Assembly: GCF_010499455.1 (NCBI RefSeq)
Contig: NZ_JAAGOH010000004.1
Span: 124,001 to 188,000 of the forward strand
DNA length: 64,000 bases
Direction: 5' to 3'
Source of the DNA: Ideonella livida
GTDB taxonomy: Bacteria > Pseudomonadota > Gammaproteobacteria > Burkholderiales > Burkholderiaceae_C
This document shows, piece by piece, positions 1-64,000 of the stretch. Positions within the stretch are counted from its first letter, which is position 1. Each line of letters begins with the position of its first letter. A program made the position numbers and the translations under genes. The notes beneath the pieces are model-generated. The model ran no database searches. It was given only the letters and a program-made list of their open reading frames with translations, and was not told the DNA's origin.

Positions 1-718
1 GCACGCTTACTACAACAGCCACACCGCCATGCCCTTCAGCTTGCTGGGAATCCGGCCGTCCATGCTCCTGCCGGCACGCAGCATTGCGCAAGGGCTGGCC
101 CTGGTGGAGAGGGGCGTCTTGGCCGACGGGCAGCTCCCCACGGAGGCAAGGCCGACCCCCACCCCGGTGGCCTGGTTTGAGCCGACGACGGATGCCGCCC
201 GCAATGTACGCGCCGTGAGGTTTCCTCCCCCCGGCATGGCAGGAGAGGTGGAGGTTCGTGTGCAGCCAGCGGCGCAAGGTCGCCCAGGGCCTTTGTTGCT
301 CTACCAGACAGGCACGGTGAGGGTGCAGGATCCAGGCGGACTGGACTTTCTGCCAGGCGCGGTTGCGGACCACCTCACTTCATTTGGCGGACACCTGGAC
401 GGCGCGGGTCAGATGACGGCACTGGAGTGGCTGGAGGCGGGGGCCACCGCTTCAGCGGGAACGGTAAGCGAGCCCTGCAACTATCCGCAGAAATTTCCTG
501 ACCCGCAGGTCGTCCTGCAGCGTCTGCTGCTGGGAGAAACGGTGCTGGAAGCCTACTGGAAAAGTGTCATGTGGCCCGCCCAGACGCTGCTGGTGGGCGA
601 CCCGCTCGCCCGTCCGCTGGCCGCTGCGCCCAGGCGCTGGGCGGCCGCGGCAACGACCAAGCCCCAGGGGCCGGCGCTCCATGCGCCAGAGGACGGCCCG
701 AAGGCCGGCGATAATTGA
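1..718 (+). CDS. TIGR03790 family protein, C-terminal part (gene starts before the window)
   Basis: The frame is open from base 2, so the gene is cut by the window edge and the ATG at 29 is internal. The visible 230 or so residues carry the features I associate with TIGR03790 proteins: an ADHLTSFGG stretch, then a WLEAGATAS.GTVSEPCNYPQKFP block, then an EAYWKSV..P.Q....GDPLARP block. The function of the family is not established to my knowledge. The last 35 residues are low-complexity Ala/Pro/Arg and probably unstructured. The gene stops 150 bases before ettA, which is read in the same direction and has its own ribosome binding site. Family call is from motif memory and would need a profile search. 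Confidence 0.75.
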   Translation, partial: HAYYNSHTAMPFSLLGIRPSMLLPARSIAQGLALVERGVLADGQLPTEARPTPTPVAWFEPTTDAARNVRAVRFPPPGMAGEVEVRVQPAAQGRPGPLLLYQTGTVRVQDPGGLDFLPGAVADHLTSFGGHLDGAGQMTALEWLEAGATASAGTVSEPCNYPQKFPDPQVVLQRLLLGETVLEAYWKSVMWPAQTLLVGDPLARPLAAAPRRWAAAATTKPQGPALHAPEDGPKAGDN

Positions 719-868
719 GGGTCTCGCCGTGACGCACCCCCTCTAACGCGCGTTTGCGGCCGTCTCCGCCTGGTCGGCGCCCCATCCGGGCCGTCGAGCG
801 GCGACCGGAACCTTCCTCGGGTGGCGCCCTGCGGGCACATCCGATCACACCAACACAGGACCCCCTTC

Positions 869-2533
869 ATGGCGCAATACGTCTTCACCATGAACCGCGT
901 CGGCAAGACCGTGCCGCCGAAGCGTCAGATCCTCAAGGACATCTCTTTGTCCTTCTTCCCCGGCGCCAAGATCGGCGTGCTGGGCCTCAACGGTTCGGGC
1001 AAGTCCACGCTGCTCAAGATCATGGCCGGTCTGGACAAGGACATCGAGGGCGAGGCCACGCCCATGCCCGGCCTGAAGATCGGCTACCTGCCCCAGGAGC
1101 CCCAGCTCGATGCCAGCCAGACGGTGCGTCAGGCGGTGGAGGAAGGCTTGGGCGGCGCCATGGCTGCTCAGAAGCGGCTGGAAGAGGTTTATGCCGCTTA
1201 CGCCGAGCCGGATGCGGACTTTGACGCCCTGGCCGCCGAGCAGGCCGAACTGGAAGCGATCATCGCCACAGCTGGCGGCGAAAACACCGATCACCTGCTG
1301 GAGATCGCGGCCGATGCGCTGCGCCTGCCGCCCTGGGAGGCCAAGATCGGCCCGCTCTCCGGCGGGGAAAAGCGCCGCGTGGCCCTGTGCCGACTGCTGC
1401 TGTCCAAGCCTGACATGCTGCTGCTCGACGAACCCACCAACCACTTGGACGCCGAGTCGGTGGAATGGCTCGAGCAGTTCCTCAAGCGCTTCTCCGGCAC
1501 CGTGGTGGCCATCACCCACGACCGCTACTTCCTGGACAACGCCGCCGAGTGGATCCTGGAACTGGACCGCGGCTACGGGCACCCCTACAAGGGCAACTAC
1601 ACCGACTGGCTGGACGCCAAGGAACGTCGCCTGGAAGCCGAGCAGAAGTCGGAAGACGCTCGCGCCAAGGCCCTGAAGCAGGAGCTGGAGTGGGTGCGCA
1701 AGAACGCCAAGGGCCGCCAGGCCAAGAGCAAGGCGCGTCTGGCCCGCTTCGAGGAACTGAGCGACGTCGAGTACCAGAAGCGCAACGAGACCAACGAGAT
1801 CTTCATTCCCGTGGCAGAGCGCCTGGGCAACGAAGTCATCGAGTTCAAGAACGTCTCCAAGAGCTTCGGCGACCGTGTGCTGATCGACGACCTGTCGTTC
1901 AAGGTGCCGGCCGGCGCCATCGTGGGCATCATCGGCCCCAACGGCGCGGGCAAGTCCACCCTGTTCCGCATGATCCAGGGCGTAGAGCAGCCCGATTCGG
2001 GCGAGGTGACCATCGGCAAGACGGCCAAGCTGGCTTTCGTGGACCAGAGCCGTGAAGGCCTGGCCGGCGACAAGACGGTCTGGGAAGACGTCTCCGGCGG
2101 CTTGGACAACATCATCGTGGGCAAATTCGTGATGCCCAGCCGTGCCTACATCGGCCGCTTTAACTTCAAGGGCAACGATCAGCAGAAGCTCGTCGGCCAG
2201 CTCTCGGGTGGTGAACGTGGTCGTCTGCACCTGGCCAAGACCTTGGCCCAGGGTGGCAATGTGCTGATGCTGGACGAACCCTCGAACGACCTGGACGTCG
2301 AAACCCTGCGCGCGCTGGAAGAGGCGATGCTGGAGTTCGCCGGCTCAGCCATGGTGATCTCCCACGACCGCTGGTTCCTCGACCGGATCTGCACCCACAT
2401 CCTGGCCTGCGAAGGCGACTCGAAGTGGTTCTTCTTTGACGGCAACTACCAAGAATACGAAGCCGACAAGAAGAAGCGCCTGGGTGAAGAAGGCGCCCGG
2501 CCCCACCGCCTGCGCTACAAGGCCCTGAAGTAA
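869..2533 (+). CDS. ettA: Energy-dependent translational throttle protein EttA (ABC-F ATPase)
   Basis: EttA is a ribosome-associated ABC-F protein that binds the E site and gates the first elongation cycle according to ATP/ADP level. The 554-residue product matches the usual length (about 555). It has two ATP-binding cassettes without membrane segments: Walker A GLNGSGKST near residue 40 and GPNGAGKST near 360, signatures LSGGEKRR and LSGGERGR, and Walker B blocks LLLDEPTNHLD and LMLDEPSNDLD. The linker between cassettes is charged and rich in Lys/Arg/Glu, as expected for the P-site tRNA-interacting arm. I take the ATG at 869, giving MAQYVFTMNR, with AGGA at 857-860, rather than an upstream in-frame start at 821 that adds an unrelated leader. 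Confidence 0.96.
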   Translation: MAQYVFTMNRVGKTVPPKRQILKDISLSFFPGAKIGVLGLNGSGKSTLLKIMAGLDKDIEGEATPMPGLKIGYLPQEPQLDASQTVRQAVEEGLGGAMAAQKRLEEVYAAYAEPDADFDALAAEQAELEAIIATAGGENTDHLLEIAADALRLPPWEAKIGPLSGGEKRRVALCRLLLSKPDMLLLDEPTNHLDAESVEWLEQFLKRFSGTVVAITHDRYFLDNAAEWILELDRGYGHPYKGNYTDWLDAKERRLEAEQKSEDARAKALKQELEWVRKNAKGRQAKSKARLARFEELSDVEYQKRNETNEIFIPVAERLGNEVIEFKNVSKSFGDRVLIDDLSFKVPAGAIVGIIGPNGAGKSTLFRMIQGVEQPDSGEVTIGKTAKLAFVDQSREGLAGDKTVWEDVSGGLDNIIVGKFVMPSRAYIGRFNFKGNDQQKLVGQLSGGERGRLHLAKTLAQGGNVLMLDEPSNDLDVETLRALEEAMLEFAGSAMVISHDRWFLDRICTHILACEGDSKWFFFDGNYQEYEADKKKRLGEEGARPHRLRYKALK

Positions 2534-2549
2534 TCCTGGTCTTAGGCCC

Positions 2550-2569
2550 CCGCGGCCAATCGGCCGCGG
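2550..2569. repeat. Perfect 8-bp GC-rich stem-loop downstream of ettA
   Basis: CCGCGGCC at 2550-2557 and GGCCGCGG at 2562-2569 are exact complements around a 4-base loop. There is no T-run, so it is not a classical terminator by itself; it lies 17 bases after the ettA stop and before a better terminator candidate at 2618. Confidence 0.6.
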
Positions 2570-2617
2570 CACTCAGAACGGGGCAGCCTGGCGCAAGCCG
2601 AGCCTTTACCGCCGGAG

Positions 2618-2641
2618 GGGGTCGCTTTGCCGGCCCCTTTT
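2618..2641 (+). terminator. Candidate rho-independent terminator of ettA
   Basis: GGGGTCG (2618-2624) pairs with CGGCCCC (2631-2637), with one G-T wobble, and TTTT follows at 2638-2641. It sits between the convergent ettA and aminopeptidase genes. Confidence 0.6.
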
Positions 2642-2656
2642 GCTGGCGGCTTCAGT

Positions 2657-4471
2657 TCAACAGGTGCGATGCACCGGCTCGGTGCGGGTCACCAACCAGG
2701 TCAGTGCCTCACCCTGCAGGTGAGGGGCCAGGCGCGCACGCACAGTGGCGTGGTAGTCATCGAGCCAGTCGAGCTCGTCGGCACGCAACAGCGAGAGGTC
2801 CAGGCAGCGGGTGTCGATAGGGCAGAGCGTCAGGGTCTCGAACGCCAGAAATTCACCAAACTCTCCAGCCGGGGCGGGCACATTGAGGACCAGGTTCTCG
2901 ATGCGCACCCCCCAGCGTCCGGGCCGGTACAAGCCCGGCTCCACCGAGGTGATCATGCCCGGCAGCATGGCAGTGTGCGGCTCCGGCATGGCCTTGCTGA
3001 TGGTTTGCGGGCCTTCGTGCACGTTCAGAAAATAACCCACGCCATGCCCGGTGCCATGGCCGTAATCCAGGCTCTGCGCCCACAGGGGTGCCCGCGCCAA
3101 GCTGTCCAGGAACGGCGCGGGTGTGCCCAGCGGAAAGCGGGCTCGGCTCAGCGCCAGGGTGCCCTTGAGCACAAGGGTGTAGTCCCGGCGGTGCTCGGCA
3201 CTGACCTGACCCACCGGCCACACGCGGGTGATGTCGGTGGTGCCGCCGAGATACTGAGCGCCTGAATCAATCAGCAGCAACCCGTCACCTTGGATCGTGG
3301 CGAATGAGGCGGGTGTGGCGCGGTAGTGTGGCATCGCGCCATTGCCGTTGAAGCCGGCAATGGTGGGAAAGCTCAGCCCGACAAAACCCGGCTGCAGGCG
3401 CCGCTCGGCGGTCATCCGCTCGTCGATGGTCAACTCGGTCACCGTCTCGCCGCGGGACAAGGCCGCTTCCAGCCAGGCATAAAAACGGCACATCGCCACG
3501 CCGTCCTGCACCATGGCCTCGCGCACATGGGCCGCCTCCGCCTCTGACTTACGGCTCTTGGCCAGCGTCGAGGGATTGAGACTCTCCACCACACGGACCG
3601 ATTCGGGCAATGCCTGCCTGAAGCCCCAGGTAACGCGGCGCGGATCCAGCAGTACCACGGCCGGCGCCTCCAGGCTGGCCAGCCGGTGCCGCAAATCGGC
3701 GTAGGGCTTCAACTGCACGCCGTCAGCGGCCAAAACCGCCTGCACCGCTGCAGGCACCTTGCCGGTGCCCACAAACAGTTCGGCCGACGACATGTCCAGC
3801 AGCAGATGCGCCAAGAAGACCGGGTTGTAGTCGACGTCTGCGCCGCGAAGCAAGGTCAGCCAAGCCACATCGTCCAGGCTGCTGACCAGATGGTGGGTTG
3901 CCCCCAGGCGGGCCATCTCGGCACGCACAGCGGCAAGTCGCTCCTGCCTTGGCTGGGTGGCAAAAGGCGCTGCATGGGCATACACCGGCTCCGCCGGCAA
4001 CCCGGGCCGCTCAGGCCAGGCGGCGGCCAGCGGATCACGGTCGGTCACCCACTCGATGCCGGCCTGCACGCAGGTGGCCTGAAGTTGGCGGGCCGCCGCG
4101 AGCCCCAGCACATCCCCATCGACCAGCAGTCGCTGTCCGCGCTCCAGTTGGCGGGTGATCCACTCCAGATGGTGCGTGGCGGCGCCGGTCGGGATCCGGA
4201 CCAGGTCGATGCCAGAGCCCTTGAGCTCGGCCTCCGCCTGTTCCCAGTAGCGGCTGTCGGCAAACAGCGCCGCTTGATCGCGCGTCACCACCAAGGTACC
4301 CATGGAACCGGTGAAGCCACTGAACCATTCGCGTCCCTGCCAGTGCCCAGGCAGGTATTCACTGAGGTGCGGATCGGAAGAGGGCACCAAGACGGCATGG
4401 GCATCCATGGCCAAAAGGTGGGCTCGCAGGGCAGCCAGTCGCTGCGTGACGGGCAGGGCGGGGACGTCCAT
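2657..4471 (-). CDS. Aminopeptidase P family protein (Xaa-Pro aminopeptidase, long form)
   Basis: A metallo-aminopeptidase of the M24B family that removes N-terminal residues preceding proline. The 604-residue product has the three-domain long form (two creatinase-like N-terminal domains and a pita-bread catalytic domain), comparable with eukaryotic APP1 at about 600 residues, rather than the 440-residue E. coli PepP. Metal ligands expected of the family are visible: Asp in IDSGAQY and in TTDITR, His in GHGTGHGVGYFLNVHEGP, Glu in TSVEPGLY and Glu in GVRIENLV. I start at the ATG at 4471 (MDVPALPVTQ), because the 112 residues that could be added upstream are an Arg/Pro-rich artefact of high GC. 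The ribosome binding site there is weak. No signal peptide, so cytoplasmic. Confidence 0.92.
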   Translation of the reverse strand: MDVPALPVTQRLAALRAHLLAMDAHAVLVPSSDPHLSEYLPGHWQGREWFSGFTGSMGTLVVTRDQAALFADSRYWEQAEAELKGSGIDLVRIPTGAATHHLEWITRQLERGQRLLVDGDVLGLAAARQLQATCVQAGIEWVTDRDPLAAAWPERPGLPAEPVYAHAAPFATQPRQERLAAVRAEMARLGATHHLVSSLDDVAWLTLLRGADVDYNPVFLAHLLLDMSSAELFVGTGKVPAAVQAVLAADGVQLKPYADLRHRLASLEAPAVVLLDPRRVTWGFRQALPESVRVVESLNPSTLAKSRKSEAEAAHVREAMVQDGVAMCRFYAWLEAALSRGETVTELTIDERMTAERRLQPGFVGLSFPTIAGFNGNGAMPHYRATPASFATIQGDGLLLIDSGAQYLGGTTDITRVWPVGQVSAEHRRDYTLVLKGTLALSRARFPLGTPAPFLDSLARAPLWAQSLDYGHGTGHGVGYFLNVHEGPQTISKAMPEPHTAMLPGMITSVEPGLYRPGRWGVRIENLVLNVPAPAGEFGEFLAFETLTLCPIDTRCLDLSLLRADELDWLDDYHATVRARLAPHLQGEALTWLVTRTEPVHRTC

Positions 4472-4627
4472 GGGCTTGTGGCGGCGGGGCGTGCCGTGTG
4501 TCGGAAAGCCGCGGATTCTAGAAGCCGGGGCCCGGGGGAACGAAAAGGGCATTCCCTGCCGCCGATCGGGGAAACCAGCACCCAACGCAGGGCGTAGCAG
4601 AGGACGCGGGAAGAATCTTGCCGGTAC

Positions 4628-4645
4628 GCCCGCCTGGTGGCGGGC
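4628..4645 (-). terminator. Stem-loop immediately after ntrC
   Basis: GCCCGCC and GGCGGGC form a perfect 7-bp stem with a 4-base loop, 12 bases beyond the ntrC stop codon. No T-run follows on the minus strand, so it may be a 3' stabiliser or a rho-associated end rather than an intrinsic terminator. Confidence 0.4.
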
Positions 4646-4656
4646 ACGGGCAGCGG

Positions 4657-6213
4657 TCAATCGTCCAGTCCGAGCTCCTGGATCTTGCGGGTGATGGTAT
4701 TGCGCCCGATACCCAGCTTCTGCGCCGCCTCGATACGTCGCCCTCGCGTGGTCCCAAGGGCCGTCTGGATGAGGCGCGCCTCGAACTGGCGGGTCAGGCT
4801 GTCCCACACATCGGGTCGATTGGCGTCGAGCATGCGGTGGGCCACCCGTTCCAGGTCGGCCAGCCAGTCGGCGTCCTCGGTCGCCGCATCGGCCGGCCCA
4901 GGGGAAGGCAGCACCACGGGCGGCAAGGTGGGCAGACCGGGGTTGGCCGGCGCCGGTGGCATGGTCGGCATGGGCACGGGCGCCGTCGCCAGCGGCATCA
5001 TCGGTGCCACCAGGGGGCGCACCTCCGCCGCCAAAGGCGTGTCCGCACGCTGCTGCAACAGCTCGGGTGGCAGATCTTTAGGCTCGATGACCTGGGCCGG
5101 CGCCATCACCGTCAGCCAGTGGCAGATATTCTCCAACTGGCGCACGTTGCCCGGGAAATCAAATGCCCTGAGCCGCTCCAGCGCCTCCTCGGTGATGCGC
5201 TTGGGTTCAACCCCCAGCTCCTTGGCACTCTTCTGGAGGAAGAACCGGGCCAATGCAGGCACGTCCTCCGAGCGCTCACGAAGGGGCGGCAGGCGCAGCC
5301 GGATGACATTGAGCCGGTGGAAGAGATCCTCCCGGAATACGCCGTCCTTGACCCGCAACTCCAGGTTCTGGTGCGTGGCCGCGATGACGCGCACATTCGC
5401 CTTGAGCGGCTGGTGCCCGCCTACGCGATAGAACTGCCCGTCGCTGAGCACCCGCAACAGACGGGTCTGCAGGTCAAAGGGCATGTCGCCGATTTCATCG
5501 AGGAACAAGGTGCCCCCGTCGGCCTGCTCGAAGCGGCCCCGGCGCATGGTTTGCGCGCCGGTGAAGGCGCCGCGCTCATGCCCGAACAGCTCAGACTCCA
5601 GCAGGTCCTTGGGAATGGCCGCGGTGTTGATGGCGATGAACGGTCCGTTGGTGCCCAGGTCACCGCGGGGGCTGTGGCGGTGCAGCGCTCTTGCCACCAA
5701 CTCCTTGCCGGAGCCGCTCTCCCCGGTGATGAGCACCGTCACATTGCTTTGACTGAGCCGGCCGATGGCACGAAACACATCCTGCATGGCCGGCGCCTGA
5801 CCTAGGATCTCGGGCGCCGGCCCGTTGCGCTCGTCGCTGACCTCCTCGCGCAGGCTTTCGTCCACCGCACGGCGGATCAGCTCTACCGCCTTAGGCAGGT
5901 CAAAGGGCTTGGGCAGGTACTCGAAGGCCCCCCCTTGGAAGGCGGAAACCGCCGAATCCAAGTCGGAGTAGGCGGTCATGATGATGACCGGCAGGCTGGG
6001 CAGACGCTCCTTGACCCGCGACAGCAGGTCCAGGCCCGAACCACCGGGCATCCGGATGTCGCTGACCAGCACCTGGGGCTCATCGCTTTCCAGGGCCGCC
6101 AGCACATCCCTCGGGTTGGAGAAGCTGCGCACGGCGAGCTGCTCCCGCGCCAGCGCCTTCTCCAGCACGAAACGGATGGATTGGTCGTCGTCAACGATCC
6201 AGATGGGTTTCAT
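4657..6213 (-). CDS. ntrC: Nitrogen regulation response regulator NtrC (NR(I))
   Basis: Sigma-54-dependent activator of nitrogen-starvation genes. The 518-residue protein has the full three-part layout. The receiver (about 1-120) has the acidic pocket D8-D10, phospho-acceptor D52 in SDIRMPGG, T80 and K102. The AAA+ domain (about 140-380) has Walker A GESGSGKE and the GAFTGA loop (here HERGAFTGAQ) that contacts sigma-54. The C-terminal Fis-type helix-turn-helix ends in IGRNTITRKIQELG. An Ala/Pro-rich linker of about 60 residues, longer than in enterics, joins the last two. It lies 16 bases downstream of its kinase gene ntrB. The glnA control region at 9437-9584 carries sites of the type this protein binds. 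Confidence 0.97.
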   Translation of the reverse strand: MKPIWIVDDDQSIRFVLEKALAREQLAVRSFSNPRDVLAALESDEPQVLVSDIRMPGGSGLDLLSRVKERLPSLPVIIMTAYSDLDSAVSAFQGGAFEYLPKPFDLPKAVELIRRAVDESLREEVSDERNGPAPEILGQAPAMQDVFRAIGRLSQSNVTVLITGESGSGKELVARALHRHSPRGDLGTNGPFIAINTAAIPKDLLESELFGHERGAFTGAQTMRRGRFEQADGGTLFLDEIGDMPFDLQTRLLRVLSDGQFYRVGGHQPLKANVRVIAATHQNLELRVKDGVFREDLFHRLNVIRLRLPPLRERSEDVPALARFFLQKSAKELGVEPKRITEEALERLRAFDFPGNVRQLENICHWLTVMAPAQVIEPKDLPPELLQQRADTPLAAEVRPLVAPMMPLATAPVPMPTMPPAPANPGLPTLPPVVLPSPGPADAATEDADWLADLERVAHRMLDANRPDVWDSLTRQFEARLIQTALGTTRGRRIEAAQKLGIGRNTITRKIQELGLDD

Positions 6214-6229
6214 TCAGCGTCTTTTCCGG

Positions 6230-7324
6230 TCAGGGCAGGGGGATCAGGATCTTGAACACCGTGCGTCCCGGCTCACTCTCGCATTCGATCGTGCCCTGGT
6301 GCTGCTGCACGAAGGTCTGCGCTAGCGTCAAGCCGAGCCCCGAACCGCCTTCCCGTCCTGACACCAACGGGTAGAAGATGCGGTCCTTGAGTCCTTCCGG
6401 AACGCCAGGGCCGTTGTCTTCGACATGCAATTCCAGTGCCAGACGGAAGCGCTGCTTGCCGATGGTGACCTGACGATGCACCCGCGTACGCAGCACGATG
6501 CGTGCGTCGCCCATGTCGATGCGGTCCTGCAAGGCCAGGGCGGCGTTTTGCACAATGTTGAGCACCGCCTGGATGAGCTGCTCCCGGTCTCCCCGGAACT
6601 CGGGGATGGAGGCGTCGTAGTCGCGCTGCACCCGCAGCCCGCGGGGGTGTTCGGCCAAGGTAAGCGAACGCACCCGCTCGCAGACCTCGTGGATGTTCAC
6701 GTCGGTGACCACATGGGGTTTGCGGTGCGGCGCCAGCAGGCGGTCGACCAGGGTTTGCAGGCGATCGGCCTCATGGATGATCACCTGGGTGTATTCGGTG
6801 AGCTCCGGCGAGCGCAACTCCATGGCCAGCAACTGGGCAGCGCCCCGGATGCCCCCCAAGGGGTTCTTGATCTCGTGGGCCAAGTTGCGGATCAACTCCT
6901 TGGTCACCTGCGCCTGTCCGAGCACGCGCTCCTCACGGTCCTGCCGGGTTTGCTGCTCGATCTCGATGAGCTCAACCAAGACCTTGTGGTGGCTGTGGTC
7001 GATCTGGCTGACGATGACATGCACCGGTACAGCCTCGCCGGGCAGAGGCAAGGCGCGACGCAGTGTGGTCTCGAACCGGCGGGTGGCAAACTCGTTGCAC
7101 GCCACCGCCTGAAGCGCCTCCTGCAGCGCCACCGGCTCGCGCACCCATTCGAGCAGGCTGCGTTGCACCAAGGTTTTGCGAGAGAGGCCGACCACGGCCT
7201 CCAGGACGCTGTTGACGAAGAGGCAGGATCCGTCAGGTCGCACGACAGCCACCATGGTGGCCAAATGATCGAAGCTCTCCCAGGCACGCAGCTCGGCGGC
7301 CTCTTGATTGCGCAGCAGTCTCAC
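6230..7324 (-). CDS. ntrB: Nitrogen regulation sensor histidine kinase NtrB (NR(II))
   Basis: Cytoplasmic kinase/phosphatase partner of NtrC, itself controlled by PII. The 364-residue protein has no membrane segment. It has a PAS sensor domain (about 15-125), the dimerisation/phosphotransfer helix with H150 in NLAHEIKNPLGG, and a GHKL ATPase domain with the N-box (NIVQNAALAL), DNGPGVP and GGSGLGLTL. The start is a GTG at 7324 overlapping the TGA of the preceding gene by 4 bases, which implies translational coupling. Upstream of this GTG the only other candidate would lie inside the neighbour's reading frame. Confidence 0.96.
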   Translation of the reverse strand: MRLLRNQEAAELRAWESFDHLATMVAVVRPDGSCLFVNSVLEAVVGLSRKTLVQRSLLEWVREPVALQEALQAVACNEFATRRFETTLRRALPLPGEAVPVHVIVSQIDHSHHKVLVELIEIEQQTRQDREERVLGQAQVTKELIRNLAHEIKNPLGGIRGAAQLLAMELRSPELTEYTQVIIHEADRLQTLVDRLLAPHRKPHVVTDVNIHEVCERVRSLTLAEHPRGLRVQRDYDASIPEFRGDREQLIQAVLNIVQNAALALQDRIDMGDARIVLRTRVHRQVTIGKQRFRLALELHVEDNGPGVPEGLKDRIFYPLVSGREGGSGLGLTLAQTFVQQHQGTIECESEPGRTVFKILIPLP

Positions 7325-7842
7325 GTGCCTCCCAGTTTGGCGATCTCGCGTCGGATGGCGGCCACGTCCGCCTCCTTGCGGGTCAGTGCGGCCTTAAGCG
7401 ACTCGGTGCGCTCCAGATACTTCTGGCCGTTGCGCTCATCGCCACGCCGCTCGGGCTCGCCGTTGTTGTATTCCTTGCGCAGCGCCTCCAGCGCCGCCTC
7501 TTCCTTGCGCAGCTCCGCCTCCAGTATGCGGCGCGCATCGGTGTCCCGTGCCTCCTGCTCGGCACGCTGGACGCGGACATCAGGGGTGTTGGGGCTGCGG
7601 GTGGGCTCACTGCTCGCGCTGGGTCGTGCCCTGGCCGGGGCCGGCACGGTGGCGGGGGTGGCTGCCTCGCGGGATTTACACCCCTTGGACTCCGCCTCCT
7701 TGGCGGTCAAGGTGTTGGTGAAGACATTGCCCGGACAGATGTAGTACACATTCTGGGCCGACGACGGCGTGGGAACCCACGGCAGAGTCAATGCCAGGCC
7801 CAGGGCGGCCAGCGGAAGCGTAGGGGAGGATGTGCTGCGCAT
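7321..7842 (-). CDS. Exported protein of unknown function between glnA and ntrB
   Basis: 173 residues. A signal peptide is visible (residues 1-30: MRSTSS, a hydrophobic Leu/Ala core, then PSSAQNVYYI, with cleavage likely after SSAQ or SSA). The mature start, YYICPGNVFTNTLTAKEA..KGC, has two Cys and looks like the short extracytoplasmic fold of DUF4124-type proteins. The second half (about 95-170) is charged, Glu/Arg/Ala-rich and predicted coiled coil. It is translationally coupled to ntrB through a 4-base overlap and follows glnA after a terminator. The position suggests a conserved passenger of the glnA-ntrBC cluster; I cannot assign a role in nitrogen control. Confidence 0.75.
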   Translation of the reverse strand: MRSTSSPTLPLAALGLALTLPWVPTPSSAQNVYYICPGNVFTNTLTAKEAESKGCKSREAATPATVPAPARARPSASSEPTRSPNTPDVRVQRAEQEARDTDARRILEAELRKEEAALEALRKEYNNGEPERRGDERNGQKYLERTESLKAALTRKEADVAAIRREIAKLGGT

Positions 7843-7863
7843 CGTGCGATTCTGTCGCCAAAG

Positions 7864-7895
7864 AAAAAAGGGGATGGCCAGGCCACCCCCTTTTC
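7864..7895 (-). terminator. Terminator after glnA
   Basis: On the minus strand AAAAGGGG, a stem continuing through TGGCC/GGCCA, and CCCCTTTTTT form a strong hairpin with a T6 tail. It lies about 20 bases after the glnA stop and would separate glnA from the ntrBC transcription unit, allowing partial read-through. Confidence 0.85.
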
Positions 7896-7913
7896 ATGCG
7901 TGAACGGCAGTTA

Positions 7914-9329
7914 TCACAGGGTGTAGTACATGTCGTACTCGACCGGGTGCACGGCCATGCGGAAGCGGGTCACTTCTTGCATCTTCAGGTCGATGTAGGC
8001 ATCGATGAAGGCGTCGGTGAACACGCCACCCTTGGTCAGGAACGCACGGTCCTTGTCCAGGTACTCCAGAGCCTGGTCCAGGCTGTGGCAGACGGTCGGG
8101 ATCAGCGCGTCTTCTTCCGGCGGCAGGTGGTACAGATCCTTGGTGGCGGGGTCGCCAGGGTGGATCTTGTTCTCAACGCCGTCCAGGCCGGCCATCAGCA
8201 GCGCGGCAAAGCACAGGTACGGGTTGGCCGAGGGGTCCGGGAAGCGGGCTTCCACGCGACGGCCCTTCGGGTTGGCCACGTACGGGATGCGGATCGAGGC
8301 CGAGCGGTTCTTGGCCGAATAGGCCAGCTTCACCGGAGCTTCGAAGCCCGGCACCAGACGCTTGTAGCTGTTGGTGCCCGGGTTGGTGATGGCGTTCAGG
8401 GCGCGGGCGTGCTTGATGATGCCGCCGATGTAGTACAGCGCGAACTCGCTCAGGCCGGCGTAGCCGTCGCCAGCGAACAGGTTCTTGCCGTCCTTCCACA
8501 CGGACTGGTGCACGTGCATGCCGGAGCCGTTGTCGCCCACGATCGGCTTGGGCATGAAAGTGGCGGTCTTGCCGTAGGCATTGGCCACGTTCACGATGAT
8601 GTACTTCTGCAGCTGGGTCCAGTCAGCGCGCTGCACCAGCGAGCTGAACTTGGTGCCGATTTCCATCTGGCCGGCGTTGGCCACTTCGTGGTGGTGCACT
8701 TCAACGGGAATGCCCATCTGCTCGAGCAGCAGGCACATTTCCGAGCGCATGTCTTGGCCGCTGTCGACCGGGGGCACCGGGAAGTAGCCGCCCTTGACGG
8801 TGGGGCGATAGCCCTTGTTACCGTGCTCGTAGTCCTTGCTGGAGTTCCAGGCGGCTTCTTCCGATTCGATCTGGAAGAAGGAACCACCCATCTCATTGCC
8901 CCAGCGCACGCTGTCGAACACGAAGAATTCGGGTTCCGGACCGAAGTAGGCGGCGTCGCCGAAACCGGCCGACTTCATGTAGGCCTCGGCACGGCGGGCC
9001 AGGGAGCGCGGATCACGCTCGTAAGGCTTGCCGTCGGTCGGGTCGATGACGTCGCAGGTCAGGATCAGGGTCGGCTCTTCGAAGAACGGATCGATGTTGG
9101 CCGTGGTGGGATCCGGCATCAGCAGCATGTCGGAGGCTTCGATGCCCTTCCAGCCGGCGATGGACGAACCGTCGAACGCATGGCCCGAGGTGAACTTGTC
9201 CTCGTCGAAAGCGGAAACGGGCACGGAGACGTGCTGCTCCTTGCCACGGGTGTCAGTGAAGCGGAAGTCAACGAACTTGACTTCGTTGTCCTTCACCATC
9301 TGCATCACATCGGCGACGGTCTTGGCCAT
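7914..9329 (-). CDS. glnA: Type I glutamine synthetase
   Basis: Condenses glutamate and ammonia to glutamine with ATP; dodecameric central enzyme of nitrogen assimilation. 471 residues, the usual GS-I length. Family blocks are present: DGSSIAGW near residue 50 (Asp latch), the metal-binding [12 protein letters not shown] and [23 protein letters not shown]-like [14 protein letters not shown], and the adenylylation loop [10 protein letters not shown] with Y400. The enzyme is therefore predicted to be controlled by GlnE adenylylation. I start at ATG 9329 (MAKTVADV), preceded by GGAG at 8 bases; the in-frame TTG one codon earlier is unlikely. Expression is predicted to be NtrC/sigma-54 dependent (see 9437-9584). 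Confidence 0.98.
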
Positions 9330-9436
9330 CAAAAAGGCTCCTGGCGGATGAGTTTCAACGGATATCGTGAGTCGTTAGGGACGGCCTGCCAGCGCCTCAA
9401 GGCTGCCGGGGCCGATCTTTCACGGCGCAGCGAATG

Positions 9437-9453
9437 TAGCAGAAACCATGCCC
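9437..9453 (-). promoter_or_regulatory. Sigma-54 (RpoN) promoter of glnA
   Basis: Minus strand reads GGGCATGGTTTCTGCTA: GG and GC separated by exactly 10 bases, close to the -24/-12 consensus TGGCAYG-N4-TTGCW. The predicted start of transcription is near 9427, leaving a leader of about 97 bases before the glnA ATG. Confidence 0.8.
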
Positions 9454-9521
9454 AAAAAAGGTGAACAGGCACTGTCGCCGAGCTTCCAAGATCCGGGGTT
9501 TCCCGCGAGATGCAGGATCAA

Positions 9522-9538
9522 TGCACCAACATGGTGAG
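9522..9538 (-). promoter_or_regulatory. NtrC-type enhancer site, promoter-proximal
   Basis: TGCACC-N5-GGTGAG matches the NtrC consensus TGCACY-N5-GGTGCA at 10 of 12 defined positions. Its centre is about 103 bases upstream of the predicted glnA start, a spacing close to that of the E. coli glnA enhancer. Confidence 0.75.
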
Positions 9539-9567
9539 GCGCATGCGGCCAATATGGTGCATTGCAA

Positions 9568-9584
9568 TGCACTCAGGTGGTGCT
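9568..9584 (-). promoter_or_regulatory. NtrC-type enhancer site, promoter-distal, overlapping the end of the neighbouring gene
   Basis: TGCACT-N5-GGTGCT, about 149 bases upstream of the predicted start and 46 bases from the proximal site. It runs into the stop codon and last codons of the gene at 9573-10361. The perfect 16-bp palindrome GTGCATTGCAATGCAC (9557-9572) overlaps it and may extend the binding surface. Confidence 0.7.
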
Positions 9585-10361
9585 TACACGAATGCCCGCG
9601 AAGGCGCTCAAACCGGCCTGCAGCGCAACAAAGGCTGCTTGTGCCGCCTTCGGCTCCCCCTTGACGCCCAGCTCGATGTGTCGCCCCCGCTGAGGGTGAT
9701 CCACGCTCGGCAGGCTGAACACCTTCACCCCAGGATGCTCAGCTTCCACCCGTTCCATCAGTGGGGTCAGGGTGGACTCCATCGCCTCGTAGACATAAAC
9801 CGAGAGTTCTTGCCATTGCACAGGAACCAGATGACCGTAACGCTGGTCCAGCACCCAGGCCATCATGGGATGCGCCATGACGGGAAAGCCGGGCAGGAAA
9901 TGGACGTCGCCCAGGCTGAAGCCGGGAATCTTGTTGTAGGGGTTGGGAATGATCTGCGCATTTGCCGGAAAGACACCCATGTTCAGCCGGTGTAGGTTGT
10001 CCGGACGATCTGGCTCGTAGGGCTGACCGGTCTCCCGTGCCATGTCCTGGATGCGCTCCTGGATCAGGCGCTTGGCCTCGGGGTGCAGAGCCAGGTCCTG
10101 ACCCGCTGCGGCAGCGGCACAGGCCCGGGTGTGGTCGTCCGGTGTGGCGCCAATGCCACCGCAGCTGAAAACGATGTCACCGCTGGACATGGCCTGCCGC
10201 AGCGCGTCGGTGATGCGCGCCGGCTCGTCGCCCACGTACTGGCACCAAGAGAGGCTCTGGCCCCGCTCGGCCAGCAGCTCGATGGTGCGGGTCATGTGCT
10301 TGTCCTGGCGGCGACCCGAAAGGATTTCATCGCCGATGATGATGAGGCCGAAAGCCGGCAT
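9573..10361 (-). CDS. MoCF-domain protein (CinA N-terminal / molybdopterin-binding family)
   Basis: 262 residues resembling the N-terminal MoCF_biosynth half of CinA. It begins FGLIIIGDEILSGRR.D and has the phosphate/molybdopterin loop FSCGGIGATPDDHT near residue 88 and LPGFPVMAHPM near 170, which corresponds to LPGxPxE in CinA/MoaB. The C-terminal deamidase domain of full CinA is absent. Stand-alone proteins of this type are common in beta- and gammaproteobacteria; proposed roles are pyrophosphatase-like nucleotide clean-up rather than proven cofactor synthesis. It is not next to the molybdenum cofactor genes at 51.9-54.6 kb. ATG 10361 has AGGAG at a good distance. Confidence 0.85.
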   Translation of the reverse strand: MPAFGLIIIGDEILSGRRQDKHMTRTIELLAERGQSLSWCQYVGDEPARITDALRQAMSSGDIVFSCGGIGATPDDHTRACAAAAAGQDLALHPEAKRLIQERIQDMARETGQPYEPDRPDNLHRLNMGVFPANAQIIPNPYNKIPGFSLGDVHFLPGFPVMAHPMMAWVLDQRYGHLVPVQWQELSVYVYEAMESTLTPLMERVEAEHPGVKVFSLPSVDHPQRGRHIELGVKGEPKAAQAAFVALQAGLSAFAGIRVSTT

Positions 10362-10420
10362 GCGCGCTCCTGGGGTTGGGGGCCCGATTGTGAGGGCAGC
10401 CCATCAGCCCTGCAGCGGTC

Positions 10421-11404
10421 TCAGGCTCGACCGCACAGGCGCTTCAGGCCCAACCACTGCTGGCGCCAGAACCCTTCACCGTAATCGCGGCCGCCCTCTT
10501 CGGGCAGCTGGTCGCGGATGCCGGTAGGCTCCACCCCCCGGGTGAACCGCACCGTGCCAAACAGCAGGTCCCAGATGGGCAGCAGCACGGCAAAGTTGTG
10601 GCCGCCCAGGCGTCGCTGCGGCCCGCTCTCGTGCCCCAGGCCGATGGCATGGTGCAGCCGGTGGTAGAGCGGACTGACCAGCAGGTAGCGCCCCACCGGC
10701 CCGAAGCTCCAGCGCAGGTTGGCATGCGAGAGGTTTTCCAAGGCCTGGGACAACAGCACCAAGGCCATGAACTGGCCAGGCGGCACCCCGACGATGCGGG
10801 CAGTCACCACGAAAAGCACATCCACGACGAGGTCATCGAGCAGGTGGTTGCGGCTGTCGGTGAATGGATTGAGGTGGCGTTGGCTGTGGTGCAGGGCGTG
10901 CAAAGCCCACCAAGCCGAGAACTGGTGCTGGCCGCGATGGATCCAGTACATCAGGAAGTCAAAAGCGACCAGGTACACGAGAAAGCCCGCGACGGCGGTA
11001 TCGGTGACACCAGGCCACCAAGGGGCCACCCACTGGTCCAGGTGCCAGCCATCCACCCCATGGACCGCCAGCCAGCCGAACAGGCCATTCCACAGGTCAC
11101 CCAGCGCCAGAAACAATCCCAGCCGCACCACCCCCAGCCGCTGCAGCAGCGTGTAGACAAGGTCGACCCGAACCGCCTGCCGCCAGGCGGTGCGGGCAGG
11201 CCCGACCGGCTCGGCCGGCCACAGCCGCTGGAGCGGGAACAACACCAGCGCCACGATCAGGATTTGAATCAAGCCGCCCAGCACCCAACCCAAGCCATCG
11301 TAGGCGTCTGGCAGCAAGTTGCCGGCACCCAGGCCGAACATCAGGGGCTGGACCAGCGCCTCGAAGAGGAGCTGCTGCGTTTGGGCGAGGAGTTCTTCAA
11401 GCAT
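10421..11404 (-). CDS. Sterol desaturase / fatty acid hydroxylase family membrane protein
   Basis: 327 residues with about five hydrophobic segments (near 15-35, 45-65, 90-115, 135-160 and 205-225), so an integral inner-membrane protein. The eight-histidine di-iron signature is visible in order: HRGQH, HALHHSQ and, near the C-terminus, HRLHHAIG, with extra His in SRNHL. These enzymes use O2 to hydroxylate or desaturate lipid chains; the substrate here cannot be told from the sequence. It lies 24 bases downstream of the deacetylase gene and may share its transcript. Confidence 0.87.
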   Translation of the reverse strand: MLEELLAQTQQLLFEALVQPLMFGLGAGNLLPDAYDGLGWVLGGLIQILIVALVLFPLQRLWPAEPVGPARTAWRQAVRVDLVYTLLQRLGVVRLGLFLALGDLWNGLFGWLAVHGVDGWHLDQWVAPWWPGVTDTAVAGFLVYLVAFDFLMYWIHRGQHQFSAWWALHALHHSQRHLNPFTDSRNHLLDDLVVDVLFVVTARIVGVPPGQFMALVLLSQALENLSHANLRWSFGPVGRYLLVSPLYHRLHHAIGLGHESGPQRRLGGHNFAVLLPIWDLLFGTVRFTRGVEPTGIRDQLPEEGGRDYGEGFWRQQWLGLKRLCGRA

Positions 11405-11428
11405 GGCGTCATGTCCTACGCGCCGGAC

Positions 11429-12301
11429 TCAGGGCAGTGGATGGGATCGTCCGTAGCGGGGATGCTGGTCCACGGTGGCAAAGCAGAAGCCCCGGGCCTT
11501 GAGCCCCTGCAGCAGCGGTGCCAGCACCGCTGGCGCCCAAGGATCCTGCCGTGACCAGATGCCCAGGTGAGCCACCAGGATGTCGCCCGGCTGGATGCGG
11601 TCCAGGGCCTGGCGCAGCAAGCGTTCATTGGGGAACCGGTCGCTGGGCAGCTCATCGCCCAGGAAGCCCGCCGCCGACCAGCCCACATGCTGGTAGCCGC
11701 AAGCCTGGGCCGCCTGGAGCAGGGCAGGGGAGGTCTTGCCGCCAGGTGCCCGGAACAGGGGAAGTGGTTCCTGTCCGGTCATCTGCCGGATGCGGGCCTG
11801 ACTGCGCTCGACCTCCGCGCAGTAGCGTGCTGCCGTCCAGTTCTGCCGAACCCCTTGATCGGGGCCAGCGCTGGCCCTGACGGTGAATCCACCGTCACCC
11901 CGGTCGGCCAGCCAGTACACATGATCGAAGGTGTGACTCGCCAGGCGGTGTCCTGCCTGCGCCAGTTCGCGCCACCAAGGTGCCCATCCATCGTCCAGGC
12001 TGCCCCCGCCTTCCAGGGTGCGCTCATGCGCCAGAAAGAAGGTGGCGCGCACGCCCTGGGCGCGCAGGGTATCCGCGACCAACCGGGCCACGCCCATGTG
12101 GCCGGTGTCGAAGGTGAGGTAGAGGGGTCGCGCGCACGGTGGGGCCGCAACCGCCGACGAGGCGCATGCCGCCTGCGGTCCCGCAATCCAGCCTGTCGCC
12201 ACAAGCACCGAACCCAGCAACAAGCGCGCAAAGACGTGGCGGCCTCGGCGGATTCCCGTGGTGGCCGACGGGGCAGCGGTCAGGCGCGGACACATGCTCA
12301 C
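11429..12301 (-). CDS. Polysaccharide deacetylase family protein, variant active site
   Basis: 290 residues: N-terminal signal region (hydrophobic core FARLLLGSVLVATGWIAG, then ACASSAVA), then a NodB-type domain. Motif 1 reads LTFDTGHMG instead of TFDDG, so the catalytic-base Asp is kept but the metal-ligand Asp is Thr. Motif 2 SHTFDH (HxxxH) and motif 3 FRAPGGK are present, and VAHLG corresponds to the LxH motif. Activity on a polysaccharide is therefore uncertain. The GTG at 12301 overlaps the stop of the beta-propeller gene by 4 bases, indicating coupling; an ATG at 12295 is an alternative. The protein is expected to be periplasmic. Confidence 0.85.
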   Translation of the reverse strand: MSMCPRLTAAPSATTGIRRGRHVFARLLLGSVLVATGWIAGPQAACASSAVAAPPCARPLYLTFDTGHMGVARLVADTLRAQGVRATFFLAHERTLEGGGSLDDGWAPWWRELAQAGHRLASHTFDHVYWLADRGDGGFTVRASAGPDQGVRQNWTAARYCAEVERSQARIRQMTGQEPLPLFRAPGGKTSPALLQAAQACGYQHVGWSAAGFLGDELPSDRFPNERLLRQALDRIQPGDILVAHLGIWSRQDPWAPAVLAPLLQGLKARGFCFATVDQHPRYGRSHPLP

Positions 12302-13323
12302 TGCCGCGGCGCGTGGTCCAGGGTCCAGACGCCGTGCGGCGAACGCCCCACGGGCACTTGTTGGATGACCTGTCCGCTGTCCAGGTCGATGTAGGTGAGC
12401 TTGCGCGCCCAGCGTGAACTCAGCAGCAGTGTCTTGCCGTCTGCCAGGATCTCCATGCAGTCCGGACCACCCGGCCCTGGGTACTGCCGCACCACCGCCA
12501 TGCGCTCGGTGTCGATCATGCTGACGGTGTTGGCCACCCGGTTGCTCACCAGAATATGACGCTTGTCACCCTTGGCGCGAAAGGCATGTGCCCCTTCTCC
12601 GGTTTCAATGCGCTTGATGAGTTGAGCCGGCTGCTTGCTGACATCGTAGACCTCGACGAAACGGTCTCCCGTGAGCCCGACATAGAGGTGGCGGTCATCC
12701 GCCGTGAGGTACACGTCCGCCGGCAGCTTGCCGGTCGGCACCCGCCAGCGCAGCGTCTGGGTGGCCAGGTCGATGGCCACCAACTCGTCACTGTCCTGCA
12801 TCGTGGCATAGGCGGTGGTGCTTCGACTGTCGATCCAAACATGACTCGGCGTCTTGCCGGTCGGGATGCGCTTTTGCAGCTTCAGCGGCGCCGCCTTGTC
12901 CTCGGGATGCCAGCGGTAGATGTCCACATGGTTCAACCGGTTGGCCAAGGTGACGAACCAGCGCATGTCCGGAGAAAAGCGCAGTTGGTAGGGATCCACG
13001 ATGCCGGTCATGGTGCGCTGCACCTGCGCCGTCACCGGGTCGATGAAGGTCAGGGTGTCACCAACAGCATTGGCTACCAGCAACGACTTCTCGTCCGGGG
13101 TGAGGTAGAGGTGGTGCGGCTCCTTGCCCACCGGGATCCGCTGACGTTCGGTGCGGGTCACGGGATCAATCACGCTGACCGTGGCATCCAGGGAATTCAG
13201 CACGAAGATGGGGTGCCGGGCTTGGGCGTGGACAGCCAAGGTGGCGCCAGCCAGCGCAACCACGGACAAGACAGACCGCAGCAGGCGGTGCAGGCGCGGG
13301 CGGCCTGGGGCGGAGACGGACAT
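12298..13323 (-). CDS. Exported YncE/YVTN-type beta-propeller protein
   Basis: 341 residues from the ATG at 13323 (MSVSAPGRPR), chosen because the signal peptide (hydrophobic LRSVLSVVALAGATLAVHAQA) follows directly; 43 further residues upstream are Arg-rich and not plausible. The mature part is a string of about seven 40-residue repeats with patterns such as VLNSLDATVSVIDP, LLVANAVGDTLTFIDP, LVSNRVANTVSMIDT and LLLSSRWARKLTYIDL, typical of periplasmic seven-bladed propellers. It is coupled to the deacetylase. The role is unknown; such proteins often accompany c-type cytochrome or metal-dependent oxidation systems, but none is seen beside it. Confidence 0.85.
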   Translation of the reverse strand: MSVSAPGRPRLHRLLRSVLSVVALAGATLAVHAQARHPIFVLNSLDATVSVIDPVTRTERQRIPVGKEPHHLYLTPDEKSLLVANAVGDTLTFIDPVTAQVQRTMTGIVDPYQLRFSPDMRWFVTLANRLNHVDIYRWHPEDKAAPLKLQKRIPTGKTPSHVWIDSRSTTAYATMQDSDELVAIDLATQTLRWRVPTGKLPADVYLTADDRHLYVGLTGDRFVEVYDVSKQPAQLIKRIETGEGAHAFRAKGDKRHILVSNRVANTVSMIDTERMAVVRQYPGPGGPDCMEILADGKTLLLSSRWARKLTYIDLDSGQVIQQVPVGRSPHGVWTLDHAPRQ

Positions 13324-13461
13324 CGGGACCACGTGTTCTAGCGGATTTCGGGGTCCGAGAGTGTAGGGCCGATGACCGACATGCCGGCACACGACACGCT
13401 GCCCCATCCGGGGCTCGCCTGTCGCTTCCCTGCGCCGTTTGCGCTGGCGCAAGAAAGTCGC

Positions 13462-14280
13462 TCAGTCGTCGCTGCTGTCGCCGCCAAGCACCGAGCCCAA
13501 CAACCCGCCCGCGGCAAAACCACCAAGCACCGAGCCTTCTTCGCGAGACCCGCCCATTTGGGGTGCAGCGGCAAACACACGGCTGGCCAGGCGGCTGAAG
13601 GGCAGGCTTTGCAGCCAGACGGTTCCCGGGCCGGAAAGGCGCGCCAAGAACAACCCCTCGCCCCCAAAGAGCGCCGTCTTGATCTTGCCCACGTACTGGA
13701 TTTCGAAATTCACCGAAGGGGTGTAGGCCACCACACACCCGGTATCGACCAGGAGGCTCTGCCCAGCCTGGAGTTCACGGCGCACCACCGTGCCGCCGGC
13801 ATGCACGAAGGCCAGGCCATCGCCTTCGAGCCGCTGCATGATGAAGCCTTCGCCACCAAAGAAGCCTACAGAGAGCTTCTGCTGGAAATGGATGCCCAGC
13901 GACACGCCCCGCGCCGCACAGAGGAAGGAGTCCTTCTGGCAGATCAGCATGCCCCCGAGTTGACGCAGGTCCATAGGCAGGATCTTGCCCGGATAAGGCG
14001 CAGCGAAAGCCACGCGCTGCTTGCCACCGGCCTCGTTGGTATAGACGGTGGTGAAGAGGGACTCGCCCGTGATCAGGCGTTTGCCAGCCCCCAGCAGCTT
14101 GCCAAAGAAGCCGCCTTGCTGGCGTGAACCGTCGCCAAACACCGCCTCCATGCCAATGCCGGCATCCATGAACATCAGGCTGCCGGCTTCACCGATCGCT
14201 GCCTCTCCAGGGTCGAGCTCGACCTCCACGAACTGCATCTCCGCGCCACGGATGTCGTAATCCACCACGTCCATCGCCAT
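13462..14280 (-). CDS. AIM24 / TIGR00266 family protein
   Basis: 272 residues. Typical features are the early EAGSLMFMDAGI block, GGGFFGKLLG-like glycine-rich turns (QGGFFGKLLGAGKRLITGES), repeated FFGGEG and LFGGEGLF motifs and the core VDTGCVVAYTPSVNF. The family forms a trimeric double-psi/TNF-like beta structure; no biochemical role is established in bacteria. The C-terminal 40 residues are Gly/Ser/Asp-rich. It starts at ATG 14280, with a second ATG two codons later. Located 138 bases before the beta-propeller gene in the same direction. Confidence 0.85.
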   Translation of the reverse strand: MAMDVVDYDIRGAEMQFVEVELDPGEAAIGEAGSLMFMDAGIGMEAVFGDGSRQQGGFFGKLLGAGKRLITGESLFTTVYTNEAGGKQRVAFAAPYPGKILPMDLRQLGGMLICQKDSFLCAARGVSLGIHFQQKLSVGFFGGEGFIMQRLEGDGLAFVHAGGTVVRRELQAGQSLLVDTGCVVAYTPSVNFEIQYVGKIKTALFGGEGLFLARLSGPGTVWLQSLPFSRLASRVFAAAPQMGGSREEGSVLGGFAAGGLLGSVLGGDSSDD

Positions 14281-14346
14281 TGCCGTCTTCTCCTCTGAAG
14301 TCTGTCTATGCGAGCACAGCCCGGCTTGTGCAGGTGCGGGGCTGGC

Positions 14347-14976
14347 TCAGTGGGTCGGGAAGGACGACACAGGGGTCGCCAGCCCGTCAAAGCAGGACCG
14401 GAGCACCCAGTCCGTGATCTGCTCATCAGCATACTGCCCCGACGCCTTCAGCACCGTGACCACCGGATCACAGGCGCGGGCAAACAGGGAGTACAGATGG
14501 AGCTCGGGCGGCAGATCGGTCCGCAACTGCCCACGGGACTGGGCCGACAGGATCCACTCTTCCATGCGGCCGGCCACCTCACCCAGGAGGCGGCCGTAGT
14601 GCGGATCGTCGGCCAAGGCCTGGCGCAGTTGCGAATTCTGGCTTGGCAAGCTGGGCATCTGTCCTGCCAACAGCCGGCCAACGGCCCAGCGTGTCAGCCC
14701 TTGCAACGCCGCCAGCGGCTGATCCGGGTGGTCCAGCGCCAGTCGATCCAGGCACTCGAGGGTGTCTTCCAGCACACGGGCCATCGCTGCGGCCGCCAGG
14801 GCTTCCTTGGACGCGTAGTGGCGGTAGAGGCTGGTCTTGGCGATGCCGACCTCCGCCGCCACCTCATCCACCGTCATCTGCTCGAAACCCTTGCTGGCGA
14901 GCAGCCGGTTGACGGCATCCAGGATTGCGGCCTGGCGTACCTGTTGGAGCTTGTCTTTGAGTCGTGGGCTTGCCAT
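14347..14976 (-). CDS. TetR/AcrR family transcriptional regulator
   Basis: 209 residues. The N-terminal helix-turn-helix is clear: ILDAVNRLLASKGFEQMTV, then DEVAAEVGIAKTSLYRHYAS (residues 18-57). The C-terminal ligand-binding part (about 75-200) resembles the TetR_C domains of AcrR-like repressors. It lies 66 bases upstream of the AIM24 gene in the same direction and may form a unit with it. No clear palindrome that could be its own operator was found in the 50 bases upstream. Ligand unknown. Confidence 0.92.
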   Translation of the reverse strand: MASPRLKDKLQQVRQAAILDAVNRLLASKGFEQMTVDEVAAEVGIAKTSLYRHYASKEALAAAAMARVLEDTLECLDRLALDHPDQPLAALQGLTRWAVGRLLAGQMPSLPSQNSQLRQALADDPHYGRLLGEVAGRMEEWILSAQSRGQLRTDLPPELHLYSLFARACDPVVTVLKASGQYADEQITDWVLRSCFDGLATPVSSFPTH

Positions 14977-15028
14977 GTCCTAATTTTAGAACGCATGGTT
15001 TTGACCCTGGACCCAGTGGTCTGTTCTG

Positions 15029-15373
15029 CTACTGCGCGGTATCGCCCGTCTGCGGACCCACTGTGGGCCTCAGTTCTTCCACACGGTAGCCCTGATGCAG
15101 CAGGGCTTCACGCAGCCAATCGGGGTGCGGACCGCAACCATCCCAGGCTTGCCCGGACAGAGGGTGCCGATATTTGACCGGCCGCGATGGCGCGGGCGAG
15201 GCCGCAGGGACTCCCTCCGTCGGCGAGGCGTCCAAGTCTTCCACCGTGATCTGCCAGTACTCCATGAGGGCGCGGATGCGCGCCACCACCACAGCCCGTT
15301 CGCGCGGACTCAAGGTCGGGCGCCCTTCAGATGAAGGACCTTCTGGAGTAAGAGGGGTGTGCAGGTCTGACAT
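15029..15373 (-). CDS. Small H-NS-like protein
   Basis: 114 residues from the ATG at 15373. The C-terminal part (about 70-108: VKYRHPLSGQAWDGCGPHPD, then WLREAL) fits the H-NS family DNA-binding domain layout (YRdPxTGxtWsGrGrxPxWL), but the DNA minor-groove motif usually written QGR/RGR is replaced by GCG, so affinity may differ. The N-terminal half has a short helical segment (SPRERAVVVARIRALMEYWQ, then ITVEDL) like the oligomerisation helix, shorter than in H-NS. An upstream in-frame start at 15460 would translate through the hairpins at 15393-15440 and is not favoured. The Shine-Dalgarno is poor. Confidence 0.7.
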   Translation of the reverse strand: MSDLHTPLTPEGPSSEGRPTLSPRERAVVVARIRALMEYWQITVEDLDASPTEGVPAASPAPSRPVKYRHPLSGQAWDGCGPHPDWLREALLHQGYRVEELRPTVGPQTGDTAQ

Positions 15374-15392
15374 CAGGATTTGCAGAACCTGG

Positions 15393-15478
15393 TCTCCGCG
15401 GTGAACTGCGGAGAAGGGAGGCGGCGCGGTGCGCCGCCTCAAGTCATGCCACAAGACCAAGCGGCCTTGTAGGGCCGC
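15393..15478 (-). repeat. Three successive perfect stem-loops in the leader of the H-NS-like gene
   Basis: Within 86 bases there are three exact inverted repeats: TCTCCGC/GCGGAGA (15393-15399 and 15408-15414), GAGGCGGCGC/GCGCCGCCTC (15418-15427 and 15431-15440) and GCGGCC/GGCCGC (15461-15466 and 15473-15478). None is followed by a T-run on either strand. They fill nearly all of the space between the two flanking minus-strand genes. Confidence 0.7.
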
Positions 15479-15485
15479 CGGGGCA

Positions 15486-15719
15486 TCAGCCCTTGAGCAG
15501 CGTGTCGAGTTCCTTGCAGGAGGGGGCGCAGACCGCCTGTGCCTTGCCCAGCAATTTGCGGGTTTTCAGATGGGCACGGGGACGATGCTTGCCGCAGAGG
15601 AAGCAAGACATCGTGGCGGCGCCAAAGGCGCCCGTGGCAGAAAAGGGGGAACCAGCCACCTTGGAACGATAGCGAAGACCGTTCGGATCAATGGCGGTTT
15701 TGGGTTCTTCCTTGGCCAG
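15486..15719 (-). CDS. Small Cys-rich protein with apparent CTG start, unknown function
   Basis: The frame is conserved-looking only from residue AKEEPKTAIDPNGLRYRSKV onward, and no ATG, GTG or TTG lies there. A perfect AAGGAGG (minus strand, 15731-15725) is followed 5 bases later by CTG at 15719, giving a 77-residue product fMet-AKEEP. An ATT at 15722 is only 2 bases from the Shine-Dalgarno. The body has CFLC and CAPSC 26 residues apart, a likely four-Cys zinc site, in a basic context (GKHRPRAHLKTRKLLGK). The in-frame stretch upstream to 15866 overlaps the end of the dehydrogenase gene and is Pro/Gly-rich, so it is probably not translated. Family not recognised. Confidence 0.65.
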   Translation of the reverse strand: MAKEEPKTAIDPNGLRYRSKVAGSPFSATGAFGAATMSCFLCGKHRPRAHLKTRKLLGKAQAVCAPSCKELDTLLKG

Positions 15720-15837
15720 AATGACCTCCTTGTGTTCGATTCGATGACGGGGAGGGCCTTCGGCGTCAGGGGGCGAGCCGCCTGCCATCCACAACCGGCA
15801 ATTATCGCTCAAGCCGGCTCCCCAGGCATACCCAAGT

Positions 15838-16596
15838 TCATTTCGGCGCCAGGCGGATGGCGCCATCCAGCCGGATCACTTCGCCGTTGAGCATGTCATT
15901 CGTGATGATCTGATGAACCAGCTTGGCATAGTCCTCCGGCCGCCCCAGGCGACTCGGGAACGGCACACCGGCGGCAAGCGCATCCTGCACCTCCTGCGGC
16001 ATGCCAAACAACATCGGCGTCCCAAAAATGCCGGGCGCAATCGTCATGTTGCGGATGCCGTGGCGGGCCAAGTCTCGAGCGATCGGGAGGGTCATCCCCA
16101 CCACTCCCCCTTTGCTCGCGGCATAGGCGGCTTGACCAATCTGGCCGTCATAGGCCGCCACACTCGCCGTGCTGATGATGACACCACGCTCGCCTGTGGG
16201 CTCCGGTGTGTTGCGGCTCATGGCCTGGGCAGCCAAGCGGATCATGTTGAAGGTGCCGACCAGATTCACTTGGAGAACCTTGGTGTACAAGCCCAGATCG
16301 TGGGCAGCGTCCTTGCCCACGGTGCGTGCGGCCGGTGCAATACCGGCGCAGTTGACCAGCCCTGCCAGCATGCCCATGGACTGCGCGGCGTCCACCGCTG
16401 CCTGACCGTCGACTTCCTGGCTCACGTCGCAGCGTACATAGCGCCCCCCCAACGCCTGCGCAAGGGCCTCACCCTTGTCCTGCTGCAAGTCCGCAATGAC
16501 AACCTGCGCGCCGTGGGCACGCAGCATCCGGGCCGTGCCCTCGCCCAAGCCAGAAGCGCCGCCCGTGACGATGAAGACCTTGTCAGCGATGTCCAT
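15838..16596 (-). CDS. Short-chain dehydrogenase, 3-hydroxyacyl-CoA dehydrogenase type II-like
   Basis: 252 residues, classical SDR. The NAD-binding [10 protein letters not shown] is at about 12-21; D at the end of beta-2 (VVIADLQ) favours [11 protein letters not shown], catalytic Ser in [10 protein letters not shown], and YAASK (Tyr/Lys) follow. [17 protein letters not shown] is close to the type II 3-hydroxyacyl-CoA dehydrogenase / HSD17B10 group, which acts in isoleucine and fatty-acid breakdown. That substrate is an inference from similarity. An 18-bp perfect palindrome lies 28 bases upstream and is a probable operator. The 3' end overlaps the upstream extension, but not the chosen start, of the Cys-rich gene. 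Confidence 0.9.
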
Positions 16597-16624
16597 GTCG
16601 AAGTTCCTACAAAGTGCGAGTTTA

Positions 16625-16642
16625 GTTTACGTTAACGTAAAC
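16625..16642. promoter_or_regulatory. 18-bp perfect palindrome upstream of the SDR gene, probable operator
   Basis: GTTTACGTTAACGTAAAC is an exact palindrome 28 bases before the ATG. The motif is of the TTTACGT..ACGTAAA type described for regulators of branched-chain amino-acid and fatty-acid degradation (LiuR/LiuQ group) by comparative genomics. The match is from memory and the regulator gene is not in this window. Confidence 0.7.
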
Positions 16643-16739
16643 GTTAATTATCAAGCGCGCAGGACCGGAAGCGACTCCGGGCAAATGCGGGGACACAGCG
16701 CGGGTTTGCCGCGCTTCGCGCCTGCCTCAGGCAGGCATG

Positions 16740-16762
16740 AAAAAGGCCGCATGAGCGGCCTG
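16740..16762 (-). terminator. Terminator of the adk operon
   Basis: On the minus strand AGGCCGC-TCAT-GCGGCCT is followed by a T-run (TTTTT). It lies 50 bases after the adk stop codon and ends the run of minus-strand genes from exbB. Confidence 0.88.
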
Positions 16763-16811
16763 ATGGTCAGCGCCCACCTCGCGGCAAGACGCGTGTCAAG
16801 GGGCTGTCGAG

Positions 16812-17522
<711 letters not shown>

Positions 17523-17638
17523 TCAGGCCTGAAATACGGAAGTGGAAGCATGCCGTGGCGCATGCCCCAGGATCGGGGTCAGGATAGCATGTGCAACCCT
17601 GCGCAGACCTGACGCAGGCGCTCCCGCGCCGGCTGTGT

Positions 17639-18400
17639 TTACCCGGTGACCAGACGCCGCACGCGCTCCAGATCGGCCAGTGTGTCCACCCCTGGCGCAG
17701 GGGCTGTCTCGCTCAGGTGCACTGCAATGTGCTCGCCATGCCAAAGCACCCGCAACTGCTCGAGCGACTCCACTTGCTCCAGCGGCGCCGGCTCGAGCAG
17801 CGGGAACTGACGCAGGAATCCTGCCCGGTAGGCATACAAGCCGATGTGGCGCAACGCGCCTGTCGGCGGCAGCGCCGCCGCACCAGCCTGACTGCCATCT
17901 CGCCACCACGGCAGGGGAGCGCGGGAAAAGTAGAGCGCCCGGCCCGACCGGTCGCACACCAGCTTGACGACATTGGGGTTGCAAAAGTCCTGCACGTCCT
18001 CCAGCCGATGGGCCGCAGTGGCCATGACACAGTCGGGGCGGTTCCGCAGCAGTTGGGCGCAAGCACCCACCAGGGCCGGGTCGATCAAGGGCTCATCGCC
18101 TTGAACATTGACCACCAGATCATCTCCATCCAGCCCCAGCAAACCGCAGGCCTGCGCCAGGCGGTCGCTGCCACTGGGATGGCCCGGATCGGTCATCACA
18201 GCCTGCACACCATAGGTGACGCAGGCCTGCAGGATGCGATCGTCGTCGCAAGCCACCACGACCTGCCGCGCGCCGGAGCGCGCGGCACGCTGCGCGACGC
18301 GCACCACCATCGGCAGGCCGCCGATGTCCGCCAAGGGTTTGTCCGGCAAACGGCTGGACGCCATCCGCGCCGGAATCAGGACGGTGAAGTCCGCAATCAT
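17639..18400 (-). CDS. kdsB: 3-deoxy-manno-octulosonate cytidylyltransferase
   Basis: Activates Kdo as CMP-Kdo for lipopolysaccharide inner core synthesis. 253 residues, normal length. The N-terminal nucleotidyltransferase signature [15 protein letters not shown] is at about 10-24; [31 protein letters not shown] and HIGLYAYR are in the expected order. Its ATG at 18400 overlaps the stop of the Trm112 gene by 4 bases (ATGA), so translation is coupled. Cytoplasmic. Confidence 0.97.
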
Positions 18401-18597
18401 GCCGCGTCCTCATCCTGCTCCAGCGCACGCGCTTCGCTCTCAAGCATGGCAGGAATGCCATCCCGGATGGGAAAGGCCAGGCGATCGGCGGCACACACCA
18501 ACTCGTGTGGGCGCAGAGCCTCGTCACGGCGCAGGGTCAGCGGGCCCTTGCAAAGAGGACAGACGAGGAGGTCGAGCAGGCGCAGGTCCAGGGTCAT
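18397..18597 (-). CDS. Trm112 family protein (YcaR-like)
   Basis: 66 residues from ATG 18597 ([20 protein letters not shown]). It has one CPLC knuckle and a later lone Cys ([11 protein letters not shown]), then the conserved [13 protein letters not shown]. Members of this family are small zinc-ribbon-like proteins commonly sandwiched between lpxK and kdsB. The 25 extra in-frame residues upstream overlap lpxK and are not needed. It starts 10 bases after lpxK and overlaps kdsB by 4 bases. Confidence 0.93.
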
Positions 18598-18607
18598 GGA
18601 AGACAGG

Positions 18608-19708
18608 TCAGTTGCAGCTCGCCGACGGATCGGCGGGCTGTCTAAGTTCGCGCGCCTGCACCAACCAACCATGCAGTTGCTGGAGCAGGGCGTCCGGGAG
18701 CTCGAAGTCTAGCGGCACGACCCAGACCTGCGGCCCGCCGGGTGGCAGCGCAGGCAGCTTGACCGCATCCTTCTCGGTGACCAGCACCTCGGTGGCCTGG
18801 CTGGGCCAGGGCACCTGCGCCCAGTCATGGTGATCCGGCAGCGGCAGACGCTGCAGGCGCACACCGCAGGATTCAAGCATGGAGAAAAATCGTTCGGGTT
18901 CGGCCAGCCCGGCCGCAGCCCAAAGCGCCTGCTGCTGGCTGCGGCGCGCCAATGCCTCCAAGGCGGCAGGATCCGCACTGGCCCCTTGCCACCATGACGC
19001 CAACGGCACCGCCCCCGTCAGCGCCCGCCGGGCGAACTCGCCCGGCAAGGGAACGGACGGCGCTGGCGCGTTGAACAGCACGGCCTGCCGGGGACCCAGC
19101 GATGCAGGAACCGGCTCGCGCAGGGGGCCGGCGGGCAGCAACTGCCCATTGCCTGCCCCACGGGCATCGAATACCAAGAGTTCGACATCCCTTGGCAGCC
19201 GGCGGTGCTGCAAGGCATCGTCAGCCAGAATGACGTCGACCTCCTGATGGGCCTTGCACAAGGCCTGCAGCGCCGTCCAGCGGTCGGCGTGCACGGCCAA
19301 TGGCGCGCCGGTGCGGCGATGGATCAGCAGCGGCTCGTCGCCCGCCTCTCGTGCGGTGGAGGTCGGACCCAAGAGGTGCAGCGCCCGATTCGCGCGGCCG
19401 TGACCGCGCGACACCACGCCGGGTGTCCAGCCACGTTGGCGCAACGCATGGACCAGCGCGACCGTGGTCGGCGTCTTGCCGGCTCCGCCGACGACCACGT
19501 TGCCGACGACCAAGATTGGACAGGGCGGGGTGCGTCCCGCGGCCAGACGCTCATCAGCCTCTCGACGGCGCCGCGAGAGCAGGCCGTAGAGTGAGGCCAG
19601 CGGCTGAAGGCACCGGGACCAGGGCGTGGGCGCAGGCGTCCACCAAGCACGCTCCAGCGCCACCAGCCAGCGCGAACGTGCCGGTGGGGAAGAGGGCACA
19701 GCTCCCAC
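18608..19708 (-). CDS. lpxK: Tetraacyldisaccharide 4'-kinase
   Basis: Phosphorylates the 4' position of the lipid A disaccharide at the inner membrane. 366 residues. Walker [14 protein letters not shown] is at about 68-80, followed by GVVSRGHGR, then the GDEPLL block and ILADDALQH (DDGLQH equivalent), as in the family. A short hydrophobic/amphipathic N-terminal helix ([17 protein letters not shown]) fits membrane association. The start is GTG 19708, 14 bases after exbD. Confidence 0.96.
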
Positions 19709-19722
19709 TCGTCCAGCCGCCG

Positions 19723-20142
19723 TCAGTTGCCCTGGCCGTGCTGGGCAGCAAAGGTGATGCGGACCAGACCCGCACGGCGGGCGGCGTCCAGCACATTCAT
19801 GACCGACTGCACCGCCGCGGTAGCGTCGGCGCTGACGATCACCACCGGGTCCTTGCGGGACTGGGCGGCCTCCTGCAGGGCGGCCACCAGTCCTTCCACG
19901 CTGCGGCCGTCGACCGGTTGGCGGTCCACCGAGAACCGGCCGTCACCCGCGACGGCCACGACGATCTCGGCCGGCCGGTCCTTGAGCGGATCGGCATTGG
20001 CCGTGGGCAGGTTGACCTGCAGTTCAGTGAAGCGGGAGTAGGTGGTGGACAGCATCAGGAAGATGAGCACCACCAGCAACACGTCGATGAAGGGGATGAG
20101 GTTGAGCTCGGGCTCATCTCCTCCGGGGCGGCGAAACTTCAT
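19723..20142 (-). CDS. exbD: Biopolymer transport protein ExbD/TolR family
   Basis: 139 residues: short cytoplasmic N-terminus (MKFRRPGGDEPELNLIP), one membrane helix FIDVLLVVLIFLM with the proton-carrying Asp, and a periplasmic domain ending in VRITFAAQ. With the ExbB-like protein it forms a proton-driven energiser. No TonB gene is nearby. In this operon context (with lpxK and kdsB) it is usually annotated exbD, but a Tol-type or other envelope partner cannot be excluded. Confidence 0.92.
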   Translation of the reverse strand: MKFRRPGGDEPELNLIPFIDVLLVVLIFLMLSTTYSRFTELQVNLPTANADPLKDRPAEIVVAVAGDGRFSVDRQPVDGRSVEGLVAALQEAAQSRKDPVVIVSADATAAVQSVMNVLDAARRAGLVRITFAAQHGQGN

Positions 20143-20171
20143 GGTCGTGGGTCCGACGTGGCAGGGCGGGC

Positions 20172-20801
20172 TCAGCGGCCCCGCGGCGCAGAGCGCAGCA
20201 GGTGCTGCAGCAGGGTCTCGGCGTCTTGCTCCATGTCCACCAAGAAGCCATTGACGCGGCCACGGAAGAAGCGGTGCGCCACCAGAGAGGGAATGGCGAC
20301 GATCAGTCCGAACGCGGTGTTGTAGAGGGCGATGGAGATGCCGTGGGCCAGTTGCGCCGGGTTGGTGCCGCTGCCAGGGGCCTGGGCGCCAAAGATCTCG
20401 ATCATGCCCACGACAGTGCCCAGCAGGCCCAGCAGCGGGGCGGCGGTGGCAATGGTGCCCAGGGTATTGAGATAGCGCTCGAGCTGGTGCGCGGCGGTGC
20501 GGCCGGCCAATTCGAAGGACTGACGCAACACAGCCTCATCGGCCTGTCGATCGGCTTGGTGGGTGCGCAAGCCAGCGGCCAGCACCGTCCCGAAGACCGA
20601 GTTGGCGGCCAGCTTGCCCAGCACGTCGTCGTTGAGCGCTCCTTGGCGGTGGACACCAAGCACCTCCTGGACCAGCCCCTTGGGCACGACCTTGGGTCGG
20701 CGCAGGGACATGGCGCGCTCGATGACGAGCGCCAGTGCGGCGATGGAACACAGGATCAGGGGCCAAATGGGCCAGCCGGCAGCTTCGATGATGCTAAACA
20801 A
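20172..20801 (-). CDS. exbB: MotA/TolQ/ExbB proton channel family protein
   Basis: 209 residues with three membrane helices: ILCSIAALALVIE near the N-terminus, LGTIATAAPLLGLLGTVVGMI, and ISIALYNTAFGLIVAIPSL, the last two being the pore helices with conserved Thr/Gly. The start is probably TTG at 20801 (LFSIIEAAGWPIWP), 4 bases after AGAGGA; family members begin MFSII. An in-frame ATG at 20933 would add 44 residues of Arg/Pro-rich sequence. It is the first gene of the operon, 29 bases before exbD. Confidence 0.92.
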   Translation of the reverse strand: MFSIIEAAGWPIWPLILCSIAALALVIERAMSLRRPKVVPKGLVQEVLGVHRQGALNDDVLGKLAANSVFGTVLAAGLRTHQADRQADEAVLRQSFELAGRTAAHQLERYLNTLGTIATAAPLLGLLGTVVGMIEIFGAQAPGSGTNPAQLAHGISIALYNTAFGLIVAIPSLVAHRFFRGRVNGFLVDMEQDAETLLQHLLRSAPRGR

Positions 20802-20952
20802 GTCGTCCTCTGGCCTCAGCCGGGGAAGGGTCGATACAGCCGCCGGATTATGGGCCCTAGCCCCACCGCGGAGCTGGCGCGTTGACGGGGGCGCAACAAC
20901 CACGTGCCCGGCGGCCAAGCCCCGCGGATGCACGGGCCTATGGCGGGCTCCC

Positions 20953-20958
20953 TACAAT
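20953..20958 (+). promoter_or_regulatory. Candidate -10 element of sodB
   Basis: TACAAT stands out in a GC-rich stretch, 73 bases before the sodB ATG. No good -35 hexamer is seen 16-18 bases upstream, so the call is weak. The rest of the 230-base gap between exbB and sodB shows nothing else recognisable. Confidence 0.4.
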
Positions 20959-21031
20959 CGCGCCGCATTCCACCCATCCCGCTCGGGGCCCAGCCTGGGT
21001 CCTGCGGGACGACAACCCGAGAGGAAGCCCC

Positions 21032-21616
21032 ATGGAACACACCCTGCCCCCCCTGCCGTTCGGACTGGACGATCTGGCTCCCCACATGAGCCGCGAGACC
21101 CTGGAGTACCACCACGGCAAGCACCACAACGCCTACGTGGTGAACCTGAACAACCTGGTGGCGGGCACCGAGTTCGCCGGCCAGCCGCTGGAGGACGTGG
21201 TCAAGAAGTCGTCCGGCCCGATCTACAACAACGCCGCCCAGATCTGGAACCACACCTTCTTCTGGAACTGCCTGAAGAAGAACGGCGGCGGTGAGCCCAC
21301 CGGAGCCCTGGCAACCGCCATCAACGCCAAGTGGGGCAGCTACGCCGCCTTCAAGGAAGCCTTCACCAAGAGCGCCGTGGGCAACTTCGGTTCGGGCTGG
21401 ACCTGGCTGGTGAAGAAGGCCGACGGCTCGGTCGACATCGTCAACATGGGCGCTGCCGGCACCCCGCTGACCACCGGTGACACCGCGCTGCTGACCGTGG
21501 ACGTGTGGGAGCACGCCTACTACATCGACTACCGTAACCTGCGTCCGAAGTTCGTGGAGACCTTCCTGAACTCCCTGGTGAACTGGGACTTCGCCGCGGC
21601 CAACTACGGCGCCTGA
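21032..21616 (+). CDS. sodB: Superoxide dismutase, iron type
   Basis: Converts superoxide to O2 and H2O2 in the cytoplasm. 194 residues. Metal ligands: His in the TLEYHHGKHHNAYV block (about residue 27), His in NHTFFWNCL, Asp and His in VDVWEHAYYIDYRN. AAQIWNHTFFW carries the Gln typical of Fe-dependent rather than Mn-dependent enzymes. No signal peptide. Starts at ATG 21032 (MEHTLPPLP) after GAGAGGAAG; a longer in-frame form from 20882 is not plausible. Confidence 0.97.
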   Translation: MEHTLPPLPFGLDDLAPHMSRETLEYHHGKHHNAYVVNLNNLVAGTEFAGQPLEDVVKKSSGPIYNNAAQIWNHTFFWNCLKKNGGGEPTGALATAINAKWGSYAAFKEAFTKSAVGNFGSGWTWLVKKADGSVDIVNMGAAGTPLTTGDTALLTVDVWEHAYYIDYRNLRPKFVETFLNSLVNWDFAAANYGA

Positions 21617-21652
21617 CGCGCCCGCAGGGTGCCCGCCGGGCGCCCATGAAAG

Positions 21653-21678
21653 AAAGGCCACCTTCGGGTGGCCTTTTT
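21653..21678. terminator. Bidirectional terminator between sodB and gcvP
   Basis: AAGGCCACC-TTCG-GGTGGCCTT with TTTTT on the plus strand, and a T-rich stretch (TTTCTTT) on the minus strand. It serves the convergent sodB and gcv transcripts. Confidence 0.92.
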
Positions 21679-21706
21679 GTTGAGGCGTGTCGGCGCCCCT
21701 CTCCGA

Positions 21707-24637
<2,931 letters not shown>

Positions 24638-24728
24638 GGCGGGATCCTGCGAGAAACCGGGTGCCTGTGCTCAGGCGGCAGCGAAGGGCGAGGCGGGCGG
24701 GTACTGGCTGCACCCACCGCAGACGGCA

Positions 24729-25103
24729 TCAGAGCGTCTTAAGCAGCGCGTCGTAGCCGGTGGCGTCCATCAGGCCATCGAGTTGGGCCACATCGGCCAG
24801 CTTGACCTTGAAGAACCAGCCGGCGCCCAGCGGGTCGGTGTTGGCCAGGGCGGGGTCGTCACGCAGGGCTTCGTTGACCTCGACGATTTCGCCGTCCACC
24901 GGCATGTAGATGTCGGCGGCGGCCTTCACGGACTCGACGACGCCCGCCACGTCCCCCTTGGCCACGGTCTTGCCCACTTCGGGCAGGTCCACGAAGACCA
25001 CGTCGCCCAGGGCGTCCTGGGCGTGGACGGTGATGCCCACCACGGCGGCGGCGGTGTCAGCGGCGTTGATCCATTCGTGGTCGGCGGTGAACTTCAGGGT
25101 CAT
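24729..25103 (-). CDS. gcvH: Glycine cleavage system H protein
   Basis: Lipoyl carrier of the glycine cleavage system. 124 residues from ATG 25103 (MTLKFTADHEW). The lipoylation site is K60 in GVVESVKAAADIYMP; the N-terminal HEW and the C-terminal GWFFKVKL are typical. An extra 52 residues upstream in the same frame are GC-driven and would have no counterpart. It lies 174 bases downstream of gcvT. Confidence 0.97.
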   Translation of the reverse strand: MTLKFTADHEWINAADTAAAVVGITVHAQDALGDVVFVDLPEVGKTVAKGDVAGVVESVKAAADIYMPVDGEIVEVNEALRDDPALANTDPLGAGWFFKVKLADVAQLDGLMDATGYDALLKTL

Positions 25104-25277
25104 GGTGGACTTCCTCGTGTCGGAAAAGGGTTCGTTCGGTTCAGGCCACGCCGCACGGCGCGGACGAGGGCTGGAAAAGGGGTGGCTCGCAGGACCCGGC
25201 GCGCATTGTGCGGGCCGCGGGCCAGCCGGTCGGCGAATTTCTGTGCGGCCGCTGTGCATCGGGCCGCACAGGAGCTT

Positions 25278-26417
25278 TCAACCGCGGTAGTAGCGGGTGG
25301 GCTGGAAAGGGGTGGCCACCACGTCCATCGGAAGGCGCTTGCCCCGCACCTCGGCCCAAACCCGGGTCCCCACAGCGGCATGGCTGGCCGGCAGGTAGCC
25401 CATGGCCACCGGAGCGCCGACGCTGGGGCCCAGGGTGCCGCTGGTCACGGAGCCCAGGGCGGTGCCGTCTTCGGCCACCAGGGGACTGCCTTCGCGGATA
25501 GGTGCCCGTTCCAGGCCACGCAGGCCCACGCGCTTGCGGCCGGCACCGGCGCCCAACTGGGCCTCGATCACGGCGGCGCCTGGGTAGCCGCCCGCGCGGG
25601 CGCCGCCAGGGCGGCGCACCTTCTGCATGGCCCAGGTCAGTGCGGCTTCCACCGGGGTGGTGGTGGTGTCGATCTCATGGCCGTACAGGCACAAACCAGC
25701 TTCCAGGCGCAGGGTGTCACGCGCCCCCAGGCCCGCAGGGGCCACTTCGGGCTGGGCCAGCAGGGCGCGGGCCAGGGCGACGGCCTGGTCTTGGTGCACC
25801 GAGATCTCAAAGCCGTCTTCGCCGGTGTAGCCGGAGCGTGTGACGAAGCAGTCGGCCCCTGCGATCTCAAACCGGCCGCAGGTCATGAAGGTGAGGGCGA
25901 CCACTTCCGGGGCCAGCCGAGCCAGCGCCGTGACGGCTTGCGGCCCCTGCAGGGCCAACAGGGCGCGCTCCGGCAGCGTTTGCACGGTGCAGCGCTGGCC
26001 GATCTGGGCTTGCAGATGGGCGATGTCAGCCTGCTTGCAACCGGCATTGACCACCATGAACAGGTCGCCAAAATCGGGGGCCGAGGCGGCGTCAGGCCGG
26101 GTGATCATCAGGTCGTCCAGCAGGCCGCCTTGCTCGTTGGTGAAGAAGCCGTAGCGCTGCTTGCCGGCGGGCAGATCGATCACGTCCACCGGCACCAGGC
26201 TCTCCAGTGCGGCAGCGGCCTCAGCACCGATCAGACGCAACTGGCCCATGTGGGACACGTCGAACAGGGCGGCCTTGTCGCGGCACTGGCGATGCTCGGC
26301 CATCAGGCCCGCGGGGTACTGCACCGGCATGGCATAGCCGGCAAAGGGCACCATGCGGGCGCCCAGTTCGAGGTGCAGTTCGTGCAGAGGGGTCTTGAGC
26401 AGGGCGGCGTCGGTCAT
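25278..26417 (-). CDS. gcvT: Aminomethyltransferase, glycine cleavage T protein
   Basis: Transfers the methylene group from aminomethyl-GcvH to tetrahydrofolate, releasing ammonia. 379 residues, from ATG 26417 (MTDAALLKTPL). Family blocks: LGARMVPFAGYAMPVQY, ALFDVSHMGQL, RSGYTGEDGFEI, LGARDTLRLEAGLCLYGHE (the conserved Arg/Asp-rich folate-site motif) and LPASHAAVGT. First gene of the operon and directly downstream of the glycine riboswitch at 26482-26703. The longer in-frame form reaching 27038 would translate through the riboswitch and is rejected. Confidence 0.96.
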   Translation of the reverse strand: MTDAALLKTPLHELHLELGARMVPFAGYAMPVQYPAGLMAEHRQCRDKAALFDVSHMGQLRLIGAEAAAALESLVPVDVIDLPAGKQRYGFFTNEQGGLLDDLMITRPDAASAPDFGDLFMVVNAGCKQADIAHLQAQIGQRCTVQTLPERALLALQGPQAVTALARLAPEVVALTFMTCGRFEIAGADCFVTRSGYTGEDGFEISVHQDQAVALARALLAQPEVAPAGLGARDTLRLEAGLCLYGHEIDTTTTPVEAALTWAMQKVRRPGGARAGGYPGAAVIEAQLGAGAGRKRVGLRGLERAPIREGSPLVAEDGTALGSVTSGTLGPSVGAPVAMGYLPASHAAVGTRVWAEVRGKRLPMDVVATPFQPTRYYRG

Positions 26418-26481
26418 GGCGTCAGGCGATGAGGGCTGGGGGCGGCGCCAGGCAGGTGATCCGGCCCGGTTCCGTGTGAAG

Positions 26482-26703
26482 CCCCCGCTGTCCGCTTTAC
26501 CTGAGAGATTGGCGCCGGGCGCCTGTGGCGGCCCTGTCGCTTGCCCCTTCGGTGGGCGGGCTCCAGGCCCGCCTCTCTCCAGTGAGGAACGGCGGATACC
26601 TCCGCCGCTTGCCAGTCCTTTTGCCTGAGCGTTCGAGCGCATTCGATGATCCGCGCGCTCTGCGCCTTCGGCGGCCCGCACGCAGCGGGCGCTCTCCTGA
26701 CAA
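26482..26703 (-). ncRNA. Tandem glycine riboswitch controlling gcvTHP
   Basis: Two glycine aptamers in series on the minus strand. Aptamer 1 (about 26612-26703) has AGGAGAGC, GCCGAAGGCGCA, CGCTCAGGCAAAAGGACTGG. Aptamer 2 (about 26482-26584) has CTGGAGAGAGG, CACCGAAGGGGCAAG, TCTCTCAGGTAAAGCGGACAG. These match the conserved core of the class. A small hairpin (GGCGGAGGTATCCGCC) lies in the linker. About 64 bases separate aptamer 2 from the gcvT ATG, with no evident intrinsic terminator, so the switch mechanism (activation of gcv at high glycine is the usual outcome) is not readable here. Confidence 0.94.
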
Positions 26704-26710
26704 GGCAAAG

Positions 26711-26716
26711 ATTGTA
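26711..26716 (-). promoter_or_regulatory. -10 element of the gcv operon
   Basis: Minus-strand TACAAT. A start 7 bases downstream would fall at about 26704, exactly at the first base of aptamer 1. The -35 region is not consensus. Confidence 0.65.
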
Positions 26717-26829
26717 TCCCAGCCGGCCTGGCCCCTAGGCACTGCGCCCACCGGGGACACCGCCCTGACCGGGCGCACCGGGCATGACCCGCCACAGGAC
26801 ACAATCGCCTTCTGCTGCCGCCAGGAGAC

Positions 26830-29739
26830 ATGGTCTTGTCCGACACCCCGCCCCGCCATTGCATTGCGCACCGTCCTGCCGCCCTCGACCGCCGAGCGAC
26901 CAAGCGCCGGGCCCCGGAGTGCTTGCCCAGTCGGGGACAGGCCCTGCGGGTCCTGGTGCTGGCAGTGGGGCTGGCTGCCGCAGCCATGCCAGGCCAGGCG
27001 GCGCCGTCCTCTGCCACCAAGCGGGCGCCACCGGCCAACGCCGGGTCCAGCGCGGACGCGCCTGCCGACTACCAAGTACGGCCGACGCCGGACTGGGTGG
27101 TCACGCCCGCGCTGGCGGAATTGGAGAAACTGCCGGTGGCGTCTGCCGCCCTGCAGGTGCTGCTTCAGGAGGATCAGACGCGCCTGGGTCCGCAGGGGGC
27201 TGAGCGCTATGTGCGCGTGGTGCGCCGCCTGCAGGACCGTGCCGGCTTGGAGAGTGGCGCGCAGTGGCAGATCGACTTCGACCCCAGCTACCAGCGTCTG
27301 GTGCTGCATACCGTGGCGGTCTGGCGGGACGGCCGCCGGCAGGATCGGCTGCCCGGACTGAAGGTCAAGATGCTCCAGCGGGAGACCCAGCTGGAGCGCC
27401 AGATCTACGACGGCCGGGTCACGGCCTCCATCGTGCCGGAGGACATCCGTGTGGGAGACCGGATGGAGTTGGCCTACAGCCTGGTGGGCGAGAACCCGGT
27501 CTTCCGGGGTCGTCATGTGGACATGGACTGGTCGATGTCGCACCGTGGTCCGGTGGCTTGGTCGCGTCAGCGCCTGCTGGTGCCGGCGGGGCGGACCATC
27601 CAGCTCAGCGTGGATGAACGTCTGCACCAGGTGAGCCGTCAGACCCGCCAGGGGCAGACGGAGATATGGGTCGAACGCCGGCAGGCGCCGATGTACGTCT
27701 GGGAAAACCAGTCCGCCCCGGCGGCCTACCTGGCCGACCAGCAGCAATACAGCGAGTTCGAGCGCTGGGAAGACGTGGCCGGCTGGGCGGAGCGCCTGTT
27801 CGAGGGCACCGCGGCCCCTGGTGCCGAAGTGTTGGCGCAGGCCCAGCGGCTGCGCCGCGCCACGCCCCGGGAGACGGTGGAGGCGGTGTTGGACTTCGTG
27901 CAGCAGGAGATCCGCTACTTTGGCACCGAGATCGGCCCGGCCAGCCACCAGCCAGCGGCACCGGAGAAGGTGCTGCGCCAGCGCTTTGGCGACTGCAAGG
28001 ACAAGGTGGCACTGGCGGTGGCCCTGTTGCGCCCCCTGGGCGTGGCGGCCGAGCCCCTGCTCGTGTCCACCCTGTGGCGCGGCGATGCGGCACGGCTGCT
28101 GCCCAGTCCACTGGCCTTCAACCACGCCATCCTGACGGTCCCCCTGGACGGCAGGCAGCTGGTGCTGGACCCCACCCGCAGCCTGCAGTCCGGCCCCCTG
28201 GAAGCTCGCCAGAGCCTGGGCCTGGGTGTCGGCCTGCCCGCACGCGCCGGCGCCGGGCTGATGACGCTGCCAGCGGCGGTGGAGCACCTGAAGGTGGAGG
28301 TGTCGGACCTGATCCGGTTTGAGCGCCTGAGTGAGGATCCGGTGCTGGAAGCACGCTGGACGTACCACGGCGAGAACGCTGAGCAGGTCCGCCAGCTGGC
28401 TCAGGCTGGACAACTGCAGGAGCTGCAGAAATGGCTGGCTGGCGAGTACGCCCGCAGCTATCCCGGCGCACAGACAGTGGGCGAGTTGTCCGTGGAGAAC
28501 CTGGCCGGCCAGCATGCGGTGCGCCTGAGCCAACGCTTCGCCCTGCATCAGTACCTCAAGCTGGCAGAGGAGAAATATCTGCAGGGAGAGTTCGGGCTGG
28601 TGGGGGTGATGCAGGCCCTGCGCCTGCCCGACCAGGCCCCGCGCACCCGCGACCTGAGCCTGGGCGCCGGCGGCCAGTTCAGGCACGTGCTGCGCATGGA
28701 ATTTCCGGAGGACGTCTTCAGCCGGCCCGGGCAGACACGTGGTGAGGAGGGTGACCGACACACCCGCGTGCGCTGGCGCCAGACCCTGGAGCCTCGGGCG
28801 GCGGAGGTGCAGGTGGACGCCACGGTGCAGGACACGGTCATCACCCCGACACAGTGGCAGGCCCACCGCGAGGCGCTGGTCAAGCTCTGGCCCCGCCTAA
28901 GCAACCAGATCTCACTGGCCACGCTGCGCCCGGCCCAGGCCGACGTGCTGCGCGAGCGGCTGAGGGCGCTGGACGCCGGACAGAACACCAGGGTGTCGAT
29001 GCGCAGTCAGGTGCAACGAGACGCCCAGCAAGGCCTGCTGGTGGTGGACGCCCAGCTGCAGTCCGGACGCCTGCCTACACCGGCACAGGTAACGCTGCTG
29101 CGCCGCAAGATCGTCCACCTGGACCACCTGGGACGCCCCGAAGAAGGCCGCGAGGCCGCACGCCAGGCCCTGGCGCTGGACCCGCAGCACCTGGAGCTGC
29201 GTGAGGCCGCCGCAGAGAACGCGCTCGCCCTGGGCGACGCCGAGGAGGCCCTGCGCCTGGTGGGCCCGTTGCTGGAAGGGGGCACCTCCGCCTCGGCGCA
29301 GATGGTGGCGGGCCGCGCCCTCTACCAAGCCGGGGAGGTGGCGCGTGCCTTGCAGTACTTCCAGCGGGCGGTCAACCTGCAACCAGAAGGCGAGCGGGCC
29401 TATGCCCTGATCTGGGAACGCCTGGCCATGCGGCGCCTGGGTCAGACACCGCCGCTGGCCAGCCCGCGCCCCACGGGCTGGCCGGGCCACCTGCTGGCCT
29501 TGGTGGAGGGGCGTCTGGCAGAACCCGAAGCGCGGGTGCTGGCCATGGAAGGGGGCGGCGATACCGCCACCGGCCAGCGCTGCGAACTGTTCTTCTACCT
29601 GGCCGAGCTGCAGCAGGCGGCCGGCGACAGTCGCACGGCCATGCGCTTCTACCAGCAGGCGGTGGACACCCAACTCACCGAGTTTGTGGAGCACGGCATG
29701 GCGCGACTGGCCCTGAAGCGGGCAGGCGCCGCCCGCTGA
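26830..29739 (+). CDS. DUF3857/transglutaminase-like protein with C-terminal TPRs, exported
   Basis: 969 residues. A long N-terminal basic region is followed by a hydrophobic signal-like core (LRVLVLAVGLAAAAMPGQAA, about 39-58), so periplasmic or envelope location is likely. Residues 90-330 fit DUF3857 (YSLVGENPVFRGRH region). The transglutaminase core at about 355-450 has Cys in RFGDCKDK, His in FNHAIL and Asp in LVLDPT, an intact triad. The last 230 residues contain TPR-like helices (AGEVARALQYFQRAVNLQPEG). ATG 26830 is only 2 bases from AGGAG; a TTG at 26836 has better spacing. Divergent from the gcv riboswitch. Substrate unknown. Confidence 0.87.
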   Translation: MVLSDTPPRHCIAHRPAALDRRATKRRAPECLPSRGQALRVLVLAVGLAAAAMPGQAAPSSATKRAPPANAGSSADAPADYQVRPTPDWVVTPALAELEKLPVASAALQVLLQEDQTRLGPQGAERYVRVVRRLQDRAGLESGAQWQIDFDPSYQRLVLHTVAVWRDGRRQDRLPGLKVKMLQRETQLERQIYDGRVTASIVPEDIRVGDRMELAYSLVGENPVFRGRHVDMDWSMSHRGPVAWSRQRLLVPAGRTIQLSVDERLHQVSRQTRQGQTEIWVERRQAPMYVWENQSAPAAYLADQQQYSEFERWEDVAGWAERLFEGTAAPGAEVLAQAQRLRRATPRETVEAVLDFVQQEIRYFGTEIGPASHQPAAPEKVLRQRFGDCKDKVALAVALLRPLGVAAEPLLVSTLWRGDAARLLPSPLAFNHAILTVPLDGRQLVLDPTRSLQSGPLEARQSLGLGVGLPARAGAGLMTLPAAVEHLKVEVSDLIRFERLSEDPVLEARWTYHGENAEQVRQLAQAGQLQELQKWLAGEYARSYPGAQTVGELSVENLAGQHAVRLSQRFALHQYLKLAEEKYLQGEFGLVGVMQALRLPDQAPRTRDLSLGAGGQFRHVLRMEFPEDVFSRPGQTRGEEGDRHTRVRWRQTLEPRAAEVQVDATVQDTVITPTQWQAHREALVKLWPRLSNQISLATLRPAQADVLRERLRALDAGQNTRVSMRSQVQRDAQQGLLVVDAQLQSGRLPTPAQVTLLRRKIVHLDHLGRPEEGREAARQALALDPQHLELREAAAENALALGDAEEALRLVGPLLEGGTSASAQMVAGRALYQAGEVARALQYFQRAVNLQPEGERAYALIWERLAMRRLGQTPPLASPRPTGWPGHLLALVEGRLAEPEARVLAMEGGGDTATGQRCELFFYLAELQQAAGDSRTAMRFYQQAVDTQLTEFVEHGMARLALKRAGAAR

Positions 29740-29747
29740 CGGAGGCC

Positions 29748-31766
29748 TCAGGCGCCGGGGCGTGGCGCCGCCGGCCGCGTGCGGTAGAACTCGATGGGCT
29801 GGGCCGTGGCCGCAGCCAGCTTCTCCTCCCGACGAGCCTGCTGGATGACGTTCTTCCTGAGCCGCCCGACCACGTGCATCTCGCACGGCTTGCAGTCAAA
29901 GCGCAGGGTGTAGGTCTCGTCACCGTGGCGGATGGTCAACGGCTCGGCCTTGACCGTGCCTTGCACGCCGGTCACGCCCTTGGCCTGCTTGGGGCACAGG
30001 CTCAATGAATAGCGCACGCAGTGTTTGGTGATCATCAGGCTGGACTCGCCCAGGGCCTCGTGGCTCTCATAGGCGGCCTCGATGACCTGCACGCCGTGGC
30101 GGGCGTAGAAGTCGCGCGCCTTGCGGTTGTAGACGTTGGCCAGATAGCTCAGCGTGTCCTCGGGGTAGGGCACGGGCGGCTCCACCGGCGGGGTGGGGCG
30201 CAGGCGCTCGCGGCAGGCTTCACGCTCGGCCTCCAACGCGGCGATGGCCTCCCGGCGCAGCGCATTCAGGGCGCCAGCAGGCACGAACCAGGGCTGGCGC
30301 AGCGCCAGCGACACCTCGCGCGCCTCGAAGACCGTGGTGCCGAGCTTGGCCAGGCCCTCGCGCAGCGCGGCTTCGGCGCGCTCGGGCTGCTGGGCGGGCT
30401 GCAGCGCGTGGGACAGTGTGGCCTGGGCGTGGTGGCCGTCTTCGTCGGTGGCGCTCAGGCACAGGCCGTCGGCCGTCTCGGCCAGGTGCAGGTCCACCGC
30501 GATGCGGCGCTCGCTGCTGGCCTTGCGCAAGGTGCGCTCCCAGGCCATGTCGCGGTTTCGCATCAGCACGGTGCCCTTGCGCAGGTCAGTGAGTTGGGCC
30601 ACCGGTTCCTTGGGCTCCACACGGAAGCGGCTGGGCGCCTCGCCGGCCTCCAGCGCCTGGGCGGTGTTGATCTGCACGCCGCGCAGCTCGCCTTGCAGGT
30701 CGAACCAGGTGATGGAGTCGCCATTGTTCAAGGCACCCACGCCGTCTTCCAGTTGCACGTCCACGTGGCTGGCGCCCAGGCCCGTCACCCAGCCCAGCGG
30801 CAGGCCGGCGTGCTTGGGCGTGTCGAAGGCACCGATGTCGATCTGTCGGCCGTTGACGAAGTAGTCGGTGCTGCCGCGGTTGAAGTTGCGGTCCGGGTCG
30901 GGGGTGAAGAACAGGCGGGTGTGGCCGCTGCTGGCGCGGCGCAGGCCGGGGCGACCCTCCAGGACCTCGTCGAGCAGTTGACGGTAATGGGCGGTGATGT
31001 TCTTCACGTAGCCCATGTCCTTGTAGCGGCCCTCGATCTTGAAGCTGCGCACGCCTGCGTCCACCAGCGCGGCCAGGTTGGCCGACTGGTTGTTGTCCTT
31101 CATGGACAGCACATGCTTCTCGTGGGCCACGATGCGGCCCTGGGTGTCGGTCACCGTCCAGGGCAGGCGGCAGGCCTGGGAGCAGTCACCCCGGTTGGCG
31201 CTGCGGCCGGTGTGGGCGTGGCTGACATAGCACTGGCCGGAATAGGCCACGCACAGGGCGCCGTGGATGAAGAACTCGATGACCGTGTCGGGCAGGGCGC
31301 TGGCGATCTGCTGGATCTGCGGCAGCGTCAGCTCGCGGGCCAGCACAATCTGGTCAAACCCGCTTTGCGCCAGAAAGCGCGCCTTCTCCAGGGTGCGGAT
31401 GTCGCATTGCGTGGAGGCGTGCAGCTGCAGCGGTGGCAGGTCCATGGCCAGCAGGCCCATGTCCTGCACGATCAGGGCGTCGGCGCCGGCCCGGTGAACG
31501 TCCCAGGCCATCTGGCGGGCGGGCTCCAGCTCGTCGTCCCGCAGGATGGTGTTGAGCGTGACGAAGATCTTGGCGCCAAAGCGATGGGCATGCCGGCACA
31601 GGCGGTCGATGTCGGCCACCGAGTTGCCGGCTGAGGCGCGGGCGCCGAAGCCAGGGCCGCCGATGTAAACGGCGTCGGCCCCATGGTTGATGGCCTCGAT
31701 GCCGATGTCGGCATCGCGGGCCGGGGCCAGCAATTCAAGTTCCAGGGTTCGGCGCTTCGTCGTCAT
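29748..31766 (-). CDS. Peptidase U32 family protein, RlhA-like
   Basis: 672 residues. U32 proteins hydroxylate RNA pyrimidines rather than cleave proteins: RlhA (YdcP) acts on C2501 of 23S rRNA, TrhP (YegQ) on tRNA U34. The length and the C-terminal U32 extension favour the RlhA branch (about 650 residues; TrhP is about 450). Visible blocks are LLAPARD, NHGADAVYIGG, HASTQC, the signature EFFIHGALCVAYSGQCYVSH and four Cys in the central region (GDCSQACRLPW), plus KIEGRYK. Convergent with the transglutaminase gene; the stop codons are 9 bases apart. Confidence 0.9.
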   Translation of the reverse strand: MTTKRRTLELELLAPARDADIGIEAINHGADAVYIGGPGFGARASAGNSVADIDRLCRHAHRFGAKIFVTLNTILRDDELEPARQMAWDVHRAGADALIVQDMGLLAMDLPPLQLHASTQCDIRTLEKARFLAQSGFDQIVLARELTLPQIQQIASALPDTVIEFFIHGALCVAYSGQCYVSHAHTGRSANRGDCSQACRLPWTVTDTQGRIVAHEKHVLSMKDNNQSANLAALVDAGVRSFKIEGRYKDMGYVKNITAHYRQLLDEVLEGRPGLRRASSGHTRLFFTPDPDRNFNRGSTDYFVNGRQIDIGAFDTPKHAGLPLGWVTGLGASHVDVQLEDGVGALNNGDSITWFDLQGELRGVQINTAQALEAGEAPSRFRVEPKEPVAQLTDLRKGTVLMRNRDMAWERTLRKASSERRIAVDLHLAETADGLCLSATDEDGHHAQATLSHALQPAQQPERAEAALREGLAKLGTTVFEAREVSLALRQPWFVPAGALNALRREAIAALEAEREACRERLRPTPPVEPPVPYPEDTLSYLANVYNRKARDFYARHGVQVIEAAYESHEALGESSLMITKHCVRYSLSLCPKQAKGVTGVQGTVKAEPLTIRHGDETYTLRFDCKPCEMHVVGRLRKNVIQQARREEKLAAATAQPIEFYRTRPAAPRPGA

Positions 31767-31828
31767 GGGCGCGAATGGTACCGACCCCCTGACCCCGGCG
31801 CTGCCGGCCAGGGGGATGCCCTGGCGCT

Positions 31829-32455
31829 TCAGCCCTTGACGGTGGCCAGCAGCCGGGCCGAAGCCGCGTCGAAATGGGCGCGCAGCTCGGCGTAGGAGTG
31901 GTTCACCGGAAACTGCGGGAACTTCTCGACGATGGAGGCTGGGGGGTGGATGAAGAAGCCGGCGTCGGCCGCGCTCAGCATGCCGGTGTCGTTGTAGCTG
32001 TCACCGGCGGCCATGACCTGGAAGTTCAAGCTCTTCAGGGCGTTGACGGCGTGGCGCTTCTGGTCGGGCTGGCGCAACTTGTAGTCACGCACAAAGCCGG
32101 CGTCGTCGATCACCAGCTTGTGGCAGAACAGGGTGGGGCGGCCCAGCTGCTTCATCAGCGGGTCGGCAAACTCGTAGAAGGTGTCCGACAGGATGATGAC
32201 CTGGAACTTCTCGCGCAGGCCATCGAGGAAAGCCTTGGCGCCTTCCATGGGCGACATGCTGGCGATCACAGCCTGGATATCAGCCAGCTTCAGCCCGTGC
32301 TGGGCCAGCAGGTCGATGCGGAAGCGCATCAGTTTGTCGTAGTCCGGCTCATCGCGGGTGGTGCGCGAGAACTCGGGGATGCCGGTGCGCTTGGAAAATT
32401 CGATCCAGATTTCCGGAACGAGCACGCCTTCGAGGTCGAGGCAGACGACTTGCAT
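31829..32455 (-). CDS. thrH: Phosphoserine phosphatase / homoserine phosphotransferase ThrH
   Basis: HAD-superfamily enzyme, 208 residues. Motif I CLDLEGVLVPE has the nucleophile Asp and the following Asp-to-Glu change (DxE) seen in ThrH; motif II is ILSDTF, motif III K in RQPDQKRH, motif IV AAGDSYNDTGML. ThrH of Pseudomonas removes phosphate from phosphoserine and can pass it to homoserine. The hom and thrC genes are far away (54.6-57.3 kb), so this is an accessory route to serine or threonine. Located 62 bases upstream of the U32 gene, same strand. Confidence 0.93.
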   Translation of the reverse strand: MQVVCLDLEGVLVPEIWIEFSKRTGIPEFSRTTRDEPDYDKLMRFRIDLLAQHGLKLADIQAVIASMSPMEGAKAFLDGLREKFQVIILSDTFYEFADPLMKQLGRPTLFCHKLVIDDAGFVRDYKLRQPDQKRHAVNALKSLNFQVMAAGDSYNDTGMLSAADAGFFIHPPASIVEKFPQFPVNHSYAELRAHFDAASARLLATVKG

Positions 32456-32572
32456 GGATGGGCTCCAATACGGCGGCCCCGTCAGGGCGGGGCGGGCAGG
32501 GGGTCTGGGCCGACGGCAGGGGGCCGGCGGCGAACGGCGGGCATCCTACCGCAGGGCCCCGGCCCGACGGAC

Positions 32573-34837
32573 TCAGACGGCCCGCACCCTGACGGGCACG
32601 CCGGACAGCACTGAGGTGCCCGAGATCGGGTCACGCGCCTGGGCGCTCATCAGGGCATTGAGGTTGACCCCGGGGCGCCGGGCGGCCGTGGCCAGTTGGG
32701 TGCCCGGCAGGTCATGGCCCCAGCCGTGGGGCAGGCTCACCACGCCCGGGCGCAAGGCGTCGTGCAGCGCCAGGGGCACTTGCAGCCAGGCCTGCTCATC
32801 CAGGCCGCCATGGCCGATGGCCACGGTCTGCCCGGGCTGCAGGCCACGCGCCGCGGCATCTTGCGGGTGCATCCACAACACGCAACGCACCGGCCCCTTG
32901 GCCAGCACGGGCAGGTTGTGCATCCAGCTGTTGTTGCTGCGCACCTCGCGCCGGCCCACCAGCCACAATGCATCGGCGGCAGGCTCAGGCTGGGTCAGCG
33001 CCAGGGCCAGATCGTCCACCAGAGACGGCGGCGCGGCCTCGATGGCGCCGCTGGGCGTGCGCAGCAGCGCCGGCAGGCGCGGGGTCAAGGGGCCCAGGTC
33101 CAGGCCTGCCGGGGCTTGGGCCACCTGAGCCAGGGTCAGGCCGTGTGGGCGCTGGCCAAATCGGTCGCCCCAAGGGCCGGTGCGCAGCGCCAGGTCCACC
33201 AAGCGCTCAGGCCCGGACCAGGTACTGAGCGGCCGTGCCATGGCAGCGACGTCAGGCAGCTGGGGGTCAGCGACACGGGCGCCGCGCAGATCCTTGTCCA
33301 GCAGTTGATCGTCCAGCGCGGCCAGGTCGGCATCGGCGCCCAGGCCGCTCAAGATCGCTTGCAAGCGCAGCAGCAGCTGCCATTCAGGGGGATGGTCGGT
33401 GGGCGCTGGCAGCACCGGGGCGCTGTAGCGCGCGTGGTGGCGGTGGCTGAGCTGGCCAAAGGCCACGTCGTAGTGGCCATCTTCCAGCGGCGAGCGGCCG
33501 GGCAGCACCACGTCAGCGTGGCGGGTCGTCTCGTTGAGGTAGATGTCCACACTGACCATGAAGTCCAACCCCTCGAGCGCCTGGGCCAGCTGGGCACCGC
33601 GTGGCGCGGACAACACCGGGTTGGTGCCCACGGAGATCAGCGCCCGGATCTGGCCCGGCCCCGGGGTCAGGATCTCCTCGGCCAGCAGGGACACCGGCAG
33701 CTCCCCCAGCACCTCGGGCGCGCCGCTGACGCGGCTGTGGTGGCGGCCGGTACGCACGCCGCGACCCCGTCCGGGCGGGCCCTGGGTGTTGGCGGCAAAG
33801 GCGGCGGCCTGCGGGAACATGGCACCGCCGGGCTCGTCCAGGTGTCCGGTGAGCAGGTTGACCAGATCGATCAGCCAGCTGTTGACCGTGCCAAAGCGCT
33901 GGGTGCAGGTGCCGATGCGGCCATAGAGGCACGCCTGGGGCGCCTGCGCCAAGGCCTGGGCCAGGGCGCGCACCTGATCGGCGGGAATGCCGGTGTGGCG
34001 CTCGGCCAGGGCGGCGGTGAAGGGCTCGACGGCGGCCCGCACCGCGTCCAGCCCCTGCACCCAGGGGCCCAGGCGGCCCAGCCGTACCCGGTCGGTGGTG
34101 AACAGTTCACGCACCAGGGCGGCGAGCAGGAACACATCGCTCCCCGGGCGAAGAGACAGGTGCTCATCGGCCATCTCGGCGGTCTCGGTCCGGCGGGGGT
34201 CGATCACCACCAGGCGACCACCCCGGGACCGCAAGGCCTTGGCCCGCTGGCGGAAGTCGGGCACGGTCCACATGCTGCCGTGGCTGACCGCCGGGTTGGC
34301 GCCTAGCACCACCAGCAGCTGGCAGCGGTCGATGTCCGGCACGGCCACGCTGAAACCGTGGCCGAACATCAGACCGGACTGCAGCTGCTTGGGCATCTGG
34401 TCCAAGGTGGAAGCCGAGAAGATGTTTCGGGTGCCCGCCGCCCGCGCCAGACGGGCGAAGTACAGCAACAAGCCCATCTTGTGCACCACCGGATTGCCCG
34501 CCACCAGGCCCAGGGCGTCGGCCCCGTGGGTCTGCAGCAGGGGAGGCAGGTGCTGGCCGATGTGTGCAAAGGCCTCGTCCCAGGTGGCGGCCTGCAGGCG
34601 TCCATCACGCCGCACCAGGGGCGTTCGCAGCCGGTCCGGGTCTTCATGGAGGTCTTTCAGCGCCACGCCCTTGGGGCACAGGTAGCCTCGGCTGAAAGGG
34701 TCTTCGTCGGCGCCACGCACCCGCACGACGCGCGGGGTGGGGCCGTCGCGGTCGGCCACGTCGACCCACAGGCCGCAGCAGGCCTCACACAGGGGGCAGA
34801 TGCGGTAGTGGCGTGACGTTGAGGCAGCGGTGGACAT
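32573..34837 (-). CDS. Molybdopterin oxidoreductase family protein
   Basis: 754 residues. It starts with a four-Cys [4Fe-4S] site (RICPLCEACCG, then YLCPKG), followed by the bis-MGD binding domains: LGANPAVSHGS, VIDPRRTETA, LRPGSDVFLLAAL, and a C-terminal MGD-binding barrel ending NALMSAQARDPISGTSVL. No twin-arginine signal, so cytoplasmic. The family contains formate dehydrogenase, nitrate reductase and many uncharacterised enzymes; no partner subunits (FeS or diaphorase genes) are adjacent, so the substrate cannot be named. Cofactor genes are supplied elsewhere in the window (51.9-54.6 and 62.5-63.6 kb). Confidence 0.88.
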   Translation of the reverse strand: MSTAASTSRHYRICPLCEACCGLWVDVADRDGPTPRVVRVRGADEDPFSRGYLCPKGVALKDLHEDPDRLRTPLVRRDGRLQAATWDEAFAHIGQHLPPLLQTHGADALGLVAGNPVVHKMGLLLYFARLARAAGTRNIFSASTLDQMPKQLQSGLMFGHGFSVAVPDIDRCQLLVVLGANPAVSHGSMWTVPDFRQRAKALRSRGGRLVVIDPRRTETAEMADEHLSLRPGSDVFLLAALVRELFTTDRVRLGRLGPWVQGLDAVRAAVEPFTAALAERHTGIPADQVRALAQALAQAPQACLYGRIGTCTQRFGTVNSWLIDLVNLLTGHLDEPGGAMFPQAAAFAANTQGPPGRGRGVRTGRHHSRVSGAPEVLGELPVSLLAEEILTPGPGQIRALISVGTNPVLSAPRGAQLAQALEGLDFMVSVDIYLNETTRHADVVLPGRSPLEDGHYDVAFGQLSHRHHARYSAPVLPAPTDHPPEWQLLLRLQAILSGLGADADLAALDDQLLDKDLRGARVADPQLPDVAAMARPLSTWSGPERLVDLALRTGPWGDRFGQRPHGLTLAQVAQAPAGLDLGPLTPRLPALLRTPSGAIEAAPPSLVDDLALALTQPEPAADALWLVGRREVRSNNSWMHNLPVLAKGPVRCVLWMHPQDAAARGLQPGQTVAIGHGGLDEQAWLQVPLALHDALRPGVVSLPHGWGHDLPGTQLATAARRPGVNLNALMSAQARDPISGTSVLSGVPVRVRAV

Positions 34838-34935
34838 GGTGGACTCCAGCCAGAGGATGCCCGGGCATGATGCGCGGCACCCGCGGCGCCCGCCGTCATG
34901 TGCGGGACGCCTGGCCCAGGGGTTTGCCCCGAGTC

Positions 34936-35427
34936 TCAGCTCACCACGTAGGCCGCCGCGGCCGTCGCGATGAGAACGCCGGCATCGCTGGTCAGCCGCA
35001 TCAGCGTCGAGCCCACACGCCCCCCCAGCCGGGTGACTTCGGCCGTGGCCTGAAAGTGCTGCCCGATGCCTTGCCGCAGGAAATCCACGCGCATGTCGAT
35101 GGTGCCCATGCGGCCAAAACGGTGCATCACCTGGTCGGCGGTCTCCTCGCCGTGCTTGTCGGCGATGGCGGTCATCAAGGCGGCGGCACCCACCACATCC
35201 AGTACGCTGGAGATGACACCGCCGTGCAGCCGCCCGTACAGGAAGTGGCCCACCAGTGCCGGCCGCATGTCAAAGCGCAGCACCGGCGCTCCCGGGGCCA
35301 GCGAGACCACCTGCAACCCCAGGGTTTGGTTGAAAGTGATGCGCTGTTCAAACAACTCCACCAAAGCCCGGTCCAGCCGCTGCTGCTCTTCGGGTGGCCG
35401 GCGGGGGCTGAGGGGTGACGGGCTCAT
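34936..35427 (-). CDS. Hotdog-fold thioesterase (PaaI/YiiD-C type)
   Basis: 163 residues from ATG 35427 (MSPSPLSPRRP). The hotdog core is recognisable by VGHFLYGRLHGGVISSVLDV (active-site HGG and following Asp in the long helix) and the strand TIDMRVDFLRQG. The N-terminal 25 residues are charged. No CoA substrate can be assigned. It lies 98 bases upstream of the molybdopterin oxidoreductase, same strand. An alternative start at 35481 adds 18 residues. Confidence 0.85.
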   Translation of the reverse strand: MSPSPLSPRRPPEEQQRLDRALVELFEQRITFNQTLGLQVVSLAPGAPVLRFDMRPALVGHFLYGRLHGGVISSVLDVVGAAALMTAIADKHGEETADQVMHRFGRMGTIDMRVDFLRQGIGQHFQATAEVTRLGGRVGSTLMRLTSDAGVLIATAAAAYVVS

Positions 35428-35560
35428 GGTCGTGAGGTTAACGCCTCCGACCTGTACCTGAAGGCGCCGGGGCGACAGCACCGGGTTGACGCCGCCACCC
35501 CCCGCCCAAAGGAGCCTTCGCGGGCCACATCAGACCAGCTTGCGCCGATGCGCCACGGCC

Positions 35561-36829
35561 TCAGGCCCCGGTCGGGTCGTCGCCGGTGGTGGCGTCATGT
35601 CGGGTGTCGTCGTCCACGTGGAGGTAGAGCGCCGTGGTCTCCAATGAGGCGTGACGCAGATTGCGCTGGATGAAGCGCAGATCGGTGCCCGCATCGGCCT
35701 GGAAGGTGGCCGCCGTGTGTCGCAGCCAGTGGGTGGAGGCCCGCTGCAGGCGATGGGCCCCGGCCGGGTCCTGCGGCGCCAGGGCCTCGGCAGCCTCGGT
35801 GCACAGGCCTTTGACGATCAGGTAGACCGCTGTCGGGGTGAGTGCCCGCGGCTTGCCCGAGAGCGGCAGGATCAGGGGCGTGGTCTCTTGTGGCGCTGGC
35901 AACGCGCTGAGCCCGTGGCCCTGCCGGTAGCGGGCCAGGTCGGCCATCAAGCTGGCCGAGACCGGCACCTCCCCTTGCAGCCCCCCCTTGCCGAGCACCC
36001 GCAGCCACCATCGCCCGCGGCGGCGGCTGAGGTGGCCGGCCTGCGCCGCCGCAGCCTCCGCCGCACGCAGGCCGGTGCCCTGCAGGAATCGCAGCGTCCA
36101 GCGGGCACGTTCCAGCCGGACCTGCTCCCGGCGCGCCTGCGCCGCGTCCGGCTTGGCCTGGATCGGATCCACAGGGGCAGCCTCCACCGGCAACGCCAGT
36201 CGCCCGTCCACCCAGCGCATCAGCCAGTGCCAAGTCTGCGGCTCCAGGTAGCGGTCCACCAGTTGGTCCCGCCCCTGGGGGCCGCCACGGCGCGCCCGCC
36301 GCATGGCCAGGGGATTCACCGCCAGGTAGCCGCCGGCACTCAGATAGGCGAACAGCCCGGCCAGCACGCCCATGGCATGCCGCAGGCTGGCCGGGGAGAG
36401 CGGGCCAGCCAGCAAGCGACGGCCACCGCCGCGCCGAGGCTGCCGGGGATCGCACCAGTCGGCCGGCGGATCGGCCAGAAAGCGCTCATAGGCCAACAAG
36501 TCGGCCCGGTCCAGGCTGGAAAGCGGCTTGGCGCGCTGGTGCCAGGCCCAGCACATCAACCGCTCCGCCTCCTTGCGATAGGACCGCAAGGTGTGGGGCG
36601 ACCCGGCGTGCTCGGCCAGCCAGGTCCGCACAGCATCCACATCGCGCTCCGCATGCAGCCAGCGCGGGCCTTCAGGCGCACGGTTGGTGCCCGGGGTCTG
36701 GTCCAGCAGGTCCAGTGCCCGCGCCAGGTCCTCCAGCGTAGGGGGCAGGGCCATGACCTGCCCGTTTGCCGCGAGCGGAGCAGGCAAGGGAACGGCGTCG
36801 GCGTCATCAACAGCGGCGGGAAGGGTCAT
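35561..36829 (-). CDS. Tyrosine-type site-specific recombinase/integrase
   Basis: 422 residues from ATG 36829. The N-terminal SAM-like core-binding domain (about 60-170) has HTLRSYRKEAERLMCW and ADLLAYERFL. The catalytic domain has Arg-I in GTGLRAAEA, Lys in GKGGLQGEVPV, HxxR in HWLRHTAATF, and His plus the nucleophile Tyr in RHASLETTALYLHV, where the usual LGH is LRH. All catalytic residues are therefore present. An earlier ATG at 36871 would encode 14 Ile/Thr-rich residues from the AT-rich intergenic region and is less likely. It is divergent from a KfrA-like gene. A dif-like 28-bp sequence lies 1.2 kb away. No phage or conjugation genes surround it. Confidence 0.9.
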   Translation of the reverse strand: MTLPAAVDDADAVPLPAPLAANGQVMALPPTLEDLARALDLLDQTPGTNRAPEGPRWLHAERDVDAVRTWLAEHAGSPHTLRSYRKEAERLMCWAWHQRAKPLSSLDRADLLAYERFLADPPADWCDPRQPRRGGGRRLLAGPLSPASLRHAMGVLAGLFAYLSAGGYLAVNPLAMRRARRGGPQGRDQLVDRYLEPQTWHWLMRWVDGRLALPVEAAPVDPIQAKPDAAQARREQVRLERARWTLRFLQGTGLRAAEAAAAQAGHLSRRRGRWWLRVLGKGGLQGEVPVSASLMADLARYRQGHGLSALPAPQETTPLILPLSGKPRALTPTAVYLIVKGLCTEAAEALAPQDPAGAHRLQRASTHWLRHTAATFQADAGTDLRFIQRNLRHASLETTALYLHVDDDTRHDATTGDDPTGA

Positions 36830-36934
36830 GGCACCAATATTTTTGATAATCAGAGTAATCGTAAAAATCATACCTGAATCATTACCTGTATAACGTGATA
36901 CGCTTCTAAATTACACATCAATAGGAAGCCATGC
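36830..36934. promoter_or_regulatory. AT-rich divergent control region of recombinase and KfrA-like gene
   Basis: About 105 bases strikingly AT-rich against the GC-rich surroundings. It contains an imperfect tandem repeat, AATCATACCTG (36866-36876) followed directly by AATCATTACCTG (36877-36888), and a near-perfect 14-bp palindrome GTATAACGTGATAC (36888-36901, one mismatched pair). AGGA at 36923-36926 serves the KfrA-like ATG at 36935. These elements are plausible operators for the KfrA-like protein. Confidence 0.7.
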
Positions 36935-37960
36935 ATGAGCCGCCCCACCGACACCCGAGCCCGCACCCGCGAGGTGGCCCAGCGCTGGCTGGGGCAGGGC
37001 AGACTGCCCCATGAAGTGACGGTGGACCTCGTGCGGCAGGAGATCCAGCAAGGCAGCCGCACCACCATCAACGAAGAGCTGCGTGCCTGGCGCCTGGAGG
37101 TGTCGCGCAGTGCCACCTTGGCCCTGCCAGCGCTGCCGCCCCCCTTGGGCCAGGCCATCCAGGCCCTGTGGGTCCAGGCTGTTGACCTGTCCCGGTCGGA
37201 ACTCACCCAGGAACGAGAGGCCCTGGCGATGTCTCGTGAGCAGTGGCAGGCCGAACGGGACCAGGCCCGCCAGGCCTGCACGGTCATGGAGCAGCGCCTG
37301 CGCGATCTGGAGGCCGGTCAACAGACGCTCCAAGAGTCCCTGCAGTCGGCGGAGACCGCCCTGGCCCACGAGCGACAGGAACGACGCCTGCTTCAGGACC
37401 GGCTGGAGGCGTCCCGCCAGCAGCGCGATGCGGAGCGCCAACAGGCCCTAGATCGGGAACAAGCGCTGACGCAGTTCCACCAGCAGGCCTTGGAGGCGCA
37501 CCAACGCCAGACCCAGACACGGGAGTCGGAGTACCGGGCGGAGGTGTCCCGCATCACCGAACGGATGGAGTCCGTGCAGCGGCATGTGCTGCGCCAGCTG
37601 GAAGAATCCCGCGAGCAGCTGCGCAAGTGGGAACAGCAGACGCAGCTGCTGCAGCGGGAGCTGGACAAGACTCGCCAACAAGCGGAGGACATGCGCCGGG
37701 AAGCGTCTGCCCAGCAGGCGCAGGCGCAGGCTCGCCATGAAGTCCAGCAAAACAGCCTGAAGGAAGAGGCCCGGCGCTGGCGCGACCAGGCCGTGGCCGC
37801 TGAGGCGGCACGCCAGGCCGCCCAAGAGGCGCTGGCCGGGCACCTGAACAAACCAGCGAGCGCGCCGCCAAATCCAGCGCGCCAGACCTGCCGGGACCGG
37901 GCAGCCCGACGTCGGGAGCGCCTTTCACGCCCGGCGCAGGCGCACGGAGAAACGGCCTGA
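36935..37960 (+). CDS. KfrA-like coiled-coil DNA-binding protein
   Basis: 341 residues. The N-terminal 60 or so (RTREVAQRWLGQGRLPHEVT, then VDLVRQEIQQGS-RTTINEEL) resembles the KfrA N-terminal helix-turn-helix domain of IncP-type plasmids. Residues about 85-320 are an almost uninterrupted heptad-rich coiled coil, high in Gln, Glu, Arg and Ala and poor in Gly/Pro. The last 40 residues are basic and Pro-rich. KfrA proteins bind their own promoter and form long filaments that aid plasmid segregation. Here the gene is chromosomal and paired with a tyrosine recombinase, so a role in controlling it or organising DNA is an inference. Confidence 0.82.
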   Translation: MSRPTDTRARTREVAQRWLGQGRLPHEVTVDLVRQEIQQGSRTTINEELRAWRLEVSRSATLALPALPPPLGQAIQALWVQAVDLSRSELTQEREALAMSREQWQAERDQARQACTVMEQRLRDLEAGQQTLQESLQSAETALAHERQERRLLQDRLEASRQQRDAERQQALDREQALTQFHQQALEAHQRQTQTRESEYRAEVSRITERMESVQRHVLRQLEESREQLRKWEQQTQLLQRELDKTRQQAEDMRREASAQQAQAQARHEVQQNSLKEEARRWRDQAVAAEAARQAAQEALAGHLNKPASAPPNPARQTCRDRAARRRERLSRPAQAHGETA

Positions 37961-38061
37961 GCGGCAAGGGCCGCTGCCGGCGCGGGCATCAATCGCCCGA
38001 GAAGCACCCAGGCGCGGACGACGTGGTGCTGCTCGAGGCAAGCGTTGGCCATCCCTCAAAA

Positions 38062-38089
38062 ATTTGACATAACAAACATTGTCGGAATT
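38062..38089 (-). other. dif-like XerC/XerD recombination site candidate
   Basis: Read on the minus strand, an 11-base arm AATTCCGACAA, a 6-base centre TGTTTG and an 11-base arm TTATGTCAAAT. The right arm differs from the E. coli XerD arm (TTATGTTAAAT) at one base. Over all 28 positions I count 19 matches to E. coli dif and about 21 to the neisserial dif as I remember it. The same bases also read as a plus-strand TTGACA-N17-ATTAAA promoter, an alternative explanation. It lies 101 bases after the KfrA-like gene. Confidence 0.5.
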
Positions 38090-38161
38090 AAATCTGCCAA
38101 CCTCTGCGCGAGCGGCGGCGCGAGGGAATGCTGCAGCCCAGGCGATAGGCACACAGAAATG

Positions 38162-38189
38162 AAAAAAGCCGTTGATCAACAACGGCTTA
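38162..38189 (-). terminator. Terminator of tRNA-Pro
   Basis: Minus strand AAGCCGTTG-TTGAT-CAACGGCTT followed by TTTT, starting 4 bases after the CCA end of the tRNA. Confidence 0.92.
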
Positions 38190-38191
38190 CT

Positions 38192-38269
<78 letters not shown>

Positions 38270-38281
38270 ACGAAGCCCGCC

Positions 38282-38287
38282 AGTATA
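38282..38287 (-). promoter_or_regulatory. -10 element of tRNA-Pro
   Basis: Minus-strand TATACT ending 12 bases before the mature 5' end of the tRNA; a start near 38275 would give a very short 5' leader. No consensus -35. Confidence 0.6.
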
Positions 38288-38447
38288 GCGTAGTTGCGTC
38301 AGTCTTTGGCTGGCGCGCGCCACCTGCCGAAAGTCCCTCGGCTACCATTGCAGCCCTTTCGAGGGAGCGGGCCGCCAACGGCGGCCTGGTACTTCCGTCC
38401 GCCGCGACACCCCAGAACTCGCCCGCCGCTGCCGCCGGGCTGACGTC

Positions 38448-39560
38448 ATGAACGAGCAAAGCTTCGAGTACACGCTGCAGGATGCCACCGGGGCGACCTG
38501 CACGGCCAATGCCTGGGCCAAAGTTCCCGCGCCGCTGACGGCCGAATCACGCGAGGCGTTGCGCCAACGCGCCAAGGCACTGCTGCAGGCACGCAACGCC
38601 GTGCTGGTCGCGCACTACTATGTGGACGGCGACCTGCAGGATCTCGCACTGGAAACCGGCGGCATCGTCGCCGACTCCTTGGAAATGGCCCGATTTGGAC
38701 GGGACCATGCCGCCCAGACCTTGGTGGTGGCCGGCGTGCGGTTCATGGGCGAATCCGCCAAGATCCTGTCCCCACACAAGACTGTGCTGATGCCGGATCT
38801 GGATGCGACCTGCTCACTGGATCTGGGCTGCCCGCCTGACGACTTCGCCCGTTTCTGCGACGAACACCCGGACCGCCAAGTGGTGGTGTACGCCAACACC
38901 AGCGCGGCGGTGAAGGCACGCGCCGACTGGATGGTCACCAGCTCCTGCGCCCTGGGCATCGTCGAGCACCTCAAGGCTCAGGGACAGAAGCTTATCTGGG
39001 CGCCTGATCGCCACCTGGGCCGCTACATCCAGGAACAGACCGGCGCCGACATGCTGCTGTGGCACGGCGCCTGCATCGTGCATGACGAGTTCAAGGCCAC
39101 CGAACTGGAGCTGCTCAAGGAACAGTATCCCGACGCCCAGGTGCTGGTGCACCCGGAGTCTCCGGCCGGCGTGGTGGCCCTGGCGGATGTTGTGGGCTCC
39201 ACGTCCCAAATGCTGCAGGCGGTGGTCCATGGCACGGCGCAGCGCTACATCGTCGCCACGGACAACCTCATCATGCACCGCATGCGGCAGTTGGCGCCAG
39301 GCAAGGTCCTGATTGAGGCGCCCACGGCCGGCAATTCGGCCACCTGCAAGAGCTGTGCGCATTGCCCCTGGATGGCGATGAACGCCCTGCAAGGCGTGGT
39401 GGACTGCTTGGAGCACCAGCAGGGCGAAATCCATGTGGAGGCGGCCACCGGCAGCCAGGCGGTGCGTTGCATCCAGCGCATGCTGGACTTCGTGGCCGCC
39501 CATCCCGGCGTGCTGGCGCCGCGGGTGCAGGGGATGGTGCGCGGCGTGGGCGCCGCCTGA
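38448..39560 (+). CDS. nadA: Quinolinate synthase A
   Basis: Condenses iminoaspartate and dihydroxyacetone phosphate to quinolinate, second step of de novo NAD synthesis. 370 residues. The three Cys that hold the [4Fe-4S] cluster are visible in [20 protein letters not shown] and [23 protein letters not shown] at about 55-67 and SPESP-type HPESPAGV are conserved substrate-loop blocks. The 178 bases upstream contain the tRNA promoter on the other strand; I see no clear promoter for nadA itself. nadC follows after 25 bases. Confidence 0.98.
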
Positions 39561-39585
39561 GGCAGGACGCGGAAGGACAAGCAAG

Positions 39586-40452
39586 ATGTTCGATCACAAC
39601 GAGACCCTAGAAGAAGCCCGGGCGCGCAATGTGCGCGACGCGCTGTTTGAAGACATCGGCGTGTGCGACTGGACCGCGCAGCTTGTGCCAGCCGGCCGGC
39701 GCGTGCAGGCCCGCGTGATCGTGCGGGAGTCCGCCGTGCTTTGCGGCCAAGCGTGGTTCGAAGCCAGCTTCCTGGCGCTGGACCCCGAAGCCCGCATCGT
39801 GTGGCGCCAAGCCGAGGGGGCCGACATGGCGCCCGACAGCGTGGTCTGCGAGATCGAATCGGACGCGCGGGCCATGCTGTCGGCCGAGCGCCCTGCCCTG
39901 AATTTCCTGCAGCTGCTGTCCGGCACCGCCACAGCGGCCCGCCAGCACATGGATGCGATTGAGGGTGCCTCGCCCAATCCCCGGGGCTGTGTGGTGCTGG
40001 ACACCCGAAAGACCGTGCCCGGACTGCGCCAAGCCCAGAAGTACGCGGTGCGGGTGGGCGGCGGCGCCAACCAGCGCCTGGCCTTGTGGCACGGCATCCT
40101 CATCAAGGAGAACCACATCGCCGCCGCCGGTGGCGTGGCGCAGGCGCTGCGTCAGGCCCAGGCGCTTTCTGCCGGCGTCGACATCCAGATCGAGGTGGAA
40201 GACCTGCAGGAGCTGCAGCAGGCCCTGCAGGCCGGCGCCACCAGTGTGTTGCTCGACAACTTCTCCCTGGAAGACATGGCTCAGGCCGTGCAGTTGACCT
40301 CGGGACGGGCCCTCCTGGAAGCTTCAGGCGGCGTGGGCCTGGCGCAGCTGCGGGCGATCGCGGCCACGGGAGTGGACCGCATCTCGATCGGCAAACTGAC
40401 CAAGGACGTGCGCGCCGTGGACTATTCCATGCGGGTGATGCCCGCAGCCTGA
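39586..40452 (+). CDS. nadC: Nicotinate-nucleotide diphosphorylase (carboxylating)
   Basis: Quinolinate phosphoribosyltransferase: quinolinate + PRPP gives nicotinate mononucleotide + CO2. 288 residues from ATG 39586 (MFDHNETLEEA), preceded by GGAAGGA. Typical blocks: EDIGVCDWT (N-terminal DxGxGDxT equivalent), RPALNFLQLLSGTAT, LDTRKTVPGLRQAQKYAVRVGGGANQR (written in part), LIKENHI, EVEDLQE, LLDNFS and the terminal GVDRISIGKLTKDV. Longer in-frame starts inside nadA are not needed. Confidence 0.98.
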   Translation: MFDHNETLEEARARNVRDALFEDIGVCDWTAQLVPAGRRVQARVIVRESAVLCGQAWFEASFLALDPEARIVWRQAEGADMAPDSVVCEIESDARAMLSAERPALNFLQLLSGTATAARQHMDAIEGASPNPRGCVVLDTRKTVPGLRQAQKYAVRVGGGANQRLALWHGILIKENHIAAAGGVAQALRQAQALSAGVDIQIEVEDLQELQQALQAGATSVLLDNFSLEDMAQAVQLTSGRALLEASGGVGLAQLRAIAATGVDRISIGKLTKDVRAVDYSMRVMPAA

Positions 40453-40557
40453 AATCCACCGGGGCGCCTCCCCCGAACTTGTGATGTCTGGTAACAATGC
40501 GCGTGCCAGAATTTGCAATCTGTTCAGGCACCGCGCCTGGCCTCCGGAGGACCCCCG

Positions 40558-41901
40558 ATGAAGAAGCCGTTCAAGCTCGCCGCCTTGCTGGGTTGTCTCC
40601 TGCTCGCCCCCTGGGCGGTGCAGGCCCAGTCCACCCCGCTGTCCATCAGCATCAACCAGACCAACCCCGACGGCTCCACCAGCCGCTTCGCCGCCTCGTT
40701 CACCAAGTTCGAGGACATGGTGGACACTTTCAAGAGCACCGAGGCGATGCGGGCCTTCTTCGGGCCCAGCTTTGATCCTGCAGCGGCCTCCAGCTCCAAG
40801 ATCAACTACCTGGGTGTGGACCTGTTGGTGCAAACCCAGCCGGGCGGCTCCCTGGGCACGACGGGCACGCTGAGCATTCCGGCCACAGGCTTCTCCGCCA
40901 CCTACGAAGGGGTCAACCGCACCGAAACCCTGGACAAGGTCAAGGTGGACGTGGAGAAGCAGTTCGCGGGCATCCAGGCCGCCGTGGTGGCCACCACCCC
41001 CAACAGCACCATCGCCGGCAACCCGGCCTCGACCCAGTCGCAGATGGCCAGCAGCCAGTTTGACGCGGGCTTCACCGCCACGTCCTCGCAGATCAAGACA
41101 CCGGAGGCCGCCGCGGCACAGGTGAGCAGCTCCAGCTCGTCGTCGAGTTCGTCCTCCAGCTCTAGCACCAGTGCGGCCACGTCCGCCGCCACCTCCAGCG
41201 CGTCCCAGCCCAACTTGGTGGGTCTGGGCTTCCGCTTCGGCCGCTACAACCAGGGCAACCTGAAGGCGTCCTCGGCCACCCTGCCCTTGTCCTACACCTG
41301 GCGCTTTGAAGACGACGAGCGCCGGCACGTGACCTTCTTCGCACCGCTGACCATCGGCAAGATCGACAACGCCAAGGTCTACAACGGTCAGCTGGGTCTG
41401 TCCATGGGCATCCCGATCACGCCGGAATGGGCCCTCACCCCGTCGGTGGCGGCCGGCATCTCCGGTTCGGTGGACTTGGCACAGGCCTCCAAGCAGGTGA
41501 GCGCGTCCGTCACCAGCGCCTATGTGATGCCCTTGAGTGACAGGCACTCCCTGGCATTCGGCAACATGGTGGGCTACTTCCGCACCCTCAAGCTCCGGAT
41601 CGACGAGTACGAAATGGATCCGAAGATCGCCAACACGATCTTCCGCAACGGGGTGATGTACGCCTTCCCGGTTGATGTCCTCTCCAGTCTGGAGTCCGAC
41701 CTGAGCATGGAGCTCTCGTACATCAACACCTATTACACCGGCAGCGAGCTCTACAACAAGACGACCAACGAGTTCGGCGTGACGGTGGGCACCAGCAAGT
41801 CCAAGAAGGAACGTCTGGTGAGCTACCTGCGCTTTGGCGTGACCTACCTGCGCGCCAAGGATTCCAGCGGCTTTGGTGCCAACGTCGGCTACTGGTTCTG
41901 A
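40558..41901 (+). CDS. Exported protein with poly-Ser linker and probable beta-barrel C-terminus
   Basis: 447 residues from ATG 40558 (GGAGG at 40546-40550). Signal peptide: MKKPFKLAALLGCLLLAPWA, cleavage likely after VQAQ. The N-terminal half (25-180) is Ser/Thr/Ala-rich without recognised domain. A 14-residue Ser run, then Thr/Ala/Ser, forms a flexible linker near 195-220. Residues 225-447 alternate polar and hydrophobic positions with Gly/aromatic turns (LVGLGFRFGRYN, LPLSYTWRF, YLRFGVTYLRA) and end in GYWF, a terminal Phe as in BAM-assembled outer-membrane barrels. Located between nadC and the convergent nadB, but no link to NAD is evident. I do not recognise the family. Confidence 0.8.
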   Translation: MKKPFKLAALLGCLLLAPWAVQAQSTPLSISINQTNPDGSTSRFAASFTKFEDMVDTFKSTEAMRAFFGPSFDPAAASSSKINYLGVDLLVQTQPGGSLGTTGTLSIPATGFSATYEGVNRTETLDKVKVDVEKQFAGIQAAVVATTPNSTIAGNPASTQSQMASSQFDAGFTATSSQIKTPEAAAAQVSSSSSSSSSSSSSSTSAATSAATSSASQPNLVGLGFRFGRYNQGNLKASSATLPLSYTWRFEDDERRHVTFFAPLTIGKIDNAKVYNGQLGLSMGIPITPEWALTPSVAAGISGSVDLAQASKQVSASVTSAYVMPLSDRHSLAFGNMVGYFRTLKLRIDEYEMDPKIANTIFRNGVMYAFPVDVLSSLESDLSMELSYINTYYTGSELYNKTTNEFGVTVGTSKSKKERLVSYLRFGVTYLRAKDSSGFGANVGYWF

Positions 41902-41932
41902 GCGGGCACTGAACTCAACACCTCCCTGGTCC

Positions 41933-41991
41933 GCCGGCATCACCGGCGGCGCTGGCGCAGGGAGGATCCGGCGGCCCGGCGCCGCCGGATC
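41933..41991. terminator. Two stem-loops between the convergent barrel gene and nadB
   Basis: CCGCCGG-CATCA-CCGGCGG (about 41933-41951) and the perfect 11-bp GATCCGGCGGC-CCGGC-GCCGCCGGATC (41965-41991). Both are very GC-rich without T-runs; they fill the 98-base gap and may end both transcripts or shield 3' ends. Confidence 0.55.
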
Positions 41992-41999
41992 AGCGGCGT

Positions 42000-43664
42000 T
42001 CAGCCGTGGTGCTGGAGTGAGCGCGCCTTGTGGGTGAGCACGGTTGGGAAGCTCACCGGCAGGGTCTGCGGATAGTCGCGGCTGTAGTGGAGTCCGCGGC
42101 TCTCATGGCGACGCAGGGCCGAACGCACGATCAGCTCGCCACACACCAGTAGGTTGCGCAGCTCCAGCAGGTCGCGGTTGACCTTGAAGTTCGCGTAATA
42201 GTCGTCCACTTCACCCTTGAGCAATTCGATGCGGTGCAGCGCCCGCTCCAGCCGCCGGGTGGTGCGCACAATGCCCACGTAGTTCCACATCAGCAGGCGC
42301 AGCTCGTCCCAGTTGTGCGAGATGACCACCTGCTCATCGGCGTTCTCCACCAAGCTCTCATCCCAGGCCGGCAACACCCGACCCGCCACACGGGGCGTCT
42401 CCAGGATGGCCTGCGCGCAGGTCTTGCCGATCACCACGCACTCCAGCAAAGAATTGCTGGCCAGGCGGTTGGCGCCGTGCAATCCGGTGTAGGTGGCCTC
42501 GCCCACGGCAAACAGGCCCGGCAGGTCGGTGCGTCCATGCAGATCGGTGACCACCCCACCGCAGGTGTAGTGGGCAGCTGGCACCACCGGGATCGGCTGG
42601 CGGGCGATGTCGATGCCCAGGCTCAGGCAGCGCGCATGGATGGTGGGGAAATGCTCCTTAAGGAACGCCTCGCCCAGGTGGGTCGCGTCCAGCCACACAT
42701 GATCAACGCCATGCTTCTTCATCTCGAAGTCGATGGCACGCGCGACGATGTCCCGTGGCGCCAGCTCCGCCCGAGGATCATGGTCGGGCATGAAGCGACC
42801 ACCTCCCGCGGCGTCGGGCAGCTTGAGCAGCCCCCCTTCCCCACGCAGCGCCTCGGTGATCAGGAAGGTGCGGTCCTGCGGGTGATAGAGGCAGGTGGGG
42901 TGGAACTGGATGAACTCCATGTTCGCCACCCGGCAGCCGGCACGCCAGGCCATGGCGATGCCGTCGCCGGTGGCCGTCTCCGGGTTGCTGGTGTAGCGGT
43001 AGACCTTGCCCACGCCGCCGGTGGCCAGCACCACCGAGCGGGCCGCCAGGGTCTCGACCCGCTGGGCACGGATGTCGAGCACGTAGACGCCGTGGCAGCG
43101 GTTGGCGCCTGCGGGCACACCGGACTTGAAATGTCGGTGTGTGATCAGGTCCACCGCCATGCAGTGCTCGCGCAGGCGCACCCGCGGATGGGCTCGGGCC
43201 TGGGCCAGCAGGGATTCATGGATGGCCTTGCCGGTCGCATCGGCCGCATGGGCGATGCGGCGCACCGCGTGGCCACCTTCTCGGGTCAGGTGCAGGCCCA
43301 GCGGGCCTTCAGGGTCGGGGGAGAAGGGCACGCCCTGCTCCACCAGCCACGCGATGGCCTCGGCACTGTTGGTCGCGATGAAACGGGCCGTGTCCTCGTC
43401 CACCAGCCCGGCACCGGCATCCTGGGTGTCACGCACATGCGACTCGACGCTGTCGTCCGAGCCCAGCACGCCCACGATGCCCCCCTGGGCCCAGGCCGTG
43501 GCCCCTTCCCCCAGACCACGCTTGGCCAACACCACCACTTCCTGGCCCTGGTTGGCCAGATGGAGCGCCGCGGTCAATCCCGCCAGGCCGGCGCCGACGA
43601 TGACCACGGGCAGTTCAGGCGCGCCGTCGGCGCGCAGGGAGTTCTCGGGCAGGTTCATGGACAT
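42000..43664 (-). CDS. nadB: L-aspartate oxidase
   Basis: FAD enzyme that oxidises L-aspartate to iminoaspartate for NadA, first step of de novo NAD synthesis. 554 residues. The N-terminal dinucleotide fold [17 protein letters not shown] (about 20-36), [10 protein letters not shown] and [20 protein letters not shown] are typical, as are [34 protein letters not shown] and YTCGGVVTD with [15 protein letters not shown]. Two ATGs (43664 and 43658) are possible starts. Convergent with the nadA-nadC side, so the three genes are clustered but on two transcripts. Confidence 0.97.
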
Positions 43665-43801
43665 GGCAGCGCCGCTGCCGGTTCAGCCGCAAAAGCCGCT
43701 GATTGTAGGTGGGGGGTGCGGTCTTTCACCCGCTGGCCCCTGCCACCATCTGATGAAATGCCTGTGACCCCGGGCCAAGCCCCAGGGCCGCGGGCGCCAC
43801 G

Positions 43802-46393
<2,592 letters not shown>

Positions 46394-46415
46394 GGATAAC
46401 CTCCGATGACGACGG

Positions 46416-46443
46416 ACATGGGGCCCTGCGACCCCGTTTCAAG
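46416..46443 (-). promoter_or_regulatory. Sigma-32 (RpoH) heat-shock promoter of clpB
   Basis: Minus strand CTTGAAA, 13 bases, CCCCATGT, matching the RpoH consensus (CTTGAAA-N11-16-CCCCATNT) at every defined position. Transcription would begin near 46409, giving a leader of only about 16 bases that just includes the GGAGG Shine-Dalgarno. Confidence 0.92.
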
Positions 46444-46503
46444 GGGACGCGGCCGGCTCAGGTGTCCTGCCACGCGCCGCGCCGCCACCGTCCTTGCGCC
46501 ATG

Positions 46504-49500
46504 TCAATCGGTGGCGGCCACCGGCGCCGCGGAGGAGCCACGCCGCCGGCGCAGGCGGTCGGCCCAGCCCTCGATGCTGTCGTAGAAGCTCGGGATGACC
46601 AGCAGCGTCAGTACGGTGCTGGTGACGGTGCCGCCAATGATGGCCACGGCCATCGGCCGGTAGAACTCCCCGCCCTCCCCCACCCCCACGGCCACCGGCA
46701 GCATGCCGGCGATCAGGGCGAAGGTGGTCATCAGGATCGGGCGCAGGCGCTGCTGACCGGCCGCGATCAAAGCCGCCTCCCGGTCCATGCCCTGCTCCCG
46801 CTCGCGACCCCGCGCCGCATCCAGCAGCAGGATGGCGTTCTTGGCCACCAGGCCCATGAGCATGATCACGCCGATGAAGCTCATCAGGTTGAGCGTGCCC
46901 CCCGTGGCCAGTAGGGCCAGTACCACGCCGATCAGCGACAGCGGCAGCGAGAACATCACCGCCAGGGGCGCGCTGAAGGAGTTGAACTGCATCACCAAGA
47001 TGAGATACATCAGCGCGATGCCGGAGAACAGTGCGGTCAGCATGGCGCCAAACACCTCCTCCTGATCGGCGGAGGCCCCCGCCAACTCCAGCCCGTAGCC
47101 CGGCGGAAAGTCCATGCTTCGGGCCAGGCGCAGGGCGTCAGCCGTCACCTCGCCGGGCGACCGGCCCTGGGCGTTGGCGGTGACGGTGATGCTGCGCTTG
47201 CCATCCACATGCTGGATGCGGGAAGGGCCCTGCCCCAGCCAGACGCTGGCCACCTGCCGCAGCGGCACGGTCTGGCCGCCGTCGCCCAGGCCCAGGGGCA
47301 GCTGCTCGATGTCCTGCATGCGCAGGCGGTCGCTGGGGTGCAGGCGCACCGCCACGTCACGGGCATGGCCTGAGGGATCGATCCAATCGCCCACCTCCAC
47401 GCCGGCGAAGGCCACCCGCAGGGTCTGCGCCGCGTCCGACGCCGTGACCCCCAGCCGCTGGGCCAGCGGGCGGTCCAGGTCGATGCGCAGCTCCTCCTGT
47501 GGCGCCTGCTGCGACAGGCCCACATCCACGGCGCCCGGGACCTCACGCAGGGCGACCAGGTAGCGCTGACACAGCGCCATCAAGGTGCGGGAGTCCGGCC
47601 CGGTGAACCGCACCTGCACCGGCTTCTGGGCGCCGTTGTTCAGATCGTCCAGCACGGTGTATTCCGCCCCCACCAGGGCTTGCAGGCGCTGGCGCAGGGT
47701 GTCGGCCAGCTCGCGGGCACTTCGCTGGCGTTGGGTGCTCTTGCCAATGTCCACGTAAAGGCGGCCCCCTGTCGGCGTGATCTGGCTGTTGGTGGCCACG
47801 GTCTCAGGCAGGTCGCGGGCAGCCAGGGCGGCAGCCTCGACCTTGAGGCGGGCGTAGTGCAGGTTGGCGCTGGGGGGGGTGCGAACCTCCACCGCAATCA
47901 CTCCCGCATCGGAAGCCGGCAGGAAGCTGGAGCCGCCCAGGCGGGCCTGCAGCGCAAGGGCGGCGACCAGGCTGAGCACGGCAAACAGGAACATCCAGCC
48001 ACGGTGACGCAGGGCCCAGGCGATCACCCGTCCGTAGCCCAGGGCCTGGCGGTCAAACCACTGGTTGAAGCGCTGCAGTCCGCGCTCCAGGCCCCGCCGC
48101 GGCCGCTGGGCATGCCCTGGCGGATCCCCCCAGTAGGCCGACAGCAGCGGGTCCAGGGTGAAGCTGATGAACAGGCTCACCATCACAGAGGCCACCACTG
48201 TCAGGCCAAAAGGCCTGAACCACTCTCCCGACACGCCGGGCATGAACGCCACCGGGACGAAGACCGCCACGATGGACAGGGTGGTGGCCGCCACGGCCGG
48301 TCCGATCTCGGCGGTGCCATGCAAGGCGGCGCTCCTGCGGTCGGCCCCCATCTCCAGATGGCGAACGATGTTCTCCCGCACCACGATGGCGTCGTCGATC
48401 AGCACGCCGATGGCCAGCGACAGCCCCAGCAAGCTCATGAAGTTCAAGGTAAAGCCACACAGCCACACCGCGATGAATGCCGCCAGCACCGAGGTCGGCA
48501 GCGAGAGGGCGGTGATGAGGGTGGAGCGCCAGGAGTTCAAAAAGGCGTAGACGACAAAGACGGTCAACCCCGCCCCGAAAACCAGGGCGTGGACCACGTT
48601 GTCCAGGCTGTTGCGGGCGTTCTCGCCCCCGTCCTGGGTGATCTCCACACGGGTGCCCTCAGGCAGGTTGGCGTTGACCCGTCGCACCTCCTCGCGTACC
48701 AGATCACCCACGGCCACGGTGCTCGCCTCCCGGGTGCGCAGCACGGCCAACCCGACATTGGGATGCCCGTTGCGCAGGGAAAGCGTGGTGGGCTCGGCCA
48801 CGCCGTCCTCCACGGCCGCCACCTGGCCCAGGCGCACCAGGCGCTCACCTTGGCGCTTGACCACAATGTCGGCGAAGTCCTGAGGCCGGCTCAGCCGACC
48901 CACCAAGCGGATGCTCTGGTCCTTGTACTCACCGCGGACCTTGCCCACCGGCGCGTTGGCATTGGCACCACGCAAGGCCGCGATGACCTCGCCGGTCGTC
49001 ACCTCGTGTTCCCGCAGGTGCTGGGCCCGCAGCAGCACCGAGAGCTCCCGGCGCGCCGCGCCATTGACGGCCACCTGGGCCACGCCGCGCAGCGCCCGGA
49101 AGCGGTCGGCCAGCTCGTCTTCGGCCAACCGCGACAGCTCGGCGTGACTCAGGCGGGTGGAGGACACGGCCAACTGCATCACCGGTTCGGCCGCGGGATC
49201 TTCGCGCTGCAACACCGGCTCGCGCATCTCCACCGGCAGCTTGAAGCGCTGGGCGGCAATGGCGTTGCGCACATCCTCGGCCGCTTCGATCATGTTCTTG
49301 CCAAAGCTGAACTCCAGGACAAAAACCCCTGCCCCCTCATTGGCGGCCGCGCGCACCCGCTGGGCGCCCTGGATGGCCATGAACGGCTTCTCCAGCCGGT
49401 TGATGATTTCCCGCTCCACCGAATCGGGCGATGCTCCTGGGTAGGCCAGGGTCACCACGATCACGGGCTCCTGCACATCCGGGATCTGATTGACCTTCAG

Positions 49501-49593
49501 CCGGGACAGGGCCAGCAAACCGGCGGCCATGAGCACCAGGATGAGCACCACCATGACCAGCGGGCGGTGAACGCTGAACTGGGAGAGCTTCAT
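46504..49593 (-). CDS. RND family efflux transporter permease (AcrB/MdtB-like)
   Basis: 1029 residues with the RND duplicated topology: a membrane helix at 12-30, a large periplasmic loop (30-335), a block of helices (about 340-490), then helix at about 535, a second periplasmic loop and a C-terminal helix bundle. GVLIDDAIVVRENIVRH in TM4 supplies the proton-relay Asp pair, and GLVAKNAILLLD lies in the second half. Proton-driven efflux of small hydrophobic compounds is expected; the substrate is unknown. It follows the adaptor gene by 5 bases. No outer-membrane TolC-like gene is adjacent. Confidence 0.95.
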   Translation of the reverse strand: MKLSQFSVHRPLVMVVLILVLMAAGLLALSRLKVNQIPDVQEPVIVVTLAYPGASPDSVEREIINRLEKPFMAIQGAQRVRAAANEGAGVFVLEFSFGKNMIEAAEDVRNAIAAQRFKLPVEMREPVLQREDPAAEPVMQLAVSSTRLSHAELSRLAEDELADRFRALRGVAQVAVNGAARRELSVLLRAQHLREHEVTTGEVIAALRGANANAPVGKVRGEYKDQSIRLVGRLSRPQDFADIVVKRQGERLVRLGQVAAVEDGVAEPTTLSLRNGHPNVGLAVLRTREASTVAVGDLVREEVRRVNANLPEGTRVEITQDGGENARNSLDNVVHALVFGAGLTVFVVYAFLNSWRSTLITALSLPTSVLAAFIAVWLCGFTLNFMSLLGLSLAIGVLIDDAIVVRENIVRHLEMGADRRSAALHGTAEIGPAVAATTLSIVAVFVPVAFMPGVSGEWFRPFGLTVVASVMVSLFISFTLDPLLSAYWGDPPGHAQRPRRGLERGLQRFNQWFDRQALGYGRVIAWALRHRGWMFLFAVLSLVAALALQARLGGSSFLPASDAGVIAVEVRTPPSANLHYARLKVEAAALAARDLPETVATNSQITPTGGRLYVDIGKSTQRQRSARELADTLRQRLQALVGAEYTVLDDLNNGAQKPVQVRFTGPDSRTLMALCQRYLVALREVPGAVDVGLSQQAPQEELRIDLDRPLAQRLGVTASDAAQTLRVAFAGVEVGDWIDPSGHARDVAVRLHPSDRLRMQDIEQLPLGLGDGGQTVPLRQVASVWLGQGPSRIQHVDGKRSITVTANAQGRSPGEVTADALRLARSMDFPPGYGLELAGASADQEEVFGAMLTALFSGIALMYLILVMQFNSFSAPLAVMFSLPLSLIGVVLALLATGGTLNLMSFIGVIMLMGLVAKNAILLLDAARGREREQGMDREAALIAAGQQRLRPILMTTFALIAGMLPVAVGVGEGGEFYRPMAVAIIGGTVTSTVLTLLVIPSFYDSIEGWADRLRRRRGSSAAPVAATD

Positions 49594-49598
49594 GTCGC

Positions 49599-50867
49599 TC
49601 AGCTCCCCGCGCCAGGTGCCGATGCCCCGCCGCGCCAGCGCAGCACCTGTCTATCCGCCCAACGGGATGCGGCCTCAGGCGGGTGGCGCAGCACACGTTC
49701 ACCGGCCTGCAAGCCGGCGAGCACCGCGTGCGCGCCGGTACGGTCGTCCCGCGGCCCCACGGTGAGCGTACGGCGCACCAGGCGCTCGCCTTGCACCACC
49801 CAGACCTCGGTCTGACCGCCCTGACGCACCAAGGTCGACGCCTCCAGCTGCAACACGCCGGCCTCCTGGGTGAACAGTCGCCCCTCCACAAACAAGCCCG
49901 CCAGGCGGGGAGCCTTCTCCGGATCGACAAACTGGAGCTGCACTGCCACCTGGCGCGTGGCCGGGTGGGCCAGGGCGTCCACCCGCAGCAGCCGGGCCCG
50001 CAGGGGCTCGGCGCCCTGTCCCTGAACCTGCAGCAGCGCCCACTGGCCCGGACGCAGTCGGGGCCACTGATCGGCGCTGACCAGCCCCTCCACGCGCAGG
50101 CTGGCCGGGTCCATCACCTTGAGCAGCTCGCGGCCGGGCGACACCGTGTCGCCCACCGACACCTTGCGCTCCGTGACCACACCCGCAAAGGGGGCGGTGA
50201 TGCGGGTGGAGGCCAGTTGCTGCCGCGCCTGCGCCTCGCGTGCACGGGCGGCCACCAATTCGCTCTGGGCACTGCGCTCGCGCAGGGCCACCTCCTCCAA
50301 TGCCTGGGCGCTGACCATGCCTTGGGCGTGCAGCTCCCGTTGCCGCTCTAGCAGACGGCGAGCCTGGTCCACCGCCTGCTGGGCCGTGCGCAGGGCGTCC
50401 TCGGCAGCCACCAGCTGGCTGCGGGCCACACGGTCGTCCAGGACCACCACCACCGCCCCGGCGGCCACCGGCTGGCCGTTGTCCGGCAGCACCTCGGTCA
50501 CGGTGCCCGACGTCTCGGCACGCAGGTCCGCCCGCCGGCTGGCCTGCAGACTGCCACTGACCAGCGTGCCCTGCTCCGCCGCCTGGCCCGACTGGACGGT
50601 GATCAGGTCCTCGGGCCCCAGCTCCACCACGGGCAAGCCTGGACCCACTGCACTGGCCGCCACTTGCGCCTTGGCCGCCTCAGACCCGCCAGCACCACAG
50701 CCAGCCAAGGCCGCCAGCAAGCCGGCAGCGGCCCAGCACCGGATCCACCAGGCGTCGTGGCCTATCGCCCCCAGGACGGGCGCGTGGTGATGCGGCGTGG
50801 AAAAGGCGACCGGTGCCACCGCTCTTGTGAAGCGGTGGCGGCCACCGCAGGGCGGGATGGCGTGCAT
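49599..50867 (-). CDS. RND efflux periplasmic adaptor lipoprotein (MFP)
   Basis: 422 residues. A lipobox LAALAGC with C57 indicates a lipoprotein; 56 residues before the Cys is long, so the true start may be internal at a non-ATG codon. The mature part has the adaptor order: a barrel-sandwich/biotinyl-lipoyl strand (ADLRAETSGTVTEVLPDNGQ), a hairpin of about 70 residues with heptads (ALRTAQQAVDQARRLLERQR), the return strand ITAPFAGVVTERKVSVGDTV, and a beta-barrel plus membrane-proximal domain. It pairs with the RND permease downstream. Confidence 0.93.
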   Translation of the reverse strand: MHAIPPCGGRHRFTRAVAPVAFSTPHHHAPVLGAIGHDAWWIRCWAAAGLLAALAGCGAGGSEAAKAQVAASAVGPGLPVVELGPEDLITVQSGQAAEQGTLVSGSLQASRRADLRAETSGTVTEVLPDNGQPVAAGAVVVVLDDRVARSQLVAAEDALRTAQQAVDQARRLLERQRELHAQGMVSAQALEEVALRERSAQSELVAARAREAQARQQLASTRITAPFAGVVTERKVSVGDTVSPGRELLKVMDPASLRVEGLVSADQWPRLRPGQWALLQVQGQGAEPLRARLLRVDALAHPATRQVAVQLQFVDPEKAPRLAGLFVEGRLFTQEAGVLQLEASTLVRQGGQTEVWVVQGERLVRRTLTVGPRDDRTGAHAVLAGLQAGERVLRHPPEAASRWADRQVLRWRGGASAPGAGS

Positions 50868-51001
50868 GGCATTCCTGTGAAGTTCTGCAAAGCAGCTTAC
50901 CCAGGCGGTTCAACCCTGGGGCCAGGAATGTGACGGATTGCCGTTTCGACGGACTCAGCCGTCGCCCTGCCGGACGGACCGTGCTGGTCCGCCGCCAAGC
51001 T

Positions 51002-51484
51002 TCAAAGGGGCTCGCCCAGCAGGCAGTAGCGACCGCCGTGGTAGAGCAGAGGCGAATGGCTCTCCACCTCCACGGCCAGCACCTCGCCAACAAAAAGCAG
51101 GTGATCGCCCGCCTCCAGATGCTGGTGGGTGCGACAAGCCAAGCGGGCAGTCGCCCCGGCCAGCCAGGGCAGCGCGTGCGGTCCCGGCACCCATTGGCCG
51201 GCCGCAAAACGGTCAGGCACCGGACTGGCGAAACGGCGGGAAACCTCCATCTGCGAGGCGGCCAGCACGTTGACGGCGAAATGCCCGGCCTGCAGGAAAG
51301 GCTGCACCAGCGGGCTGGCCCGCCGCAACGCCCACGTGACCAGGGCCGGGTCGAGAGACAGGGAGTTGAAGGAGTTGACGGTCAGTCCATGCCGCTCGCC
51401 CTGGGGACCGGAGCAGGTCATGATGGTGACGCCGGTGGTGAATTGCCCGAGGGCGCCGCGCAGGGCTTGGGTGTCGATGGCCAT
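51002..51484 (-). CDS. Flavin reductase family protein
   Basis: 160 residues from ATG 51484 (MAIDTQALRGALGQF). Flavin reductase-like split barrel with FTTGVTIMT, then ERHGLTVNSFNSLSLDPALV (the conserved FMN phosphate and isoalloxazine loop), and a C-terminal block LLYHGGRYCLL. These enzymes reduce free FMN or FAD with NAD(P)H and often supply a two-component monooxygenase; none is adjacent. The gene is the last of the minus-strand run starting at alaA, 66 bases after crcB. Confidence 0.93.
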   Translation of the reverse strand: MAIDTQALRGALGQFTTGVTIMTCSGPQGERHGLTVNSFNSLSLDPALVTWALRRASPLVQPFLQAGHFAVNVLAASQMEVSRRFASPVPDRFAAGQWVPGPHALPWLAGATARLACRTHQHLEAGDHLLFVGEVLAVEVESHSPLLYHGGRYCLLGEPL

Positions 51485-51550
51485 GATGAGGGTCGAGATG
51501 GTAGCCGGTGCCCGCCGACCGTGCGGCGGCACGGGCATGACGGGGCCGGA

Positions 51551-51946
51551 TCAAGCCGCCAGCAGCGCCCGGGCCAGGTGCCAGCCGGCCGCCGCAGCGG
51601 CCAAGCCGCCGCCCAAATGGGCGGCGCTGTGCAGCAGGGCCAGCCAGGGCTGACCGCGAAGCAGCAAGGTGAGTGACTCGGCACTGAAAGCCGAAAAAGT
51701 GGTCAGACCGCCCAGCAAGCCGGTGATGAGCGCCAATCGCCCCCATTCACTGGGGTGCCGCTCAAACCAGACCATGAACAGCCCGATGAGGAGCCCACCA
51801 GCGATGTTCACGGCCAAGGTGCCGGCCGCAAAGGGACAGGCCAGCGGGTTGAGCCACAGCCCGACCCGCCAGCGCAGGCAGGAGCCCAGACCACCGCCGA
51901 GGGCCACGGCCAAGGTCAGCTGCCAGGTCGGCGCCGCCCCGGTCAT
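51551..51946 (-). CDS. crcB: Fluoride exporter CrcB/Fluc
   Basis: 131 residues and four membrane helices (about 8-25, 36-60, 66-88, 96-120). The signature GGLTTFSAFSAE supplies the Phe-box and Thr/Ser of the fluoride pore, and AVNIAGGLLIGLF has the conserved Asn of helix 2. Works as a dual-topology dimer exporting fluoride. It is 4 bases after moaE; the usual fluoride riboswitch is not possible in that gap, and none is seen. Confidence 0.93.
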   Translation of the reverse strand: MTGAAPTWQLTLAVALGGGLGSCLRWRVGLWLNPLACPFAAGTLAVNIAGGLLIGLFMVWFERHPSEWGRLALITGLLGGLTTFSAFSAESLTLLLRGQPWLALLHSAAHLGGGLAAAAAGWHLARALLAA

Positions 51947-51950
51947 GGCT

Positions 51951-52457
51951 TCAGGCGCCCGCCGCCGCGTTGGCGGACTGGATGCCCCAGCGCGCCAGTG
52001 CCTCGTCGTCGCTGACGCGGGCGTCCACCCAGCGCGCGCCCCCAGGCGTGGTCTCCTTCTTCCAGAAAGGCGCCTGTGTTTTGAGGTAGTCCATCAGGAA
52101 TTCGCAGGCCTGGAAGGCCTGACCCCGGTGGGCTGAGCTGACCACCACCAGCACGATCTGGTCGGTGGGCGCGAGCGGGCCGACACGGTGGATCACCCGT
52201 GCGGCGCGGATGTCGAAACGGGCCAGGGCCGCATCGATCATGGCCTCAATGGCCGTCTCCGTCATGCCGGGGTAATGCTCCAGCTCCATCTGGCTCACGC
52301 CGCTGCCGTCGTTGCGGTCCCGGACCGTGCCCAGAAAGGTGGCCACCGCCCCCACGCCCGGGTCCCCGGCGCGCAGGGCAGCCACTTCCGCCCCCAGGTC
52401 GAAATCCTCGGTCTGGATGCGGACCCGGGGCATCGCAACTTTCAAAGTCTGTTCCAT
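51951..52457 (-). CDS. moaE: Molybdopterin synthase catalytic subunit MoaE
   Basis: Inserts the dithiolene sulfurs into precursor Z (cPMP), using thiocarboxylated MoaD. 168 residues. Family blocks: GAVATFLGTVRD, MELEHYPGM, HRVGPLAP, SAHRGQAFQA and the catalytic lysine region LKTQAPFWKKET. The C-terminal 15 residues (IQSANAAAGA) are Ala-rich. Follows moaD by 18 bases in the mobB-moeA-moaD-moaE run. Confidence 0.96.
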   Translation of the reverse strand: MEQTLKVAMPRVRIQTEDFDLGAEVAALRAGDPGVGAVATFLGTVRDRNDGSGVSQMELEHYPGMTETAIEAMIDAALARFDIRAARVIHRVGPLAPTDQIVLVVVSSAHRGQAFQACEFLMDYLKTQAPFWKKETTPGGARWVDARVSDDEALARWGIQSANAAAGA

Positions 52458-52475
52458 GGCGCACGCCTGTGGGGT

Positions 52476-52727
52476 TCAGCCACCGGTGACCGGAGGGAAG
52501 AAAGCCAGCTCGTCGCCGTGGCTCAGGATGGCCCCTCCCTCACAGACCTGCTGGTTGAGGGCGGCGCGGACGGCACGATCTGCCGCCAGGACGCTGGCAT
52601 AGGGATCGCCCAGATCGATGAGGGTCTGACGTGCCTGGGCCACTGTGGCCCCTTCAGGCAGCTCCAGCTGTCGCTGGGCGCCCAGGGCCTCGCGCAGCGA
52701 GGCGAAGAATCTCAGGTTGACTTGCAT
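52476..52727 (-). CDS. moaD: Molybdopterin synthase sulfur carrier MoaD
   Basis: 83 residues, beta-grasp fold, ending FFPPVTGG, the C-terminal Gly-Gly that is adenylated and thiocarboxylated. It starts at ATG 52727 (MQVNLRFFASLREAL), two bases after the moeA stop. The longer in-frame form from 52826 lies inside moeA. MoeB, which activates it, is not in this window. Confidence 0.96.
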   Translation of the reverse strand: MQVNLRFFASLREALGAQRQLELPEGATVAQARQTLIDLGDPYASVLAADRAVRAALNQQVCEGGAILSHGDELAFFPPVTGG

Positions 52728-52729
52728 GC

Positions 52730-54016
52730 TCAGTTCCCGATCAGGGCGGACAAGGGCAGGTAGCGGACGGTGTCCCCCGGCAGGATGGCCTGGCCGGCGG
52801 GGTTGTCCACCAGGCCATCGGCCCAAACAGCAGAGGTCAGCACCCCCGAGCTCTGGTTGCCAAAGGCTTCCACCTGCCCTTGGGCGTTGAGGCGCACACG
52901 CAGGAACTCGCGACGCTTGTCCGCCTTAGGCAGGCTGAAGGCCGCGGTCATCGGCATGGCGGCAGGCAGCTCACCCCGGCCACCCTGCATGACCCGCAGC
53001 ACCGGCGCCACGGTGAGCAAGAAGGTGACAAAGCTGGAAACCGGGTTCCCGGGCAACCCCATCAGCAGGGCCTCGCCGTCGTCCCGGGTGCGGCGGATGC
53101 TCCCGAATGCCAGGGGCTTGCCCGGTTTGGTGGCCATTTGCCAGAGGGTGATGTGGCCTTCTGCCTGGGCCGCCGGACGCAGGTGGTCTTCTTCCCCGAC
53201 GGAGACGCCGCCGGAGGTGAGGATGAGGTCATGGCCATCCGCGGCCCTCCGCAGCGCTTGGCGCGTGGCGTCGAGCCGATCCGGCACGATGCCCAGATCG
53301 GTCACCTCGCAGCCGGCGGCCTGCAACAAGCCGCGCAGCGTGTAGCGGTTGGAGTTGTAGATGGCACCAGGCGGCAGCGGCTGACCCGGCATCACCAACT
53401 CGTCTCCGGTGGAAAACAGGGCGACCCGGGGGCGGCGCACGACCTGCAGCCGTGCGGCCCCGACCGTGGCGGCCAGTCCCAGGGCCTGTGGCGTGATCCG
53501 GCACCCCGCCGGCAACACCAGCCCCCCCTGGCAGACATCTTCGCCCCGGCGGCGTACCCACTGGCCTGCCGTCGGCACCTGCAGCACCCGCACCAGTCCG
53601 CCGCCCGTGCCCGCGGCATCCGGCAAGGCCTCGCAGGCCTCCTGCATCACCACGCAATTGGCGCCCGGCGGCACCTGCGCCCCGGTGAAGATGCGGGCCG
53701 CGGTGCCTGGCTGCAAGGCCTGTCCAGGATGACCCGCAGCGATGCGTTGCGACACCGGCAGCACGGTGCCCGGTGCCGGGACATCCGCTGCCCGCAGGGC
53801 ATAGCCATCCATCGAGGTGTTGTCCGCCGGCGGCACATCCAAGGTAGACACCAGGTCCTGGGCCAGCACGCGCCCCAGAGCCTCAAAGGTGTCCAGGTCC
53901 TCCAGCGCCTGGATGCGATGCGGACGAGCCGCGGCAGTCAGGCGGAGCAGGACTTCGTCCAGACTCAGCAGGCCGCCCCGGGGAGCGGCGGAGGAAGAGG
54001 CAAGGGTTTCAGCCAT
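52730..54016 (-). CDS. moeA: Molybdopterin molybdenumtransferase MoeA
   Basis: Inserts molybdate into adenylylated molybdopterin. 428 residues. Conserved blocks: DVPPADNTSMDGYALRA near 60, IFTGAQVPPGANCVVMQE near 125, FSTGDELV and IYNSNRYTL, LTSGGVSVGEED (MoCF domain) near 265, KPGKPLAFG and GLPGNPVSS. Four-domain layout and length are standard. The mobB gene is 42 bases upstream. Confidence 0.97.
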   Translation of the reverse strand: MAETLASSSAAPRGGLLSLDEVLLRLTAAARPHRIQALEDLDTFEALGRVLAQDLVSTLDVPPADNTSMDGYALRAADVPAPGTVLPVSQRIAAGHPGQALQPGTAARIFTGAQVPPGANCVVMQEACEALPDAAGTGGGLVRVLQVPTAGQWVRRRGEDVCQGGLVLPAGCRITPQALGLAATVGAARLQVVRRPRVALFSTGDELVMPGQPLPPGAIYNSNRYTLRGLLQAAGCEVTDLGIVPDRLDATRQALRRAADGHDLILTSGGVSVGEEDHLRPAAQAEGHITLWQMATKPGKPLAFGSIRRTRDDGEALLMGLPGNPVSSFVTFLLTVAPVLRVMQGGRGELPAAMPMTAAFSLPKADKRREFLRVRLNAQGQVEAFGNQSSGVLTSAVWADGLVDNPAGQAILPGDTVRYLPLSALIGN

Positions 54017-54058
54017 GGCGGGCCTCGGGTAGAAGCTCCCATTGCCACACCCGCCTGT

Positions 54059-54601
54059 TCAGGCGCGCGCGCAACGATGGAGTTCGGGTTGGTAGCGGTG
54101 ACGTGCCGCCTGCTGCAGGAGGTAGGCGGCCACGCCGGCCGCATCATCCAGAGAGAACACGGGTCGCTGAGTAGGCACCGGCAGCCGCGCAGGATCATCC
54201 GTGGCCACAGCAACGATGAAGGGGTCGTCCGGATAGGCGGCCGGACGGTCCACCACCGAGCGCCAGACCTCGATCTTGAGCAAGTCCGCGTGGCGGAAAC
54301 CCTCCACCAGAGCCCAGTCGCAAGGCGCCAGCTCGGCCAGCAGCCCGTGGGGATCGACCTCGACCGGCGACTCCAGGGTGCGCACCAGGGCCATCCGCTG
54401 CGGGTTAGCCAGCAGAACCTCGAACGCCCCCGCCTCACGGTGGCGGTGGCTGTCCTTGCCAGGCTGGTCGATCTCGAAGTCCTTGTGGGTGTGCTTGATC
54501 ACCGACACCCGCTGACCGGCCGCCCTCAAGGCGGCGATCACCCCCTCAATGAGGGTGGTCTTGCCGGCCCCGGAAGCGCCGCAGAAGCCGACGACGTGCA
54601 T
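54059..54601 (-). CDS. mobB: Molybdopterin-guanine dinucleotide biosynthesis adaptor MobB
   Basis: 180 residues from ATG 54601 (MHVVGFCGASGAGKTT). P-loop GASGAGKTTL near residue 10, IKHTHKDFEIDQPGKDSHRH with the conserved KHxxHxF and DSxRH features, and ALVEGFRH. A GTG at 54616 would add five residues. MobB assists MobA in forming MGD; mobA is not in the window. It is 23 bases downstream of thrC. Confidence 0.94.
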   Translation of the reverse strand: MHVVGFCGASGAGKTTLIEGVIAALRAAGQRVSVIKHTHKDFEIDQPGKDSHRHREAGAFEVLLANPQRMALVRTLESPVEVDPHGLLAELAPCDWALVEGFRHADLLKIEVWRSVVDRPAAYPDDPFIVAVATDDPARLPVPTQRPVFSLDDAAGVAAYLLQQAARHRYQPELHRCARA

Positions 54602-54624
54602 GCCTGCCCCGTGCACCGCCGTGC

Positions 54625-56037
54625 TCAGGCGCAGTGCCGTTCGATGTAGGCCTTGACCAGGGCGGTCTCGGGCTTCATCACGGTGAAGCGCTTGGGCAGC
54701 GCCTCGATGCCGTCGAGCTTGGCGGGACGACCCGGCTCCTGGCCGGTCGCTTCGCGGATGGTCTCGGCGAACTTGGCGGGCAGCGCGGTCTCCAGCACGA
54801 TCATCGGCACGCCCGCGGCCACCCGCTCGAAGGCCACCTTCACCCCGTCGGCGGTGTGGGTGTCGATCAGGTCGCCGAAGCGCTCGTAGGTGCTGCGGAT
54901 GGTGTCCAGACGGTCGGCGTGCGTGCTGCGGCCGGACTGGAAGCCGTAGCCGGCGATGGCGGCATGCTCGTCGGTGGTGATGCTGAAGGCGCCGTCGCGG
55001 GCGATGGCGTCGCCGAACAGCGCTTTGGTGCGCGCGCCGTCACGGCCCAGCAGGTCGAAGACGAAACGCTCAAAGTTCGAGGCTTTCGAGATGTCCATCG
55101 AGGGGCTGGAGGTCTCGTAGGTCTCGGCGCTGCCGCGCACGCGGTAGGTGCCGGTGCGGAAGAACTCGTCGAGCACGTCGTTCTCGTTGGTGGCCACCAC
55201 CAGCTTGTCGACGGGCAGGCCCATCATGCGGGCCACGTGGCCGGCGCAGACGTTGCCGAAGTTGCCCGAGGGCACGGTGAAGCTCACCCGCTCGTCGTTG
55301 GACTTCGTGGCCTGGAAGTAGCCGGCGAAGTAGTACACCACCTGGGCCAGCAGACGGGCCCAGTTGATGGAGTTGACGGTACCGATCTTGTACTGGCGCT
55401 TGAAGGCCAGGTCGTTCGACACGGCCTTCACGATGTCCTGCGCGTCGTCGAACACACCTTCGACGGCGATATTGTGGATGTTCTCGTCCTGCAGGCTGTA
55501 CATCTGCGCCTGCTGGAAGGGGCTCATGCGGCCGGCCGGGCTGAGCATGAACACGCGAACACCCTTCTTGCCGCGCATGGCGTACTCGGCGGCGCTGCCG
55601 GTGTCACCCGAGGTGGCGCCCAGGATGTTCAGCTCCTCGCCGCGGCGGCCCAGCTCGTACTCGAACAACTGGCCCAGCAGCTGCATGGCCATGTCCTTGA
55701 AGGCCAGCGTGGGGCCGTTGGACAGGGCCTCGACGAGCACGCCCGAGTCACCCAGCCGGCGCACCGGCACGATCTCGGGCGTGCCGAACACCTCGGCGTT
55801 GTAGGCGCGGCCCACCAGGGTGCGCAGGTCGGCGGCGGGGATGTCGTCGATGTAGAGCGACAGGATCTCGAAGGCCAGGTCCGCATAGGACAGGCTGCGC
55901 CAGCGCGCCAGCGTGGCAGCGTCCACCTTCGGGTAGGCCACCGGCAGGTACAGGCCGCCGTCAGGCGCCAGCCCTTCCAGCAGGATCTCGCAGAAGGCGC
56001 GTTCAGTCTTGTCGCCGCGGGTGCTGATGTACTTCAC
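54625..56037 (-). CDS. thrC: Threonine synthase
   Basis: PLP enzyme converting O-phosphohomoserine to threonine. 470 residues, the longer (fungal/gammaproteobacterial-like) type. It starts with GTG at 56037, overlapping the hom stop by 4 bases (GTGA). The first residues KYISTRGD are canonical; the PLP lysine is in GPTLAFKDMAMQ, and ATSGDTGSAAEYA and VPSGNFGNVCAG are the phosphate-loop blocks. The in-frame extension to 56271 lies inside hom and is rejected. Confidence 0.97.
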   Translation of the reverse strand: MKYISTRGDKTERAFCEILLEGLAPDGGLYLPVAYPKVDAATLARWRSLSYADLAFEILSLYIDDIPAADLRTLVGRAYNAEVFGTPEIVPVRRLGDSGVLVEALSNGPTLAFKDMAMQLLGQLFEYELGRRGEELNILGATSGDTGSAAEYAMRGKKGVRVFMLSPAGRMSPFQQAQMYSLQDENIHNIAVEGVFDDAQDIVKAVSNDLAFKRQYKIGTVNSINWARLLAQVVYYFAGYFQATKSNDERVSFTVPSGNFGNVCAGHVARMMGLPVDKLVVATNENDVLDEFFRTGTYRVRGSAETYETSSPSMDISKASNFERFVFDLLGRDGARTKALFGDAIARDGAFSITTDEHAAIAGYGFQSGRSTHADRLDTIRSTYERFGDLIDTHTADGVKVAFERVAAGVPMIVLETALPAKFAETIREATGQEPGRPAKLDGIEALPKRFTVMKPETALVKAYIERHCA

Positions 56038-57344
56038 GCCAGCTCCTCCTTGCGCAGGCTGACGATGGGCGCCAGCACGGTGGGCAGGGCCTGCATGGCG
56101 GCCAGCGCCTGGCGCATCTGGCCCTCGATGGTGTCGTGGGTCAGGATGATCAGGTCGGTCTGCTTCTCGCCGTCGGCGCTCTCGCGCTGCAGCACGGCGT
56201 CGATGCTGATGCCGTTCTCCGCCAGGATGCTGGTGATGCGGGCCAGCACGCCGGCTTCGTCGGCCACGCACAGGCGCAGGTAGAAGGCGGTCTGCACCTG
56301 CTCGATCGGCAGGATCGGCGTGTCAGCCAGGGCATCGGGTTGGAAGGCCAGATGCGGCACGCGGTGGTCGGGGTTGGCCGTGGCCAGGCGGGTGATGTCG
56401 ACCAGATCGGCCACGACGGCGCTGGCGGTGGGCTCGGAGCCCGCACCCTTGCCGTAGTACATGGTGGTGCCCACGGCGTCGCCCTGCACCACCACGGCGT
56501 TCATGGCGCCTTCCACCGAGGCGATCAGGCGCTTGGCCGGCACCAGGGTCGGGTGCACGCGCAGCTCGATGCCTTCGGCGCGGCGCTTGGTGATGCCCAG
56601 CAGCTTGATGCGGTAGCCCAGCTGCTCGGCATAGCGGATGTCGGCCGCCTGCAGCTTGGTGATGCCTTCCACATGGGCCTTGTCGAACTGCACCGGCACG
56701 CCGAAGGCGATGGCGCTCATGATGGTGGCCTTGTGGGCGGCGTCCACGCCTTCGATGTCGAAGGTAGGGTCGGCCTCAGCGTAGCCCAGGCGCTGGGCTT
56801 CCTTCAGCACGACGCTGAAGTCCAAGCCCTTGTCACGCATCTCCGAGAGGATGAAGTTGGTGGTGCCGTTGATGATGCCGGCGATCCACTGGATCTGGTT
56901 GGCGGTCAGTCCTTCGCGCAGGGCCTTGATGATGGGGATGCCACCGGCCACGGCGGCCTCGAAGGCCACCACCACGCCCTTGGCGCGGGCGGCGGCGAAG
57001 ATCTCGCTGCCATGCACGGCCAGCAGCGCCTTGTTGGCGGTGACCACGTGCTTGCCGGCGGCGATGGCCTCCAACACCAGGGCCTTGGCGATACCGTAGC
57101 CACCGATCAGCTCGACCACGACGTCGATGTCGGGATTGGCGATCACCTGGCGGGCGTCGCCCACCACCTGGGCGGCGTCGCCCACCACAGCCTTGGCGCG
57201 CTCGGTGTCCAGATCCGCCACCATGGCAATCTCAATGCCACGGCCCGCACGGCGCAGGATCTCCTGCTGGTTGCGTTGCAGCACCTTGAAGGTGCCGGAG
57301 CCGACGGTACCGATGCCCAGAAGGCCGACCTGGATGGGTTTCAT
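56034..57344 (-). CDS. hom: Homoserine dehydrogenase
   Basis: NAD(P)-dependent reduction of aspartate semialdehyde to homoserine. 436 residues. The N-terminal nucleotide fold VGLLGIGTVGSGTFKVL, catalytic NGTTNFIL, EADPTFDIEGVDAAHKATIM and a C-terminal ACT domain (about 355-430: VADEAGVLARITSILAENG) point to feedback control by threonine. Order alaA-hom-thrC is typical of Burkholderiales; thrC overlaps by 4 bases. No aspartokinase gene here. Confidence 0.97.
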   Translation of the reverse strand: MKPIQVGLLGIGTVGSGTFKVLQRNQQEILRRAGRGIEIAMVADLDTERAKAVVGDAAQVVGDARQVIANPDIDVVVELIGGYGIAKALVLEAIAAGKHVVTANKALLAVHGSEIFAAARAKGVVVAFEAAVAGGIPIIKALREGLTANQIQWIAGIINGTTNFILSEMRDKGLDFSVVLKEAQRLGYAEADPTFDIEGVDAAHKATIMSAIAFGVPVQFDKAHVEGITKLQAADIRYAEQLGYRIKLLGITKRRAEGIELRVHPTLVPAKRLIASVEGAMNAVVVQGDAVGTTMYYGKGAGSEPTASAVVADLVDITRLATANPDHRVPHLAFQPDALADTPILPIEQVQTAFYLRLCVADEAGVLARITSILAENGISIDAVLQRESADGEKQTDLIILTHDTIEGQMRQALAAMQALPTVLAPIVSLRKEELA

Positions 57345-57383
57345 GGTGGAGTGGATCTAGGGGACAGAAAGAAAAACGGGAAA

Positions 57384-58616
57384 TCAGCGCGCGTGGCGCT
57401 TGCGATAGCCATCGAGGAACCGGGCGATGCGCGTGATCGCCTCCGTCAAATCGTCGGTGTTGGGCAGGAAGACCAGACGGAAGTGGTCCGGCTGGGGCCA
57501 ATTGAAGCCCGTACCCTGCACGATGAGCACCTTCTCCTGCGCCAGCAGCTCGTAGGCAAACTGCTGATCGTCCTCGATGGGATAGAGACGCGGATCCAGC
57601 CGCGGGAACATGTAGAGCGCCGCCTTGGGCTTGACCACGCTGACACCGGGAATCTGGGTGAGCAGTTCGTAGGCCAGATCACGCTGGCGGGTGAGGCGAC
57701 CGCCGGGCGCTACCAGGTCCTTGATGCTCTGGTAGCCGCCCAGGGCCGTCTGGATGGCCAATTGGCCCGGCGTGTTGGCGCACAGCCGCATCGAGGCCAG
57801 CATGTTGAGGCCCTCGATGTAGTCGGCCGCCTGCTTCTTGTTGCCCGACACAATCATCCAGCCGGCGCGGTAGCCGCAAGAACGGTAGTTCTTGCTCAGG
57901 CCATTGAAGGTCAGGAACAGCACGTCATCGGCCAGGGAGGCGATGCTGGTGTGGGTCTCGCCGTCGTAGAGGGTCTTGTCGTAGATCTCGTCGGCGAACA
58001 CGATCAGCCCATGCTGACGTGCGATCTCCACGATGCCCTCCAACACCTCGCGCGGGTACAAGGCGCCGGTGGGATTGTTCGGGTTGATCAGCACCAGCGC
58101 CTTGGTGTTGGGCGTCACCTTGGCCCGCATGTCGTCTAGGTCGGGCATCCACCCCGAGGACTCGTCGCAGCGATAGTGGACCGGTGTGCCCCCCGAAAGC
58201 GACACCACGGCCGTGTAGAGCGGGTAGTCAGGAGAGGGAATGAGCACCTCGTCGCCGCCGTCCAGCAGCGCGTTCATGCTCATCGAGATCAGCTCCGACG
58301 CCCCGTTGCCCAGGTAGACATCGTCCACGGTCACGCCACGGATGCCCTTTTCCTGGCAGTAGTGCACCACGGCCTTGCGAGGCGCAAACAGCCCTTTGGA
58401 ATCGGTGTAACCCGCCGCCACCTGGGACGGCAGGTTGCGGATCATGTCCTGCACGATCTCGTCGGGGGGCAGCAAGCCGAAGGCCGCCACGTTGCCGATG
58501 TTGAGCTTGATGATCTTCTGGCCCTCGTCCTCCATCTGACGGGCCTTGTCCAGCACCGGTCCACGGATGTCGTAACCGACGTTGGCAAGCTTGCTGGACT
58601 TTGCGACCGGCTTCAA
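57384..58616 (-). CDS. alaA: Alanine transaminase, AlaA-type aminotransferase
   Basis: PLP class I aminotransferase, 410 residues. It begins KSSKLANVGYDIRGPV, as E. coli AlaA does (about 405 residues). Key blocks are NGASELISM, the INPNNPTGALY loop, FADEIYDKTLYDG, and the PLP lysine in FNGLSKNYRSCGYRAGW; the substrate Arg is in HFRLVFLP. The start is TTG at 58616 with AGGAG 6 bases upstream; no in-frame ATG precedes the conserved start. It makes alanine from pyruvate and glutamate and is the first gene of the run to thrC. Confidence 0.94.
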   Translation of the reverse strand: MKPVAKSSKLANVGYDIRGPVLDKARQMEDEGQKIIKLNIGNVAAFGLLPPDEIVQDMIRNLPSQVAAGYTDSKGLFAPRKAVVHYCQEKGIRGVTVDDVYLGNGASELISMSMNALLDGGDEVLIPSPDYPLYTAVVSLSGGTPVHYRCDESSGWMPDLDDMRAKVTPNTKALVLINPNNPTGALYPREVLEGIVEIARQHGLIVFADEIYDKTLYDGETHTSIASLADDVLFLTFNGLSKNYRSCGYRAGWMIVSGNKKQAADYIEGLNMLASMRLCANTPGQLAIQTALGGYQSIKDLVAPGGRLTRQRDLAYELLTQIPGVSVVKPKAALYMFPRLDPRLYPIEDDQQFAYELLAQEKVLIVQGTGFNWPQPDHFRLVFLPNTDDLTEAITRIARFLDGYRKRHAR

Positions 58617-58659
58617 GCGGGACTCCTGTTTGGCGCGCCGGGGCAGGCCGCGGCAGCGT

Positions 58660-58690
58660 GAGCGGAAAACTTATAATTAAACCATAGGCC
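58660..58690. promoter_or_regulatory. AT-rich divergent promoter region between alaA and the Mth938 gene
   Basis: A short AT island (AAACTTATAATTAAACCATA) in GC-rich surroundings. It holds plus-strand TATAAT at 58672-58677 and overlapping minus-strand TATAAG/TTATAA. Neither strand has a perfect -35, though minus-strand TTGGCA lies 15 bases from the -10. Confidence 0.55.
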
Positions 58691-58788
58691 TGCCAATCAC
58701 CCAAAAGGGCGGCACGGGCCACCCAAAGCGGCCTTCCGCACCCCAGGGTTCCGAGAGTCGTTACAACCTGTTTCATCGGAGCAATCGC

Positions 58789-59157
58789 TTGAAATTCCAG
58801 CCTGACCGCCTGGATGGCGTGAACGCCGTTTCCCGCTTGGAAACCGGACGAATCTGGGTACTTCTACAGCCGTTCGAGCATGGGGTGGTCGTACCCTGGC
58901 AAGGGGCCGTCTCCGATTGGCCGGCGCGTCAGGCCGAGGACATCCAGGCCGACCACCTGCAGGCGCTAGTGGCGTTGCAGCCCGAATTGGTGATCCTGGG
59001 TACGGGAGCCCGTCAGCGCTTCCTGTCCGCCAGCGTGTTGCGCCCCCTGATCGAGGCACGCATCGGCTACGAGCTCATGGACACCGCAGCCGCTTGCCGC
59101 ACTTACAACGTGCTGGTCAATGAAGGACGCCGCGCAGTGGGCGCGTTCATTCTTTGA
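58789..59157 (+). CDS. Mth938-like (NDUFAF3/DUF498) domain protein
   Basis: 122 residues. TTG start at 58789 with GGAG 8 bases upstream; no ATG would give the full domain. The fold family is seen in VVPWQGAVSDWPARQAEDIQ, then LVILGTGARQRFLS and YELMDTAAACRTYNVLVNEG, then RRAVGAFIL at the C-terminus. Bacterial members are small soluble proteins of unknown function; the mitochondrial relative NDUFAF3 helps complex I assembly. Confidence 0.88.
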   Translation: MKFQPDRLDGVNAVSRLETGRIWVLLQPFEHGVVVPWQGAVSDWPARQAEDIQADHLQALVALQPELVILGTGARQRFLSASVLRPLIEARIGYELMDTAAACRTYNVLVNEGRRAVGAFIL

Positions 59158-59183
59158 TCGCCGTCAGGCCCGGGCCACCTTTC

Positions 59184-59205
59184 AAGGCTCCTGTCATGAG
59201 CCTTT
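59184..59205 (+). terminator. Weak terminator after the Mth938 gene
   Basis: AAGGCTC-CTGTCAT-GAGCCTT with only a short TTT run. It lies 27 bases after the stop codon. Confidence 0.5.
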
Positions 59206-59230
59206 GACCAAGAACTGCGCCACGGTACCG

Positions 59231-59259
59231 TCTGACCATCCGGTCAAACAACCTATAAT
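59231..59259 (+). promoter_or_regulatory. Promoter of the peroxiredoxin gene with embedded inverted repeat
   Basis: TATAAT at 59254-59259 is a perfect -10; CTGACC at 59232-59237 is a 4/6 -35 at 16 bases. TGACC-ATCC-GGTCA (59233-59246) is an exact inverted repeat sitting over the -35 and spacer, where a repressor or redox regulator could act. The leader to the ATG is about 40 bases. Confidence 0.65.
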
Positions 59260-59304
59260 TGCAGGCTAGGCCGGATTGGCGCCTGAGCACTGCCCCCACA
59301 TCAC

Positions 59305-59781
59305 ATGACGCCTGCCCTCAACAAACCCCTGCCGGAAATCGAAGCCCAAGCCACCGGAGGCGTGAAGTTCACCCACCAGGCTTTCCATGGCAAGGTGGTG
59401 GTCCTCTATTTCTACCCCAAGGACAATACCCCCGGCTGCACGACCGAGGCCATGCAGTTCCGTGACCAGCATGAGGCGTTCGCCCAAGCCGGTGCCGTGG
59501 TGTTTGGCGTCTCCCGGGACAACATGGTGTCCCACGAGAAGTTCAAGGAGGGCCTCGGCCTGCCTTTCGAGCTGATCGCAGATACCGAAGAGAAGCTCTG
59601 CCACATGTTCGGCGTGGTCAAAAACAAGATCATGTACGGCAAGAAGGTCAAGGGCATCGAACGCTCCACCTTCCTGATCGATGCCAAGGGCGTGCTGCGC
59701 GCCGAGTGGCGCGGCATCAAGGTGGCCGGCCATGTGGAGGAAGTGCTCCAGGCCGTCCAGGAGCTGCGGGCCGCCGCCTGA
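59305..59781 (+). CDS. Thioredoxin-dependent peroxiredoxin, Bcp/PrxQ type
   Basis: 158 residues. Reduces hydroperoxides through the peroxidatic C45 in YPKDNTPGCTTEAMQF. The resolving Cys found five residues on in E. coli Bcp (C50) is Met here; the only other Cys is C99 (EEKLCHMFG), so the enzyme either uses that residue, an external thiol, or works as 1-Cys. Conserved Arg lies in KGIERSTFLID. No signal peptide. Own promoter at 59231 and terminator at 59902. Confidence 0.95.
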   Translation: MTPALNKPLPEIEAQATGGVKFTHQAFHGKVVVLYFYPKDNTPGCTTEAMQFRDQHEAFAQAGAVVFGVSRDNMVSHEKFKEGLGLPFELIADTEEKLCHMFGVVKNKIMYGKKVKGIERSTFLIDAKGVLRAEWRGIKVAGHVEEVLQAVQELRAAA

Positions 59782-59901
59782 TGCACGACACCCGCGCCCG
59801 GCAGGCAGCTTGGCGCCATGGCGTTCCTCTTATGCACTCCGCGCGAGTGCCTCGCGCGACCGCAGTGTCCTTCTGCGGCGCGAAGATGATCTGACCGACA
59901 G

Positions 59902-59931
59902 GCCGCTTGGCACCCGCCAAGCGGCTTTTTT
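59902..59931 (+). terminator. Terminator after the peroxiredoxin gene
   Basis: Perfect 10-bp stem GCCGCTTGGC-ACCC-GCCAAGCGGC followed by T6. About 120 bases after the stop codon and just before the PhoH gene, whose ATG is 28 bases further on. Confidence 0.95.
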
Positions 59932-59958
59932 CATTTCCGTCTTCTTCACCCCTTTACC

Positions 59959-61740
59959 ATGCCCCTGCCCAAGCCACCCAAAGCCCGCGCCGACCAAGTG
60001 GCTCCGGCATCCGCAACCCCTGCGAGCCTGGAGGCCACCAGCCCGGCAACCCAAGCTGCGCCGCCAGCCCGACGCAAGTCCCAGGGGGCGAGCGCACAGG
60101 CACCACGCGGAGGATCGAACCCGACGCCCAAACCCAGCCGCAAGACCCCGGCGCGGGCGCCAACCTCCCCGGTGACCTCACCGGCCACTGCTGCCCCGGC
60201 GCCGACCGCGCTCCCGCAGCCGCCCGCCGAGGTGTCCACCGCGAAGGCCCCAGCCCCCTCCCCCCAGGAAGCCCGCGCCACCAAACCCACGCGCCCCGCT
60301 CCTGCCGCCAAGACGGGCGCCAAGTCCGCCGCCAAGGTGGCCACCGCCCCTTTGGCCAACAAGCTCTTCGTGCTGGACACCAACGTCCTGATGCACGACC
60401 CGATGTCGCTCTACCGTTTTGATGAGCACGACATCTACCTGCCAATGATCACGTTGGAGGAACTCGACGGCCACAAGAAGGGCATGAGCGAGGTGGCCCG
60501 CAACGTGCGGCAGGTCAGCCGGGAACTTGACGCCTTGGCCGCCGACAGCAGCCTGGATCCCGCTGACGGCATCCCGTTGGCCAAGACCGGCCACAAGGAA
60601 GCCACGGGCAAGCTCTTTTTCCAGACGCAGTTCCTGAACGCCCCGCTGCCAGCCGGTCTGCCGCAGGGCAAGGCAGACAACCAGATCCTGGGCGTTGTGC
60701 AGTCGCTGAAGCTGCAGCAATCCGGCCGCGAGGTGGTACTGGTTTCCAAGGACATCAACATGCGGGTGAAGGCCCGTGCGCTGGGCTTGGCGGCTGAGGA
60801 CTACTTCAACGACAAGACGTTGGACGACGGCGACCTCCTCTACACCGGGGTGCAGGCCCTGCCGTCGGACTTCTGGAAACGTAACGGCAAGACGATCGAG
60901 AGTTGGAGCACTGCGGGAGCCACCCACTACCGCGTCAGTGGGCCGACCGTGCCAAGCCTGCTGGTCAACGAGTTTGTCTATTTGGAGAACCCTGGCGAAG
61001 CGCCGCTCTACGCCCGGGTCGCCGAGGTCAGCGGCCGGTCGGCCGTGCTGCGGACCATCCGCGACTACGGGCATGCGAAGAACTCGGTCTGGGGCGTGGT
61101 GGCGCGCAACCGCGAACAGAACTTCGCGCTCAATCTGCTGATGGATCCGGACTGCGACTTTGTGACGCTCACCGGTACCGCCGGCACCGGCAAGACCCTG
61201 ATGACCCTGGCGGCAGGGTTGTCCCAGGTGATGGACGAGCGCCGCTACACCGAGATCATCGTCACACGTGTCACCGTGCCGGTGGGCGAGGACATCGGCT
61301 TCCTGCCGGGCAACGAGGAAGAGAAAATGGGCCCCTGGATGGGTGCCTTGGACGACAACCTGGAGGTTTTGGCCAAGGGGGATGGCCACGGCGGCGAATG
61401 GGCGCGTGCCGCCACAAATGACCTGGTGCGCAGCAAGATCCGCATCAAGAGCCTGAACTTCATGCGGGGCCGCACCTTCCTCAACAAGTTCGTCATCATT
61501 GATGAGGCGCAGAACCTGACGCCCAAGCAGATGAAGACGCTGATCACCCGCGCTGGCCCCGGGACCAAGATCGTTTGCCTGGGCAACTTGGCGCAGATTG
61601 ACACGCCCTACCTGACCGAAGGCAGCTCGGGCCTGACCTATGCGGTGGACCGCTTCAAGGGTTGGCCCCACTCCGGGCACGTCACCCTGGCCCGGGGCGA
61701 GCGTTCGCGGTTGGCCGACTATGCTTCGGATGTCTTGTGA
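59959..61740 (+). CDS. PIN domain and PhoH ATPase protein (PhoH2 type) with disordered N-terminus
   Basis: 593 residues. Residues 1-133 are Ala/Pro/Lys/Thr-rich with no hydrophobic clusters, probably disordered. A PIN nuclease domain follows (LFVLDTNVLMHDPMSLYRFD, then LPMITLEELDGHKKG, with acidic residues in DTN, E and D) at about 135-270. The PhoH P-loop ATPase domain (about 380-590) has TGTAGTGKTLMTLAAG, Walker B KFVIIDEAQN and the C-terminal LTRGERSRLA-type LARGERSRLADYASDVL. PhoH2 proteins are reported as ATP-dependent RNA helicase/ribonucleases. Close spacing to the NlpC gene (46 bases) does not imply a shared role. Confidence 0.93.
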   Translation: MPLPKPPKARADQVAPASATPASLEATSPATQAAPPARRKSQGASAQAPRGGSNPTPKPSRKTPARAPTSPVTSPATAAPAPTALPQPPAEVSTAKAPAPSPQEARATKPTRPAPAAKTGAKSAAKVATAPLANKLFVLDTNVLMHDPMSLYRFDEHDIYLPMITLEELDGHKKGMSEVARNVRQVSRELDALAADSSLDPADGIPLAKTGHKEATGKLFFQTQFLNAPLPAGLPQGKADNQILGVVQSLKLQQSGREVVLVSKDINMRVKARALGLAAEDYFNDKTLDDGDLLYTGVQALPSDFWKRNGKTIESWSTAGATHYRVSGPTVPSLLVNEFVYLENPGEAPLYARVAEVSGRSAVLRTIRDYGHAKNSVWGVVARNREQNFALNLLMDPDCDFVTLTGTAGTGKTLMTLAAGLSQVMDERRYTEIIVTRVTVPVGEDIGFLPGNEEEKMGPWMGALDDNLEVLAKGDGHGGEWARAATNDLVRSKIRIKSLNFMRGRTFLNKFVIIDEAQNLTPKQMKTLITRAGPGTKIVCLGNLAQIDTPYLTEGSSGLTYAVDRFKGWPHSGHVTLARGERSRLADYASDVL

Positions 61741-61747
61741 TAACGCA

Positions 61748-61777
61748 TTGACACAACCGTTGCGGCCCTCCTATCCT
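61748..61777 (+). promoter_or_regulatory. Sigma-70 type promoter of the NlpC/P60 gene
   Basis: Perfect -35 TTGACA at 61748-61753, spacer 18, and -10 TATCCT at 61772-61777. Transcription would start about 61784, so the mRNA would be nearly leaderless relative to the ATG at 61787. Confidence 0.65.
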
Positions 61778-61786
61778 CTGGCACTT

Positions 61787-62410
61787 ATGCGTGAAGTAAG
61801 CCGGCTCTCCTTGCTGCGTCAACGTGTGGCCCGCTGGTCCTGCGTCGGTCTGGTCTGCCTTGCGGGCGTGGCCCCTTCCTGGGCAGCGCCCGAGGCAGCG
61901 CCCTCGCCCGCCCCGGGCAACGCAGTGCTGCGGCTGCTGCAGAGCAGTGGCCTGGTGGAGAGCGTCGACGGGCGGCCGTCCTTGCTAAGTCAGGTGCAGG
62001 AAGGTGCTTCTCAGCTGGTCCTTACCGCCATGGACTTCATCGGCGTGCGCTATCGGCGGGGGGGCAATTCTGCAGACGCCGGGTTCGATTGCTCCGGCTT
62101 TACGCGGCACATCTTCGAGAACAGCATTGGACTGGTGTTGCCGCGACGCGCAGCTGAGCAGGCCAACGCGCCGGGTCTGTTGTCGATTCCCCTGGAAGAC
62201 CTCAAGCCCGGAGATCTGGTGTTCTTCAACACACTGCGGGCCACCTTCTCCCATGTGGGCATCTACATCGGCGACGGCAAGTTCATCCATGCGCCGCGCA
62301 CCGGGGCTGCCGTACGGGTCGAAGACATGCGCGATGCCTACTGGGCCAAACGCTTCAACGGTGCACGTCGCGCCCCCATGCCGGGCGAAGGCCAGCGCAC
62401 CACTCCCTGA
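61787..62410 (+). CDS. NlpC/P60 family cell-wall peptidase, exported
   Basis: 207 residues from ATG 61787 (MREVSRLSLLRQRV). Signal peptide with core CVGLVCLAGVAPSWAAPEA. The NlpC/P60 domain (about 85-195) has the catalytic Cys in ADAGFDCSGFTRH, His in FSHVGIYIGDG and the third residue His in KFIHAPR. Cleaves bonds such as D-gamma-Glu-mDAP in peptidoglycan peptides. It begins within 50 bases of the phoH-like stop; longer in-frame starts overlap that gene. Confidence 0.93.
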   Translation: MREVSRLSLLRQRVARWSCVGLVCLAGVAPSWAAPEAAPSPAPGNAVLRLLQSSGLVESVDGRPSLLSQVQEGASQLVLTAMDFIGVRYRRGGNSADAGFDCSGFTRHIFENSIGLVLPRRAAEQANAPGLLSIPLEDLKPGDLVFFNTLRATFSHVGIYIGDGKFIHAPRTGAAVRVEDMRDAYWAKRFNGARRAPMPGEGQRTTP

Positions 62411-62493
62411 CACTTTTCTGAGTCTCCTGGCGCTCTCTGAGGTCGTGGGCCGGGCCCTCGGTCTTGAAGCGCCTGTCACGACGACAATGCGCC

Positions 62494-63627
<1,134 letters not shown>

Positions 63628-63683
63628 ACAGCCCGGCCGGGCCCCTTACGCCACAGAGGGCGATGGGGATGCTGCGCGTGAGC

Positions 63684-64000
63684 TCAACCGGTGCGGCCCA
63701 TGGCCTGGGCCACGCCACGGTTGGCCAGCGCGTCTGCCCTCTCATTGCCCGGATCACCGGCGTGACCCTTGACCCAGTGCCAACTCACCTGGTGGGGGCT
63801 CGCCAGCTGATCCAGCTCCTGCCAAAGCGCCTGGTTCTTCACCGGCTTGTTGTCCGCCGTCTTCCAGCCGCGCCTTTTCCAGCCATGGATCCAGGTGGTG
63901 ATCCCGTTTCGCACGTACTCGCTGTCCGTGTAAAGCGCTATGGTGCAGGGACGCTTAAGCAAGCGCAGGGCCTCGATGACCGCCATCAATTCCATGCGGT
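63684..64000 (-). CDS. rnhA: Ribonuclease HI, C-terminal part (5' end beyond the window)
   Basis: The frame stays open to the window edge; the last visible codons are Arg-Met-Glu-Leu, the RMEL of the conserved NNRMEL(M/T)A block containing the active-site Glu. Then LYTDSEYV (catalytic Asp), [16 protein letters not shown] and [14 protein letters not shown] (His and final Asp). About 105 of roughly 150 residues are present, missing the first Asp strand. It degrades RNA in RNA-DNA hybrids. Confidence 0.96.

Follow-up and report, generated by a model that had tools for sequence, protein, structure and literature searches.

The cointegrate-resolution systems of some Tn3-family transposons, those resembling Tn4651, consist of a recombinase, TnpS, and a second protein, TnpT, with a site called rst between their genes (PMC7157771, PMC4619425). 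As far as these sources describe the system, TnpS recombines at rst and TnpT acts as its helper, and in Tn4651, TnXax1 and TnXocp1 the recombinase and helper genes diverge from a site made of two inverted-repeat parts. Other recombinases are linked to a site of their own at the replication terminus; in XerS/difSL and XerH/difH, as outlined in PMC2731167, one recombinase gene is linked to a site of the 11-6-11 type near the terminus. Mobile DNA is also found at dif, as in the IMEX GGI and LME-1 (from what is reported in PMC5357621 and PMC9765430). Whether dif/Xer can be backed up or replaced by another recombination system is treated as an open question in the relevant part of PMC2731167, and a recurring transposon-derived unit located about 0.02 to 1.4 kb from dif, as described below, provides natural test cases for it.

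The window, a stretch of 64,000 nucleotides from Ideonella livida, contains a TnpS-like tyrosine recombinase gene (35561 to 36754, reverse strand) that encodes 397 aa from an ATG at 36754 and scores 60.2 bits against PF00589 in a profile search. R230, K256, H342, R345, H368 and Y377, which we take to be the catalytic residues (numbered in the protein beginning MALPPTLED), are all invariant in an alignment of 11 proteins, and the preliminary description was therefore right in reporting a complete tyrosine recombinase with visible catalytic residues. It had placed the start at 36871. Because in the best 10 plasmid matches the alignment starts only at residue 61 of that longer reading frame, and because the annotated starts in these plasmid relatives fall approximately at the equivalent of the ATG at 36754, the latter is most likely the true start; it follows that the first 39 residues of the longer frame would be control region read through. 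The protein is 55% identical to the TnpS that a C. taiwanensis plasmid encodes next to a Tn3 transposase. Its best NCBIfam model is XerC, with a score far below the cut-off; judged from its sequence, it is not an orthologue of XerS or XerH.

The divergent partner (36935 to 37960, forward strand) is predicted to be a TnpT-like, KfrA_N coiled-coil DNA-binding protein. It scores 63.7 bits against PF11740 (KfrA_N; cut-off 26.1), which confirms the earlier identification of a KfrA-like coiled-coil protein; a long coiled coil follows the domain, and this is the sole PF11740 match in the whole assembly. Plasmid KfrA proteins have the same plan of a KfrA_N domain and then a long coiled coil, and the window protein differs from them in being chromosomal and paired with a recombinase. 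It is 33-38% identical to the TnpT-like proteins of seven pairs, those whose recombinases are 49-58% identical to the window recombinase. In the pWW0 pair, which we take to be TnpT/TnpS of Tn4651, the presumed TnpT is likewise a KfrA_N protein (93 bits). Since the similarity between the KfrA proteins of the window and pWW0 is weak (30% over 135 aa, E 0.001), and blastp gave no hit between the two recombinases, the kinship of the window pair with Tn4651 itself is distant.

Between the two genes lie 180 bp (36755 to 36934) of rst-like sequence that can be aligned with the tnpS-tnpT spacers of seven relatives, and the spacer of the pWW0 pair is also 180 bp long. The preliminary description had proposed a control region shared by divergent genes; the divergence stands, and the extent of the region is corrected to these 180 bp since the recombinase most likely starts at 36754. 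Conserved in the alignment of the window with the seven relatives is an rst-like core, ATTTTTGATAA-TCAGAG-TAATCGTAAAA (36839 to 36866), the presumed crossover site of TnpS. Across the 5.26-Mb assembly the core pattern has a single match and a control pattern has none; the symmetry of the arms is weak, with 7 of 11 positions matching. A second imperfect palindrome (36878 to 36901) aligns with ATTACGTATATAACGTAAT-like sequences of the relatives and is the presumed accessory site, to which TnpT may bind by analogy with what PMC4619425 relates of the family. This palindrome is the stretch that had been flagged in the preliminary description. The inverted repeat that our script picked as best in the window and in G337 (G and L numbers are our handles for genomes and loci) is a repeat other than the rst core, and blastn of the intergenic DNA against plasmids returned no match.

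The divergent recombinase/KfrA-like pair recurs on plasmids and on chromosomes. Of the genome loci, taken as the best 80 of 554 relatives, the 30 closest include 26 in which the KfrA-like gene adjoins the recombinase and is divergent from it. In two of the other four (L123, L128) the contig starts immediately beyond the core. Nine of the 10 plasmid matches to the KfrA-like protein adjoin a recombinase match, and the tenth record has an annotated divergent pair. The idea that the two genes form one unit, to be sought in relatives, is thus supported. Within the same best 80 of 554, and with flanks of at most 10 kb, a Tn3 transposase is found near the pair at 21 of the loci, 15 of which belong to the closest 30. 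On the C. taiwanensis plasmid (L095), 38-bp inverted repeats at 6631 and 19476, with 4 mismatches, enclose a Tn3 transposase, TnpT and TnpS and so delimit one complete element. The window pair is a unit of the TnpS/TnpT type, the kind of cointegrate-resolution module that belongs to some Tn3-family transposons. The arrangement cannot be called new, as had been claimed, since TnpS, TnpT and rst are already known together from Tn4651-type Tn3 transposons (in the pertinent section of PMC7157771) and, as noted above, the presumed pWW0 TnpT is a KfrA_N protein. The arrangement is known; its placement beside dif is the unexpected part.

Unlike the Tn4651-type transposons, the window pair has neither a transposase nor transposon ends, lies beside dif and is distant in sequence from the pWW0 pair. 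There are 0 matches to PF01526 (DDE_Tnp_Tn3) in the window's assembly, which is 99.2% complete, and no 38-bp inverted pair initiated by G[GA]GG, with up to 9 mismatches, between 25001 and 50000. A complete Tn3 transposon or island was rejected on these two grounds. The possibility, raised earlier, that the pair is what remains of a larger element holds in part, since the pair is found within Tn3-type transposons in relatives. There are inverted repeats as long as 44 nt, with 71-81% identity and some of them spanning the pair, and we attribute these to chance, the DNA being GC-rich. Neither gene is disrupted in the window, G006, G028 or G337, the intergenic core is likewise intact in all four, and a search for a Tn3 transposase in 13 other genomes with such a recombinase found none in eight, among them G006 and G028. 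The 236-kb contig that holds the pair also holds nadA, nadB, nadC, tRNA-Pro and dif, so that the pair is chromosomal and not on a plasmid. Insertion into the tRNA-Pro gene (38193 to 38269) was considered and rejected: none of 12 nadA regions from genus mates holds the pair, and tRNA-Pro(tgg) is upstream in 11 of the 12, at approximately 1.6 to 6.0 kb from nadA compared with 0.18 kb in the window.

A dif site, AATTCCGACAA-TGTTTG-TTATGTCAAAT (38062 to 38089, reverse strand), lies 101 bp past the tnpT stop and had been missed in the preliminary description. No other stretch of the assembly fits the dif pattern, which this site matches with 0 mismatches, and the control pattern gave none. Scored with a matrix that leaves the window site out, it reaches 38.9; the next best score in the 64 kb is 1.3, and this belongs to the rst core. 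The KOPS consensus is GGGNAGGG. Forward and reverse KOPS are in the ratio 11:1 to the left of dif and 2:9 to the right (Fisher 6e-4), and the polarity therefore flips at dif. The peak of cumulative GC skew, at 35943, lies 2.1 kb from dif (block permutation 0.0009). The closest 20 kb leftward of the skewed part, a stretch (L194) that reaches 6 kb into the window from its left end, has a skew of -0.009, from which it follows that the skew signal is only local. By the single dif match, the KOPS flip and the skew peak, the pair sits at the replication terminus, and of the earlier suggestion that it might organise a chromosomal region it is only the position that finds support.

The placement is of the kind known for XerS and XerH, a recombinase linked to a single site at the terminus; in the window the core is the only one in the assembly and lies next to dif, where KOPS and skew flip. 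Unlike those units, the one in the window needs a second, TnpT-like protein and adjoins an ordinary dif. It differs from IMEX in that no second dif was seen at its other end, and in possessing its own recombinase and an internal core site; an IMEX flanked by two dif copies was considered and rejected, as the window contains one dif-like site.

TnpS carriers, defined by a match at E <= 1e-60 in an even draw of 399 family genomes, number 24 and are sporadically distributed. The dif pattern was drawn up after viewing the sites in the window, G028, G337, G293, L105, L155 and L176. Of the 37 genomes carrying a recombinase of this kind, 30 have exactly one match, G434 has two and the other six have none; the reversed control matches in 0 of 37. 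Eighteen of the 24 carriers have a genome-wide match, the remainder being G006, G060, G187, G250, G251 and G282. Pair and dif are on separate contigs in G029, G075, G194 and G307 and on the same contig in 14 genomes. In seven of these the gap is short: 65 bp in G337, 70 in G028, 101 in G000 (the window genome), 128 in G265, 566 in G216, 1352 in G293 and 1366 bp in G342, which has three recombinase matches and was counted by the one on the dif contig. The other gaps are approximately 16-18 kb (G134, G166, G382), 27 kb (G379), 65 kb (G174), 132 kb (G202) and 135 kb (G414). In all seven close cases dif lies past the tnpT stop, and its orientation with respect to tnpT is not constant.

The chance of such closeness is about 0.001 per genome. 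A pair within 1.4 kb of dif was found in 7 of 18 genomes (p 3e-17, a per-genome value that kinship makes too small) and in 5 of 13 genera (p 1e-12). These statistics depend in part on the fact that sites in G000, G028, G337 and G293, four of the seven closest, shaped the dif pattern; with these genomes set aside 3 of 14 are close (p 4e-7), and with their genera set aside as well, 1 of 9 (p 0.009). Scans that allowed two mismatches in the stretches around the pair revealed a site 2244 bp from tnpT in G060 and another some 40 kb away in G187; as such scans could find near sites only, both genomes were left out of the counts, which would become 8/20, and 6/17 genera, with them. Loci gathered regardless of position provide a further comparison. 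A dif match is present in 8 of the 80 (best 80 of 554), against 0.27 expected if all were chromosomal, and 5 remain when L105, L155 and L176, which shaped the pattern, are omitted. In L171 dif is 22 bp from tnpT, in L176 two mirror-image pairs surround one dif at 284 and 187 bp, and in L173 the KfrA_N gene beside its recombinase ends 541 bp from dif. L116, L120 and L127 each have a transposase-bearing pair at 6-7 kb from dif. Our searches of an open-access library turned up no published account of the repeated one-sided placement of TnpS/TnpT pairs beside dif.

Some of these genomes are informative about acquisition and retention. The G337 pair lies between dif and a neighbour gene, a place where the genus mates G035, G186 and G269 have dif without the pair, and the extra DNA in G337 is little beyond the pair; the short dif-like motif beside the G337 pair is thus also present in three genus mates that lack the pair. 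In the window and in G006 the pair is at a break in the genus order U32-thrH-(moox)-thioesterase, an order seen partly in five relatives. One old insertion next to thrH, shared by the window and G006, is no more than a possibility: the TnpS tree, built from those sequences of the 80 loci whose E value was below 1e-100, joins the two (97/70) but does so where long branches meet, and the genus tree is unresolved. G028 and G265 are two species of one genus, both with a dif-adjacent pair, and between them dN/dS is 0.07 for tnpS and 0.13 for tnpT, values that point to purifying selection on the pair they have in common. The ratio is 0.15-0.33 in seven other within-genus or near comparisons and 0.20-0.40 among the window, G006 and G337, where dS is above 1.

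The explanation we propose is that a TnpS/TnpT/rst cointegrate-resolution module of the Tn3 type settled beside dif, where it now stands as an orphan and would serve as an extra, single-recombinase resolution unit. We hold this reading tentatively, at somewhat less than an even chance. A chromosome dimer would hold two direct copies of rst, as a transposon cointegrate does. Once the two copies met, TnpS would cross over at the single rst core, and TnpT may bind the neighbouring palindrome, bridge the sites and favour resolution; it may in addition repress the divergent promoters. The suggestion in the preliminary description that the KfrA-like protein could hold recombining sites together would fit, by analogy, the helper role that the cited sources report for TnpT. 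Such a module would be an additional unit of resolution, active only near dif, and we suggest that orphans are retained near dif because dimer resolution works only there. If true, this role would explain the persistence of orphan tnpS/tnpT pairs that have no transposase, and the dif-side pairs link KfrA-type proteins to the biology of the terminus. In favour of the proposal are the occurrence of the same unit beside Tn3 transposases in relatives, the absence of a Tn3 transposase match from the window's assembly, the recurrent position at dif, the low dN/dS in G028/G265 and the likeness of the core arms in the other large TnpS group to an arm of dif. There are also precedents, namely XerS and XerH with their linked sites at the terminus and loxP/Cre, which by the account in PMC2731167, as far as it goes, replaces dif at the terminus only. 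By the same account the Tn3 res site is unable to replace dif, which counts against an extra-resolution role. The zone of dif activity is given as about 10 kb in the part of PMC2680272 concerned, and 7 of the 14 same-contig pairs, at 16-135 kb from dif, lie outside it, which is also adverse. So is the presence of an ordinary dif, which makes a second system unnecessary, and so are the 7/11 symmetry of the window rst core and the local extent of the skew. Finally, transposases beside near-dif pairs (L116, L120, L127) are what insertion bias would give.

Insertion bias is central to another explanation, in which the pair is the remnant of a Tn3-family transposon that preferred the terminus or was tolerated there, then lost its transposase and ends and left behind resolution genes with no role in the host. 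The close relatives of the pair do belong to Tn3-type transposons, some of the transposase-bearing pairs are the ones just mentioned 6-7 kb from dif, and Tn917, a member of the Tn3 family, has a preference for the terminus. Decay of this kind agrees poorly with genes and a core that are intact in the window, G006, G028 and G337 (with no Tn3 transposase found in the window genome, G006 or G028), with the dN/dS of 0.07 and 0.13 in G028/G265, with the failure to find terminal repeats around the window pair and with a dif that is on the tnpT side in 7/7 of the closest genome-wide cases; we consider a remnant a live possibility, only a little less likely than the reading proposed. The same one-sidedness would suit a small mobile unit that targets dif, through its own recombinase or the host XerCD, and moves between dif sites as IMEX do. 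Such a unit would also account for the sporadic distribution among 24 of 399 family genomes, for the contrast between G337 and the pair-free dif of G035, G186 and G269 with little extra DNA beyond the pair, and for the two mirror pairs around one dif in L176. However, no second dif-like site, of the sort that IMEX integration leaves behind, was seen at the other end of the window pair (the runner-up, scoring 1.3, is the rst core), the core is internal and unbroken, the gap between pair and dif can be as short as 22 or as long as 1366 bp among the close cases and the orientation of dif relative to tnpT varies; we hold this explanation to be unlikely, though still a live one.

It would be very surprising if the closeness to dif were a coincidence, or an artefact of a pattern shaped on sites adjacent to the pair. 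The pattern was indeed shaped in part by G000, G028, G337 and G293, without whose genera only 1/9 is close (p 0.009). Nevertheless, exactly one match is found in 30/37 genomes and none with the reversed control, the 3/14 genomes close without those four still give p 4e-7, and the full set gives 3e-17 for 18 genomes (too small because of kinship) and 1e-12 for 5/13 genera. Genus mates of G337 that lack the pair share its dif, the window site coincides with a flip in both KOPS and skew, and for the position-blind loci the expectation of 0.27 dif matches compares with 8/80 observed, or 5 once the three pattern-shaping loci are removed. Were one of these rival explanations to hold in place of the extra-resolution role, the data would still show that a transposon module is markedly drawn to the terminus.

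On the reading proposed here, such modules repeatedly settle beside dif and are kept there, perhaps for an extra role in resolution. A broader form of this proposal, which we regard as less likely than not, is that the family and lineages beyond it have repeatedly taken in a transposon resolution module and kept it at dif as a second chromosome-resolution system, comprising a single recombinase, its KfrA-like helper and one palindromic site whose arms are XerD-like. This system would back up XerCD/dif and in some lineages would perhaps be on the way to replacing it. We do not claim G006 as a case of dif replacement: it has no pattern match, but a weak candidate, scoring 19.8 compared with 34-43 for known sites, is present about 35 kb away, with a skew change nearby. 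Nineteen regions of the other large TnpS group were inspected, and in 17 of them the core forms an 11-6-11 palindrome in which 8 to 11 of 11 positions match; the two exceptions are G265 and G414, where the script chose another repeat. The core arms of this group are similar to what we take to be the XerD-side arm of dif, and the arm TAATGTCAAAT of the L171 core is one base from TTATGTCAAAT, an arm of the window dif.

At the pair locus of the sampled family genome G006, the top dif-like site is the rst core, the presumed TnpS crossover site between tnpS and tnpT. A search of this whole genome with a dif pattern allowing one mismatch gave no match. In its terminus region (contig C1, about 2.29-2.36 Mb) the skew changes close to the pair.

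In Methylotenera mobilis 13 (locus L176, 6139-11140) one dif, at 8676-8703, has two TnpS/TnpT-like pairs around it, one to each side and mirroring each other. In Dyella sp. RRB7 (locus L120, 2957-4859) dif lies 262 bp from the end of a KfrA_N gene (3247-4170, minus strand), and divergent from this gene runs a short ORF that looks like the beginning of a recombinase from a different family; the same dif is also about 5.8 kb from a second pair, which is Tn3-bearing.

In a genome of the window's genus (G009, locus L018), a dif-like site with two mismatches at 3110 lies about 1.1 kb from a tyrosine recombinase ORF, which is a longer and different one. The window's own assembly possesses a second tyrosine recombinase relative (G000:C41, 8249-9361), which lies within an open frame of 737 aa.

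At five loci (L135, L137, L140, L141 and L082) other DNA, about 4 to 9 kb long, stands between the tnpS-like gene and the tnpT-like one; in L082 (G029) a Tn3 transposase is part of this intervening DNA. Finally, the interval between nadC and nadB in the window contains a 462-aa ORF (40513-41901) whose central part includes a long stretch of serines.
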